A DNA stretch of 37,850 bases. Source: Planctomycetota bacterium. Its GTDB lineage: Bacteria; Planctomycetota; UBA8742; JACQVU01; JANLHZ01. Positions 1 through 37,850 of this stretch are shown here, piece after piece (position 1 is the first letter of the stretch; the number at the start of each line of letters is the position of its first letter). The stretch covers positions 1 through 37,850 of the forward strand of contig JANLHZ010000101.1 of assembly GCA_024653775.1 (NCBI GenBank), written 5' to 3'. Made by a program: the position numbers and the translations under genes. The notes beneath the pieces were generated by a model. That model made no database searches and had not been told where the DNA came from. It saw nothing but the letters and a program-made list of their open reading frames with translations.

Positions 1-411
1 CCCGGAAACAATCCCTCACGCCTTTGAACCCATGCCAGCCTCGCCTGGAAAAGCCGTCAAACGACCTCGTCCGCAAAATCCGTTGGACGGCTCGTCTGAA
101 TGTGTTGTCTCGATCATTTTCGAAGATTGGGATGGTTCCTCTCAGGCGGGTCAATGCGCTCAGCGCTTATTGTGCCGAACACTATTGGGACCAAAATATG
201 AATCTGCGAAATCCGCGTAAAGATTTATTGTTCAGGCTCCGTTTGACTGTGAACCGAAGCTCTGAAGGTCTGTAAAACGCCCTGCCGGGAAGTTCCGCGC
301 CAAACAGAGAGTCGATATGCCGTTCGTAACCAGATCGAGTCCCCGCAGGGCGATAATTTTAAACCCGTGTTGCGGCTGATTTTCGGCTGTGGTATCAAGA
401 ATCCCTCACTC
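1..411. other. Stretch without a convincing gene
   Basis: I see no convincing gene before the tRNA. Short open frames here (for example 24-275) have no ribosome binding site and no recognisable protein pattern. At about 52-103 the sequence contains AGCCGTCAAACG, CCTCGTCCGCAAAA and GGACGGCT, which are pieces of the composite palindromic repeat seen intact at 27199-27252. It may be a decayed copy of that repeat. Confidence 0.5.
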
Positions 412-485
412 GGCGGCATAGCCAAGCGGTCTAAGGCGTCGGTTTGCAAAACCGATATTCTCCGGTTCGAATCCGGATGCCGCCT
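412..485 (+). tRNA. tRNA-Cys (anticodon GCA)
   Basis: A full cloverleaf can be drawn. The acceptor stem pairs GGCGGCA (412-418) with TGCCGCC (478-484). The anticodon stem TCGGT/ACCGA encloses the loop TTGCAAA, giving anticodon GCA. The T arm contains GGTTCGAATCC. The base after the acceptor stem is T (485), matching the U73 discriminator that cysteinyl-tRNA synthetase recognises. No CCA is encoded. Confidence 0.95.
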
Positions 486-534
486 GTTTTCTGGATTCTG
501 ATATTAGGCTGTAAACCTCAGGTTTCGGACAAGC

Positions 535-1056
535 ATGACCAAAACACTCTCAAAATCGGCTTCTGACGCTATCGATCACCTCGCTTCGGAGTACCCAACC
601 AAGAAATCGGCCCTCCTGCCGGCGCTCCGGGTTATCGAAAGCGAGTTCGGCTGTATCGACGAGGAGGGAATGATGCTTGTCGCGGACAAGCTCGATGTCG
701 ATCCTGCCCATGTTTTCGGAGTGGTGACGTTCTACACGCACTTCAAGCGTCCGAACCACGGAAGGCACCGAATAATGGTCTGCAGCACCCTTTCGTGCGA
801 CCTCGCCGGTTCGAGCGTAGTCACGGACACCATCGAAAAGACGATCGGGATCAAGGTCGGTCAGCGCACCGCGGACGGGAGGTTCAGCCTTGAGAAGGTC
901 GAATGCCTCGCGTCCTGCGGAACTGCGCCGTCGATGCAGATCGACGACAAGCATTTCGAAAACCTCACGCCAGTGCAGGTGGAAAAGATCATCCGCAGCT
1001 ACATAGACGGAAATCCCATCGATCCCGACAAGGACCGCGGCGGCTATCCTCACTGA
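535..1056 (+). CDS. nuoE: NADH-quinone oxidoreductase subunit E (24 kDa, 2Fe-2S)
   Basis: This is the thioredoxin-fold 2Fe-2S subunit of respiratory complex I, or of a related NADH-dependent hydrogenase or formate dehydrogenase module. The 173 residues match the usual family length. The four cluster ligands are visible as C83-x4-C88 and C124-x3-C128 (motifs CSTLSC and CLASC). The N-terminal half is the helical region typical of NuoE, with the GVVTFYTHF segment before the first cysteine pair. The protein is predicted cytoplasmic and works with NuoF (FMN/NADH) and NuoG. No nuoF follows: the next gene, 208 bases on, is a lipoprotein, so nuoE stands alone here. It lies 49 bases after tRNA-Cys. 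Family assignment is firm; which complex it serves cannot be decided from this window. Confidence 0.93.
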   Translation: MTKTLSKSASDAIDHLASEYPTKKSALLPALRVIESEFGCIDEEGMMLVADKLDVDPAHVFGVVTFYTHFKRPNHGRHRIMVCSTLSCDLAGSSVVTDTIEKTIGIKVGQRTADGRFSLEKVECLASCGTAPSMQIDDKHFENLTPVQVEKIIRSYIDGNPIDPDKDRGGYPH

Positions 1057-1264
1057 TAATCAGGCGGGGGATATTCCGACTGTGCAGGCAAAAAATGCTT
1101 CAACTCGCCGCGGGATTGTGGTAAATGTAATTTCACGCCCAAGATCGAAGATAGAATCCAATATTGCGATTGTCTCCGAGCGATCTGCTTTGGAGACACC
1201 CGAAAACAAGATTTCAAATCATTAGGGCGTTTCAAACGACAACCACTTTCCGGAGTCCATAACT

Positions 1265-3211
1265 ATGGCGAAAAACTTGATTGGTATCTTTGTATTGGCG
1301 GCGGCGATCTTCTCCGCCTGTACGCTTCCGTCTGCGACGGTTTATCCGAATCCGGACGGTCCGGTGACGCTCAGAGAGAGGCCGACGAGTCGGCTCGCCG
1401 CGTCCAGCGGAACGATTGCGAAGGAGGAAGCGGAGAGCCGGGACGCCACGTCGGTTCAGGACGGTCCGCGGATCATCACGAACACGCCAGTCGGATTCCA
1501 GACGGATGAAGTCGCGCTCACGTACTATCTGACCGATGAATTGCGGAGCGCGGTCGACGTTCGCGCCGAGTTCGCGATTGAAGGAGCCTTCCACGAGGCG
1601 TCTCTCGTTTACGATTATCCGTACGCCCACGGCGTCGAAGCTATCGCCTCGGCTCCATTTGGCGACAACGGCGGAGTCCAGCACAAGCTCATCTGGAACG
1701 CGAAGCGTGATCTGGGGCCGGGCAAGTTCGAGAAAGTGAAGTTCCGCATTTTCCCACGCGGACTCCGAGGCAATGGCCACCTTGTTGAGATCGACGTCGA
1801 GAACACCGCCGACGTGGATGTTTCGGTCGGGGATGTTTCGGTCGGGGAAATTCAGGTCGAGGTCATGAACGATCAGCCCGCGCAGGGTGAAGCTCCGGCG
1901 GCCACTGCGGGAGTTTTCAAGCCGATGCCCGACGAAGCGCCGCCGGCTCCCGCAGCTTCGAGCTTCGAGATGGTCTCCGAGTACAAATGGAGCAATAGCT
2001 TTCCGGGACAGATTGCCATCGCGGACCTGAACAAGGACGGGCACATGGACATTCTGATCTGCGAACAGACCCCGCAGGTAATTCCAGACCCCGACAAGCC
2101 CGGCGAGAACATGTACGTCGGAATCTTGCGCTACGTGTACGGCACCGCGGACCACAAGTTCGACATCGAGAGTAGCTGGGGCTGGATCGAGAGCCTTCCC
2201 GGTGATCCGTGGCCTCTGACGAAGGCGGTGAAGGTCGCGGACATGAACGGCGACGACTGGCCCGATCTCGCGGTGGCGTGCGGTCATTCGACCAAGATCG
2301 AGGTTCTGATCAACAACTACAATTTCAGTTTCCTGCCGCCTTCGGGGGATCCGAAGGTCCGCGCGGTGCAGTTCGCCGTCGGTCCGAACGGAACCATGAA
2401 GGAAAAGACTTATCCTATTTCGATCGACGTCGCGGACGTGAACAACGACGGACTTCCGGACGTTCTCACTGCGAACATGGTCGACGATCAGCTCAGGATT
2501 CGCGACAACAACTCGAGCTGCTTCCTCCACTATTTCGATCCGAACGCGGAGGAACGCAAGCCGTCGGGTTACACCTACGCGCCGCTGAACAGCATGACCC
2601 AGGGATTCTTCACTACCAGCATCGTCACCGGAGATTTCAACAAGGACGGCTTCATGGATACCGCGATCGGAAACCAGGGCGACAACGGAGCGCTTTCCAT
2701 CGGGATCGGCAACGGCTCCGGATATTTCGACTCGAAGGCGTTTTTTGCCGCTGACGCGAACCTTCGCGCCAACTGCCCGCAATTCCTCGAAGTAGGCGAC
2801 TACAACGGAGACGGTAATCTCGACATCGCGGCTTCCGGCAAGGTCGGCGGAGTTTTTGTCTATCTCGGCCTCGGCAACGGAGAGTTCGAAGCCGGAGTAC
2901 ACTTCAAGACGGATATAGCAGTGAACAGCAGTTCCGCCTTCGATTCCGCTGACTTCAACCAGGACGGCTCGATCGATTTCGTGGAGGCGCACAGCTCTCC
3001 GGAACACATGTCGGTCTTCTACAACCACGGAAATACAGGGTACATTTCGAGTCCGAAGACCTTCACCGACTCGGCTGACAGGTTTATGGGCAATTCGATC
3101 GCGGCTGGGGATCTGAACGGCGACGGCAAACCCGATATCGTTGTCGCGATGCTGAAGCAGATTACGGAAGAAGAAACCGAAGGTCTTCTCCGGATTTACA
3201 TCCAGGAATAG
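1265..3211 (+). CDS. FG-GAP/VCBS beta-propeller lipoprotein
   Basis: The 648-residue protein starts with a lipoprotein signal peptide (lipobox FSAC, Cys19), so it should be anchored in an envelope membrane. GGAG stands a few bases before the ATG. Residues about 75-165 look like one Ig-like module (VALTYYLTDE...). From about residue 250 to 625 there are seven D-x-N-x-D-G-x-x-D loops (such as ADLNKDGHMD, GDYNGDGNLD, GDLNGDGKPD), the calcium loops of FG-GAP/VCBS repeats, consistent with a seven-bladed propeller. The family is used extracellularly in adhesion or ligand binding; no enzyme motif is seen. It shares its layout (Ig-like module, then seven FG-GAP repeats) with the larger lipoprotein at 23688-27179. 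A 598-codon antisense open frame covers it but is a product of codon bias. Ligand unknown. Confidence 0.85.
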   Translation: MAKNLIGIFVLAAAIFSACTLPSATVYPNPDGPVTLRERPTSRLAASSGTIAKEEAESRDATSVQDGPRIITNTPVGFQTDEVALTYYLTDELRSAVDVRAEFAIEGAFHEASLVYDYPYAHGVEAIASAPFGDNGGVQHKLIWNAKRDLGPGKFEKVKFRIFPRGLRGNGHLVEIDVENTADVDVSVGDVSVGEIQVEVMNDQPAQGEAPAATAGVFKPMPDEAPPAPAASSFEMVSEYKWSNSFPGQIAIADLNKDGHMDILICEQTPQVIPDPDKPGENMYVGILRYVYGTADHKFDIESSWGWIESLPGDPWPLTKAVKVADMNGDDWPDLAVACGHSTKIEVLINNYNFSFLPPSGDPKVRAVQFAVGPNGTMKEKTYPISIDVADVNNDGLPDVLTANMVDDQLRIRDNNSSCFLHYFDPNAEERKPSGYTYAPLNSMTQGFFTTSIVTGDFNKDGFMDTAIGNQGDNGALSIGIGNGSGYFDSKAFFAADANLRANCPQFLEVGDYNGDGNLDIAASGKVGGVFVYLGLGNGEFEAGVHFKTDIAVNSSSAFDSADFNQDGSIDFVEAHSSPEHMSVFYNHGNTGYISSPKTFTDSADRFMGNSIAAGDLNGDGKPDIVVAMLKQITEEETEGLLRIYIQE

Positions 3212-3246
3212 AAATTCGATCTCGAGCTAAGGACGCGCGTCCTAAT

Positions 3247-4209
3247 TCACCTTCGCGGGAACTTCAGCCTGACGATGCGGTGGTTGTCTGTGTCCGTCAC
3301 CAGCACCGAATCGTCCGGCATCGCGCAGACTCCCCAGGGACCGTGAAACTTCCCCGGCTCCGACCCGAACCCTCCGTAGACGCCTAAGAACCGTCCCGAA
3401 GACGTAAACCGCGAAAGCCTGTGATTCCCGAACTCGACGACGTAGAGCGTTCCATTCGAATCGACGTCGACGTCGTATGGATAGTTCAGTTCGCCGCCAA
3501 GTCTGCCTGGGCCGCCGAAAACCGCGAGCACGTTTCCCGCCGGATCGATTTTCTGGATGCGATGGTTCACCGAGTCCGCAACGACGAGATTCCCGTCTGC
3601 GTCCTTCGTCATACCCATCGGACGAAGGTAGTTCCCCGGACTGCTGCCGAATCCGCCGAAGTGATCGATGTGCTCACCCTCAGGCGAAAGCGCCAGCACG
3701 GTGTCGATCTTCTCCTCGCCGTACTGGAGGAAGTAGTACCGCTGGTTTCCGTCTTCGTCCAGAAGCCACTCGCACTCGGTCACGAACTTCATCGGCGCGA
3801 CGTCGCGGTAACGCGACTCGTCGAAAGTTTTTACAAGCTTGAGGTTGTGATCAAAAACGAGAACTCGATAGTAGTGCGTGTCGCAAACCACGAGGTTGCC
3901 TTCGCGATCGACCATCATCCCCGTGGGCGTACCTTTTTCGCTATCCGGAAGATGAACTCCCTTGTCGAACTTTCCTTCCGGCGTGAACTTCTGAATTCTG
4001 CCCGACTGATCGATGACGAAAAACGATCCGTCCGGTGACGCGCAGATCGCCCGCGGACGGTGGAACTGTCCCCAGCCGTGGCCTTCGCCGCCGATGATTT
4101 CGATCTGAACTTCGCCGGGCCTGGTTTCGTCTTCCGCCGGATCAGGCCAGAGGGCGAAAAACGCCGCGGAGAGGACGATCAGGAACAGAATCGGAGCGAA
4201 GCTTTTCAC
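3247..4209 (-). CDS. NHL-repeat beta-propeller protein, exported or membrane-anchored
   Basis: The 320-residue protein has an N-terminal hydrophobic stretch (about residues 5-20) acting as a signal peptide or anchor, then five to six NHL repeats. The repeats show the usual pattern of Gly-x-Phe/Leu, Pro, a D-x-x-G-N-L-V-V-x-D core and an N-H-R-I/L-x-x-F/I end, for instance GNLVVADSVNHRIQKIDPAG and SVLVTDTDNHRIVRLKF. Such repeats form a six-bladed propeller that acts mainly as a binding surface; a few family members are enzymes (peptidyl-alpha-hydroxyglycine alpha-amidating lyase), but I see nothing that identifies one. The gene runs convergently with the FG-GAP lipoprotein, ending 35 bases from it. 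Substrate or partner unknown. Confidence 0.88.
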   Translation of the reverse strand: MKSFAPILFLIVLSAAFFALWPDPAEDETRPGEVQIEIIGGEGHGWGQFHRPRAICASPDGSFFVIDQSGRIQKFTPEGKFDKGVHLPDSEKGTPTGMMVDREGNLVVCDTHYYRVLVFDHNLKLVKTFDESRYRDVAPMKFVTECEWLLDEDGNQRYYFLQYGEEKIDTVLALSPEGEHIDHFGGFGSSPGNYLRPMGMTKDADGNLVVADSVNHRIQKIDPAGNVLAVFGGPGRLGGELNYPYDVDVDSNGTLYVVEFGNHRLSRFTSSGRFLGVYGGFGSEPGKFHGPWGVCAMPDDSVLVTDTDNHRIVRLKFPRR

Positions 4210-4268
4210 CCGGACATTCTAATCGATTCCGGCGCGGCGGTCCATGTGATTCGCGCTCTTGGCGGATA

Positions 4269-4422
4269 GTAACTGTTCACGGGGTGAAGAATTTCTCCCT
4301 CTCCCTCCGGGAGAGGGCCGGGGTGAGGGCGGATATCGATAATCGACTAAAAAGAACATTTCCCTCACCCGCCCTTCGGGCACCCTCTCCCGGAGGGAGA
4401 GGGAAACCCCGTGAACACTTAC
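4269..4422. repeat. MITE-like inverted-repeat element containing two REP-type hairpins
   Basis: The outer ends are 17-base imperfect inverted repeats (4269-4285 and 4406-4422; core GTTCACGGGGT / ACCCCGTGAAC). Inside are two perfect 9-bp hairpins, CCCTCTCCC-TCC-GGGAGAGGG (4297-4317) and CCCTCTCCC-GGA-GGGAGAGGG (4383-4403). These are followed or preceded by GGGTGAGGG / CCCTCACCC. The terminal sequence recurs alone at 13370-13386, and the hairpin recurs with a changed but still paired stem at 31730-31750. It has no coding capacity. Confidence 0.8.
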
Positions 4423-4467
4423 GGCGGATACAGGGTAGGATTATTCATCGGAGGCGGAGCAATCGAT

Positions 4468-4578
4468 ATGAAAAAGAAAACCTTCAAGAAGCTGAGCGCA
4501 CTTTCAAACAAGCTATCGGGAAAAGTGCTACAGAAGGCTCAGGAAAAGATAGCTAAAACCACAAAGCCGAAGGCATAG
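4468..4578 (+). CDS. Possible 36-residue basic peptide
   Basis: A short open frame begins at ATG 4468 with GGAGG at 4450-4454 and a second GGAG closer by, and ends with TAG at 4576. It encodes a lysine-rich helical-looking peptide (starts MKKKTFKKLSAL, ends KTTKPKA) with an apparent amphipathic pattern and no signal peptide. I do not recognise it. It could be a true small protein or a chance frame in a gene-poor stretch; the ribosome binding site and coherent basic/hydrophobic spacing are the only support. The following 145 bases up to 4723 hold nothing I can name. Confidence 0.35.
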   Translation: MKKKTFKKLSALSNKLSGKVLQKAQEKIAKTTKPKA

Positions 4579-4723
4579 CGAAACCAAGCGTGCAGAAGGC
4601 CAGCGCACTCCGATTTAGAAAACTATCTCAAGTACAAAGAAGCGGAAATGAAAAAACAGTTATTCACATTCCGAGCCGACAGACGTGACGCCTGACGACT
4701 ATCGCGGTAGGGAATGGTCAATG

Positions 4724-5959
4724 TCAGTAGTCGTCCCCCGGACCGGACGGATTCGCCGGTAGCGAACGCCGCGCGCGGAGTCGGCTTTCCGCGGCGCGAA
4801 TGTCGCTCAGGTAATCGCGCTTGATCTGGAGCCAGTCGTCGCCTGACCAGGTCCACGCCCACGAAATCAGATCGTCGCCGCTTTTATAGCCGAGCTGAAT
4901 CGCGACATCGTCCGCAACGCTCGAAGTCAGAAGCTCATCGTTTTCGCCCAGGGAATCGAGCTGGTCCAAGCGCTCGAGCGTGCCCGCGAGAAACTTCCGG
5001 CAAACGTCTTCGTTCATCGTCATCTGCGGCTGACCCTGGTTGCTCCGCGACGGCGCGCCGAGGGTCTGCTGGAGGTCGTAGATGTCCTTCCAGCGGATGA
5101 TCTTGATGCCAAGCTGGTCGATCTTGTTTTTGATGCGTTCGCTGGTCCAGGTATCGAGGTCGTGAACCCTTCGCTGCCAGGAGTTCGTGATCCTGCGCGC
5201 CTCGTCGCTCTCGACCATCACGTGGATCAGCAGTTCGTGTACGCCCGGCTGGAGTCCTTCGAGGAACGCCTCCGCCGGCTCGTAATAGTTGCTGTTCGTC
5301 ACGCCGGGGACGTCCGTGTGCAGGAAGTCCGTCGATAGAATCCCTTCCTCCCGGCATCGCTCGCGGCGTGTTTCGAGGAACAGCCGCAGCGGAAGGTTAT
5401 ATTCCTTCGCGATCTTCACGATGATGTTGAACGCGTCGGTATCGTAATGGTAGTTGCCCATATGCGAGTCTAGATGCGTCGGCGAGATCCCAAGCTCGAT
5501 CATCCTCTCGATTTGCGCGCGGTACTCGATCTCCGTTTCCCGCGGATCCATGTGCTCCCGCCAGCCAACGATGTCGCGCCACATGAACCCTTCGTTGTCG
5601 ACAAGAGATCGCACTTCGTTATATGGAGCCACCGGACGCCAGCGGTAGGTGCTCCACTCGCTCGTCATGACGAGGTGCACGCCTACGTCGGGGTCGGAAA
5701 GTTCCCGCGGGACCATCCGCGTGAAATCGTAGAACCAGGGGCATGTAACCATCGCGGTGCAGCTCTTCACCAGATCGCCTTTCAGCGCGCGGATCGTCGC
5801 GACGCTTTCGGAGTAGCACATCCCCGCGTCGTCCGCGTTCACGATCAGCAGAACGTCGTCGGGACCATAGCCGAGCATTTCGGCGACGGACTCCGCTCGC
5901 GCGAAGCCGGAGGTAACTATAGCGAAACAAAAAACGAGAGCGGGTAGACGAGCTTTCAT
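4724..5959 (-). CDS. Exported YdjC/ChbG-like carbohydrate deacetylase
   Basis: Starting at ATG 5959 gives 411 residues with a clean signal peptide (MKARLPALVFCFAIVTSGFARA), which is why I prefer it to the longer frame opening at 6199, whose extra 80 residues overlap uppP. Residues about 36-330 fit the YdjC/ChbG family of metal-dependent deacetylases acting on N-acetylated oligosaccharides: the metal-binding VNADDAGMC motif (D43/D44), GVHLV (H95) and THLDSHMGNY (H162, D164, H166). The tail of about 80 residues beyond the core is unassigned. ChbG itself is cytoplasmic, so a secreted form suggests work on polysaccharide in the periplasm or outside. It is divergent from uppP, 88 bases away. The substrate is not predictable from sequence. 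Confidence 0.82.
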   Translation of the reverse strand: MKARLPALVFCFAIVTSGFARAESVAEMLGYGPDDVLLIVNADDAGMCYSESVATIRALKGDLVKSCTAMVTCPWFYDFTRMVPRELSDPDVGVHLVMTSEWSTYRWRPVAPYNEVRSLVDNEGFMWRDIVGWREHMDPRETEIEYRAQIERMIELGISPTHLDSHMGNYHYDTDAFNIIVKIAKEYNLPLRLFLETRRERCREEGILSTDFLHTDVPGVTNSNYYEPAEAFLEGLQPGVHELLIHVMVESDEARRITNSWQRRVHDLDTWTSERIKNKIDQLGIKIIRWKDIYDLQQTLGAPSRSNQGQPQMTMNEDVCRKFLAGTLERLDQLDSLGENDELLTSSVADDVAIQLGYKSGDDLISWAWTWSGDDWLQIKRDYLSDIRAAESRLRARRSLPANPSGPGDDY

Positions 5960-6047
5960 AACGATTCCGTGGACGAGTGTTGAAATGTGGAAACGAAACC
6001 ACGATTCTATCAATCGCGGACGACCTTTAAAGAGTAAACCAACGCCG

Positions 6048-6839
6048 ATGACGATTTTCGAAAGCATTTCGCTTGCCGTTATCCAGGGGCTAACGGAATT
6101 CCTTCCGGTGTCGAGTTCCGGGCATCTCGTGATCCTCGAGGAGATTTTCTTCAAGGATTCCGACGCCATCTCCGCGGCGGAAGACAACGTCGCGTTCATA
6201 GTGCTGCTTCATTTCGCGTCGCTGCTCGCGGTGCTGATCGTGTTTCGGAAAACCATACTCGGTCTGCTGTATCCAAAGTTGCAAACTACCACCATCGCAT
6301 ACGTGATCCTCGCGACGATCCCCGCCGCGGTGGTCGGGCTTGCGTTCAAGGATAGAATAGAAGGGCTGTTCAAACTCCCGCTGCCAGTGGGAATCGCGCT
6401 CATCGTGACGGGCGCAGTGCTGCTTTCGACTAAATTCGCGAAGCCCGCGGCGGTACGGACGGAGAACATGGGGTTCGCGCGCGCGCTCGTCATCGGAATC
6501 GCGCAGGCGATCGCGATCATGCCGGGAATCTCGCGCTCCGGCTCGACGATCGCGACCGGCATGCTCCTCAAGGTCGATCGCGACGACGCGGCGGCGTTCT
6601 CGTTTCTGCTCGCGATTCCGACCATCGGCGGCGCGATGATTCTGAAGGCGCGCAAGCTCGGGGAACTCGCGTCGGCCGATATGATGCCGGTGGTAGTCGG
6701 ATTCACTGCGTGCCTGGTCGTAAGCCTAATCGCGCTGAAACTGCTCCTGCTGCTTGTGAAGAAAAAGCGGTTCGATATATTCGCGTACTACTGCATTCCG
6801 GTGGGGATCGCGGTGGTGATTTACGAGCTTTCGAGATAG
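6048..6839 (+). CDS. uppP: Undecaprenyl-diphosphatase (BacA/UppP family)
   Basis: This integral membrane enzyme removes one phosphate from undecaprenyl pyrophosphate, recycling the lipid carrier for peptidoglycan and other envelope polymers; overproduction gives bacitracin resistance in known relatives. Start at ATG 6048 gives 263 residues, the usual family length; an upstream in-frame start at 5985 would add a charged tail unlike the family. The two signature motifs are present: QGLTEFLPVSSSGHL (residues 13-27, Glu17) and PGISRSGST (159-167, Arg163). The rest is a series of hydrophobic segments as expected for the inverted-repeat BacA fold. It neighbours a divergent deacetylase and a surface protein, with no clear operon partner. 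Confidence 0.95.
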   Translation: MTIFESISLAVIQGLTEFLPVSSSGHLVILEEIFFKDSDAISAAEDNVAFIVLLHFASLLAVLIVFRKTILGLLYPKLQTTTIAYVILATIPAAVVGLAFKDRIEGLFKLPLPVGIALIVTGAVLLSTKFAKPAAVRTENMGFARALVIGIAQAIAIMPGISRSGSTIATGMLLKVDRDDAAAFSFLLAIPTIGGAMILKARKLGELASADMMPVVVGFTACLVVSLIALKLLLLLVKKKRFDIFAYYCIPVGIAVVIYELSR

Positions 6840-7043
6840 CCGCGGGTCAAAGTGGCGTGCGACGGCTCAAGGCCTGGACGGTCTCGCCACGAGTTCTTTA
6901 CAAAACGCTAAAATGCTGTAACCCAGCCCCCACCTCCATCTAAATAAATTCTCTGTAAATGAAAAACCGCTGATGGTATGCTGTTTGCACATACGTGATC
7001 CCTTGGACTGAACGCCACAGAACGATAATTTGGGCTACAAACC

Positions 7044-10000
7044 ATGAACAGATTCGTTTGCAAGAAGATAGTTGCTGCTATCGCGGCGCTGAACCTTACT
7101 ATCGTCGCATTAGCCGCGGCGCAGACGACGCCGACGCCTGCGACCGCATTCAACAGTCAGGGCGCAGCGTTCACGAACGGCACCGCTACAGCCACATGGG
7201 GCTGGACGGACAATTCCGCGAACGAGACGCATTTCGTCATTCGCGAGAACCCAAGCGGCATCGCGGTGGGGGCGGTCGCGACGGGTTCGACCACGTTCAC
7301 CGAGAACGTTCTCGCGCCCGGAACTATCGTGCGCGACGTCATCGCAGTCAACACGACTCTTAACGGCGGGACGGGCGCGGATGGTAACTTCGATTCCGGA
7401 ACCTACACGAGCGGCATCCCCGGGCTGAGCAAATCCGGTAACGTTTTTACTATCAACACAAATGGCGCATCGAGCGGAGTGTACAATTTTGAAAGATTTA
7501 TCCTGCGCTCTGGAGACACGCTCACCGCCACCGGCGCGAACATTCTCATCATCAGGTGCACCGGCGAAGTCCAGATCGACGGAACCATCGACGTTTCGGG
7601 CGGAGCCGGCGGATCGGGCGCTTCCGGAGTCGCGTCAGGCGCGGCAGGGACGTCAGGCCCGGGCGCAGGCGCCGGAGGAAGGGGCGGAAACGGAACTCTC
7701 GGAAGTCCCGCCGCGGCGGCGCCAGGGGCAGGCTCGGGTGGAGGTTCCGCGGGAACTCCGAGCACGACGGCTCCAGGCGGAGGTGGAGGCGGACACTCGG
7801 CCATCGGAACCACAGGCGCGGGCACCGGCGGAGGCGCGGGAGGAATCGCGTACGGAGGCACGGGCGGTCTCACCGCGGGTTCCGGCGGCGGTGGCGGCGC
7901 AGTCGATAACAGCAGCGGCCAGCGCTCCGGAGGCTCTGGAGGAGGCGGAGGAGGCGCCATTCACATCGTCAGCCTCGGCGCGATAAAGATCGGGACCAGC
8001 GGCAGAATTCTCGCGGACGGAGGTAACGGAGGCTCGTCCAGCGATACCGCGGGCGACGGAATCTCAGGCGGAGGAGGCGGCGCAGGCTCGGGCGGAGGAA
8101 TCCTCCTTCAGGCCGGGACCGTCACGATCTCGAACGCTTCGACCCCGCTTTCCGCCCTGGGCGGCACGGGCGGAATTTCCGCGAACGGAAATAACGGCGG
8201 CGGCGGCGCGAACGGCTACATCCAGATCGAAGATTCCGACGGCATCGTCAGCGGATCGAGCGCCGCGGTCCCGGTGCCCACGCTCGTCACCGCGACGTAT
8301 CTCGCAAGCGCGGCTTCAAGCACCGCGACTGTCAGCACCGCGGGTCAGGCTCCGACGAATTTCGGATTCATCGCGCCCGCGTCGGAAACGACCGTCACAT
8401 GGACATGGAACACGTATACGATTCCTGCCGGCGTCCAAAGCCCGGATCACTTCGAACTTCAGGATCAATTCGGAAACGTTATAAACGATCCCGCAACAGG
8501 AACGCCGTTCATAATCGCGCAGGGAGCGACCGCGACGGTTACAAGCTTCACCGAAACCGGACTGAAAGGCGGTCTCACGTACCAGCGAAGGCTCGTACCC
8601 GTCTATAGCGCGACCGCAAACACGAACGTCGGCTCGCCTTCGAACATCGTCAGCGCGATGACGAACCTCCCCGCGCCGACCAACTTCCAGTGGTCTATCA
8701 GCGGGAACACGATAACGTACACATGGGACGACAACTCCTCCTCCGAGGCGGGGTTCCTCATTCTCGACGCGTCCCAGTCGACTGTCACCCCCGTGAAAGC
8801 CACGGGGCCGAACGTCGGCGCTTCAGCGAGCGCGAACGAGCAGATCACCTTCGGGACGACGATCTCGCGCAAGGTCGTGGCGTTCCAGTACAACGTCGAC
8901 CGCGGCACCGGAGCCGACGGACCGCTCACCGTGCAGACCTACACCACGGGAATCGCGGGGATCACCGTCGCGGGAACGACGATGACAATCGATCCGGACG
9001 AATCGACACATGCGGGAGTCTACAACTTTACGTTACTGAACTTCGCGGCGGGGACGATCACGACTATCGCGGTTCCCGATAACAGCGTCAACCCGATTAC
9101 GATCAAAGTCTACGGCGATATGCACGTTGGCGGTACGATCGACCTTAGCGGACAGTCGGGCGCCCAGGGACTCGCTGCGAGCACCGGAGGCGCAGGCGGA
9201 GCGGGTCGCGCAAGCGGCGGAGCGGGAGGCTCCGGAGGCAACGGTACAAGCAGCGCGACTCCGGGGACTTCTGGTTCCGGAACCGGCGGAGGCGCGGGAG
9301 GCGCGGGCGGAGGAGATTCGACAGTCGCAGGCGGAAACGGCGGCTCACACGCTCAGCCGGGAATCGTAGGCGGGACGAACACCAGCGCAGCAAGCGCGGC
9401 CTACGGATCGCAGAGCATTCTGACCCTCGTCGGAGGCTCCGGAGGCGGGGGCGGAGGCTCGACGGTAGGCGGTACCAACGGAAACACCGGAGGTTCCGGA
9501 GGAGGCGGAGGCGGTGGCGCGATCTACATCAGCGTCGGAGGCGCTCTGAACATTCTGTCCGCGGGAAGAATACTCGCGAACGGCGGCACCGGCGGCGCAG
9601 GTCAGACCTCGGGCGGAGTCGACGGCGCAGGTGGCGGAGGCGGCTCGGGCGGCGTAATCAAGATTTCCGCGCTCACGATAAACAACGCCTCCACCGCGGT
9701 AGACACGCTCAGCGTCGCGGGCGGAGCGGGAGGCGCGCAGGCTTCGACCGTCGTCACCGCGCAGGGCGGCGGAGGTTCGCAGGGGTACGTCCGCGTCGAG
9801 CAAGGCTCCGTCGGCGGAGGATTCTCCCAGAGCTTCGTTACGCCGTCGAACGCTCTCAGCATCGGGAACGTAACGAGGACGTATTCAAGCGCGTCGACGT
9901 CCGTCACGATCGATCTCGTCGTGCCGGGCGATCCGAGCATCACGTCGAGCACCCACCAGCAGGGCGTCGCTAGCCGCGCGCTCACCATCAGCTTCGATCT

Positions 10001-12968
10001 CGGCAAGGCCGCGGCGAGTCCGACTCCCGACCACTTCTACTACGTAATCGATCAGAATGACCCGGTGAACGGAACCCCGCCGACGAAGGCGCAGCTTATC
10101 GCAAGCGGGATCAAGCATACCTCGGGGCAGGTCACGGACACATCGAGCATCGCCGGCAGCGGAAGCTGGTGGATACACGCTATCAGCGCGAACGCCTCGA
10201 AAGTCCCGAGCGCGAACATGGTCCATTACGCGATCGTCATCGACGCCGCGCCTTTCGTGACGAAGCGCGAGACGCAGGATTCGAACGGAAACGGAATGCT
10301 CGATCGCATCAAGCTCACGCTTTCCGAGGCGGTCAACGACGACTTCACCGACATAGCGGTCAACGTCACGGGATACGTCGTGAACGGCGTCTCCACCGGA
10401 CAGACCCAGACCGACAACATCATCTTCGTCGACGTCCAGGAAATCGGCGCGGCGGACACCGGAGTCACCCCCCAGGTTCAGATCACCGCGAACACGCTGC
10501 TTGCGGAGTCGAGCGTCACCGCGGGATTCAGTCCGGGCGCGCTCGCGCTCGATCCTGGCCCGCAGCCGACGACGGACACCGCCGCGCCCGTGATCACGTT
10601 CACGAGTCCCGCGGCGGGATCGACGGATACCAGCATCTCGCTCACGTACACGATCACCGAGGCGATGTCCATCCTGAGCGCCCGCTGGGCGGACAACGGC
10701 ACCGGAACCGCCACCGACCCAAGCGGCGCGGCCCACGTCGTGAACCTCGCGACGACCGACAAGACCAAGGGAACCCACACCGCGGTGGCGGTCGCTCCGC
10801 CGCCCGCGCTCGTGAAGAACGTCAGCTACGACGTCGAACTCTCAGGCCAGGATTCATCGGGCAACATCGCGGTTACGCGCAAAAACGCAGTCGTTGCGTA
10901 CAACCTCACGACCGGGTTCTTCGGGGTCAAGCCAGCATCGAACTCATATATCAGCGCGCCGATCGTCAGCTACAATCTCTACGACGCCGCGACGAGCATC
11001 GGAGTCACGATTACGCAGTCCGGAGGCACAGCCGATCCGAACTCGCCGCATAGCGTCACTCTCTCAGCTCCGGACCTCACGGTCGGGGCGCACACCGTCG
11101 ATCTGACGTCGCTGCTCACGAACCCGCTCATCGACGGCGCGGTCTACAGCTTCGCGTTCGCAGCCACGGTAGGCACAGCGGTGAACGTCACAAGCACGAG
11201 CATCACTTACGATTCCCTGGTGCCGACGATCACGTCGAGGACGTCGATCGATTCCGACTCGAACGGCCTCATCGACAAAGTCCAGATCGGCACGACCGAA
11301 CTCTTGAACGACGATTTCGGCGGAATCGCGATCACCGTCCTGGGCTATACTATCTCGTCCATCGACACGGGTTCCACCGCGAACGATCAGTACTTCGACA
11401 TCAACGTTACCGAACTCGCCCAGGATCAGACGCAAACTCCGTCGATGCAGATCATTTCGAATAGCACGCTTGGCGACGTCGCTGGAAATCGCATCGCGGT
11501 GGACGGAACGCCGCAGGTAGTCACCGACGGCGTGCTGCCTATGATTACGAACGTCTCGCCCGCGTCGAACGGCTACTTCAACGGTCCCGTGGTAAGCTAC
11601 ACGCTCAGCGAAACGTTCGCTACGCTTTCGATCGTCGTCACCCACGTTAGCGGCTCCACCGACCCGAACTCGCCTTACACGAACACCGCGTTCTCGTCTA
11701 ACGATCTCGCCAAGGGAAATCATTCGAGCGTCGCGCTTGGTGCGGTAAGCTCCGGAAACCTCATCGAGACCGCGGTGTACAAAATCGACTTCACCGGGAC
11801 CGACCTCGCGGGGAACGCGACCGCGCAGACGACGACCGTTACTAATCTGACGCTAGATTCCACTCCGCCCACGATCACGCGCAGGGAACTCCACGATTCC
11901 GACGGTAACGGCATCGTCGATTCGATCAAGGTCATCTGCAGCGAAAACCTTGGCGACGGATTCTCCGGAATCACCGCCCAGGTGACGGGGTACACCCTTC
12001 AGTCGAATCCCTACGACACGGGAGCGAGCGCGGAAGACAAGGAATGGTTCATCCGCTTCGTCGAGCCGACCGCGAATCCAACCGCGGCGGTGCCCGTGGA
12101 AGTGAGCGTGAACTCGAGCCTGGGCGACAAGGCGGGAAACCTCATAGCGGTCGATCCGCCCGGAGGAGTCACAGCGACGGACTCCGAACGTCCGGTGTTT
12201 TCGGGCATCACGCCTTTCTCGAACATGTTCGTACAGAACGGGCAGGTCGCGTACACGATCAGCGAAACTCTCGCGTCCGGCAGCGCCACCTGGACCCGCA
12301 CCGGCGGCGCCGACGACACGAGCACGCACACGATCACGTTCACCGGAGCCGACCTCACGAAGGGCGCGCACACCGGAGTCGGAAGCGTCACCCTCGTCGA
12401 AGGCGCGGTCTACAAGGTCGTGTTCGCCGGGACGGACCTTTTCGGGAACCAGGCCTTCCCGATCGACGCGGTCGGAGTGACTGTCGATCTTACCGCGCCG
12501 ACGATTTCGAACGTCTACCCCGCAAACGGAGCGGTCGTGCCGGGAACCGCGTTCGCGTATACGCTTTCAGAGGACCTCGCCTCGCTTACGATCGTCTACA
12601 CCTGGGTCGCGGGCAACCACGATCCCGCGGGTACGCACACAGTGAGCGGCGCGGGCGAAGAGACCCGCGCGGGCGTACACACGTTCTCGTACGCGTTCCC
12701 GATGACGAACGAGCCTCGCCTCGTCGTCGGCGCCAAGTACAACATCACCGTCGACGGCTCGGACTTCGCCGGGTTCGCGGCTTCGCAGGTGACCGTGCAA
12801 AACGTGACCATCGCCGCGCCTACGGTGCAGCGAATCGTTGGCGGCTCCTCCTCCGGAGGCGGCGGCTGCGGAGTTACGACCGCGACCTACGATCTCGACG
12901 TCCTCGGCGCGTTCGTCCCGCTGTTCGTCATCGTGGGATTCATCGTTATGAGGCGAAGGCGCGCCTGA
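7044..12968 (+). CDS. Giant secreted surface protein with Gly-rich, Ig-like and Ca-loop modules and a sorting tail
   Basis: 1974 residues. A signal peptide (cut near ALAAAQ, residue 26) leads into an Fn3-like module, then two blocks that repeat the same plan: a beta-rich segment (LIIRCTGEVQIDGTIDVSGG; IKVYGDMHVGGTIDLSG) followed by a long Gly/Ala/Ser-rich stretch (about residues 185-410 and 695-935), likely beta-helix-like. Residues about 970-1930 alternate Ig-like modules (SPAAGSTDTSISLTYTITE...) with three modules carrying D-S-N/D-G-N-G-x-x-D loops (DSNGNGMLD, DSDSNGLID, DSDGNGIVD), resembling calcium sites. The C-terminus has GGGGCG (Cys1942), a hydrophobic span and RRRR. No enzyme motif. 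Probably an adhesin or stalk/coat protein exposed on the cell surface; that role is inference. Confidence 0.85.
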   Translation: MNRFVCKKIVAAIAALNLTIVALAAAQTTPTPATAFNSQGAAFTNGTATATWGWTDNSANETHFVIRENPSGIAVGAVATGSTTFTENVLAPGTIVRDVIAVNTTLNGGTGADGNFDSGTYTSGIPGLSKSGNVFTINTNGASSGVYNFERFILRSGDTLTATGANILIIRCTGEVQIDGTIDVSGGAGGSGASGVASGAAGTSGPGAGAGGRGGNGTLGSPAAAAPGAGSGGGSAGTPSTTAPGGGGGGHSAIGTTGAGTGGGAGGIAYGGTGGLTAGSGGGGGAVDNSSGQRSGGSGGGGGGAIHIVSLGAIKIGTSGRILADGGNGGSSSDTAGDGISGGGGGAGSGGGILLQAGTVTISNASTPLSALGGTGGISANGNNGGGGANGYIQIEDSDGIVSGSSAAVPVPTLVTATYLASAASSTATVSTAGQAPTNFGFIAPASETTVTWTWNTYTIPAGVQSPDHFELQDQFGNVINDPATGTPFIIAQGATATVTSFTETGLKGGLTYQRRLVPVYSATANTNVGSPSNIVSAMTNLPAPTNFQWSISGNTITYTWDDNSSSEAGFLILDASQSTVTPVKATGPNVGASASANEQITFGTTISRKVVAFQYNVDRGTGADGPLTVQTYTTGIAGITVAGTTMTIDPDESTHAGVYNFTLLNFAAGTITTIAVPDNSVNPITIKVYGDMHVGGTIDLSGQSGAQGLAASTGGAGGAGRASGGAGGSGGNGTSSATPGTSGSGTGGGAGGAGGGDSTVAGGNGGSHAQPGIVGGTNTSAASAAYGSQSILTLVGGSGGGGGGSTVGGTNGNTGGSGGGGGGGAIYISVGGALNILSAGRILANGGTGGAGQTSGGVDGAGGGGGSGGVIKISALTINNASTAVDTLSVAGGAGGAQASTVVTAQGGGGSQGYVRVEQGSVGGGFSQSFVTPSNALSIGNVTRTYSSASTSVTIDLVVPGDPSITSSTHQQGVASRALTISFDLGKAAASPTPDHFYYVIDQNDPVNGTPPTKAQLIASGIKHTSGQVTDTSSIAGSGSWWIHAISANASKVPSANMVHYAIVIDAAPFVTKRETQDSNGNGMLDRIKLTLSEAVNDDFTDIAVNVTGYVVNGVSTGQTQTDNIIFVDVQEIGAADTGVTPQVQITANTLLAESSVTAGFSPGALALDPGPQPTTDTAAPVITFTSPAAGSTDTSISLTYTITEAMSILSARWADNGTGTATDPSGAAHVVNLATTDKTKGTHTAVAVAPPPALVKNVSYDVELSGQDSSGNIAVTRKNAVVAYNLTTGFFGVKPASNSYISAPIVSYNLYDAATSIGVTITQSGGTADPNSPHSVTLSAPDLTVGAHTVDLTSLLTNPLIDGAVYSFAFAATVGTAVNVTSTSITYDSLVPTITSRTSIDSDSNGLIDKVQIGTTELLNDDFGGIAITVLGYTISSIDTGSTANDQYFDINVTELAQDQTQTPSMQIISNSTLGDVAGNRIAVDGTPQVVTDGVLPMITNVSPASNGYFNGPVVSYTLSETFATLSIVVTHVSGSTDPNSPYTNTAFSSNDLAKGNHSSVALGAVSSGNLIETAVYKIDFTGTDLAGNATAQTTTVTNLTLDSTPPTITRRELHDSDGNGIVDSIKVICSENLGDGFSGITAQVTGYTLQSNPYDTGASAEDKEWFIRFVEPTANPTAAVPVEVSVNSSLGDKAGNLIAVDPPGGVTATDSERPVFSGITPFSNMFVQNGQVAYTISETLASGSATWTRTGGADDTSTHTITFTGADLTKGAHTGVGSVTLVEGAVYKVVFAGTDLFGNQAFPIDAVGVTVDLTAPTISNVYPANGAVVPGTAFAYTLSEDLASLTIVYTWVAGNHDPAGTHTVSGAGEETRAGVHTFSYAFPMTNEPRLVVGAKYNITVDGSDFAGFAASQVTVQNVTIAAPTVQRIVGGSSSGGGGCGVTTATYDLDVLGAFVPLFVIVGFIVMRRRRA
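12840..12965 (+). other. C-terminal sorting signal: Gly/Ser-rich, GCG motif, TM helix, Arg cluster
   Basis: The last ~42 residues of the 1974-residue protein are GGSSSGGGGCG, a short linker, a hydrophobic helix (VLGAFVPLFVIVGFIVM) and RRRRA. This three-part layout matches the class of protein-sorting tails that includes MYXO-CTERM and Synerg-CTERM, in which a Gly-Cys motif precedes the helix and an intramembrane protease processes the tail. I cannot assign a named subfamily by eye. No candidate processing protease is encoded in the window. Confidence 0.65.
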
Positions 12969-13005
12969 TTTTCCGGCCCGGACCGACTACTGACAACCGA
13001 CTTCA

Positions 13006-13368
13006 GTGCTCGACACCATATTCGAATATTTCGAACCTCTCGCGAGCTACCGCGTCGTGATATTCCTCATCTTCACGACGATGTTCATTCAGGGTATCGT
13101 CGGCACGATCATGGATATTAACGACACTCGCAAACTCATCAGGGAGTGGAAGCTGAACGTCTACTACGACAACCTCTCGGACGGAAGTCCCCACATCTGG
13201 AACTGGAATTACAACTACGACGTCATTTTCGCCAAGTACGTCAAGTACAGACTGCTGCGCGCTTTCGGACTGCGCACGATCTGGCGGAACAAGATCGAGT
13301 TCCTTATCATTGCGATTCTCGTCGTTGTTATCGCATACCTCGATTATCTGATTATCACGGAGTTCTAG
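13006..13368 (+). CDS. Small two-helix membrane protein, unknown
   Basis: 120 residues from a GTG at 13006 (no clear ribosome binding site, so the exact start is uncertain). Two hydrophobic helices are apparent, at about residues 15-36 (YRVVIFLIFTTMFIQGIVGTI) and 98-116 (IEFLIIAILVVVIAYLDYLI). They flank a polar, aromatic-rich loop of about 60 residues with many Trp, Tyr and Asn. I do not recognise the family. It follows the giant surface protein by 37 bases on the same strand, so the two may be cotranscribed, and the BIME-like repeat starts just after its stop codon. Confidence 0.6.
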   Translation: MLDTIFEYFEPLASYRVVIFLIFTTMFIQGIVGTIMDINDTRKLIREWKLNVYYDNLSDGSPHIWNWNYNYDVIFAKYVKYRLLRAFGLRTIWRNKIEFLIIAILVVVIAYLDYLIITEF

Positions 13369-13369
13369 T

Positions 13370-13386
13370 GTAACCGTTCACGGGGT
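13370..13386 (+). repeat. Solo copy of the MITE-like terminal repeat
   Basis: GTAACCGTTCACGGGGT matches the 17-base end of the element at 4269-4422 (GTAACTGTTCACGGGGT) with one difference. It begins two bases after the stop codon of the small membrane protein and lies directly before the BIME-like repeat. No partner end is visible nearby. Confidence 0.6.
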
Positions 13387-13393
13387 AGTTTGC

Positions 13394-13470
13394 GTTCGTA
13401 GTGGCGCCGTAAGGCGTTTCTTCGATCCTCTACTATCTGGAAAATATGCTCTCACGAGCACACTACGAAC
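13394..13470. repeat. BIME-like pair of inverted REP sequences
   Basis: Two inverted units share the head GTTCGTAGTG. The first runs into the hairpin CGCC-GTAA-GGCG (13405-13416). The second, on the other strand, reads GTTCGTAGTG then TGCTC-GTGA-GAGCA (13447-13470). Both hairpins have GNRA-type loops and are preceded by GTAG, the tetranucleotide that known REP-associated transposases recognise at the foot of REP hairpins. The same units occur at 27384-27460. The right-hand unit supplies the TAG stop of the PDZ gene. Confidence 0.75.
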
Positions 13471-13984
13471 AGGTAACGTCGATCTCATACCTCGGCGGAA
13501 GCCCGCTCGTCGGTCTGAACATTTCGAAGGTCACGACATCGCCGGCCTTGAATTTCCTCAGAATCCTTCGCGCGTCCGACGGAGTTGAAACCGCGGATCC
13601 CCCGATCGAAAGAATGACGGTATTCGCGCGCATTCCCGCCTTCGCAGCGGAGCTGTCCGGATCGACTCTGGTCACGAGCACGCCGCCGGTTTCCGGGAGA
13701 TAGTCCGCGAGCGGACTGTAGAATCCGAGCGACTCGGGAAGACTCGATGCGACCGAGACCCCGATTTCAGATAGCGGATCGCGCACGCCGAGGAGCGCGC
13801 GTAGCTCCGCGAGACGCGATTCGATTTCGCTCAGCGAGCGTTCGATTTCGCCAAGCTGCGTCTGGATGCGTTCGATGATCTCGAAGGCGTCTTCCGCCCG
13901 ATGGTCCTGCGCGCGCAAATTTCCGCAGAACGACAAAACAAGAATCATTGTCACCGCCGCGGCGATCGGACTTTTGTGTTTCAT
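13463..13984 (-). CDS. Exported coiled-coil PDZ-domain protein
   Basis: Start at ATG 13984 (MKHKSPIAAAV...) gives 173 residues with a signal peptide ending near NLRAQ; the longer open frame to 14083 adds a non-signal leader. Residues about 30-65 form a strong coiled coil (EIIERIQTQLGEIERSLSEIESRLAELRALLG region). Residues about 85-170 are a PDZ domain: YLPETGGVLVTRVDPDSSAAKAGM, then VILSIGGSAVSTPSDARRIL, as in HtrA-type and MucP-type PDZ modules. No protease domain accompanies it, so it is a binding protein in the periplasm or cell surface, probably oligomeric. The stop codon and final serine lie inside the REP head at 13461-13470, so repeat insertion may have reset the C-terminus. Confidence 0.78.
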   Translation of the reverse strand: MKHKSPIAAAVTMILVLSFCGNLRAQDHRAEDAFEIIERIQTQLGEIERSLSEIESRLAELRALLGVRDPLSEIGVSVASSLPESLGFYSPLADYLPETGGVLVTRVDPDSSAAKAGMRANTVILSIGGSAVSTPSDARRILRKFKAGDVVTFEMFRPTSGLPPRYEIDVTCS

Positions 13985-14104
13985 CTTTAGGCCTCGAAAT
14001 AACAAGCCTACCTCGGAAGGCTGGATTTTTCCCCCAACTTGAGTTTGACGCTCGCAACGCACCGGAAGTTCCCGCGTCGTCATTTCCGACCCGCGATTTC
14101 TGTA

Positions 14105-16384
14105 TCAGTGAAGGAAGTGCCGCATCCCCGTGAAGAGCATCGTGATTCCGTGCTTTTCGCACGCTTCGCGAACTTCGTCGTCGCGCTTAGATCCGCCGGG
14201 CTGGATGACGAATTTCACTCCAGCCGAGGCGGCAAGCTCGATCGAATCCGCGAACGGGAAGAACGCGTCCGATGCGAGTACCGCGCCTTGCGCCTCGTCT
14301 TTCGCGCGTTCGAGCGCGATCTTCACCGCGTCCACCCGGCTGGTCTGCCCGCCGCAGGAAGCGAGCAGCCGTTCGTCCTTCGCGAGCACGATCGCGTTCG
14401 ACTTCACGTACTTAACGCACAGCCACGCGAAATGGATCGCACGCGCATCCTCCTCCGAAGGCGCCGCGCCGACGACAACCTCAGGCGAACCATCGGCATA
14501 CACCGCGGCGTCCACGCTCTGCATCAGCCGGCCGCCGTCGATAGACCGTATTTGCATCGAACTCGATCCGTTCCCTGTTCCCTGTTCCCTGTTCCCTGTG
14601 CAGAGCAGCCGCACGTTCTTCCCCCATGGCCGGCGCGTAGTCAGGGCGTGGACCGCGTCGTTAGAGTACGAGGGCGCTATGACGACTTCGAGGAAGCTGC
14701 CTTTCTCGCTCATCGCCTCCGCGGTCTGTAGATCGATCTCCCGGTTGACAGCGACGATTCCGCCGTATGCGCTCACCGGATCGCACGAGAGCGCGACCGC
14801 GTACGCTTCCGATAGCGTTTCCCGCGTCGCGACTCCGCAGGGCGTGAGGTGCTTGATGATCGTCGCGGTGGGCCGCTCGAACTCCCGGACGAGCCGAAGC
14901 GCCGCGTCCGAGTCGAGGTAGTTGTTGTACGAAAGCTCCTTGCCCGACAAAAACTCCGCGTGCGCGAGCGTCCCCGCGGTTCCGGGACCAGTATCGCGCA
15001 GCAGATAGCCGATCTGATGCGGATTCTCGCCGTAGCGGAGTTTTTTGTACGGGAGATTGACCGCTGGGACCGCGGACGTCTCGTCCGCATCGACTTTGGG
15101 ACCGCGGACGTCCTCGTCCGCACTAACTTCGGGATCGCGGACGTCCCCGTCCGCATGATTAAAGAATACATCTCCCCATTGCCAATCTTCCGCTCTGGAT
15201 ACTAGTCCCGCCTTTACTGGATTCTGTCTGATGTAATGAATGACGTCACTATAATGTCCCTCGTTTCGAACAAACCTGTCGAAATAGTCGGGTGACCAGA
15301 AAGATCCTTTACGATCGAGTATTTTATTCGCTTCGTGGGCAGTGAACGACTTCCAGTTTTTAACAACTTCCGGAAGTGGATGTCCTTCAAAGGTTCGAAT
15401 CAGCACGTGAACGTGGTTTGGCATTATGCACCAGGACACGAGTCGATATTTCGTTCCGTCACCGTGCAGCAGCGAATTCTGAATAACTTTAGCAATTTTC
15501 GGATTCGAAAGATGACATTCTCCGTGCCCAGCATCCTCATAGGCTTCGACTTTTTCTCTAAGCGCCCTGGCTGCCTCGGAATCCGACTGCGAACTTTCAT
15601 TGAAAGCCAGTTCCTTTTTCCAGGCTGACACTACATCTGCCGGGAGAGAATCTCCAAGTCTGAACGTGATGAATTGATAGACGTTTCCAGCGTCGAAGTT
15701 ATGGAGATAACCACGGCTGTGATGTCCTTTGGATTTCAACTGCTTTGGAGTAAGCGCGTCCGTTCCGGACGCATCATGCGGACGAGGACGTCCGCGGTCC
15801 CAATCGAGTCCCACGAGCTTCGCGAATATCGCCTCGTCGTACCGACTTGTACGGTAGAACGCCTTCAGTGCGAGCTGTCTTCGCTGCTCTTGAATCGCGC
15901 TTTCGTCTTCGCTGCGGAGCGCCAGGATCACCGCTTCGTAATCCTCCGGACCTACGACGACGGTCACGAATGCGTGGTTCTTCGCCGCGCTGCGGATCAT
16001 CGAAGGCCCGCCTATGTCGATGTTCTCGATCAGTTCCGCGAAGTCGTCGGACCTCGCCGATACCTCCTCGAAGGGATAGAGGTTCACGCAGACGACGTCG
16101 ATCGACCAGCCGTCCATTGATTCGAGAGCCTGTACGTGTTCGTGCGAGTCCCTTCGGTACAGGATCCCTCCGTGGACCTTCGGGTGCAGAGTCTTCACGC
16201 GACCTTCCATCATCTCCGGGAATCTGGTGTAGTCCGCGACCTCGACGACCTCTATCCCCGCCGTCGCGAGAGCCTTCGCGGTCCCACCGGTCGAGAGTAT
16301 TTTGTACCCGAGGTCCGCCAGCGCCTTCGCGAAGTCTGTAACGCCTGTTTTGTCGGAAACGGAAATCAGCGCCGCTCTTGTCAT
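14105..16384 (-). CDS. purH: Bifunctional purine enzyme PurH (AICAR transformylase/IMP cyclohydrolase) with in-frame RAYT transposase insertion
   Basis: PurH does the last two steps of IMP synthesis. Start ATG 16384 has GAGGGG just upstream and gives 759 residues, against roughly 530 for normal PurH. Residues 1-192 are the IMP cyclohydrolase part (STGGTAKAL, GRVKTLHPKVHGGIL, IENIDIGGPSMIRSAAKN). Residues 441-759 are the transformylase part (LRYGENPHQ, SGKELSYNNYLDSDAA, IIKHLTPCGVA with the Lys-His pair at 511-512, KSNAIV, ASDAFFPF, VIQPGGSKRDDEV, RHFLH). Between them, exactly where normal PurH has a short linker, lie about 245 residues of a REP-associated tyrosine transposase with its flanking repeats. 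There is no stop or frameshift. It is not an intein: splice-junction residues are absent. A second, small insertion encoded by four GTTCCCT repeats lies near residues 597-606. Both PurH halves look intact, so I expect activity. Confidence 0.93.
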   Translation of the reverse strand: MTRAALISVSDKTGVTDFAKALADLGYKILSTGGTAKALATAGIEVVEVADYTRFPEMMEGRVKTLHPKVHGGILYRRDSHEHVQALESMDGWSIDVVCVNLYPFEEVSARSDDFAELIENIDIGGPSMIRSAAKNHAFVTVVVGPEDYEAVILALRSEDESAIQEQRRQLALKAFYRTSRYDEAIFAKLVGLDWDRGRPRPHDASGTDALTPKQLKSKGHHSRGYLHNFDAGNVYQFITFRLGDSLPADVVSAWKKELAFNESSQSDSEAARALREKVEAYEDAGHGECHLSNPKIAKVIQNSLLHGDGTKYRLVSWCIMPNHVHVLIRTFEGHPLPEVVKNWKSFTAHEANKILDRKGSFWSPDYFDRFVRNEGHYSDVIHYIRQNPVKAGLVSRAEDWQWGDVFFNHADGDVRDPEVSADEDVRGPKVDADETSAVPAVNLPYKKLRYGENPHQIGYLLRDTGPGTAGTLAHAEFLSGKELSYNNYLDSDAALRLVREFERPTATIIKHLTPCGVATRETLSEAYAVALSCDPVSAYGGIVAVNREIDLQTAEAMSEKGSFLEVVIAPSYSNDAVHALTTRRPWGKNVRLLCTGNREQGTGNGSSSMQIRSIDGGRLMQSVDAAVYADGSPEVVVGAAPSEEDARAIHFAWLCVKYVKSNAIVLAKDERLLASCGGQTSRVDAVKIALERAKDEAQGAVLASDAFFPFADSIELAASAGVKFVIQPGGSKRDDEVREACEKHGITMLFTGMRHFLH
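14570..14597. repeat. Heptanucleotide tandem repeat (GTTCCCT x4) inside purH
   Basis: Four perfect head-to-tail copies of GTTCCCT occupy 28 bases within the coding sequence of the transformylase domain. On the coding strand they encode GNREQGTGN, placed where other PurH proteins have a shorter loop after the VRLL strand. Similar short tandem heptamers are known in other bacterial genomes as mobile or slippage-prone repeats; here the reading frame is kept. Confidence 0.8.
15065..15799 (-). mobile_element. REP-associated tyrosine transposase (RAYT, Y1/HUH) embedded in purH
   Basis: This covers residues about 196-440 of the PurH fusion. The transposase core is about residues 222-406, with the family pattern in order: RGYLHNFDAGNVYQFITFRL, DSLP, CIMPNHVHVLI (HUH histidines H324 and H326), WKSFTAHEANKIL, FWSPDYFDRFVRNEGHY, VIHYIRQNPVKAGLV (predicted nucleophile Tyr384, by comparison with E. 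coli TnpA-REP) and EDWQWGDVFF. All catalytic residues are present. The transposase has no ATG of its own near its start; the nearest candidate is TTG at residue 216. Palindromic repeats lie in inverted orientation at both ends (15777-15801 and 15066-15155) and are translated as part of the protein. The element seems to have entered as a repeat-transposase-repeat unit. It may now be made only as part of PurH. Confidence 0.9.
15066..15155 (-). repeat. Triple array of GCGGACG hairpin repeats
   Basis: Three near-identical units of about 24-25 bases lie at 15066-15089, 15098-15122 and 15131-15155, separated by 8 bases. Each reads GGGA(C/T)C then the hairpin GCGGACG-(TCT, TCCT or TCCC)-CGTCCGC, then A. 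The stem is invariant here and the loop varies. They lie at the 3' end of the embedded transposase and are translated within PurH (DVRDPEV, DVRGPKV, DETSAVP region). Confidence 0.88.
15757..15801 (+). repeat. Hairpin plus GCGGACG repeat at the 5' end of the embedded transposase
   Basis: The unit at 15777-15801 is TGCGGACGAGGACGTCCGCGGTCCC, the inverted counterpart of the three units at 15066-15155. It is preceded by a perfect 7-bp hairpin GCGTCCG-TTC-CGGACGC (15757-15773). The same two-hairpin plan appears at 27199-27252 and 29110-29163, with different sequence in the first stem. Confidence 0.8.
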
Positions 16385-16819
16385 AGCGTGCCCCTCACTT
16401 TGACCCTTCGCCCTGAAGGCGAGGTAATTCAAAAACGAAAATTCGAGCATACATCCTTACCGGAGCCATGCGAAAACGAGTTTGTTAATTTTGTTACCAA
16501 ACACTCGCTGGGCTTGGTCGTACTCCCGCGGATCGTCAATTCACTATAGTTAGTTGTCATGACGCTTCCGCGACTCCAGAAATCTCAGCGGAACTTCAGC
16601 CAACAATAAACTACAGGCTGAGTTACGCCGCCATTCATGCTAACGTGGTGATCGTAAGCCCTCAAAAAATGCTTCGCAGGCGAAATGTTCGTTATCGCCT
16701 GCATAGATAATTGTCTAACAAATGTCGAACGAACGTTCGAATTGATGGAACGAAAATTGCGTGGTGACTAAATAATAACGAAGAGTCATAATTCCACCAG
16801 TTAAGCCGAGGAAAAAAAC
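16385..16819. other. 435-base intergenic region between divergent purH and the hydrolase lipoprotein
   Basis: No gene found. Visible structures are a partial hairpin just upstream of purH (CTTCGCC...GGCGAG, about 16405-16422), an 8-bp inverted repeat GCAGGCGA/TCGCCTGC (16676-16702), and a dyad CGAACGAACGTTCG (16726-16739). Both divergent promoters must lie here, but I cannot place -35/-10 boxes with confidence. Confidence 0.5.
16726..16739. promoter_or_regulatory. LexA-box-like dyad upstream of the hydrolase lipoprotein
   Basis: CGAACGAACGTTCG fits every position of CGAAC-RNRY-GTTYG, the pattern of Gram-positive-type LexA operators. It lies 81 bases before the start of the 1583-residue lipoprotein gene, a plausible operator position. 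One such match could be chance, and other repressors use similar dyads. Whether this organism's LexA uses this box is unknown. Confidence 0.3.
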
Positions 16820-19800
16820 ATGACCAGACGATTTGCCCGGTACTTTTCTTGTCTTGTCGCCTTATGCGTTTTTGTCGCCTCTTGCGGCGGCGGCGGCGGA
16901 GGTTCAAGCGCTCCCGCCTCCTCCACGGCGCTGGCGAACATTTCCGGACTCGTGCAGGATGAATCCGGAAGCGTAGTTAAGGACTTCAGCGTAATGCTTT
17001 TCGGCACTAATACCGACGAATTGAATTCGGCACCCATCGCGCGGTACGATTTCTCGGATGAAAACGGGGAATTCGAAATCACGGACCTTCCGGTCGGTAG
17101 CTACAAGATCGTTACCGTACCCGTATCCCAAACGCTCGCTGTAAGCGAGACGATTAACGTCAGCGCACCCGCAAGCGGAGTCGTTGCGAAAGTGACGCAG
17201 GGCGTGAGCCTGACGGGCCGGGTAGTGACGGACACCGACACTCCTATTGCGGGCGCGGAAATAACCCTTGACGACCCGTGGATGGTCGGCGGCTGGGGGA
17301 TCGAGCGTGCTCCGGTCGTGACGGACGCCAGCGGCAATTTCACTGTCGATCGTCTTCGCGCCGGATACCTCGCGCATCTGATCGTCTCCGACACCATAAA
17401 CGGCGTCACGCGTTTCGAGCGCGCCGTCGATTCGGACGATCCGAACAAGAACGTCGAGCTTGTCATCGATACGGGTCAGGCAACGCCGACCTACGCGCAT
17501 TTCCCTCCCGAGCTTAACACCGTCTATAATCTCGGCGCGGGCGAAATGCTGGACCTTACCCTCACTCCGGACGACTCCGCCACCGACTGGGACTTGCAGC
17601 TCGTCGGCCCGGACGGAAAGGTAGTCGCGGGATCGTACGAGGGCGCGGGGACGAACGAAACCATCAGTGTCAGCGCCGATGCTGCGGGCAATTACCGCAT
17701 ATTCACGCCGTGGATCGCGGGAAGCGGCCAGTTCAGCGTTACGCGCAGCACGAACACCCAAGGCTCCGGACTTACGCAGGCGTCGAACGCCGCCGGTCCG
17801 GGAACGCTCAAGAACGGAACCCTCTGGCCGACGGGCACGAACCCGACTCCCGCGCAGCTATGGACGCACATGCAGCAGCTTGGAACGCAGTACAACGTGC
17901 CGCCGGAGATCATCGCGTGCGTCGCGTCGCAGGAGAGCGACTGCAAGCAGTGGGACTCGAACGGCGACTTCGTGTACAACAAGACCGAGTGGCGCAACAA
18001 GAACGTAACTCCGCCTGGACTCGGGATGATGCAGCTAACGGGTTCGACGGCGACCGCGTTCGATACCGATCGTCTTGTCACGGACGTATGGTACAACATC
18101 GAGGCGGGCGTGCGCGTCCTCGTCGACAAGTGGAACCTGTGCGAGAAATCGCTGAAGGTTTTCGCCACGCCTAATCCGGATCGCATGGTCCTTGAAAACT
18201 GGTGGCACCCGATCCACGCCTACAACGGGTGGGTATCGAGCAATCAAACGATTCCGGACCTCTACTTCAAGCGTCTCAAGAACCTTCCGTATCCGCTTGA
18301 CCAGATGCTCTCAGGGCCGATAACGGTGACGTATCCTTCGACGGTTCTTCCGGGTTGGCACTGGAAGATGCCGTATACCGCAGATAACCTCGGCAGATTC
18401 ATCGACAGCGGCGGAACAACATATCCCGCGCCGACGAACGTCAGCGTTCTCGCGGCGAACGCGCCCGCGAACAATCTGCCCCAGAGCGCCGCGACGACGA
18501 CCGCAGCGGCAAGCGCGACGACCACCGTCTCGAAGCCCGCGATGACCTGGAGCGCGGCGTACAGCGGTAACTACACGAACGCATCCCGCACCGCGTCGAA
18601 CATCGACACCATCGTCATACACACGATCGAGGGAACGGCGTCGAGCGCGATCAACTGGTTCAAGAATTCGAGCGCGAAGGTCAGTTCGCACTACGTCGTC
18701 AGCAAGACGGGGCAGATCACGCAGATGGTCGACGTCGCGGACAAGGCGTGGACGCAGACGTATTACAACGGTCGCGCGATCGGAATCGAGTGCGAAGGTT
18801 ACGCAAGTCAGAACGGCTGGACCCCGCAGCTTATGAGCGCGCTCGAGCAGCTAACCGCGTGGCTCTGTCAGACGTACACCGTCAGCGCGGTACACCCTTC
18901 CGGACAGGCCGCCAGCAGTTCAAGCCCGTATAATAAGGGCGGCCTCGTCGGTCATTATCAGATCACGCCGTGGAACAAAACCGATCCGGGATCGTACTTC
19001 CCGTGGACAAGCTTCGTAACGAACGTAAACGCGATCCTTGGCGGAGGCTCGAGCGGAGGCGGCACGACTCCGCCCGCAAACCCGCCCGCCGCGCCGACGG
19101 GACTTTCGCCAAGCGGAAACACCGAGAACGGCCCCTCCGTCACGCTTAACTGGTCGAGCCTTTTCACCAGCGGCGTCACAAGCTACGAAGTCGAGATCGA
19201 GTACGGCGCGAGCACTTCGACGTTCGCTCCGTATCACGTCTACCTGGCCACTACGAACCAGCAGACCTTCTGGCCTTACGTCGATAACAACTACTATCGC
19301 TACCGCGCCCGCGGCAAGAATTCGGGCGGCTGGGGACCGAATTCCGCGTGGGCGTCGTTCTACTACACCACCACGCCTTCAACTACACCGGCGCCCACGC
19401 CTCTCGTTCCGCCGGCTCCGATGTCGCTCACGCCGACGGGTGGAACCACGGAAACTAACGCGGACGTCACCCTTGGATGGAGCGATCTATCGAGCAGCGG
19501 CGCAACTGTCTACGAACTCACTATCGAGTATTCCAGCGACAACGCCACGTGGAAGCCCTACGTCGTCTACACCGAGACCACGAACTCGAAGAAGTACTGG
19601 CCGCAGGTGGACCCGGCGTACTATCGCTTCCAGGTCCGCGGCCAGAACTCCGTCGGCTGGGGCGCGCTCAGCGCGTGGAGCGATTTCTATTTCAATACGA
19701 CCCCGGCTACGCCGACGCCGTCGCTTCCCGCGGCGCCCACCGGAATCCTGCCGCTTGACGGCAGCGTCGAGGCGGGTCCGAGCCTGACATATAGCTGGAA

Positions 19801-21571
19801 CGACATGTCGAGTTCCGGAGTCACCGGATACGAACTCGTTATCGAGTACGGTCCCGACGCGAACTCGTGGTCGCCTTACTACACTTATTCGCTGACCACG
19901 AACTCGAAGCTTTTCTACCCGCAGGTCGCGGACAGCAACTACCGCTTCAGCGTCCGCGCGCAGAACAGCGCCGGGTGGGGTCCGTACTCCGCCTGGAGCG
20001 GCTACTACTTCGGAACGCAGTCGACGTCGCCGCCGACCACCACTCCGCCCACCACCGGAGGCGGCGCGCCCACGCAGCCGACGATGACGTGGAAAGCCGC
20101 GGCGAGCGGAAACTTCAGCACCGCGAACCGCACGAGCGCGAGCATCGACACCATCGTGATCCACACGACGGAAGGCCCCGCCGGAAGCGCGGTAAACTGG
20201 TTCCAGAACTCCGCGGCGAAGGTTTCGAGTCACTACGTCGTCGCGGCGGACGGTTCGATCACGCAGATGGTGAAGATCAAGGATGTCGCATACACGCAGA
20301 CTTACTACAACGCTCGCGCCATCGGCATCGAGTGCGACGGATACGCGAGTCAGTCCGGCACCTGGACGCCGCAACTCGTCGCGAGCCTCGAGCAACTCGT
20401 CGCGTGGCTCTGCGTGACGTATAACGTCAGCGCGGTTCATCCTTCCGGAGACGCCAACCAGAGCGGCGGAACTTACACCAAGACCGGAGTCGTAGCGCAT
20501 TCGCAAATCCAGCCGTGGAACAAGAGCGATCCGGGTTCGTACTTCCCGTGGACGTCGTTCATGACGAACGTAGGCGCGATCATCAGCGGCGGCGGCGGTG
20601 CAACCACTCCTCCGACCACCGTGAATGCGCCGACCGCGCCTTCGGGACTATCGCCCGCGAGCGGAACCGAGTCTGGCGCAAGCGTCACGCTCGCGTGGGC
20701 CGACCAGTCGAGCGAGAACGTTACAAGCTACGAAGTCGTCATCGAATACGGTAGCGACGGCGCGAACTATTCGAGTTACGTCACCTACACGGAAACCGCG
20801 ACTTCGAAGGTTTTCTGGCCGGTCGTCGATCCCGCGCACTTCCGCTTCAAGGTGCGCGCGCAGAATTCCGGCGGATGGTCCTCGTACTCCGCTTATGCAA
20901 ACTTCCTGTACGCGACGAGCACGACCGCTCCTCCTGCGCCGACTTTGACGGTTCCGACGAACCTCGCGCCGGACGGAACGACGACGACCGAGACCGGACC
21001 TTCCGTCGTGATGATGTGGAGCAGCCTCGGCGGCTCTGGAGCATCGAGCTACGATGTCAAGATAGAGTACGGTTCCGACGGCGTAACCTACAGCGCTTAC
21101 CACACCTACACAAGCGTCACGACGAACCAGAAGGAGTTTTGGCCGCAGGTCGACAATAACTACTATCGCTTCAGCGTCCTCGCGAACTACTCGTCTGGCG
21201 CGAGTGCGTATTCGACTCCAGCGGTGTTCTACTTCAGCACGTCGGGCGCAAGCGCGGGCGGCGGGACTACCACTCCGCCGACGTCGTCGAACGTTCCGAC
21301 GAACCTCGGACCGACGTCGACTCAAACGAACGACAGCGTGATGCTCACCTGGGACACCGTCTCGGGCGCGACGAGCTACGAGGTCGAGATCGAGTACGGC
21401 GCGAACAACTCCACGTGGTCGTACTACTACACCTACACGCCGAGCGTGAACTCGAAGACGTTCTACCCGCAGGTAAACAACAACTACTACAGGTTCCGCG
21501 TCCGCGCGATGGTCGGCGGCACCTGGAGCAGCTACAGCGGCTGGACAAGCTTCAGTTACAACGGACCGTAA
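16820..21571 (+). CDS. Multidomain peptidoglycan hydrolase lipoprotein: SLT transglycosylase + two amidase domains + six Fn3-like modules
   Basis: 1583 residues; GAGG lies before the ATG. Lipobox VASC (Cys22) and a Gly linker come first, then two carboxypeptidase-regulatory-like modules (about 40-215) and a possible PPC-like beta domain (225-315). Residues about 340-490 resemble a lytic transglycosylase: VPPEIIACVASQESDC (catalytic Glu372) and GLGMMQLTG. Two N-acetylmuramoyl-L-alanine amidase (Amidase_2/PGRP) domains follow at about 580-740 and 1095-1250. Each keeps the zinc set: H601, H712, D722 and H1115, H1227, D1237. The amidases are close copies (KVSSHYVV, YYN-ARAIGIEC motifs), so one arose by duplication. 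Fn3-like modules lie three between the amidases and three after the second, each ending in a pattern like YRFRVRAQNSGGW. Expected outside the cytoplasm, cutting glycan strands and stem peptides. Target (own or foreign wall) is unknown. Confidence 0.87.
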   Translation: MTRRFARYFSCLVALCVFVASCGGGGGGSSAPASSTALANISGLVQDESGSVVKDFSVMLFGTNTDELNSAPIARYDFSDENGEFEITDLPVGSYKIVTVPVSQTLAVSETINVSAPASGVVAKVTQGVSLTGRVVTDTDTPIAGAEITLDDPWMVGGWGIERAPVVTDASGNFTVDRLRAGYLAHLIVSDTINGVTRFERAVDSDDPNKNVELVIDTGQATPTYAHFPPELNTVYNLGAGEMLDLTLTPDDSATDWDLQLVGPDGKVVAGSYEGAGTNETISVSADAAGNYRIFTPWIAGSGQFSVTRSTNTQGSGLTQASNAAGPGTLKNGTLWPTGTNPTPAQLWTHMQQLGTQYNVPPEIIACVASQESDCKQWDSNGDFVYNKTEWRNKNVTPPGLGMMQLTGSTATAFDTDRLVTDVWYNIEAGVRVLVDKWNLCEKSLKVFATPNPDRMVLENWWHPIHAYNGWVSSNQTIPDLYFKRLKNLPYPLDQMLSGPITVTYPSTVLPGWHWKMPYTADNLGRFIDSGGTTYPAPTNVSVLAANAPANNLPQSAATTTAAASATTTVSKPAMTWSAAYSGNYTNASRTASNIDTIVIHTIEGTASSAINWFKNSSAKVSSHYVVSKTGQITQMVDVADKAWTQTYYNGRAIGIECEGYASQNGWTPQLMSALEQLTAWLCQTYTVSAVHPSGQAASSSSPYNKGGLVGHYQITPWNKTDPGSYFPWTSFVTNVNAILGGGSSGGGTTPPANPPAAPTGLSPSGNTENGPSVTLNWSSLFTSGVTSYEVEIEYGASTSTFAPYHVYLATTNQQTFWPYVDNNYYRYRARGKNSGGWGPNSAWASFYYTTTPSTTPAPTPLVPPAPMSLTPTGGTTETNADVTLGWSDLSSSGATVYELTIEYSSDNATWKPYVVYTETTNSKKYWPQVDPAYYRFQVRGQNSVGWGALSAWSDFYFNTTPATPTPSLPAAPTGILPLDGSVEAGPSLTYSWNDMSSSGVTGYELVIEYGPDANSWSPYYTYSLTTNSKLFYPQVADSNYRFSVRAQNSAGWGPYSAWSGYYFGTQSTSPPTTTPPTTGGGAPTQPTMTWKAAASGNFSTANRTSASIDTIVIHTTEGPAGSAVNWFQNSAAKVSSHYVVAADGSITQMVKIKDVAYTQTYYNARAIGIECDGYASQSGTWTPQLVASLEQLVAWLCVTYNVSAVHPSGDANQSGGTYTKTGVVAHSQIQPWNKSDPGSYFPWTSFMTNVGAIISGGGGATTPPTTVNAPTAPSGLSPASGTESGASVTLAWADQSSENVTSYEVVIEYGSDGANYSSYVTYTETATSKVFWPVVDPAHFRFKVRAQNSGGWSSYSAYANFLYATSTTAPPAPTLTVPTNLAPDGTTTTETGPSVVMMWSSLGGSGASSYDVKIEYGSDGVTYSAYHTYTSVTTNQKEFWPQVDNNYYRFSVLANYSSGASAYSTPAVFYFSTSGASAGGGTTTPPTSSNVPTNLGPTSTQTNDSVMLTWDTVSGATSYEVEIEYGANNSTWSYYYTYTPSVNSKTFYPQVNNNYYRFRVRAMVGGTWSSYSGWTSFSYNGP

Positions 21572-21572
21572 T

Positions 21573-22958
21573 TCAGAACCGTCGTCTGCGGGATCGACCG
21601 CCCTGGAAGCGCTTCTTCTTGAACTTGAAGCCGGTATATTTGCCCTTCTTCGCGCCCGAAGACTTCCGGCCAGAATCGTCATCGTCTTCGAAGTCATCCT
21701 CCGGAGCCTGGGATCTGCGCATCACTCCGGAGGATTTCGATCCGCTCGCGGCGCTGACGACAACCGCCTTGTACACCCCGGCTTTTCCTTTGCTCGACGT
21801 CTTCGACGCGCTCGAAGAACTCGATCTGCCTTTCTCAAGAATCGAAGAATCGTCGAGAAGCTCGCCCGCCTCCTCCGGATCGTCTATGAACAAAATCGGC
21901 GGGTCCGCCTTGATGTCCTTGTATTCGATACAGGCCCTGAGGTCTTCGATCAGATCGGACGGTTTCTGGTATCTCTCGTTCTTGTCTTTCGCCATCATCT
22001 TTTCGCAGATGACGCTGCTCTCCTCGCTCACCTCGTTCGAAATCAGCAGCGGCGAAAGCGGCTTGCCATCGACCTGGTCGATCATCACTTTCTGCGGCGG
22101 TCCCTTGAAGGGAGTCCGTCCCGTCAGGCAGTGGTAGAACGTGCAGCCGAGGGAGTAGATGTCCGCGCGGCAATCGATTTCCGGCTCGCCCCGCGCGGCT
22201 TCGGGCGCCATGTAGTTCGGCGTGCCGATGATCAGCGCGCGTCCGTCCTTGGCCTTCTCGGAAAACACGGCGAGCCCCAGGTCGAGAACCTTGACGCTGC
22301 CTTCCTTGTCGATCATTATGTTGTCGGGCTTGATGTCCCGGTGGACCATTTTATGCTTCTCGGCGTGATCGAGCGCCTGCGCGACCTTCAGCGTGATTTC
22401 GAGCGCGCGATCCTCGGTAACAGAGCCTTCTTCAAGCGCCTCCCGCAGAGTCTTGCCCTCGATGAACTCCATCGCGAAATAGTAAACTCCCTGCGCTTCG
22501 CCTACGTCGATCCCTGAGATGATGTTCGGATGATTCAGCCGAGCGCTCGCGCGGGCCTCCTCCACGAAACGCTTGACGTACTCCGCGTCCCGCGAAAGCC
22601 GCTTGTTAAGAATCTTGATCGCCACCGGGCGGTCCATCGAAATCTGTTTCCCGCGCCAGACTTCTCCCATCGCGCCCGCGCCGAGTTTTTTCGAGATCGA
22701 GTAGCCCGGAATCCGCGGCATTTCATCGGCTGGGACCGCAGGAGCCTGCGACGCCGGTGGCATCAGGATGATTTCTTTCTGCGTCTTGTTGATGTATCCT
22801 TTTTCTTCCGCGATATCCGCGACTGACTGCGCGCTGATCCCGATGGCTGAGAGTTCACGGAATATCCTCAGGCATTCAGACGCCTGCTCCTTCGTGAGCG
22901 CAGCGATCCTGACCGCTTTTTTCGCCAAATCCAGTTGCTCTTGCGGAACTGAAGCCAT
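21573..22958 (-). CDS. PknB-like serine/threonine protein kinase, soluble
   Basis: Start at ATG 22958 (MASVPQEQL...) gives 461 residues. Residues about 1-65 are a helical N-terminal domain containing EEKGYINKTQ. Residues about 86-365 are a Hanks-type kinase: glycine loop KLGAGAMGEV, VAIKIL (Lys115), HRDIKPDN (Asp208), VLDLGLA (Asp226, DLG instead of DFG), GTPNYMAPE, DIYSLGC. All catalytic residues are present. Residues about 375-461 are a low-complexity tail with Ser/Lys runs, acidic stretches and a strongly basic end (GGRSRRRRF), possibly for nucleic acid or membrane contact. No transmembrane helix, so it should be cytoplasmic. The gene converges on the hydrolase lipoprotein with one base between the stops. 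Substrates unknown. Confidence 0.92.
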   Translation of the reverse strand: MASVPQEQLDLAKKAVRIAALTKEQASECLRIFRELSAIGISAQSVADIAEEKGYINKTQKEIILMPPASQAPAVPADEMPRIPGYSISKKLGAGAMGEVWRGKQISMDRPVAIKILNKRLSRDAEYVKRFVEEARASARLNHPNIISGIDVGEAQGVYYFAMEFIEGKTLREALEEGSVTEDRALEITLKVAQALDHAEKHKMVHRDIKPDNIMIDKEGSVKVLDLGLAVFSEKAKDGRALIIGTPNYMAPEAARGEPEIDCRADIYSLGCTFYHCLTGRTPFKGPPQKVMIDQVDGKPLSPLLISNEVSEESSVICEKMMAKDKNERYQKPSDLIEDLRACIEYKDIKADPPILFIDDPEEAGELLDDSSILEKGRSSSSSASKTSSKGKAGVYKAVVVSAASGSKSSGVMRRSQAPEDDFEDDDDSGRKSSGAKKGKYTGFKFKKKRFQGGRSRRRRF

Positions 22959-23687
22959 CGACGTCCAAAAAAATATCACTTCCTTTAAAAGGAATCCATA
23001 ATTGGCGCCTATGCAAAAGTTGCGCCACGGACCAGATATTACAATCAACTAACGGAAAACGAAATTGCCGCCATTCAAAAAAGTGTAAATAATGGAGCAG
23101 GCGGCACGTTCATCGTGACCGCGAAATCGCGAATGAGATATCCGTACTACGTAGATCATGGACCGAAAGCACGAAGTAAATCATTATGCAAGAATTATTG
23201 AGATTTATGATAGTGTTACGACTCGTGACACTATGAATATTTTTTATAAATATATCAATATCAACTATTATAATCTGTATTATCTTTAAAATAACGCGGA
23301 TCCTGGCGGCGCGCTCCAATTAGACGATCTCCACTTGCAGGATTGCACGATTTCGAAGCCCTCGGACGAGACTTCCGCGCTACGTGGTTCAACGAACCGA
23401 TACCAACATACAAGACTTAACGACCGATCAATGTCAGGCCTGACTTCAACCTAGGCCGGTTTATCTGTTACCACATCCGGACTATCCACCGCGTCCCGCC
23501 TGCGAAAATGCTTGAGTAGACCTCTGAGCGGATGACCACATACATGATTGTCGATCTAGTTTTTGGTTGCAATCCGGTGTGCGAATGGACTAAAATTTGC
23601 ACCGCCAAAACATGGCATAGCCCAGACTAATTCCAGAAATATTCCAGCTTTACAAAAAGCCGCGTTAAGACCATAGAGGGTTACACA
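22959..23687. other. About 730-base gene-free region with an AT-rich patch
   Basis: No supported gene. About 23185-23295 is strongly AT-rich and includes an imperfect 9-bp hairpin TAGTGTTAC/GTGACACTA (23211-23233), with a T run a few bases later that could be a weak terminator. A perfect 12-base palindrome GTCAGGCCTGAC lies at 23433-23444. The 69-codon minus-strand frame at 23110-23319 is compositional and not supported. Confidence 0.5.
23567..23596 (+). promoter_or_regulatory. Candidate sigma-70-type promoter for the large FG-GAP lipoprotein
   Basis: TTGCAA (23567-23572), an 18-base spacer and TAAAAT (23591-23596) lie about 92 bases before the start at 23688. The -10 box has five of six consensus bases and the -35 box has four. 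Only by-eye evidence. Confidence 0.3.
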
Positions 23688-26600
23688 ATGTTTAAAAGCA
23701 TCGTCTCGGATAATCGGCCTGTCGCTAAGACGGTCGTCTGTATGTCGCTTCTGGTAACGCTGTTTACATTTTCCGCTTGCGGAGGCGGTAGCGGCGGGAA
23801 CGGAGACCTCGCATCGCTTCTCGCGCAGCAGACCGGGAATGGCGGCGGCGGCGGAACTACCGTCAGCGCGGACGCACCCTCTGCGACGATCTCGCTGAAC
23901 ATTTCCGGAAGGCCGAAGGCGGGGAACGTTGCGATTCCGTACACGCTTTCACAGACCAACGGTCTGAGCGCGAACATTTCCGCGCAGTATTCCGTCGACG
24001 GCGGCGCGTTCGCGATCGCGACCCCCGCGTCCACGAACGAAGGAACGACAAACCTCTGGACGTCGCCATCCGGAAGTCAGCACGTTTTCACTTGGTCGAT
24101 GGATTCGGACATACCCGCAGGAAGTCACAACGTCGTTTTCCGCATCACGCCGAGCGTAGGCACCGTAACGGGCGCAGCCGCGACGACGAGCAGTTTCGCG
24201 GTCAGTTCCCAGGGATCGACCTCGACCACCGCGCCCACGGTGAGCATTCTCAGTTCAGTTGGCGGAATGACCCTCAGCGGAAACGTCACGATTCTGTATC
24301 AGATCACCGACCAGCAGAACGACATTGCGTCGGTGACGGTTAGCTGGTCGACCACGGGCACATCATTCAGCCCGCTCACGCTTTCAAGCAGCAGCAGCCC
24401 GACTTCGAACCTTCTGACGACCTCCGGAAACAACATCTACACCATCGTGTGGGACAGCAACAGCGATCTTTTCAACTCGACTTCGAACGTCGTCGTCCGC
24501 GTGACTCCCGCTGACTCAAGCGGCGCGGGCACTCCAGTGGACACGCCGCAGTTCACCGTTTCGAACGGCACCGCGTCTCCTCCGCCGACCTCTGGTCCGG
24601 CGACCGCGCCGACCACGACGGGAGTGACGTCTCCCGCCCAGGGTTCGACTGTCACCTCGTCCCCGATCACAATCGTGTACGTCCTCAGCGACCAGGAGTC
24701 GAGTACGACCAGCGTCGCAGTCGAATACTGGACCGGCGCTTCGTGGCTCACCTGCACGGAAGTGACTGGAACGCCGAGCGAAGGCATCACTGGACTCACG
24801 ACTTCTCCCGCAGGAGTGACGCACACCTTCGTCTGGAACGCGTCCCAGGATCTCGGCACTACCGCGAATCTGCAAGTGTTCGTCCGCGTCGTCCCGACCG
24901 ACACCTCGGGCACCGGAACAAGCGCGCAGACGGACTTCGTTGTAAACCTCAGCGGAAGTTCGGGCGGACCCACCAACGGCGGCGGCTCCGGACCGTCCGC
25001 TCCGCCGACCGTGACCATCCAGAGTCCCACCGGCGGCGCGAACGTTTCCGCGTCCCCTGTCACGATCAATTACACCCTGACGACGAGCGCCGCTGGAACC
25101 GCGAACGTCGCGTTCGAATACTGGGACGGCTCCGTCTGGCAGCCCTGCACCGAGTTCACCGGCACCGGCTCGACCAGCCAGGGCAAGACCAATCTTTCGA
25201 CTTCGCCCTCCGGAAGCGCGCACGTGTTCCAGTGGGACATCGCTTCCCAGCCCACCGCGACCGCGTCGAACCCGGTCTTCTACCGCGTCGTCCCGACGAA
25301 CACCGCCGGAGCAGGCCAGGCGGCGTCCGACAACTTCAACTTCGGTTCGAGCAACGTGAAGCCGACCACGGTCGCGATCACGTCGCCCGGAAGCGGGACC
25401 ACAGTGACCGCGTCGCCAGTCGTGGTGCGCTACACCGTCTCCGACCCCGAAAGCGACACGATCAGCATCGCGCCGCAGTGGTGGGACAGCCCGGCAAGCG
25501 CCTGGCGCGCCTGCACCGAATTCACGGGAACCGGAAGCACGAGCGAAGGCACCACCGGACTCACCTCGAGCCCGTCCGGCGTGGCGCACGTCTTCGAATG
25601 GGACGCCGCTACAGATCTCGGGGCAACCGCGAACTTGCAGGTTTACTACCAGATCGTTCCCTCTGACGCGGGTGGCGCTGGAACACCGAACGGTCAGTAT
25701 TTCTTCAACGTCCAGCTCGGAGGCAGCACAGGCGGTACAGGTGGCGCAAGCACTTACGGCGCCCCGCTGTTCGCGCCGAACTCTCCGCCCAGCGTTACGT
25801 ACCCGACTCCCGTCAGCAGCGGAGGCGCGTTTGGCACCGCGATGCTCGGATCCCTAAGCGGAATCAATCCGGGCGAAATCGATTCCGCCGACTTCGACTT
25901 CGACGGCGATTACGATCTCGCGCTTTGCGACACCGGAAGCTCCAATCTGTACATCTTCGACAGCAACGGAAACGGGACGTTCACTCTGCTTGCGACCATC
26001 CCGGTCGGATTCAGCGGAGCGACGAGCACGGGCAACGCGCCGCGCACGCTCAAGATCGGCGATTTCAACAACGACGGCTGGCCCGACATTATGACCCTGA
26101 ACCAGGGCAGCTTCGATTTCAGCATCGTCGCGAACCTCGGCGGCGGAACCTTCGTCGATAACAACGATGTCCTTTGCATTTCCGCAAGCGCGTATCAATC
26201 GAGCAGCTTCACCGTCTTCGACGCCTGCATCGCGGATTTCGACGGCGATGGCAATCTCGACGTAGGCTGCTGCAGTCAGCCCTCGCAGATAGCGTTCAAT
26301 CCGAGCTCGCTTCTCGGCTTCCTCCAGAACCCGGGCGCGCTATTCAACTTCGGCACGAACCAGATTCCTGGCGGAACCAGCGAAGAGGTGACGATCCACC
26401 TCGGCGGTGGCGATACAACCTTCGCTCCGCTTGTCGGATACACCGGCGCCATCGGCTGGATCGCGTCCTGCAACGCCGGCGACGTGAACGGCGACGGCAA
26501 GCCAGAGATGGTCATCGGCAACCTGCCTTCCGCGCAGGTCCAGTGCCTCGCGATCTATCAGAACCAGTGCACGCCGGGAACGGTGAACTTCGTCGTCCCG

Positions 26601-27179
26601 CCTTCAAACGGAACCGCGGGAGCTTCGCAGTACTATCCCGCGAACGATGCGTGGGTCGCGTCCTTCGGCCAGAACGGTAACGGAGCCTCCATGTCCCCGA
26701 TGGATTTCGAAATCCGCGATATGAACGGCGACGGCTGGAACGACTTCATCTTCGCGATGACCCCCGCAACGGCGACGAACACCGCCGGACAGCTTATGCT
26801 CGCGGTCAACTCGAAGAACTGGCCGGCTCAGGGCGCATCGACGTTCAATGCCGCGACGGATGGATTCGGGACCAGCGGCCACCAGACATACAGCGTCGGC
26901 GCCAACCAGTTCGGCACCACCATCGGCGATTTCAACGGCGACGGCAAGCTCGACGCCGCGACAGCGAACACGAACTCGAACGACGTGTCCGTCCTGCTGA
27001 ACACCGGCTCGACAACGGGCAACGTTCTTTCGAACGGAACCCAGTACGCCGCGGGGCTCAGCGCGATGTGGATCGCTAACGGCGACTTCAACGGCGACGG
27101 CAAGCTCGACATCGCCGTCAGCGAAAACGTCGGCGCGGGAACCAGCACGGGCGGATATTCCGTCCTCCTCGGGCAGTAA
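23688..27179 (+). CDS. Large FG-GAP/VCBS propeller lipoprotein with five Ig-like modules
   Basis: 1163 residues; GAGGG lies seven bases before the ATG. Lipobox FSAC (Cys31) is followed by a Gly-rich linker. Five related beta modules of about 110 residues span about 60-680, each built on VxIxYTLSD...VxxWx...(S/T)EGxT.LxTSPSGxxHxFxWd...xxVxxRVxPxD. From about residue 725 to the end come seven D-x-N/D-x-D-G-x-x-D loops (ADFDFDGDYD, GDFNNDGWPD, ADFDGDGNLD, GDVNGDGKPE, RDMNGDGWND, GDFNGDGKLD twice), a likely seven-bladed calcium-binding propeller. The layout matches the smaller lipoprotein at 1265-3211, which keeps one beta module. Probably surface-displayed, binding sugar or protein; no catalytic motif. 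Downstream is a repeat cluster without another gene on this strand. Confidence 0.87.
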   Translation: MFKSIVSDNRPVAKTVVCMSLLVTLFTFSACGGGSGGNGDLASLLAQQTGNGGGGGTTVSADAPSATISLNISGRPKAGNVAIPYTLSQTNGLSANISAQYSVDGGAFAIATPASTNEGTTNLWTSPSGSQHVFTWSMDSDIPAGSHNVVFRITPSVGTVTGAAATTSSFAVSSQGSTSTTAPTVSILSSVGGMTLSGNVTILYQITDQQNDIASVTVSWSTTGTSFSPLTLSSSSSPTSNLLTTSGNNIYTIVWDSNSDLFNSTSNVVVRVTPADSSGAGTPVDTPQFTVSNGTASPPPTSGPATAPTTTGVTSPAQGSTVTSSPITIVYVLSDQESSTTSVAVEYWTGASWLTCTEVTGTPSEGITGLTTSPAGVTHTFVWNASQDLGTTANLQVFVRVVPTDTSGTGTSAQTDFVVNLSGSSGGPTNGGGSGPSAPPTVTIQSPTGGANVSASPVTINYTLTTSAAGTANVAFEYWDGSVWQPCTEFTGTGSTSQGKTNLSTSPSGSAHVFQWDIASQPTATASNPVFYRVVPTNTAGAGQAASDNFNFGSSNVKPTTVAITSPGSGTTVTASPVVVRYTVSDPESDTISIAPQWWDSPASAWRACTEFTGTGSTSEGTTGLTSSPSGVAHVFEWDAATDLGATANLQVYYQIVPSDAGGAGTPNGQYFFNVQLGGSTGGTGGASTYGAPLFAPNSPPSVTYPTPVSSGGAFGTAMLGSLSGINPGEIDSADFDFDGDYDLALCDTGSSNLYIFDSNGNGTFTLLATIPVGFSGATSTGNAPRTLKIGDFNNDGWPDIMTLNQGSFDFSIVANLGGGTFVDNNDVLCISASAYQSSSFTVFDACIADFDGDGNLDVGCCSQPSQIAFNPSSLLGFLQNPGALFNFGTNQIPGGTSEEVTIHLGGGDTTFAPLVGYTGAIGWIASCNAGDVNGDGKPEMVIGNLPSAQVQCLAIYQNQCTPGTVNFVVPPSNGTAGASQYYPANDAWVASFGQNGNGASMSPMDFEIRDMNGDGWNDFIFAMTPATATNTAGQLMLAVNSKNWPAQGASTFNAATDGFGTSGHQTYSVGANQFGTTIGDFNGDGKLDAATANTNSNDVSVLLNTGSTTGNVLSNGTQYAAGLSAMWIANGDFNGDGKLDIAVSENVGAGTSTGGYSVLLGQ

Positions 27180-27198
27180 GAAACTATCGTAGGCACCT

Positions 27199-27252
27199 GG
27201 GACCGCGGACGTCCTCGTCCGCAAAAGCCGTCAAACGTCTCGTTTGACGGCT
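27199..27252. repeat. Composite palindromic repeat (GCGGACG hairpin plus AGCC...GGCT hairpin)
   Basis: GGGACC, hairpin GCGGACG-TCCT-CGTCCGC, AAA, then a perfect 12-bp hairpin AGCCGTCAAACG-TCT-CGTTTGACGGCT (27226-27252). The copy at 29110-29163 keeps the plan in the opposite orientation with a different, still paired 12-base stem. The GCGGACG unit is the same one that brackets the transposase in purH. Confidence 0.85.
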
Positions 27253-27383
27253 CCGAATTATAGATGTCGCTGCTTGAGATAGTTTCTAATCTAAGTATTG
27301 CAGAGTGCAGGATGCAGCGCAGTCGTCTCGGCTGCTGGAATTTAATCGTGCGCGGATGAGACGTGCCGGTCACTCCTAGGTTT

Positions 27384-27460
27384 GTAGTGTGCCCGTGAGG
27401 GTATATAAACGCCTGACGGCGCCACTACGAACTTCACCGCCTGACGGCGTCACTACGAAC
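27384..27460. repeat. BIME-like cluster with tandem REP units
   Basis: GTAGTG plus the hairpin TGCCC-GTGA-GGGTA (27384-27402) faces two direct REP units in the opposite orientation, 27410-27432 and 27438-27460. These are 23-base copies (CGCCTGACGGCG[C/T]CACTACGAAC) with one difference. It is the same family as 13394-13470: the GNRA-type loop is kept and the stem bases change together (TGCTC/GAGCA there, TGCCC/GGGTA here). Confidence 0.8.
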
Positions 27461-27482
27461 TCGAAATGCCTGGCATGTGAAA

Positions 27483-27510
27483 TGCGCGGACGAGGACATC
27501 CGCACTCCCA
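27483..27510. repeat. Single GCGGACG-type repeat, slightly decayed
   Basis: TGCGCGGACGAGGACATCCGCACTCCCA is a further copy of the unit at 15777-15801, with a G-to-A change in one arm (leaving a wobble pair) and small changes in the flanks. It lies just downstream of hemL. Confidence 0.7.
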
Positions 27511-27550
27511 GGAGACAGTTCGCTTCGCCCTTTTTATTTTTCGCGCATTT

Positions 27551-28840
27551 TCACTTCGTCGCGGCGTCGAACGCGGCGCGAATGTTCTTCGCCTGCTCGC
27601 GAACGAGCGCCTCGTCCATAGCAGTGCTGAGGAACGCAACTTCGTACGCACTGGGCGCGAAATACGTTCCGGATTCGAGCAGCGCGCGGTGGAATTTCGC
27701 GTACTTCGCAGCGCCGGACTTGTCGATGTCCTCGCTCCGACGCGGCGCGGATTTCTGGAACGCGATCCAGAAAATCGAGCCGATGCGTTCGTAGACCGCG
27801 CCTCTTCCCGCTATGAACTCCGAAATCTCGTCGTCGAGCACCAAGCCAAGACGTTCGAGCTTAGCCCAGCCGTCTTCGCGTTCGAGGACTTCGAGGTTCG
27901 CGATCCCAGCGGCCATCGCCACGGGATTTCCGCTGAGAGTTCCCGCCTGGTACACCGCTCCGACGGGAGCAAGATTTTCCATAACCTCTTTGCTTCCCGC
28001 GTAACAGCCGACGGGCATTCCCCCGCCGATAACTTTGCCGTAAGTCAGGATATCCGGATCGACGTCGTAATACCCCGCGGCTCCCTGCGGACCGAGGCGG
28101 AATCCGGTGATGACCTCATCGAGGATCATCATCGCGCCGTGCTTTTCCGTAATCTCGCGGATAAATTCGACGTACTCTTTTCGCTGGATTAAAAGGCCGT
28201 TGTTCGCTGGGACTCCTTCGAGGATGACGCACGCGATGTCATTCCCGTGCGCGTCGAAAATCTTTTCGAGCGCGGCTTCGTCGTCGAGGTGGGTAACGAG
28301 GGTTTCCTTCGCGTAAGCTTCGGGAACGCCGACCGAATCCGGAACCGCGAAGGTCGCAACACCGGACCCCGCGCTGACGAGAAGCCCGTCGTGATGGCCG
28401 TGATAGCATCCGCTGAACTTGACGAGCTTCGACCGACCCGTCACGCCGCGCGCAAGTCGGATTGCGCTCATCGTCGCCTCGGTTCCCGAGTTCACCATCC
28501 GCGTCATCAGATTCCTGCCCGAGAGTGACGCGATCTTTCCCGCAAGCTTCACCTCCCCCTCCGTCGGCGCGCCGAAGCTGAGTCCGTTCTTCGCGGCGTT
28601 TGCGACTGCTTCGACCACCGCTGGGTGAGCGTGCCCGAGGATCAACGGTCCGAAGGACGAGCAGAAATCGACGAAGCGATTTCCGTCCGCGTCGAACAGA
28701 TACGGTCCTTCTCCGCGCGCGATGAACAGCGGATCGCCGCCGACGCTTTTGAACGCGCGCACGGGCGAATTCACGCCGCCGGGAATCAGCGACTTTGCTT
28801 TGGACCAAAGGATCGAGGAGATTTCGGTGTTTAGGGTCAT
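27551..28840 (-). CDS. hemL: Glutamate-1-semialdehyde 2,1-aminomutase
   Basis: This PLP enzyme turns glutamate-1-semialdehyde into 5-aminolevulinate in the C5 route to haem and other tetrapyrroles. 429 residues is the standard length. Start ATG 28840 gives the usual N-terminus (SKAKSLIPGGVNSPVRAF) and has a purine-rich AAAGAGAAAG upstream. Key features: HAHPAVVEAV, MVNSGTEATMSAIRLARG (PLP phosphate region), CYHGHHDGLL, LDEVITGFRLG (Asp241) and LTYGKVIGGGMPVG with the PLP lysine Lys269. It lies on the same strand as hemB, which makes the next intermediate, but the two are separated by a small opposite-strand gene and a repeat, so they are probably not one transcript. Cytoplasmic. Confidence 0.96.
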   Translation of the reverse strand: MTLNTEISSILWSKAKSLIPGGVNSPVRAFKSVGGDPLFIARGEGPYLFDADGNRFVDFCSSFGPLILGHAHPAVVEAVANAAKNGLSFGAPTEGEVKLAGKIASLSGRNLMTRMVNSGTEATMSAIRLARGVTGRSKLVKFSGCYHGHHDGLLVSAGSGVATFAVPDSVGVPEAYAKETLVTHLDDEAALEKIFDAHGNDIACVILEGVPANNGLLIQRKEYVEFIREITEKHGAMMILDEVITGFRLGPQGAAGYYDVDPDILTYGKVIGGGMPVGCYAGSKEVMENLAPVGAVYQAGTLSGNPVAMAAGIANLEVLEREDGWAKLERLGLVLDDEISEFIAGRGAVYERIGSIFWIAFQKSAPRRSEDIDKSGAAKYAKFHRALLESGTYFAPSAYEVAFLSTAMDEALVREQAKNIRAAFDAATK

Positions 28841-28937
28841 TTTGATTCTTTCTCTTTAAGACCGACATGCAATCGTAATTTGAAAATGCCAAGTAAGTCG
28901 GCTATATTTTCTTGTAACGAAAGTCCAGGTGGCATCA

Positions 28938-29105
28938 ATGGTTTTTCAAAAATATGTGATCGAAGCTTTTTGGGACGCAGAAGCAAAAGTATGGGTTGCG
29001 ACCAGCGATGACGTCCCCGGACTTCCTACCGAAGATCCAACCCTTGAAGGATTGACCTGCAAGTTGCAGGATATGATTCCGGAGTTGCTGGAAACGAATC
29101 ATTGA
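28938..29105 (+). CDS. DUF1902-like small protein (HicB-type fold), orphan
   Basis: A 55-residue frame from ATG 28938 with AGGTGG six to eleven bases upstream, ending at TGA 29103. The sequence (MVFQKYVIEAFWDAEAKVWV, then ATSDDVPGLPTEDPTLEGL and MIPELLETNH) matches the pattern of DUF1902 and related HicB-like domains: beta-strand with WDxEAxVWxA, SxDVPGL, then a helix ending in PELLE-N. Such domains are found in antitoxin-like proteins of type II systems. There is no toxin gene beside it: hemL lies divergent on one side and a repeat plus hemB on the other. It is therefore an orphan, and a role as antitoxin is not supported by context. Small protein, predicted cytoplasmic. Confidence 0.75.
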   Translation: MVFQKYVIEAFWDAEAKVWVATSDDVPGLPTEDPTLEGLTCKLQDMIPELLETNH

Positions 29106-29109
29106 ATTT

Positions 29110-29163
29110 AGCCACCGGTCGAGACGACCGATGGCTTTGCGGACGAGGACGTCCGCGTTCCCA
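29110..29163. repeat. Composite palindromic repeat, second copy
   Basis: Hairpin AGCCACCGGTCG-AGA-CGACCGATGGCT (29110-29136; 12 bp with one G-T pair) followed by TTGCGGACGAGGACGTCCGCGTTCCCA. It is inverted relative to 27199-27252. It starts four bases after the DUF1902 stop codon and ends 13 bases from the hemB stop, so it may act as a two-way terminator for the converging genes. Confidence 0.85.
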
Positions 29164-29176
29164 AATTCAAAAATGG

Positions 29177-30157
29177 TCAGAGCCACTTGTTTTCGAGAAT
29201 GTCGCGCAGGTGGTACGTGACGATTATCGACGCCCCCGCGCGGGTTATCGCGGTGAGGTTCTCGATCGTGAGCGCGCCCTCGTCGGCGTACCCCGCTTTC
29301 GCGAGCAGCTTCACCGCCGCGTATTCGCCGGAGACGTTATACGCCGCGACGGGGACGTTCACCGCCTCCCTTGCTCCGCGAATGACGTCGAGATACGCAA
29401 GCGCGGGCTTGACCATCACTATGTCGGCGCCCTCCTCCTCGTCGAGCTTTACTTCGCGGAGCGCCTCCCTGAAATTCCGGAAGTCCATCTGGTACGACTT
29501 GCGGTCGCCGTGCCCCGGCGCGGAGTCCGCGGCCTCGCGGAACGGTCCGTAGTAAGCGGACGCGTACTTCGCCGCGTAACTGAGAATACCTGTGTTCACG
29601 AAGCCCTGCTTGTCGAGTCCATCGCGAATAGCGCGAATGCGATGGTCCATCATATCGCTCGGGCACACGAAGTCGGCGCCCGCCTCGGCGTGCCTTCCCG
29701 CCATTTCGCGGAGGGTTTCGACGCTTCTGTCGTTTACCACGACTTCGCCCTCGACAAGCCCGCAGTGGCCGTGATCGGTGTACGCGCAAAGGCAGACGTC
29801 GGTGAACACCGTCAGGTCCTCCCCGAACTCCTTTTTCAGTTTCTTCGTCGCATTGACTACCGCGCCGTTCGCGTCGACGGCTCCGGAGGCTTTCGAATCC
29901 TTCGCGCGCGCGATCCCGAATAGCATCGCGTTCCGAACGCCGAGGTCCGCGTCCTTCGCGACGGTCTTCAGAAGTTCGTCTACGCTTTCGCGGTGGATGC
30001 CCGGAAGGCTTTCGATCGCATCCTTCCGTCCTTTGCCGTCCTGCACGAAGTACGGCTGGATCATTCCGAGCACGCCCAGTCGCACTTCGGAAGCGATATC
30101 CCTGACGAGAGGATTTCTGCGCAGTCTTCTCGGCCTGATTCTGCTGTTTCCGTCCAC
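29177..30157 (-). CDS. hemB: Delta-aminolevulinic acid dehydratase (porphobilinogen synthase)
   Basis: Condenses two 5-aminolevulinate molecules into porphobilinogen, the step after HemL. 326 residues matches the family. The start MDGNSRIRPRRLRRN gives the normal N-terminus (RPRRLRRNPLVRDI). The metal site is of the zinc type, DVCLCAYTDHGHCG with Cys122, Cys124 and Cys132. The two active-site lysines are Lys197 (SYAAKYASAYYGPFR) and Lys250 (DIVMVKPALAYLD). Further family motifs are GDRKSYQMD and YNVSGEYA. Cytoplasmic, usually octameric. It points the same way as hemL 336 bases downstream; the DUF1902 gene lies between on the other strand. Its upstream region is short and shared with the divergent lipoprotein gene at 30256. 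Confidence 0.97.
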   Translation of the reverse strand: MDGNSRIRPRRLRRNPLVRDIASEVRLGVLGMIQPYFVQDGKGRKDAIESLPGIHRESVDELLKTVAKDADLGVRNAMLFGIARAKDSKASGAVDANGAVVNATKKLKKEFGEDLTVFTDVCLCAYTDHGHCGLVEGEVVVNDRSVETLREMAGRHAEAGADFVCPSDMMDHRIRAIRDGLDKQGFVNTGILSYAAKYASAYYGPFREAADSAPGHGDRKSYQMDFRNFREALREVKLDEEEGADIVMVKPALAYLDVIRGAREAVNVPVAAYNVSGEYAAVKLLAKAGYADEGALTIENLTAITRAGASIIVTYHLRDILENKWL

Positions 30158-30255
30158 TTGAATTCCATTTTTGAATTGAGAATACGTAGCTGTAATTTTA
30201 TGCTTGTATCCATTGAATCAGAAATCCTAATTCAAAAATCGAAAACGAGTGACCA

Positions 30256-31029
30256 ATGGCCCGGACCGTTTCCCTCTTTCTGCTGATTTCTCTGTCGATC
30301 CCGGTGTTCCAGGGGTGCTGCCTGCGCTATATCGGCGCGCAGGTCGGCGAAGGCGCGCAGGAAGCGCTCATCGAGGGCAGCGGTCTCACAAAGCTGATGA
30401 TGAACCTTCAGATGGAAGGCGTCGCGGAAAGCGCGAAGGAGTTCCGAAGGCTGATTATGGACGAGGAGACCCGCAGGGCCGTCCACGCGATAGGCGAGGA
30501 GGTGACGAGTTCCGGCACCACGCTTATAGGCGCCGTGGCGGAGCAGGGCGAGCAGAGCACAAAGCGCGCGCTCGAACAGATCGAGAGCGCAATGGCCGAA
30601 CTCGAAGGCAGCGTCGGAAAGATGCAGGAGGCGCTTTTCGGCGACGAGGCGAAGGCGCGCACCGAGGAATTTCTGAACGCGCAGGCGGACATAATCGATG
30701 CGCGCACCGACGAATACCTGAAACGTTTCACCGACGGCGAGGTCCGCCAGGAACTCGATCGCGTCGTCACGAACACCAGCGCGAAGGCGAAGTCCGAGAT
30801 GGACGCGCTCGCCGCGAAGCTGAACGAAATCCTGACGTCGATCAACATGCCGATGATTTACGCGATCGCGGCGCTGATTCTGGTTATCGTGCTCGTGCTG
30901 CTGCTTCCGAACGTTCTGCTGTTCTTCGCCCATCGTCGCGCGCAGAAGACCATCAGGGAGCTGAATCTGAATCTGATTGCGGTGAAGAAGCCGGAAACGC
31001 CGAGTCCGCCCGCTCCGCCGGCGAAGTGA
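30256..31029 (+). CDS. Predicted lipoprotein with long helical region and C-terminal membrane helix
   Basis: 257 residues, family not recognised. The N-terminus is a lipoprotein-type signal (lipobox FQGC, Cys21, followed by a second Cys). Residues about 30-205 are almost all amphipathic helix, rich in Ala, Glu and Lys, with coiled-coil character (for example EEVTSSGTTLIGAVAEQGEQ, LEQIESAMAELEGSVGKMQE). A strong hydrophobic helix follows at about 215-238 (IYAIAALILVIVLVLLLPNVLLF), then basic HRRAQK and a Pro-rich tail. A lipid anchor at one end and a membrane helix at the other could pin both ends, perhaps to the same membrane. It is divergent from hemB. It precedes the capsid-like cluster on the same strand but is 200 bases away and looks like host sequence. 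Confidence 0.6.
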   Translation: MARTVSLFLLISLSIPVFQGCCLRYIGAQVGEGAQEALIEGSGLTKLMMNLQMEGVAESAKEFRRLIMDEETRRAVHAIGEEVTSSGTTLIGAVAEQGEQSTKRALEQIESAMAELEGSVGKMQEALFGDEAKARTEEFLNAQADIIDARTDEYLKRFTDGEVRQELDRVVTNTSAKAKSEMDALAAKLNEILTSINMPMIYAIAALILVIVLVLLLPNVLLFFAHRRAQKTIRELNLNLIAVKKPETPSPPAPPAK

Positions 31030-31141
31030 TGTGCGCCAGAACGGCTGCGAACACAAGTTCATGCTAACGAAGTGTCGGATGTCTCATGGTCCGTCCCGGA
31101 ATTCAGGCGCGCGCAACCTGGGCGTCGATAAATTTTTCCGA

Positions 31142-31168
31142 TTGACAGTTTTTTCTCAAAAATATGCT
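31142..31168 (+). promoter_or_regulatory. Candidate promoter for the capsid-like cluster
   Basis: A perfect TTGACA (31142-31147) is followed, after 15 bases, by TATGCT (31163-31168), which keeps the TAT and final T of the -10 consensus. This lies about 60 bases before the first gene of the cluster (31230), in an AT-rich stretch. The spacer is two bases shorter than ideal. By-eye evidence only. Confidence 0.35.
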
Positions 31169-31229
31169 TGCTTGTCCGTTTTGATTCTGCTTTCTTTTGA
31201 CTACACAAACCAAAGTCACGGAGAAAATC

Positions 31230-31721
31230 ATGGCGTATGTCGGCAACATTCCACTATATGGTACTAGTCGTTGGGACGACGTAATACGCGATTTACGTAG
31301 CGGCGGGCTGGTCAAGTTCCACATTTCCTACCAGAATTTCTCGTCGCTCGCGCCGGGGGTGAAGTCGGAAGCGTTCATGTTCCCGAACTTCATTCCGGCA
31401 AATTGCTACGTATCCGCCGCCTGGATGCAGGTCGATACGGGGTTCGCGGATAACCCGGTTACCTTGACGCAGGCTGATGTCGACGCCGGAATCAACGTTG
31501 AAGACCCGCTTCTTTACATCTCCGGAGCAGATGCGCTTTTCGGCGGCGGGATCGTGTTACGCAACTTTCCCGGCACGCAATTCGATGGATCGAAATCGCC
31601 TGCGAATGACGGACTCAAAACTCTTACCATCACGTTCACTTCCGATGTAGACCTGAACACCATAACCGCCGGCGAACTCGACGTATACCTCGTCTTCCAG
31701 ACTTTCTTCAACCCCTTCTGA
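31230..31721 (+). CDS. Phage-type beta-sandwich (virion-like) protein, first gene of the capsid-like cluster
   Basis: ATG 31230 has GGAG seven bases upstream and gives 163 residues; a frame opening at a TTG at 31197 is less likely. No signal peptide and no transmembrane helix. The pattern is that of small all-beta proteins common in phage genomes: a first strand (VKFHISYQNFSSL), a strand ending in PAN-C-YV, a strand WMQVDTGFADNP, a Gly-rich loop (SGADALFGGGIVLRNF), and the pair LKTLTITFTSDVDLNTITAG / ELDVYLVFQTFF. I know such proteins as virion or tail/spike-associated, with a probable single jelly-roll. It precedes the putative capsid gene by 81 bases. Function inferred from pattern and neighbours only. 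Confidence 0.5.
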   Translation: MAYVGNIPLYGTSRWDDVIRDLRSGGLVKFHISYQNFSSLAPGVKSEAFMFPNFIPANCYVSAAWMQVDTGFADNPVTLTQADVDAGINVEDPLLYISGADALFGGGIVLRNFPGTQFDGSKSPANDGLKTLTITFTSDVDLNTITAGELDVYLVFQTFFNPF

Positions 31722-31729
31722 GCGAATTT

Positions 31730-31768
31730 CCTTCTCCCACCGGGAGAAGGTGGCCGAAGGCCGGATGA
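31730..31768. repeat. REP-type hairpin between two capsid-like genes
   Basis: A perfect 9-bp hairpin CCTTCTCCC-ACC-GGGAGAAGG (31730-31750) is followed by a second small hairpin GGCC-GAA-GGCC and then GGATGAGGG. It is the same family as the hairpins at 4297-4317 and 4383-4403: one stem base pair differs on both sides so pairing is kept. It may reduce read-through from the 163-residue gene into the capsid-like gene. Confidence 0.75.
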
Positions 31769-31802
31769 GGGCAGAAATTAATAACACACACAAGGACAAA
31801 AA

Positions 31803-32798
31803 ATGGCAAACCTCAAAAACGTACCGAAGATGATAAACCGCGCCACGCTCTACGCGGAGCAGAGCAATTCGTCGGTTTCCCTCACGAATCCCCCAAGTAC
31901 TATCCAAAGGCTGCTGCTCTGTGTGCAGGGAAAGATAACCAAACCGAACCCGGGAGATACCGCATTCTATTCCGGCGACGGCGTCCTGAACGCGGTGAGA
32001 TACATAACCGTTCTCGTCGACGATGTGGTCGTGTACTCCGCGCCTCCCATCGACGGATTCTGGATGTCGTCCACGATAGATCAAAGTGGCTCGTCGGATA
32101 TGTTCCAGCCGGACGTCAATAATCCCGCGGAAACCGAGTTCTTCTTCAGATGGTGCATGGAAATCAGCTTCGACCTCGCGGGACTCCTCTTCTCCGGCGC
32201 GGGCGGAATATACATGGCGCAAAGCGTACAGATAGATATAGTGTGGGGAACCATCGACGACCTTTTCATCGAAGCGCCAGGCTGGACCCTCTCCGATATG
32301 ACGATGCGCATCAATACGATCTTCACGCAGAAAGGCGATAACGGAAGACTTTATCGAACCGCAAGAACCGGCTCGATCTATCCGCTTCTGGTCGCAGGCG
32401 AGAATCCCCCGATTTTTCCCGCGCCGGGTAGCGCGGTGATTCTTGGACTTTGCGCGATTTTCAGGTACACTGACCTCCCGAATAACTTCAGGAACGAACG
32501 CACCGACGACGCGGTTCGAAACTGGAAGATCGTGGGCTGGGAAGGAGATCTGATAATCGACTCGCTTTATGAAGAGATCAGAGAATACATGTTCGCTACT
32601 CTCGGCTACCGCGTGACTGGTCCGACGATAATGGGACTTCCAACAGGTTTGCTCTGGTGGCCTCTGACCATCGACGGCATCACCGGCGGAGTGATGCAGA
32701 ATTCCACGAATTTCCTGACGAATATTTTCAACGCGGTAAGCCCGCTATTCCCGGGTCTCAAGGTAGACTTCTATACATATAGAAACCTGACGGTGTAA
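31803..32798 (+). CDS. Candidate double-jelly-roll major capsid protein
   Basis: 331 residues; AAGGA lies six bases before the ATG. No signal peptide, no membrane helix and no lipobox. The pattern resembles double-jelly-roll capsid proteins of tailless phages (PRD1/PM2/FLiP-type): IQRLLLCVQGKITKPN, then LNAVRYITVLVDDVVVYSAPP; EFFFRWCMEISFDLAGLL...GIYMAQSVQIDIVWGTIDDLF; then a second set of strands (WTLSDMTMRINTIFT, VILGLCAIFRYTDL, WWPLTIDGITGGVMQNSTNF). Length falls in the usual 270-400 range. The C-terminal SPLFPGLKVDFYTYRNLTV recurs in a remnant at 35126-35210, showing that this gene was once duplicated. The next gene starts one base after its stop. I rely on strand pattern and context, not on an alignment; another beta-rich assembly protein remains possible. 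Confidence 0.5.
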   Translation: MANLKNVPKMINRATLYAEQSNSSVSLTNPPSTIQRLLLCVQGKITKPNPGDTAFYSGDGVLNAVRYITVLVDDVVVYSAPPIDGFWMSSTIDQSGSSDMFQPDVNNPAETEFFFRWCMEISFDLAGLLFSGAGGIYMAQSVQIDIVWGTIDDLFIEAPGWTLSDMTMRINTIFTQKGDNGRLYRTARTGSIYPLLVAGENPPIFPAPGSAVILGLCAIFRYTDLPNNFRNERTDDAVRNWKIVGWEGDLIIDSLYEEIREYMFATLGYRVTGPTIMGLPTGLLWWPLTIDGITGGVMQNSTNFLTNIFNAVSPLFPGLKVDFYTYRNLTV

Positions 32799-32799
32799 T

Positions 32800-33954
32800 A
32801 TGCAAGGATACTTGAAATTCGGATTCAACACCCCGTTTCAGAAAATGCAGCGCGAGCGGTTTCTCGCGTCGTTCAATGAATTAGCGGCGAAATCGAGTAG
32901 CTGCGGATGCCCTTCAGAAGAAGAAATAGCGCCCTCTGGAATTTCCAAACCCGCTGAAAGAAGATCTCCGCGCAGAAATCAGGGCGAATTCAATAATAAA
33001 CAAATGAAGGAAATGGACTTCGAAGAAACAGGTGTTTTCGAGGGACCGTCACCGCTTATAAAAAAATCCGACCTCCATGGCCAGAAAGTGCAGAAAACAC
33101 AGAGTCGTGAATCTAAAGGAGCCTCTAGCGGTCTACCGACAACCATTGGTCGTGTGCCAAGAAATTATCATCAACCTTCTGGATTGGGAGAACAATTTAT
33201 AGGAACTGCGTACACGCCATCTGTGAAACCACCTGGAAGTACGCGTACAGCGCCTCCTATAACGGTAACATCTATCGGAGGCGATGATGACATTTTTTTC
33301 AGACCTCAAGATGACTTCTATCGTGGACCTTCACCTGAACATGGAGGTTATGATTATTGCTTAAAATATGGCAACATATATAGTACATGGGTTCAGGTTT
33401 ATGATGAGACGCTTAACCAAAGTCCAATATACGATAAACCTGTACTTTATCCGGACCCGCCTGAAAATCCAAATATCATCAGATGGAAGATTATTATGAG
33501 GATTCCGACAGTGACAAAATACTGTGAAATCAAATACAGGTATTGCTGCGGGGGATTTTTTGGACTCGATTGCTATTACGAATGGACTTGGAGCGAAGAT
33601 CCTGAAACCAATAATGGGCACAAATGTAGAATTGAAACGCATCTAGGCCCCCCCACTATTGATAGTGAGGGAATAATCGATGTTCGCGGTGCGTGGGACA
33701 TCGTCCAAAGTGGAATAAATAATTTTCTGCAAACAGTATTTAGCGTCGCGCCGATGACCAATCCTATGGATATTTTGGTTGGCATGGGGCAGGCAACTAC
33801 ACAGGCAGCGGGAAATGTAATTGGCACTGAACTAGGCAATAGAATCGTTACATATACCGAAGAGAGATTACTTGGAATGGAGCAAGAAGAAGAAGAAGAA
33901 GAAGAAGATCAAGGGAGACCTCGTCAGAATGGCAATGGAGATGATGCTCAATAG
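32800..33954 (+). CDS. Unknown protein coupled to the capsid-like gene; disordered front, YYEWTWS domain, acidic tail
   Basis: 384 residues; its ATG lies one base after the capsid-like stop codon, so translation is probably coupled. Residues 1-30 are basic and aromatic (YLKFGFNTPFQKMQRERFL); residues about 30-175 are polar and low in structure, with CGCPSEEE and RRSPRR. Residues about 185-275 form a Tyr- and Cys-rich domain with YRYCCGG and DCYYEWTWSED. Residues about 290-350 look helical, partly amphipathic. The end is acidic, with a run of eight Glu coded by GAA/GAG-type triplets (33884-33908), then Gln/Asn/Asp. The domain with YYEWTWS is shared with the lipoprotein at 34006. No known family recognised. 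Could be a minor virion or assembly protein. Base composition shifts to AT-rich within the gene. Confidence 0.6.
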   Translation: MQGYLKFGFNTPFQKMQRERFLASFNELAAKSSSCGCPSEEEIAPSGISKPAERRSPRRNQGEFNNKQMKEMDFEETGVFEGPSPLIKKSDLHGQKVQKTQSRESKGASSGLPTTIGRVPRNYHQPSGLGEQFIGTAYTPSVKPPGSTRTAPPITVTSIGGDDDIFFRPQDDFYRGPSPEHGGYDYCLKYGNIYSTWVQVYDETLNQSPIYDKPVLYPDPPENPNIIRWKIIMRIPTVTKYCEIKYRYCCGGFFGLDCYYEWTWSEDPETNNGHKCRIETHLGPPTIDSEGIIDVRGAWDIVQSGINNFLQTVFSVAPMTNPMDILVGMGQATTQAAGNVIGTELGNRIVTYTEERLLGMEQEEEEEEEDQGRPRQNGNGDDAQ

Positions 33955-34005
33955 ATATAAAATTAATGACTTCCGTCATGACGAAAAAGCATTAGATGAG
34001 GAAAA

Positions 34006-34794
34006 ATGATTTATCTATCGAGATGCATAAAAGAGACCTGCATACCCACAATGCTTTTCATAATGGTATTACTGGTATTTTCCACCGTTTCTTGCGGGTC
34101 CGTCAGTGCATTTAATCAAGTTGTGCATCTTGGAGTCACACCTAAATCAGTCTTAAATAACACTAACCAGTTTCTTTCATCAGAGGAAACAACGCCGCCA
34201 GGAGGGTCACAACATTCCGAATTGACCGTTACTTTTATAAATGGTGACTATGACACATATTACATTAGTTATGACAATTTTTTTCACACTGAAATGCAAT
34301 CAGCTTACGATAATGGTCTAATTTATAATTTATCGTATGCAACGGCAAAAGTAAGGGTGTGGGAACGCGGGACCAATGGCGATTCGGAGTTTTTATTAAT
34401 TGCGGAGCGAGGATCTGATCAAGATGATGATTCTATATTGTGGCGTAAAGTCCGTCGCACTCCCACTGAGGCAATGTTTCGAAAAATATATTTCCGCAGA
34501 AAGTATAGGCAATTTCTGTTTTTCATAGATTATTATTATGAGTGGACTTGGTCTAATGATGTTAGTGAAATGCTGCAATCCAGTATAGATTATGTATTAC
34601 ATTCAGGTATATTAATGTTGCCAGATGAGCCAAGCACTCTATATGAAAATATCTCTCGTTTTTTAGATGAAATCGAAGATTTAACAGATGAGGACATAGA
34701 TACTCTCGAAAAGACAATCAGGTCAATTTTTGGAGAGGACAAGTCTATGTCAATTATAGAAAGAATTAAGACTCTCTCCAAAATGAAGCTGTAA
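34006..34794 (+). CDS. Predicted lipoprotein with YYEWTWS domain
   Basis: 262 residues in a clearly AT-rich stretch; GAGGAAAA stands just before ATG 34006. After a 15-residue lead, a hydrophobic segment ends at the lipobox TVSC (Cys30), so it should be an envelope lipoprotein (a start at Met16 would also give a signal peptide). Residues about 70-190 are beta-rich and Tyr-rich, ending in ILWRKVRRTPTEAMFRKIYF and DYYYEWTWSND. This segment aligns by eye with the matching part of the protein at 32800 (IIRWKIIMRIPTVTKYCEIKY, DCYYEWTWSED). The C-terminal third (about 215-262) is acidic helix (LDEIEDLTDEDIDTLEKTI). No known family recognised. It may be the membrane-anchored form of a shared module, for example a host-side receptor, exclusion or assembly factor; that is speculation. 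Confidence 0.6.
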   Translation: MIYLSRCIKETCIPTMLFIMVLLVFSTVSCGSVSAFNQVVHLGVTPKSVLNNTNQFLSSEETTPPGGSQHSELTVTFINGDYDTYYISYDNFFHTEMQSAYDNGLIYNLSYATAKVRVWERGTNGDSEFLLIAERGSDQDDDSILWRKVRRTPTEAMFRKIYFRRKYRQFLFFIDYYYEWTWSNDVSEMLQSSIDYVLHSGILMLPDEPSTLYENISRFLDEIEDLTDEDIDTLEKTIRSIFGEDKSMSIIERIKTLSKMKL

Positions 34795-34817
34795 TAAACT
34801 CTATGTGATCTAATTCA

Positions 34818-35114
34818 ATGTCTTCAACAATGCGAAACTTTTCCTTCGACTTATCGCAGGCGCCGGTGAACTCGCAGTTCTACGTGGATGCGAAGAATAT
34901 CGTTTTCGAGGTCGGGGGAGGGGGACCGTTTCCCGCGGGGGGATATTTTCAGGTCGACAGCAACCCGCCGGTACAGATTGGGGGAGCGCTCAATCTTAAT
35001 ATTGGGTTCGTGCAGGAGATTCGGTTCGTTCACGTCGTCCTGCCGCAGGCTAGCGGGTGGTCCGCGGGGATTACGATTTCGAATCTTTCAGAGGTTTCCG
35101 CGCCGCTTATATGA
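34818..35114 (+). CDS. Small virion-like beta protein (98 aa), copy 1
   Basis: 98 residues with no signal or membrane helix. The sequence (SQFYVDAKNIVFEVGGGGPF, AGGYFQVDSNPPVQIGG, ALNLNIGFVQEIRFVHVVLP) follows the pattern of small phage structural proteins that begin with a strand, a GxYFxVDS turn, then a strand ending at F and a run of hydrophobic positions. Start at ATG 34818 is supported by the paralogue at 37543, which has the same length up to the shared RNF-FDLS motif; no ribosome binding site is evident. The gene has the GC-rich composition of the capsid-like gene, unlike its AT-rich neighbour. It is followed at once by a remnant of the capsid-like gene's end, so a whole capsid-like copy once stood here. 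Confidence 0.55.
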   Translation: MSSTMRNFSFDLSQAPVNSQFYVDAKNIVFEVGGGGPFPAGGYFQVDSNPPVQIGGALNLNIGFVQEIRFVHVVLPQASGWSAGITISNLSEVSAPLI

Positions 35115-35210
35115 TATGATATATTTCCGAGCAATTTTTTCAAGACGCGGTCTCCGCTGTTTCCGGAACTCAAGGCGAACTTCTATTCTTACAGAGACCT
35201 GACGGTGTGA
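35115..35210 (+). pseudogene. Remnant of the capsid-like gene's 3' end
   Basis: Between the stop of the 98-residue gene and ATG 35212, about 85 bases (35126-35210) align with the last 90 bases of the capsid-like gene at about 32710-32798, for example the shared CTTCTAT and CCTGACGGTGT. In the frame ending at TGA 35208 it reads SPLFPELKANFYSYRDLTV, against SPLFPGLKVDFYTYRNLTV in the intact gene. There is no start codon and a stop lies at 35112-35114. The next gene starts one base after this TGA, as at the intact copy. Confidence 0.85.
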
Positions 35211-35211
35211 A

Positions 35212-36579
35212 ATGGATAACAGACACGAAATCGGACCGCCGCTCGTAAGGTATAGGAAAGCGAGACTCCGCGCATCGTCGCTGGGACTCCCGCCACCGAA
35301 TATCGAGGACTACATCGGCAAGCCCGGAAATAATAGTAATAGCAATTGCGATTGTGGTCGGAAAAATAAAATATCGAATAATAGTATCGATATTATTGAA
35401 AACGATTCGCCGTTCGTGACGAAATCCGAACTTGACCGGCGCTCTCCACGGCGGGACCTGTCTGGAATGGAGACTTCGAATTCCGTATTCAGAATTAGTA
35501 GACAAGAAGCGCGTAGACGTATGTCCATCGCTACGATCGACGCGATTCGCACAATGAATGTTTTTTATGAAGGAAGAACAGGATTCAATTCCGAAGAGGA
35601 AATTAAACAGCACTGGAGACAAACTATAACGGATATCGCGCAGTCTATAGACGTAAATGCAAGTGATTCGATACCGTTTCTGGAAGTATCTTCTGGCGAT
35701 AAAATTGTTGGTTTCATTAACGAACTAAGCAAATTAGTTGCACACGCAACCGTTGACGGCCCGCTGTCGGGCGTAACTCCTGGATTTGTCGGTACGAAAG
35801 TTCTTTCATTCATTATTCGCCCGAGTTTGTCGAACTGCGGTTATGTTTATAGCGAGAGCGGCGATGACGAGCTGATTCTGCCGGTAAGCAGCGCTTTTCA
35901 GGTTAAAGTGGCGACTAATGGCTCCGACAAAGCCTCCGTAGTGGAAACTTTCGCGATGTACCAGGGAAGAAGCCTGGATCAGCAATCCGAACTTGCGATT
36001 CCTTGGTGTTTTTCTCTCGATCCTGAGGGTCCGCCTAGTGTTGGAGTCGTGGATTTGCGAACAGGCGATATCGAATGCATCGAGTCGCTTAAAATTGCGG
36101 CGCCGGGAATGGCGAGGGCTGTGCCGTGGTCCGTTCTGAATCGAGGAATCTTGCTAAAAACAGGCTCGTTACCGAGTGCGAACGGTAATCCCGCGTCTGC
36201 GCTATTATTCAGCCAATCAAGAATTCCCGCGGAAGTTCCAGTTATCGGCGGTTTGCTCGCGCAAGGTATTTCGGACAGCGATGAGCCTGAGCCCGCACCA
36301 GAACGAGAACAAACACAAGCAGAACGCGATGATGCGACGGCGTCCAAGTTGTTTGCTATAAGTAATTTATATGAGCTAGGCCTGACTTATAGCGATTGCC
36401 GAAGTATTGCTGTTCGCAATTGCCGAGGCGCTGTTCCGGGAAGACAGAACTGTGCTTCGCAGGCAATAGGCTGCGCCACCGCTTTACTGGCGGCGGCAGA
36501 CATAGATCCAGAGCAGCGTCAAGTCAACCGCACCGCGGTTGTTGCTGCGGTCATTGCTGCGCTATGTCCGGGTGGCTAA
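35212..36579 (+). CDS. Unknown 455-residue protein in the capsid-like cluster
   Basis: Starts one base after the capsid-remnant stop codon, the same placement as the gene at 32800, which suggests a common origin of the two junctions. Both also have a basic front with RRSPRR (LDRRSPRRDLSGME here). Residues 1-100 are polar and basic with an Asn/Ser-rich stretch (NNSNSNCDCGRKNKISNNS). Residues about 105-350 look mixed alpha/beta (VLSFIIRPSLSNCGYVYSES, PPSVGVVDLRTGDIECIESLKIAAP, WSVLNRGILLKTG). An acidic, Pro/Glu-rich linker follows, then a Cys-containing C-terminal helix-rich part (YSDCRSIAVRNCRG, NCASQAIGCATALLAAADI). No signal peptide, membrane helix or known motif. Function unknown. Confidence 0.6.
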   Translation: MDNRHEIGPPLVRYRKARLRASSLGLPPPNIEDYIGKPGNNSNSNCDCGRKNKISNNSIDIIENDSPFVTKSELDRRSPRRDLSGMETSNSVFRISRQEARRRMSIATIDAIRTMNVFYEGRTGFNSEEEIKQHWRQTITDIAQSIDVNASDSIPFLEVSSGDKIVGFINELSKLVAHATVDGPLSGVTPGFVGTKVLSFIIRPSLSNCGYVYSESGDDELILPVSSAFQVKVATNGSDKASVVETFAMYQGRSLDQQSELAIPWCFSLDPEGPPSVGVVDLRTGDIECIESLKIAAPGMARAVPWSVLNRGILLKTGSLPSANGNPASALLFSQSRIPAEVPVIGGLLAQGISDSDEPEPAPEREQTQAERDDATASKLFAISNLYELGLTYSDCRSIAVRNCRGAVPGRQNCASQAIGCATALLAAADIDPEQRQVNRTAVVAAVIAALCPGG

Positions 36580-36618
36580 CTCAATAATTAACTCTAATTA
36601 TGAAGTATGGGAATTCCA

Positions 36619-37491
36619 ATGAAATATCTATTCTTAACGCTTTTTGCCGTCATGTTGATAGCATCCTGTTTCGATTTGGATTCGTTTGACAGTGCACAAA
36701 GCGATAAACAATTTACGGAACTTACAGAAGCGAATACGCCAGAAGAGCAATTGCAAATTTGGCGGAATAAACGAGTGCTCGCACGCGAAGACAGTGCTTT
36801 TTACATTAGTTTCGCTGGGTTCGACATGGATCTTAACGAGTACGATTGTGATGTAAGCAGTGTTTTGACGCAAAAAAATGCGCATTACCTTGCGGAGTTG
36901 ACAAATCTCAACACATTCGCGTTCGCAGGTGACTTCTCAAACGCAGCTATAGATGATTCGGTTTTTTCGTATCTTTCGGAATTACATAATTTGAATTTCG
37001 TATCAATATCAGGAGCATTTTTTGGCGATCGGACGCTAGAAATTATATCGAAACTTCCACAACTGACGGATTTAATTTTACATTGGGAGACAGGGAGAGT
37101 AACTAACCAAGGAATAGCCTATTTCAGGAACAACAATAGGTTAACCTCGTTAACGCTGGCTGCTTCCACGAGAGAAGAGGACGGGTATGCGCTCGATAAT
37201 GAAGGGATCGAAATCGTATCAACGATCTCCACGCTAGAGGTTTTAGACGTCAATTGCTTTAACATTTCCTCGCAGGCGATTTCCGACATAGCCAAACTTG
37301 AAGAACTATGGATGCTTCGGATCGACGGACTTGCACAGGAAGACGTGGATTATTCTCCTCTCACCTCGCTCGGGAAATTGAAAGCTTTATACATCGATCT
37401 TCCTGTTTCAGAATCAACTAAAGACCAAATCCGGCAAATGTTTTCCGGAAATAACCAGGATATGGATATTAGCTTTGGGTCGAGCAACTAA
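36619..37491 (+). CDS. Leucine-rich-repeat lipoprotein
   Basis: 290 residues from ATG 36619 (GGGA seven bases upstream); the in-frame ATG at 36607 would only add four residues. Lipobox IASC at Cys17. Residues about 20-75 are a polar linker and an unassigned segment (YISFAGFDMDLNEYDCDVSS). Residues about 90-270 contain about six leucine-rich-like repeats of roughly 25 residues (LAELTNLNTFAFAGDFSNAA, LSELHNLNFVSISGAFFGDR, ISKLPQLTDLILHW, ISTLEVLDVNCFNISSQAIS, IAKLEELWMLRIDGLAQED, LTSLGKLKALYIDLP). Such repeats form a curved binding surface, so it probably binds a protein in the envelope. The AT-rich composition resembles the lipoprotein at 34006, not the surrounding GC-rich genes. No partner is evident. 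Confidence 0.7.
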   Translation: MKYLFLTLFAVMLIASCFDLDSFDSAQSDKQFTELTEANTPEEQLQIWRNKRVLAREDSAFYISFAGFDMDLNEYDCDVSSVLTQKNAHYLAELTNLNTFAFAGDFSNAAIDDSVFSYLSELHNLNFVSISGAFFGDRTLEIISKLPQLTDLILHWETGRVTNQGIAYFRNNNRLTSLTLAASTREEDGYALDNEGIEIVSTISTLEVLDVNCFNISSQAISDIAKLEELWMLRIDGLAQEDVDYSPLTSLGKLKALYIDLPVSESTKDQIRQMFSGNNQDMDISFGSSN

Positions 37492-37542
37492 CCTTTTACT
37501 ATTATTTTTTTTACGCATTGAAAATAATGCTACAGTGTTGAG

Positions 37543-37850
37543 ATGTTAGAATCCATCAGAAATTTCTTTTTCGACCTATCGAAAGCGCCGGTGAACTCGC
37601 AGTTCAACGTTGATGCGAAGAATATCGTTTTCGAGGTCGGAGGAGGGGGACCGTTTCCTTCGGGGGGATACATTCAGGTCGATAGCAATTCACCGACGAG
37701 GATCGATGGCGCATTCAAGTTGAATATCGGGTTCGTGAAAAAGGTCAGGTGGATTCATCCCGCGTTATTCACGATAGGCGGAAATAAAAATACCCAAGGC
37801 GCGAACTTTGCAACGGAGGAGGTATCTACGCCCCTTTCCGGAATTGCAAG
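37543..37850 (+). CDS. Small virion-like beta protein, copy 2, cut by window edge
   Basis: An open frame from ATG 37543 to the window end, with no stop. The start MLESIRNFFFDLSKAP is collinear with copy 1 at 34818 (MSSTMRNFSFDLSQAP), and the next part is nearly identical (VDAKNIVFEVGGGGPFPSGG, then IQVDSN). Later it diverges and contains an extra loop (GGNKNTQGANFATEE) absent from copy 1. DNA identity is high in the first half (GCGCCGGTGAACTCGCAGTT shared). The copies arose by duplication with divergence at the far end, as expected for exposed surface loops. By analogy to copy 1, a capsid-like gene may follow just past the window. Confidence 0.6.
   Translation, partial: MLESIRNFFFDLSKAPVNSQFNVDAKNIVFEVGGGGPFPSGGYIQVDSNSPTRIDGAFKLNIGFVKKVRWIHPALFTIGGNKNTQGANFATEEVSTPLSGIA

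Follow-up and report, generated by a model that had tools for sequence, protein, structure and literature searches.

The purH gene of this planctomycete contains a complete REP-associated transposase (RAYT) that is read through in frame between the two enzyme halves of PurH. The insertion is confirmed: it looks real, keeps the reading frame and carries the complete set of RAYT motifs. The gene lies in the window, that is, the whole stretch of 37,850 nucleotides that was analysed. The earlier interpretation is supported in part. A view of the fusion as a one-off curiosity does not hold, since the same architecture recurs in further host genes across many genomes. Residence of RAYTs in frame at permissive sites is read, at the level of sequence, as a recurrent arrangement.

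The PurH reading frame and its two enzyme halves

The composite frame runs open to its stop codon without a frameshift, so that the uninterrupted fusion of 759 residues described at the outset stands (Table 1). An upstream ATG at 16450 would extend the product to 781 amino acids; aligned PurH homologues start at about 16384. Pfam and NCBIfam place the MGS domain at residues 15–127 and split the AICARFT/IMPCHase domain into two pieces. As a whole, the protein scores 635.7 bits with the PurH model NF002049 (cut-off 402) and 540.2 bits with TIGR00355 (cut-off 528). Homologues were taken from 29 fetched homologous loci, 21 of which were kept after an extraction filter. In a 20-row PurH alignment, the conserved columns are retained, including active-site ones such as K511-H512, and the insertion point corresponds to a short and variable linker in the 19 homologues. 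Judging by NCBIfam scores and alignment, both halves belong to the family and have their conserved residues in place, in agreement with the initial annotation, which had described intact halves and an insert occupying the interdomain linker.

Table 1. Features of the purH–RAYT composite gene; positions are those of the window
Feature	Position	Strand	Evidence
purH-RAYT composite frame, 759 codons + stop	14105..16384	-	open frame, Pfam/NCBIfam matches
IMP cyclohydrolase (MGS) half of PurH, residues 1-192	15809..16384	-	
In-frame insert, residues 193-442, 750 nt including native-linker remainder	15059..15808	-	
REP on the 5' side; perfect inverted pair with 15096-15122 over 27 nt	15777..15803	.	
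TTG codon 216, possible internal RAYT start	15737..15739	-	
RAYT (TnpA_REP-like) domain	15176..15721	-	RAYT alignment profile match
HUH motif MPNHVHV, residues 321-327 (H324, H326)	15404..15424	-	
Catalytic tyrosine motif YIRQNP, residues 384-389 (Y384)	15218..15235	-	
Three tandem REP hairpin units on the 3' (purH-C) side of the insert, ~33-nt spacing	15065..15155	.	
AICAR transformylase half of PurH, residues 443-759, KH motif 511-512	14108..15058	-	

The only gene of the genome that matches PF01808 is the purH-RAYT frame itself, in two pieces. A second intact purH, which had been named beforehand as the observation that would speak against a fusion in use, was looked for and none was found in the draft genome (331 contigs, 96.11% complete, 2.78% contamination).

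The RAYT insert

Pfam detects Y1_Tnp at residues 312–388 of the composite. The match to REP_Tyr_transpos NF047646 is barely over the cut-off of 80, with 80.7 bits (83.3 bits in the genome search). The structure of TnpA_REP, 4er8, was matched at 2e-5, and at 4.3e-10 by using a profile. The HUH residues and the tyrosine are invariant across 17 aligned RAYTs, and H324, H326 and Y384 are all present as claimed. No splicing domain (intein) appears among the Pfam or NCBIfam matches of the composite at E≤0.001. The insert has a GC3 of 0.46 versus 0.76 and 0.79 for the two purH parts, and because of this foreign composition its residence in purH is probably recent.

For the structure model of the composite by AlphaFold2 (mean pLDDT 70.9, pTM 0.49), an alignment containing only PurH rows was used. 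Alignments mixing PurH and RAYT rows, or with split rows, brought PurH rows onto RAYT columns and were not used in modelling. Herein, the PurH parts are confident and the insert is low, the latter being uninformative as a single sequence underlies the model of the insert. The predicted placement of PurH parts and RAYT relative to each other is consequently unreliable. Foldseek matched the model to PurH structures, with TM values of 0.83–0.84 between the first domain and ForH. For a FabZ-RAYT composite (pLDDT 61.9), the top match of the model is TnpA_REP 4er8 (1.4e-5), followed by a weaker match to FabZ.

REP repeats around the insert and in the genome

As in REPtrons, inverted REPs lie on both sides of the transposase, and further REPs are dispersed over the genome. 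All REP units flanking the RAYT are translated in the purH frame. As DNA, the unit forms a hairpin of seven base pairs (z −3.05). The pattern matches the genome 100 times in forward and 85 times in reverse orientation, a sum of 185 in which some places are counted on both strands as the pattern is nearly palindromic, meaning that the true number of places is lower; the reversed-pattern control gave 0. The tetranucleotide GTAG or GTGG is absent from the hairpin foot in the purH insert, where the bases before the hairpin are TTGGGACC. GTAG or GTGG precedes some of the repeats at other nested RAYTs. Hence, the purH module is REPtron-like with a deviant foot.

The genome contains four RAYTs at E≤0.001, including the one in purH, and the purH REP core has no match in the 3.4-kb loci of the other three. 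By eye, these three loci show repeats of their own. The loci examined for REPs comprise 61 distinct places, which yield 13 frame entries with at least 70 open codons on both sides, three of them in purH. Besides purH, a single place (L014) resembles, by eye, a true gene with an in-frame REP. With so few places in genuine genes, most REPs of the genome are not coding.

Integrity of the assembly

A RAYT from elsewhere could have been joined into purH during assembly by means of shared REPs. The draft genome is divided into 331 contigs, several of which terminate at REPs, and contig C180 is a perfect inverted repeat across the 4,900 bases compared, so the assembly does contain errors. However, two REP-ended contigs have exactly their first 99 bases in common, which suggests an assembler word length near 99, and the insert region has at most 28 exact bases in common with any of 56 other loci of the genome. 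A BLAST search with the insert, for which 40 of 263 candidate places were scored, likewise gave 28 bases as the longest exact match; the longer matches are imperfect and cover no more than 94 query bases at 81%. With shared exact stretches no longer than 28 bases, a misjoin mediated by REPs is unlikely. In addition, the genome searches found no further copy of the purH RAYT, the reading frame is kept over both insert junctions and comparable nests are found in long contigs elsewhere, namely, a FabZ nest in a 2.45-Mb contig of G017 and one in a restriction-modification enzyme in a 1.9-Mb contig of G178. No N bases occur in the window. From the sequence, an assembly join at the insert appears unlikely, and an artefact as the origin of the whole composite is given very little probability.

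Recurrence of nested RAYTs

Among 40 relatives, RAYT matches often lie within very long frames with host enzymes on both sides. Twenty genomes of the class contain 33 RAYTs at E≤1e-25. Seventeen are located within host genes (FabZ in 10 cases, AlaRS in four and PurH, an FAD-monooxygenase/flavin oxidoreductase and an N6/N4 methyltransferase in one each), and 16 are not nested. As far as the sequence reaches, the frame is unbroken in 14 of the 17 nests; nine FabZ frames were aligned. The imperfect cases are the FabZ nest of G019, which contains a run of N, and two frameshifted AlaRS nests, with the frameshift lying in the host in G008 and in both host and RAYT in G017. The latter two are possibly sequencing errors. 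Each of the four genomes with an AlaRS nest yielded a single AlaRS. In all 10 genomes with a FabZ nest, the host is a second copy, a complete FabZ being present as well.

For named genomes, the best 80 of 505 confirmed RAYT loci were counted, and 15 of these 80 are nested in frame with the host on both sides. DNA methylase or restriction genes make up 13 of the 15. The hosts comprise DUF1156 methylases (10, one of which carries two RAYTs), type III-like methylases (two), an MmeI-type enzyme, a SpoU protein and a WYL regulator. Pfam provided the host assignment for 13 of the 15; L108, L139 and L169 were assigned by eye from their likeness to scanned proteins, with the L169 host showing a sub-threshold methylase match. 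The titles of the records include Chloroflexi, Chthonomonadales, Methylococcaceae, Bacteroidales, Kiritimatiellae and Acidobacteria.

In the phylum sample, at least 53 of 392 genomes have a RAYT match at E≤1e-40, amounting to at least 91 matches. At least 58 of the matches fall outside the class, and 12 with open frames of more than 400 residues were taken for reading. Seven of the 12 are nested, their hosts being Eco57I/MmeI-type or DUF1156 enzymes and, in one case, a helicase; the other five are one-sided or have no second host part.

The PurH insertion itself was found in one genome among 371 with a PurH domain. Two matches per genome occurred in 18 of the 371, and among the matches listed none of the 17 other two-match genomes has a RAYT-sized gap in one frame between the PurH halves. 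Being confined to one examined genome, the PurH insertion could be a short-lived accident. Restriction-modification methylases are not essential. Because the FabZ hosts are second copies and many of the hosts in named genomes are dispensable DNA methylases, essentiality of the host is not needed for nesting. The protection by an essential gene that had been proposed for the purH element therefore fits PurH and AlaRS, which were found as single copies, but not the FabZ copies or the methylases; as the purH insert looks recent, its residence there may so far have been short.

Evolution and behaviour of nested RAYTs

Nested RAYTs are scattered over a tree of 111 RAYTs. The solo or nested label changes 11 times, at least nine of which fall on strongly supported branches; hence, nesting arose repeatedly. 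The purH RAYT clusters with two methylase-nested RAYTs and one that is not nested, and the RAYTs of the FabZ site split into two groups. Between G017 and G008, the FabZ parts show a pS of 0.20 and their RAYTs a pS of 0.58. Since these RAYTs are more diverged than their hosts, the occupant of the site changes. REP-like hairpin DNA without a RAYT is present at the AlaRS site of G013 (GGGCGTCCCGCCC) and, in a weaker form, at the FabZ site of G009.

Over 36 pairs, the median pN/pS is 0.34 for nested RAYTs and 0.15 for hosts, with pS near saturation. These values point to constraint on the nested RAYT protein, which may predate nesting. An in-frame ATG near the RAYT start is found in 10 of 33 nested RAYTs versus 46 of 72 others (Fisher p 0.0016, the rows being related and not independent). 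If ATG, GTG and TTG are all counted as starts, the numbers are 23 of 33 and 63 of 72. This count comprises 105 of the 111 RAYTs; L133, L151, L159, L167, L214 and L215 were dropped for want of an anchor motif. L143, at a contig end, and L144, whose host frame ends 48 residues on, are treated as nested in the start count and the tree and stand outside the 15 of 80. Internal stops occur in two of 16 solo and one of 17 nested RAYTs of the class list, too few to separate the groups. Inverted repeats of at least 14 nt flank 18 of 32 nested RAYTs and 34 of 70 others (L215 among the latter) and none of 93 control flanks. As the shares are similar, such repeats do not distinguish nested from solo RAYTs.

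Explanations for RAYT nesting

We consider it quite probable that a REP/RAYT module was inserted into the purH linker and became a co-translated extra domain, that the same nesting recurs elsewhere and that the need of the host for its protein hinders loss of the RAYT. The module (REPtron) would have entered the interdomain linker in such a way that the RAYT and its flanking REPs are read through in frame. One polypeptide in the order PurH–RAYT–PurH is probably translated and presumably stable. Its PurH domains would fold as usual, with the RAYT as an extra domain tethered by linkers that the REPs encode, and both parts are predicted from their sequences to be functional. The RAYT presumably moves REPs, and REPs in permissive loops and linkers may act as landing places for the entry or exchange of RAYTs. 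Inside a needed enzyme, loss of the RAYT frame by frameshift or stop would harm the host, and nesting may thereby offer the element an advantage in persistence. A wider version is put forward tentatively: REP transposases could lead a second life nested in REP-marked loops, having lost their own start, expressed by the host, exchanged and shielded in essential single-copy PurH or AlaRS, similar to inteins without splicing.

Nested RAYTs may instead be chance passengers, a reading with close to even chances. Insertion would be widespread, gene-breaking cases would die out and the in-frame remainder would be what is visible, with no benefit to the element. Host selection alone would account for surviving insertions in genes being in frame, the foreign GC3 and the single occurrence in PurH fit a young passenger, and nearly as many RAYTs of the class lie outside genes of a host as within (16 of 33). 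An explanation of this type is given for REPs located in loops within genes in the available parts of PMC3733652 and PMC6006769. However, 17 of 33 nested looks high in view of the need for the right strand, frame and loop, a judgement made without a formal neutral model, and both the constraint on the RAYT protein and the scarcity of own ATGs in nests speak against a pure passenger. Recruitment by the host would make the composite an adaptive protein, in which the RAYT might supply PurH with a nuclease, for instance, or act on behalf of the host's REPs. The intact catalytic motifs of the purH RAYT and the constraint on the RAYT part in the FabZ set agree with such a use, and RAYTs are termed domesticated in the part of PMC8266576 available to us. 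This is nevertheless quite improbable, as the hosts (PurH, AlaRS, FabZ, an oxidoreductase and methylases) are functionally unrelated, the RAYTs that occupy a given FabZ site do not share vertical descent and the purH insert appears to be recent.

Separate expression was likewise weighed and is judged improbable. Either the RAYT would be made from TTG codon 216, or PurH would be inactive and the cell a purine auxotroph. Codons 150–300 contain no in-frame ATG, as annotated at the outset. TTG codon 216 is found at the expected place of a RAYT start, just ahead of the conserved stretch KGHHSRGYL, but no Shine-Dalgarno-like run (GGAG, AGGA or GAGG) occurs within the 20 bases before it. Thus, a weak start of its own is possible for the RAYT. 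Since no stop lies between RAYT and the C-terminal half of PurH, a product from codon 216 would still include that half, and the conserved PurH motifs speak against an inactive enzyme. The earlier suggestion that the RAYT is made exclusively as part of PurH is accordingly retained as likely but uncertain, the TTG leaving room for an own start.

Relation to known systems

Like REPtrons, the purH module combines an HUH/Y1 transposase with REPs on either side and numerous REP copies across the genome. Known REPtrons, however, are free-standing genes, whereas the purH module is embedded in a housekeeping gene, shares its frame and lacks an ATG. REPs within coding genes have been reported (PMC3733652), REPs in loops of other proteins are cited and subclass 2.4 tnpA_REP genes are described as containing in-frame REPs (PMC6006769), as far as the available parts of these papers go. 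Like these REPs and the Rickettsia palindromic elements (same parts of PMC3733652 and PMC6006769), the RAYT nests place palindromes in frame in loops or linkers of unrelated proteins. Those inserts are short palindromes, whereas the purH insert bears a whole transposase. In subclass 2.4, peptides encoded by REPs are tolerated likewise; there, going by the accessible text of PMC6006769, the REP is within the transposase, and the purH case is the reverse, with the transposase within the host. The same text sets aside “unexpectedly long” TnpA_Y1 proteins as gene fusions or annotation errors. These may include nested cases, for which the accessible text contains no analysis. Inteins with homing endonucleases are similar in that a mobile nuclease is translated inside an essential host protein. 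They differ in sitting at conserved active sites, whereas RAYT nests occupy variable linkers and the purH one has no match to a splicing domain.

A search of the open-access literature, a scope outside which most subscription papers fall, yielded no account of an in-frame RAYT nest within a host enzyme. Such nesting is apparently undescribed so far.

RAYTs are mostly single copies without ordinary transposition, and their long-term upkeep is an open question. The nests suggest that single-copy transposases may persist by joining a needed protein, which bears on this upkeep. They also provide natural examples of how essential enzymes can accommodate large catalytic domains, and they caution that housekeeping proteins annotated as “overlong” in metagenomes can be true composites and not errors.

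In-frame additions in purH and other genes

The transformylase half of PurH carries a 7-base repeat, GTTCCCT, whose four copies give rise to an in-frame addition, TGNREQGTGN; near-copies of this repeat are found at two sites elsewhere in the genome. In a further locus (L014), an in-frame REP element lies a short distance behind what appears by eye to be the signal peptide of a long protein. The AlaRS of several class members (L230–L235) contains an in-frame stretch of variable sequence inside the catalytic domain, which looks unlike the REPs. In a Methylococcaceae bacterium (L127), a single frame of a DUF1156 methylase harbors two different RAYTs.

Coordinates of the repeat, the additions, and the methylase frame
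Feature	Location	Strand
GTTCCCT repeat, purH	14570-14599	-
TGNREQGTGN, PurH	residues 596-605	
REP element, L014	~1508	-
Variable stretch, AlaRS	about profile position 262-270	
DUF1156 methylase frame, L127	4344-8636	

Contig ends and repeat structure of the draft genome

Over the 4,900 bases compared, the two arms of contig C180 of the window's own draft genome (L092 and L093) match each other perfectly in reverse complement, and this inverted repeat is probably an assembly artefact. Other contigs of this genome (L022, L024, L025, L026, and L028) start inside a longer REP-bearing element with the terminus GATAGTTTCTTAG or near variants thereof. Because the contig start of L026, CTAAGAAACTATC, is complementary to this terminus, the longer element resembles a MITE or a REPIN bounded by terminal inverted repeats.

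What the first reader, a model, noticed from the sequence alone, without database searches (positions are those of the whole stretch)
32800..34794. Shared YYEWTWS module in a capsid-coupled protein and a lipoprotein
Both proteins contain a Tyr-rich segment ending in YYEWTWS-x-D, with similar preceding strands (IIRWKIIMRIPT / ILWRKVRRTPT). One copy is cytoplasmic in prediction and coupled to the capsid-like gene; the other is a membrane-anchored lipoprotein. A pair of related modules at the particle and in the envelope suggests binding to each other or to a common partner, for example for exit, entry or superinfection exclusion.
Basis: partly seen in the sequence, partly recalled or inferred. 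Interest (0 to 1): 0.6.

Follow-up and report, generated by a model that had tools for sequence, protein, structure and literature searches.

The report
Capsid-linked effector with matching lipoprotein
A bacterium carries many small inserted gene cassettes that join two virus-coat-like genes to interchangeable, probably toxic, cargo proteins and their membrane guardians; the shared 'YYEWTWS' domain is one such cargo domain whose guardian lipoprotein carries a copy of it, which, if right, points to a new vehicle for bacterial toxin delivery.

Summary
In detail: residues 132-267 of the 384-aa protein and 55-185 of the lipoprotein are homologous (30% identity, E 4e-12); their flanks are unrelated. 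The pair belongs to a family of cassettes scattered through this genome: coatS, coatL, a variable third protein, envelope protein(s), and a 98-aa protein (22 matches). A low-confidence coatL model best matches PRD1-type double-jelly-roll capsid proteins. Third proteins beside closely similar coats share only their first 24-60 residues; tails differ (Ntox44-like, DUF3238, endolysin-like, YYEWTWS module). All 13 downstream partners tested carry a lipobox or membrane/signal segment; none of 9 third proteins does. A coatL 3'-end scar precedes the second effector, as if newer effector-partner units displaced older ones. Five elements have end repeats matching host-gene 3' ends; the one complete element (4.0 kb) has no integrase or packaging gene. 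Best reading: a polymorphic effector-immunity system on a capsid-like carrier, the lipoprotein being the envelope immunity partner. Toxicity, particles and binding are inferred, not shown. No relatives were found elsewhere.

The parts
31230..31721 (+). coatS: small coat-like protein, 163 aa; its N-terminal ~30 residues (VGxIPxxGT) are the most conserved part across 8 genomic copies
   Evidence: dN/dS 0.05 vs C249 copy; no family or structure match
31803..32798 (+). coatL: 331-aa probable double-jelly-roll capsid-like protein
   Evidence: AF2 model mean pLDDT 43.5, N-terminal half better; best structural matches PRD1/PR772 P3, Z 10.2, Foldseek prob 1.00 but E 4e-3; dN/dS 0.10 vs C249
32800..32976 (+). 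N-terminal tag of effector 1 (residues 1-59), the only part shared with the C249 third protein
   Evidence: 44% identity over 59 aa, E 5e-11; tails unrelated
33193..33600 (+). YYEWTWS module of effector 1 (residues 132-267)
34006..34794 (+). 262-aa lipoprotein, proposed envelope immunity partner of effector 1
   Evidence: hydrophobic segment 12-30 and lipobox TVSC; position matches envelope partners of all other cassettes
34168..34560 (+). YYEWTWS module of the lipoprotein (residues 55-185)
34818..35114 (+). 98-aa protein, last gene of the unit; 22 matches in the genome
   Evidence: dN/dS 0.16 vs C249
35123..35211 (+). scar: degraded copy of the coatL 3' end, ending at its stop codon just before effector 2
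   Evidence: local score 45 vs shuffle maximum 16; reading FPSNFFKTRSPLFPELKANFYSYRDLTV* vs coatL C-terminus
35212..36579 (+). effector 2, 455 aa, no membrane segment; residues 42-106 related to the third protein of C300
   Evidence: 43% over 65 aa, E 2e-8
36607..37491 (+). 294-aa leucine-rich-repeat lipoprotein, proposed immunity partner of effector 2; paralog in C300
   Evidence: LRR_14 E 4e-6, below cut-off; lipobox IASC; 47% to C300 copy
37543..37850 (+). second 98-aa gene, cut by the contig end; the last ~92 bases are shared with the start of contig C136 and the C-terminus read here is not trustworthy

Best explanation
The locus is one copy of a multi-copy polymorphic effector-immunity system whose conserved core is a double-jelly-roll capsid-like protein (coatL) with a small coat protein (coatS). 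The third gene makes an effector: a short N-terminal tag ties it to the coat, and its C-terminal domain is exchangeable cargo. The following gene or genes make envelope proteins that protect the producer and its kin. Here the cargo domain is the YYEWTWS module, and the lipoprotein with a homologous module is its immunity partner: a copy of the module that gained a signal peptide and lipid anchor and now neutralises the incoming module, by pairing with it or by occupying its envelope target. Shown: module homology, common tags with unrelated tails, envelope signals on all tested partners, displacement scars, flanking repeats, purifying selection on the coats. Inferred: particle formation, docking by the tag, toxicity of the tails, immunity by the lipoprotein, and the pairing or decoy step.
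For: Homology limited to the module. In each coat group the third proteins share only 24-60 N-terminal residues while coatL is 83-92% and coatS 66-96% identical. Tails: Ntox44-like E 0.0014 and PG_binding_3 E 2e-4, both below cut-off; DUF3238 E 2e-9 above cut-off; endolysin PHROGs E 2e-4. 13 of 13 downstream proteins have a lipobox or membrane/signal segment vs 0 of 9 third proteins and 49% of background ORFs by the same crude test. CoatL 3'-end scars before second effectors in the window and in C9, like displaced orphan modules at CDI loci (PMC9086364). LRR and lipobox immunity proteins are known types (PMC3482391). CoatL resembles PRD1 P3. Coats under purifying selection, dN/dS 0.05-0.18.
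Against: No toxicity, particle, docking or binding has been measured. The coatL model is weak (mean pLDDT 43.5) and only its first half is matched. Most tail matches are below curated cut-offs, and endolysin-like tails also fit virion entry enzymes. Homology between effector and partner is seen in this pair only, and toxin-like immunity proteins are unusual. No release route (lysis or secretion gene) was identified in the cassettes.
Confidence: 0.5

Rival explanations
1. Tailless (PRD1-like) phage satellites or prophage remnants. The third gene is a spike or entry lysin anchored to the capsid by its N-terminus with a variable tail, and the lipoprotein is a superinfection-exclusion factor that uses the same module to block the receptor or the spike.
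For: Capsid-like coat; endolysin-like tails; direct repeats of 47-163 bp at the ends of five elements, lying at host-gene 3' ends as after site-specific integration.
Against: The complete C244 element (4.0 kb) has no packaging ATPase, replication gene or integrase; the four tyrosine-integrase genes of the genome are not on element contigs examined; Ntox44-like and DUF3238 tails and LRR or multi-membrane partners are not typical of phage entry; tandem effector-partner units with scars; no relatives among viral contigs or phages.
Confidence: 0.27
2. CoatL/coatS are not a capsid but a cell-surface or carbohydrate-binding assembly of jelly-roll proteins; the third proteins are surface-displayed enzymes and adhesins with membrane accessory proteins.
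For: The double-jelly-roll fold also occurs in cellular proteins such as DUF2961 (PMC8812541); no coat protein has a sequence match to a capsid family.
Against: No signal peptide on coats or third proteins; the top structural rows are viral capsid-lineage proteins, well above the unrelated rows; mobile-element-like boundaries.
Confidence: 0.15
3. The module similarity is a leftover of gene duplication without function: the lipoprotein is a decaying copy of an effector tail.
For: The module is divergent (30%), synonymous sites are saturated, and no other pair in the genome shows such homology.
Against: The lipoprotein sits where every other cassette has an envelope partner, its frame is intact with a lipobox, and 42 aligned positions including the whole YYEWTWS block are identical.
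Confidence: 0.05

Closest known systems
MuF phage-capsid-like polymorphic toxin systems (Zhang et al. 2012, PMC3482391)
   Same: Toxins proposed to be loaded into a phage-capsid-derived structure for delivery; variable C-terminal domains behind a constant N-terminus
   Different: MuF loci carry portal, terminase and capsid genes of tailed phages; here the core is coatS + coatL with PRD1-like fold and no packaging gene
CDI systems with orphan CdiA-CT/CdiI modules (PMC9086364)
   Same: Tandem effector-immunity units, the downstream one preceded by a scar of the upstream core gene, suggesting displacement by newer pairs
   Different: No CdiB transporter or CdiA filament gene was recognised in the cassettes; the constant part is a short tag, and second effectors keep their own start codon and tag
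PRD1-type tailless phages (Tectiviridae, Autolykiviridae and related prophages, PMC5894146, PMC11630473)
   Same: Double-jelly-roll coat by fold comparison; small integrated elements
   Different: No packaging ATPase or replication gene; dozens of dispersed pieces with interchangeable cargo; no detectable sequence relatives
Imm-LRR and lipobox immunity proteins of polymorphic toxin systems (PMC3482391)
   Same: LRR lipoprotein downstream of effector 2; lipoprotein downstream of effector 1
   Different: The effector 1 partner shares its module with the effector, which no other pair in this genome does

Membership tests
Polymorphic toxin systems | Constant N-terminal part joined to exchangeable, unrelated C-terminal domains | tested here: met
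   Shared 24-60 N-terminal residues within coat groups, unrelated tails
Polymorphic toxin systems | Tails belong to toxin domain families | tested here: inconclusive
   Ntox44-like E 0.0014 below cut-off; DUF3238 above cut-off but of unknown function; endolysin-like; no family for the YYEWTWS module
Polymorphic toxin systems | Immunity gene directly downstream, in the compartment where the toxin acts | tested here: inconclusive
   Envelope-directed protein follows in all tested cassettes; immunity itself not tested
Polymorphic toxin systems | Displaced orphan effector-immunity units behind the main pair | tested here: met
   CoatL 3' scars before the second effectors in the window and C9
Polymorphic toxin systems | Toxicity neutralised by the partner | not testable with these tools
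   Needs expression experiments
PRD1-type double-jelly-roll capsid proteins | Two consecutive jelly rolls in one chain | tested here: inconclusive
   First jelly roll matched to PRD1 P3 at Z 10.2, residues 7-184; second half of the model below pLDDT 50
PRD1-type tailless phages | Genome packaging ATPase next to the coat gene | tested here: not met
   Complete element C244 and the window element read gene by gene; none seen
MuF capsid-like toxin systems | MuF domain with portal/terminase/capsid genes | tested here: not met
   No such genes matched among cassette proteins scanned
CDI systems | CdiB transporter and CdiA filament | tested here: not met
   No such domains matched among cassette proteins scanned
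Site-specifically integrated elements | Flanking direct repeats at a gene 3' end plus an integrase | tested here: inconclusive
   Repeats present at five elements; no integrase in the complete element, four elsewhere in the genome

The most novel reading that the evidence does not exclude
A bacterial toxin-delivery system built on a PRD1-type double-jelly-roll capsid: small mobile elements, each making a capsid-like particle that is loaded through a short N-terminal tag with interchangeable antibacterial effectors, each guarded by an envelope-anchored immunity protein; in the window the immunity protein is a lipid-anchored copy of the effector's own domain.
Probability: 0.33. Interest if true: 0.9.

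Novelty: new variant of a known kind. Interest (0 to 1): 0.72.

Why it matters
Known particle weapons of bacteria (tailocins, T6SS, extracellular injection systems) derive from tailed-phage parts. A coat of the PRD1 lineage turned into an effector carrier would be a separate origin of such a weapon, and would show that a capsid-like gene without packaging genes can be kept under strong selection in a bacterial chromosome. It offers a short, testable loading tag and, in the YYEWTWS pair, a case where immunity seems to come from a copy of the effector domain.

Tried and rejected
Pfam, NCBIfam, PHROGs and PADLOC give no family for the module, the coats or the 98-aa protein. Profile searches of solved structures gave nothing usable for coats, module or 98-aa protein. 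Relatives were sought in viral contigs, species genomes, 60 to 392 genomes of the phylum, and for coatL and the module in phages and plasmids (88-91): none convincing; weak phylum hits (E 0.005-0.08) are treated as chance. The module structure was unusable (pLDDT 32), so no fold search was run with it. DUF2961 or other cellular double-jelly-roll proteins were not among the listed rows, which excludes nothing. The right end of the window's own element was not found through flanking repeats. The idea that one ordinary tailless prophage explains the locus was dropped to a rival when the C244 element proved complete with five genes.

Full report
Observation. The 384-aa protein (window 32800-33954) and the 262-aa lipoprotein (34006-34794) share a domain of about 130 residues. 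BLASTP gives 30% identity over 138 columns (residues 132-267 and 55-185), E 4e-12. The local score is 136 against a maximum of 63 in 1000 shuffles; the part upstream of the motif alone scores 87 against a maximum of 48; the N- and C-terminal flanks are not similar. The finding is real, the module is longer than stated, and it is the same domain behind two different N-termini: a leaderless tag in one, a signal segment with a lipobox in the other.

The genome holds many such loci. The window is one contig of a 5.4 Mb assembly in 331 contigs. CoatS-like genes match at 8 places, coatL at four full copies and one fragment, the 98-aa protein at 22 (a few of them weak and one pair an inverted duplicate). 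Surrounding contigs carry ordinary chromosomal genes. Many contigs end inside these genes, as expected of repeats in an assembly. The order is constant where it can be read: coatS, coatL, a variable third gene, one or two envelope protein genes, the 98-aa gene. The window has two third-gene units in tandem.

The coats. An AlphaFold2 model of coatL from four paralogs has mean pLDDT 43.5; parts of residues 36-178 reach 60-76. The structural second look ranks PRD1 and PR772 P3 first at Z 10.2, followed by other double-jelly-roll proteins; the first unrelated row is at 5.9. Foldseek puts PRD1 P3 first with probability 1.00 but E 4e-3, and several double-jelly-roll proteins are among the top viral predicted structures. 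I read this as a probable, not proven, PRD1-type coat, with only the first jelly roll covered. CoatS and the 98-aa protein have no match. The coats are under purifying selection: dN/dS 0.05-0.18 with dS 0.4-1.9, so these are working genes rather than decaying remnants.

The third genes. Within a coat group the third proteins share only their start. C288 and C249 have coats 92-96% identical, yet their third proteins share 59 residues at 44%. In group B (coatL 83% identical) C244 and C9 share 30 residues, and the two C9 effectors share 24. In group C, C251 and C180 share 44 (all). The tails differ: C249 has a sub-threshold Ntox44 match (E 0.0014) and C9 a sub-threshold peptidoglycan-binding match (E 2e-4) with endolysin PHROG matches; C251 shares the C9 middle region (40% over 212 aa) with a different end; C180 has DUF3238 above the curated cut-off (E 2e-9). 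The window's tail is the YYEWTWS module. None of nine third proteins has a membrane segment, while 13 of 13 following proteins have a lipobox or a membrane/signal segment; the same crude test gives 49% for background ORFs. LRR and lipobox immunity proteins are established types in polymorphic toxin systems (PMC3482391).

Displacement scars. Just upstream of effector 2 in the window, 35123-35211 is a degraded copy of the coatL 3' end, ending at its stop codon next to the effector start (score 45, shuffle maximum 16). The same, better preserved, is seen in C9. Each second effector therefore once sat directly behind a coatL, and a newer effector-partner-98 unit was placed between them. Orphan toxin-immunity modules at CDI loci are explained in the same way (PMC9086364). 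Unit 1 effector and partner genes have lower GC (37-47%) than the coats (53-54%) and the host part of the window (59%).

Mobility. Five elements have direct repeats of 47-163 bp pairing their two ends, 83-97% identical, with a different sequence at each site. They lie at or near the 3' ends of host genes, for example mnmA in C244. The C244 element lies whole on one contig, about 4.0 kb between repeats (repeat positions 4015 bases apart), and holds only the five genes. The genome has four tyrosine-integrase genes, none on the element contigs examined. How the elements move is unknown.

Mechanism. The best-supported account is an effector-immunity system: the tag ties the effector to a capsid-like particle, the tail acts on the target envelope, and the downstream envelope protein protects kin. 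For the window pair, the lipoprotein most likely protects with its own copy of the module, by pairing with the incoming one or by occupying its target. Homology, architecture, scars and signals are shown; particle, docking, toxicity and immunity are inferred. The main rival is a tailless phage satellite with the third gene as spike or entry lysin and the lipoprotein as exclusion factor.

Known or new. No core gene has a detectable relative in any collection searched; the search of species genomes and viral contigs used short conserved patterns and can miss distant relatives. The logic is that of polymorphic toxins, and capsid loading has been proposed for MuF systems (PMC3482391); the vehicle differs. 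No paper in the held library combines double jelly-roll with toxin and immunity protein, or polymorphic toxin with PRD1. I call it a new variant of a known kind, with a fair chance that the vehicle is a new kind.

Noticed in passing
window 37759-37850: The last 92 bases of the window are identical to the reverse complement of the start of contig C136, and the second 98-aa protein departs there from its family: an assembly-graph end rather than the true gene end.
   Followed up: partly
L054 and L055 (contig C180): The two ends of the 64.7-kb contig C180 carry the same ~9.4 kb as an inverted copy, probably an assembly hairpin; its 98-aa gene is thus counted twice.
   Followed up: partly
window 30256-31029: A 257-aa protein with an N-terminal signal-like segment, a long helical middle and a C-terminal membrane segment lies just upstream of the element on the same strand; function unknown.
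   Followed up: no
window 31034-31083; C132:38233, C30:9471, C199:1786: A dispersed repeat of about 40-50 bp (GCGAACACAATTTCATGTAAACGAAGTGT...) overlaps the upstream flank of the window element; role unknown.
   Followed up: partly
L025 5470-5751 (contig C300): A 94-aa ORF begins with the first ~14-16 residues of the 98-aa family and continues with an unrelated sequence, as if the start of the 98-aa gene served as a recombination point.
   Followed up: no
L020 2319-3857 and L053 5661-6977: Two effectors with different tags and different ends share a 212-residue middle region with a peptidoglycan-binding-like segment (40% identity).
   Followed up: partly
L019 6592-6707 and 10607-10722 (contig C244): A 116-bp direct repeat of the mnmA 3' end brackets a complete five-gene element without integrase; similar repeats, each of a different host gene, pair the ends of four more elements.
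   Followed up: partly
L022 6089, L023 5693, L052 5453 and 8732, L054 6431: A dispersed ~95-bp repeat that matches itself in both orientations occurs between host genes; not linked to the cassettes.
   Followed up: no

What the first reader, a model, noticed from the sequence alone, without database searches (positions are those of the whole stretch)
34818..35210. Footprint of a lost second capsid-like gene
About 85 bases between the 98-residue gene and the 455-residue gene are the decayed 3' end of the capsid-like gene (SPLFPELKANFYSYRDLTV against SPLFPGLKVDFYTYRNLTV). Both intact and remnant copies are followed, one base after the stop, by a large unknown gene. The locus therefore grew by duplicating a capsid-plus-follower unit and then lost one capsid gene by deletion.
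Basis: seen in the sequence. Interest (0 to 1): 0.7.

Follow-up and report, generated by a model that had tools for sequence, protein, structure and literature searches.

The report
Mobile capsid-like toxin arrays behind genes
The 90-base scrap is a real copy of the end of the capsid-like gene, and looks like a scar left when a new putative toxin module was inserted behind that gene; whole arrays of the same kind sit behind other genes of this bacterium with the same sort of scar, which points to an unrecognised, mobile toxin system with a capsid-like protein.

Summary
Window 35123-35211 is a decayed copy of the 3' end of the 331-residue gene "B" (DNA score 89, shuffles at most 32). Both copies end one base before a follower ATG. 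The 98-residue gene is intact, a different family ("C").

The history is probably not "second capsid gene duplicated, then lost". The genome holds several arrays of form A-B-[effector-membrane follower-C]n. A second locus (C9) has the same footprint: 99 bp of its own B tail between C and a second effector. Five arrays are bounded, in one-to-one left/right pairs, by 47-129 bp duplications of the 3' end of a host gene (mnmA, a CoxM-like gene and others). So the remnant looks like the usual insertion scar of these modules, with B as target.

Effectors share a short N-terminus within each B type, then differ completely. None of nine has a signal peptide, all 13 followers are membrane proteins or lipoproteins, and several effectors resemble cell-wall hydrolases or toxins. 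This fits polymorphic effector-immunity modules (as in Rhs/CDI/T6SS arrays) on a different chassis: B weakly resembles double-jelly-roll capsid proteins. A, B and C match no known family; B was absent from 391 other genomes of the phylum. Delivery and toxicity are inferred.

The parts
31122..31195 (+). leader upstream of A, 91% identical to the leader of the sister array on contig C249
   Evidence: C249:7395-7468
31230..31721 (+). gene A (163 aa from ATG; 174 aa from an upstream TTG); family with 8 matches in this genome, four of them cut by contig ends
31803..32798 (+). gene B (331 aa), the capsid-like gene; three further complete paralogues in the genome; weak double-jelly-roll capsid resemblance
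32800..33954 (+). effector candidate E1 (384 aa), starts one base after the B stop; N-terminus MQGYLKFGFNTPFQ shared with the C249 effector, then unrelated
34006..34794 (+). follower I1 (262 aa), lipoprotein-like signal (TVSC), immunity candidate
34818..35114 (+). gene C (98 aa), intact; single beta-sandwich predicted at pLDDT 84; last gene of a module in the loci read
35123..35211 (+). duplicated 3' end of B: last 19 codons and stop intact, upstream part with indels; no start codon of its own
35212..36579 (+). effector candidate E2 (455 aa), now behind the B-tail footprint; N-terminal motif shared with the C300 effector (E 8e-10), different from E1
36607..37491 (+). follower I2 (294 aa), LRR lipoprotein (IASC); 47% identical to a C300 follower that sits beside a possible effector scrap
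37543..37767 (+). second gene C, first 75 positions of the family; then runs into 92 bases identical to the reverse complement of the start of contig C136 (rearrangement or assembly join)

Best explanation
The B-tail scrap is an insertion scar. The locus is an array of polymorphic effector modules: fixed genes A and B, then one or more modules [effector - membrane or lipoprotein immunity candidate - C]. A new module was inserted directly behind the B stop codon by recombination that left two copies of the B 3' end. One completes B in front of the new effector (32800); the other (35123-35211) stays in front of the displaced older effector (35212) and keeps the sequence around its start codon. 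The same process set whole A-B-...-C arrays behind host genes, again duplicating 47-129 bp of the gene's 3' end. Function, inferred: the effectors, made without a signal peptide and sharing a short N-terminal docking sequence matched to the local B type, are carried out of the cell with the A/B/C proteins and act on the cell envelope of neighbours, while the follower protects the producer. Shown: homology, recurrence, one-to-one flanking duplications, variable effectors, signal-peptide split. Inferred: recombination route, delivery, toxicity, immunity, assembly of B.
For: Footprint far above chance. Independent repeat in C9: C - 99 bp B tail - second effector. Among 8 left and 13 right array ends, exactly five pairs share a duplication, one-to-one (scores 84-224; every other pair at most 29, shuffles at most 27): C9/C136 122 bp, C244 116 bp of mnmA on one contig, C249/C191 129 bp, C243/C300 60 bp, C18/C276 47 bp. 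Copies differ mostly at silent sites (21 silent, 13 replacement over 131/406 sites, P 4e-6 against neutral drift; 0.0065 if only one copy drifted), so they probably diverged before they met. Effector swapping: C180 and C251 share the B tail and first 78 nt of the effector almost exactly, then unrelated proteins; C9 E1 and E2 share 35 nt, then differ; the C9 and C251 effectors share a middle region but have different ends. Effector N-terminus follows B type. Nine of nine effectors lack a signal peptide, 13 of 13 followers have a signal, lipobox or membrane segment. Toxin or cell-wall hints: PG_binding_3 and phage endolysin profiles, weak Hydrolase_2, Ntox44 E 6e-4 below cut-off. An LRR follower kept where its effector may be reduced to a scrap.
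Against: No toxicity, immunity, secretion or particle has been shown. Most effector domains are below curated cut-offs; only DUF3238 (function unknown) passes. A new pair of flanks at each different host gene has no known enzyme behind it: no integrase lies on the array stretches read. With host genes alone the silent-site excess is only suggestive against one-sided drift (P 0.08). Three left ends (the window's own among them) and eight right ends have no detected partner. One genome only, a fragmented assembly whose contigs break in these repeats.
Confidence: 0.58

Rival explanations
1. One reading: a full unit (A-)B-effector was duplicated in tandem (for example by recombination of a circular copy through B), and the second B was later deleted up to ~90 bases before its stop, where selection for expression of E2 held the deletion back.
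For: The B tail carries the translation start context of the effector (AGGTGA overlapping the B stop in the C9, C180 and C251 types), so a deletion would naturally stop there; C gene, then B tail, in both loci.
Against: The followers are not duplicates of each other; the same kind of scar occurs with five host genes that were not duplicated; no intermediate with a longer second B next to an intact B was found, although C251 starts in a frameshifted B piece of at least 250 bp whose upstream part is not assembled.
Confidence: 0.2
2. Proviral or satellite reading: the arrays are small integrated elements of a tailless (double-jelly-roll) virus lineage; A, B and C are virion proteins, the 'effectors' are virion-associated lysins for entry or exit, and the 3'-end duplications are attachment sites.
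For: Top structure matches of the B model in two libraries include double-jelly-roll coat proteins (PRD1 P3, STIV coat); gene-3'-end duplications resemble phage attachment sites; wall-hydrolase-like profiles.
Against: No packaging ATPase of the Pox_A32 type in the genome, no replication gene or integrase in the arrays read; no match of A, B or C in IMG/VR or of B in 50,697 phage records; cargo differs completely between near-identical carriers, and each carries a membrane follower, which lysins do not need; different target gene each time.
Confidence: 0.17
3. Surface-appendage reading: A, B and C are subunits of an extracellular fibre or coat, and the variable followers are decorations or enzymes on it rather than weapons.
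For: The C model's top matches are Ena endospore-appendage subunits (prob 1.00, E 6e-3, TM 0.44) next to cupins.
Against: Matches are weak and of a generic beta-sandwich; the effectors have no recognisable signal peptide; it does not explain module swapping with paired membrane followers.
Confidence: 0.12

Closest known systems
Orphan cdiA-CT/cdiI and rhs-CT modules (Poole et al. 2011, PMC3150448)
   Same: Displaced toxin/immunity modules lie downstream of the active one and keep varying amounts of the carrier gene's sequence upstream of the toxin; homology ends abruptly at the junction.
   Different: There the footprint is inside one long toxin gene and orphans usually lack a start. Here the footprint is the 3' end of a separate upstream gene, the displaced effector is a whole ORF with its own start context, and no CdiA/Rhs carrier is seen in the arrays.
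T6SS effector-immunity arrays of Vibrio cholerae (Kirchberger et al. 2017, PMC5361080)
   Same: New effector-immunity modules added at the same point, older ones shifted back; homology-facilitated illegitimate recombination proposed.
   Different: There the old effector is usually lost and only immunity kept; here the displaced effector is kept. No VipA sheath gene in this genome.
Polymorphic toxin systems, incl. the MuF phage-capsid-like class (Zhang et al. 2012, PMC3482391)
   Same: Constant carrier part, variable C-terminal part, adjacent immunity candidate, module swapping; a phage-capsid-linked delivery class has been proposed.
   Different: MuF systems go with terminase, portal and tailed-phage capsid genes; here the chassis is A, B, C with a weak double-jelly-roll resemblance and no terminase or portal seen in the arrays.
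Double-jelly-roll major capsid proteins (PRD1 P3, STIV coat protein)
   Same: Among the best structural matches of the B model in PDB and BFVD.
   Different: Model confidence is low (pLDDT 43.5), TM about 0.3, no sequence match, no packaging ATPase found.
Prophages inserted at a gene 3' end, e.g. e14 in icd (own knowledge)
   Same: Gene tail duplicated at the two ends of the insert, with mostly silent differences.
   Different: One integrase and one target there; here at least five host genes plus B, and no integrase in the arrays read.

Membership tests
Polymorphic toxin (effector-immunity) system | Conserved N-terminal part joined to unrelated C-terminal parts in close relatives | tested here: met
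Polymorphic toxin (effector-immunity) system | Toxin domain recognised in the variable part | tested here: inconclusive
   Ntox44 E 6e-4 and Hydrolase_2 below cut-off; PG_binding_3, endolysin PHROGs weak; only DUF3238 above cut-off
Polymorphic toxin (effector-immunity) system | Immunity gene directly downstream that neutralises the toxin | not testable with these tools
   Position and membrane topology fit in the loci read; neutralisation needs an experiment
Polymorphic toxin (effector-immunity) system | Displaced modules downstream with footprints of the carrier | tested here: met
   window and C9
CDI / Rhs / T6SS | CdiA/CdiB, Rhs repeats or T6SS sheath present as carrier | tested here: not met
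   No T6SS VipA in the genome; no such domain in the array proteins in Pfam. CdiB and Rhs were not searched genome-wide
Double-jelly-roll capsid protein (gene B) | Double-jelly-roll fold | tested here: inconclusive
   pLDDT 43.5; PRD1 P3 and STIV coat hits at prob 1.00 but E 4e-3 to 9e-3 and TM about 0.3
Tailless double-jelly-roll provirus | Packaging ATPase | tested here: not met
   No Pox_A32-family match in the whole genome assembly; divergent ATPases outside that family not excluded
Tailless double-jelly-roll provirus | Related virus known | tested here: not met
   No relatives in IMG/VR for A, B, C or in phage records for B
Integrase-driven island | Integrase in the element and one fixed target | tested here: not met
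   Four tyrosine integrases in the genome, none on the array contigs read; at least five different host target genes

The most novel reading that the evidence does not exclude
A capsid-derived, non-tailed delivery particle (A, B, C) that carries swappable envelope-attacking effectors with paired immunity proteins, and whose modules and whole arrays move by inserting directly behind stop codons with duplication of the gene's 3' end: both a new class of antibacterial delivery system and a new insertion behaviour.
Probability: 0.22. Interest if true: 0.92.

Novelty: new variant of a known kind. Interest (0 to 1): 0.72.

Why it matters
Orphan toxin modules with carrier footprints are known from CDI, Rhs and T6SS. 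Here the same evolutionary signature appears on a chassis of three protein families that match nothing known, one of them with a possible virus-capsid fold, in a genome without a T6SS sheath gene. The one-to-one gene-tail duplications at array edges give a directly testable record of how such modules move, and the effector-follower pairs are ready for a simple toxicity and rescue test.

Tried and rejected
Reading the 98-residue gene as part of the remnant: rejected, it is an intact separate family. Chance similarity: rejected. Relatives elsewhere: B absent from 148 relatives and from 391 other phylum members searched (overlapping sets), from genome contigs and viral contigs; A absent from both, C from viral contigs, B from phage records. 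B against PDB sequences: nothing. Effectors of C9 and C244 against PDB sequences: nothing. PADLOC and NCBIfam: nothing convincing. Lytic-transglycosylase-like motifs in the C9 and C244 effectors are by eye only; Pfam SLT did not support them. The ~78-residue scrap fused to a truncated C on C300 resembles the C-terminus of E2 only weakly (1 of 2000 shuffles as good, BLAST nothing). A fixed-length target-site duplication: rejected because lengths run from 47 to 129 bp. A first silent/replacement count used wrong reading frames and was replaced.

Full report
Observation. The last ~90 bases before the ATG at 35212 are homologous to the last ~90 bases of the 331-residue gene (here B) before the ATG at 32800. 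The alignment scores 89 against at most 32 in 2000 shuffles, and nothing else in the window exceeds 29. The last 19 codons and the stop are aligned without gaps; upstream there are small indels. Both copies are followed by one base and then a large ORF. The 98-residue gene 34818-35114 is a separate, complete gene of a family (here C) with 21 matches in the genome.

The system. The window is contig C288 of a 5.4-Mb, 331-contig genome. Related loci in the same genome share one plan: leader, gene A (151-163 aa), gene B (323-332 aa), a large variable gene (here effector) starting 1-3 bases after the B stop, one or two membrane or lipoprotein genes, then gene C. Complete A-B are on C288, C249, C244 and C9. 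Many contigs end inside A, B or C, as expected when near-identical repeats break an assembly.

Effectors. Within a B type the effectors share a short N-terminus and then differ. C180 and C251 are almost identical through the B tail and 78 nt of the effector and then unrelated. C9 E1 and E2 share 35 nt. C9 and C244 share 36 residues. Window E2 and the C300 effector share an N-terminal motif (E 8e-10). C9 E1 and the C251 effector share a middle region with peptidoglycan-binding resemblance, but not their ends. Domain hints are Ntox44 on C249 (E 6e-4, below cut-off), Hydrolase_2 on C251 (below cut-off) and DUF3238 on C180 (above cut-off, function unknown). All nine effectors lack an N-terminal hydrophobic segment, and all 13 followers have one or a membrane segment, four of them with a lipobox just behind it. 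This split is what one expects of effectors exported by a route other than Sec and of immunity proteins guarding the envelope; it is not proof. On C300 an LRR lipoprotein 47% identical to window I2 stands beside a mere scrap of coding sequence fused to a truncated C, compatible with immunity kept after loss of its effector.

Footprints. The C9 array repeats the window's pattern independently: after its C gene come 99 bp of its own B tail (7 silent to 1 replacement change), then a second effector. I then compared the outer edges of the arrays. Of 8 x 13 left-right combinations exactly five share a duplication, one-to-one (scores 84-224; all others at most 29): the 3' end of an unnamed 272-aa gene (C9/C136, 122 bp), of mnmA (both edges within contig C244, 116 bp), of a CoxM-like gene (C249/C191, 129 bp), of an 849-aa-plus gene (C243/C300, 60 bp) and of a cytochrome-peroxidase-like gene (C18/C276, 47 bp) (gene names other than mnmA are by eye from the translations). 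For the host genes each duplicate ends within -18 to +10 bases of the target stop codon. The C244 and C9 B-tail cases lie inside single contigs, so they are not joins between contigs. Taken together, the B-tail footprints look like the same insertion behaviour with B as the target gene. Over six cases (window case left out, because of its indels) the copies differ by 21 silent and 13 replacement changes (131 and 406 sites): P 4e-6 against fully neutral divergence, 0.0065 if one copy is constrained and the other drifts, 0.08 for host genes alone under that second model. I read this as likely, not certain, evidence that one copy arrived already diverged from another strain's gene.

Mechanism proposed. 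Incoming DNA carrying [B tail - effector - follower - C] recombines at the B tail, either as a circle or by homology on one side and an illegitimate join on the other, as proposed for Vibrio T6SS arrays (PMC5361080). The new effector comes to lie behind the complete B; the old one keeps a B tail. In the C9, C180 and C251 types the B stop overlaps an AGGTGA that can serve as ribosome-binding site for the effector, so the footprint would also keep the displaced effector translatable. How arrays first reach a new host gene is unexplained.

Chassis. The B model is poor (pLDDT 43.5, four sequences), yet both Foldseek libraries put double-jelly-roll coat proteins near or at the top (PRD1 P3, STIV coat, vaccinia D13, Wip1, several giant-virus capsids; E 2e-3 to 2e-2, TM about 0.2-0.3). 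The C model is good (pLDDT 84) but a generic beta-sandwich (Ena appendage subunits, cupins). No Pox_A32 packaging ATPase and no T6SS sheath were found in the genome. B was not found in any other genome, phage or viral contig searched; A was not found in the genome or viral contig scans, nor C in viral contigs.

Comparison with the known. The orphan-module signature is well known in CDI and Rhs (PMC3150448), the array-building model in T6SS (PMC5361080), and phage-capsid-linked polymorphic toxins of the MuF class were proposed in 2012 (PMC3482391). The present loci share the logic, not the carrier. I therefore file them as a new variant of the effector-immunity array, with the capsid-like carrier as a hypothesis.

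Limits. One draft genome, no expression or activity data, several domain calls under threshold, and no partner found for the window's own left edge.

Noticed in passing
window 37759-37850: The last 92 bases of the contig are identical to the reverse complement of the start of contig C136, so the second C gene runs into inverted sequence: a real inversion or an assembly join at a repeat.
   Followed up: partly
L025 and L026 (contig C180, both ends): Both ends of the 64.7-kb contig C180 carry the same B-tail/effector/C array in inverted orientation, together with the neighbouring genes: a large inverted repeat or an assembly artefact.
   Followed up: no
L027:6989-7241: The B piece at the end of contig C251 has a one-base frameshift relative to the nearly identical C180 copy while the effector behind it is intact.
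   Followed up: partly
L010:12467-12751: First 13 or so residues of C fused in frame to about 78 residues that may be the C-terminal scrap of a lost effector, followed by an intact LRR lipoprotein.
   Followed up: partly
L010:13725-15707: 660-aa effector candidate with a long GGxGGxGGxG glycine-rich region, unlike any other effector in the set.
   Followed up: no
window 35112-35211 and L017:787-912: In both B-tail footprints the remnant lies in the reading frame of the preceding C gene, separated from it only by the C stop codon (and a few bases); possibly chance (1 in 9).
   Followed up: no
window 16820-21571 and 23688-27179: Very large surface-type proteins (Amidase_2, SLT and F5/8 type C; FG-GAP repeats) in the same window, unrelated to the arrays as far as seen.
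   Followed up: no
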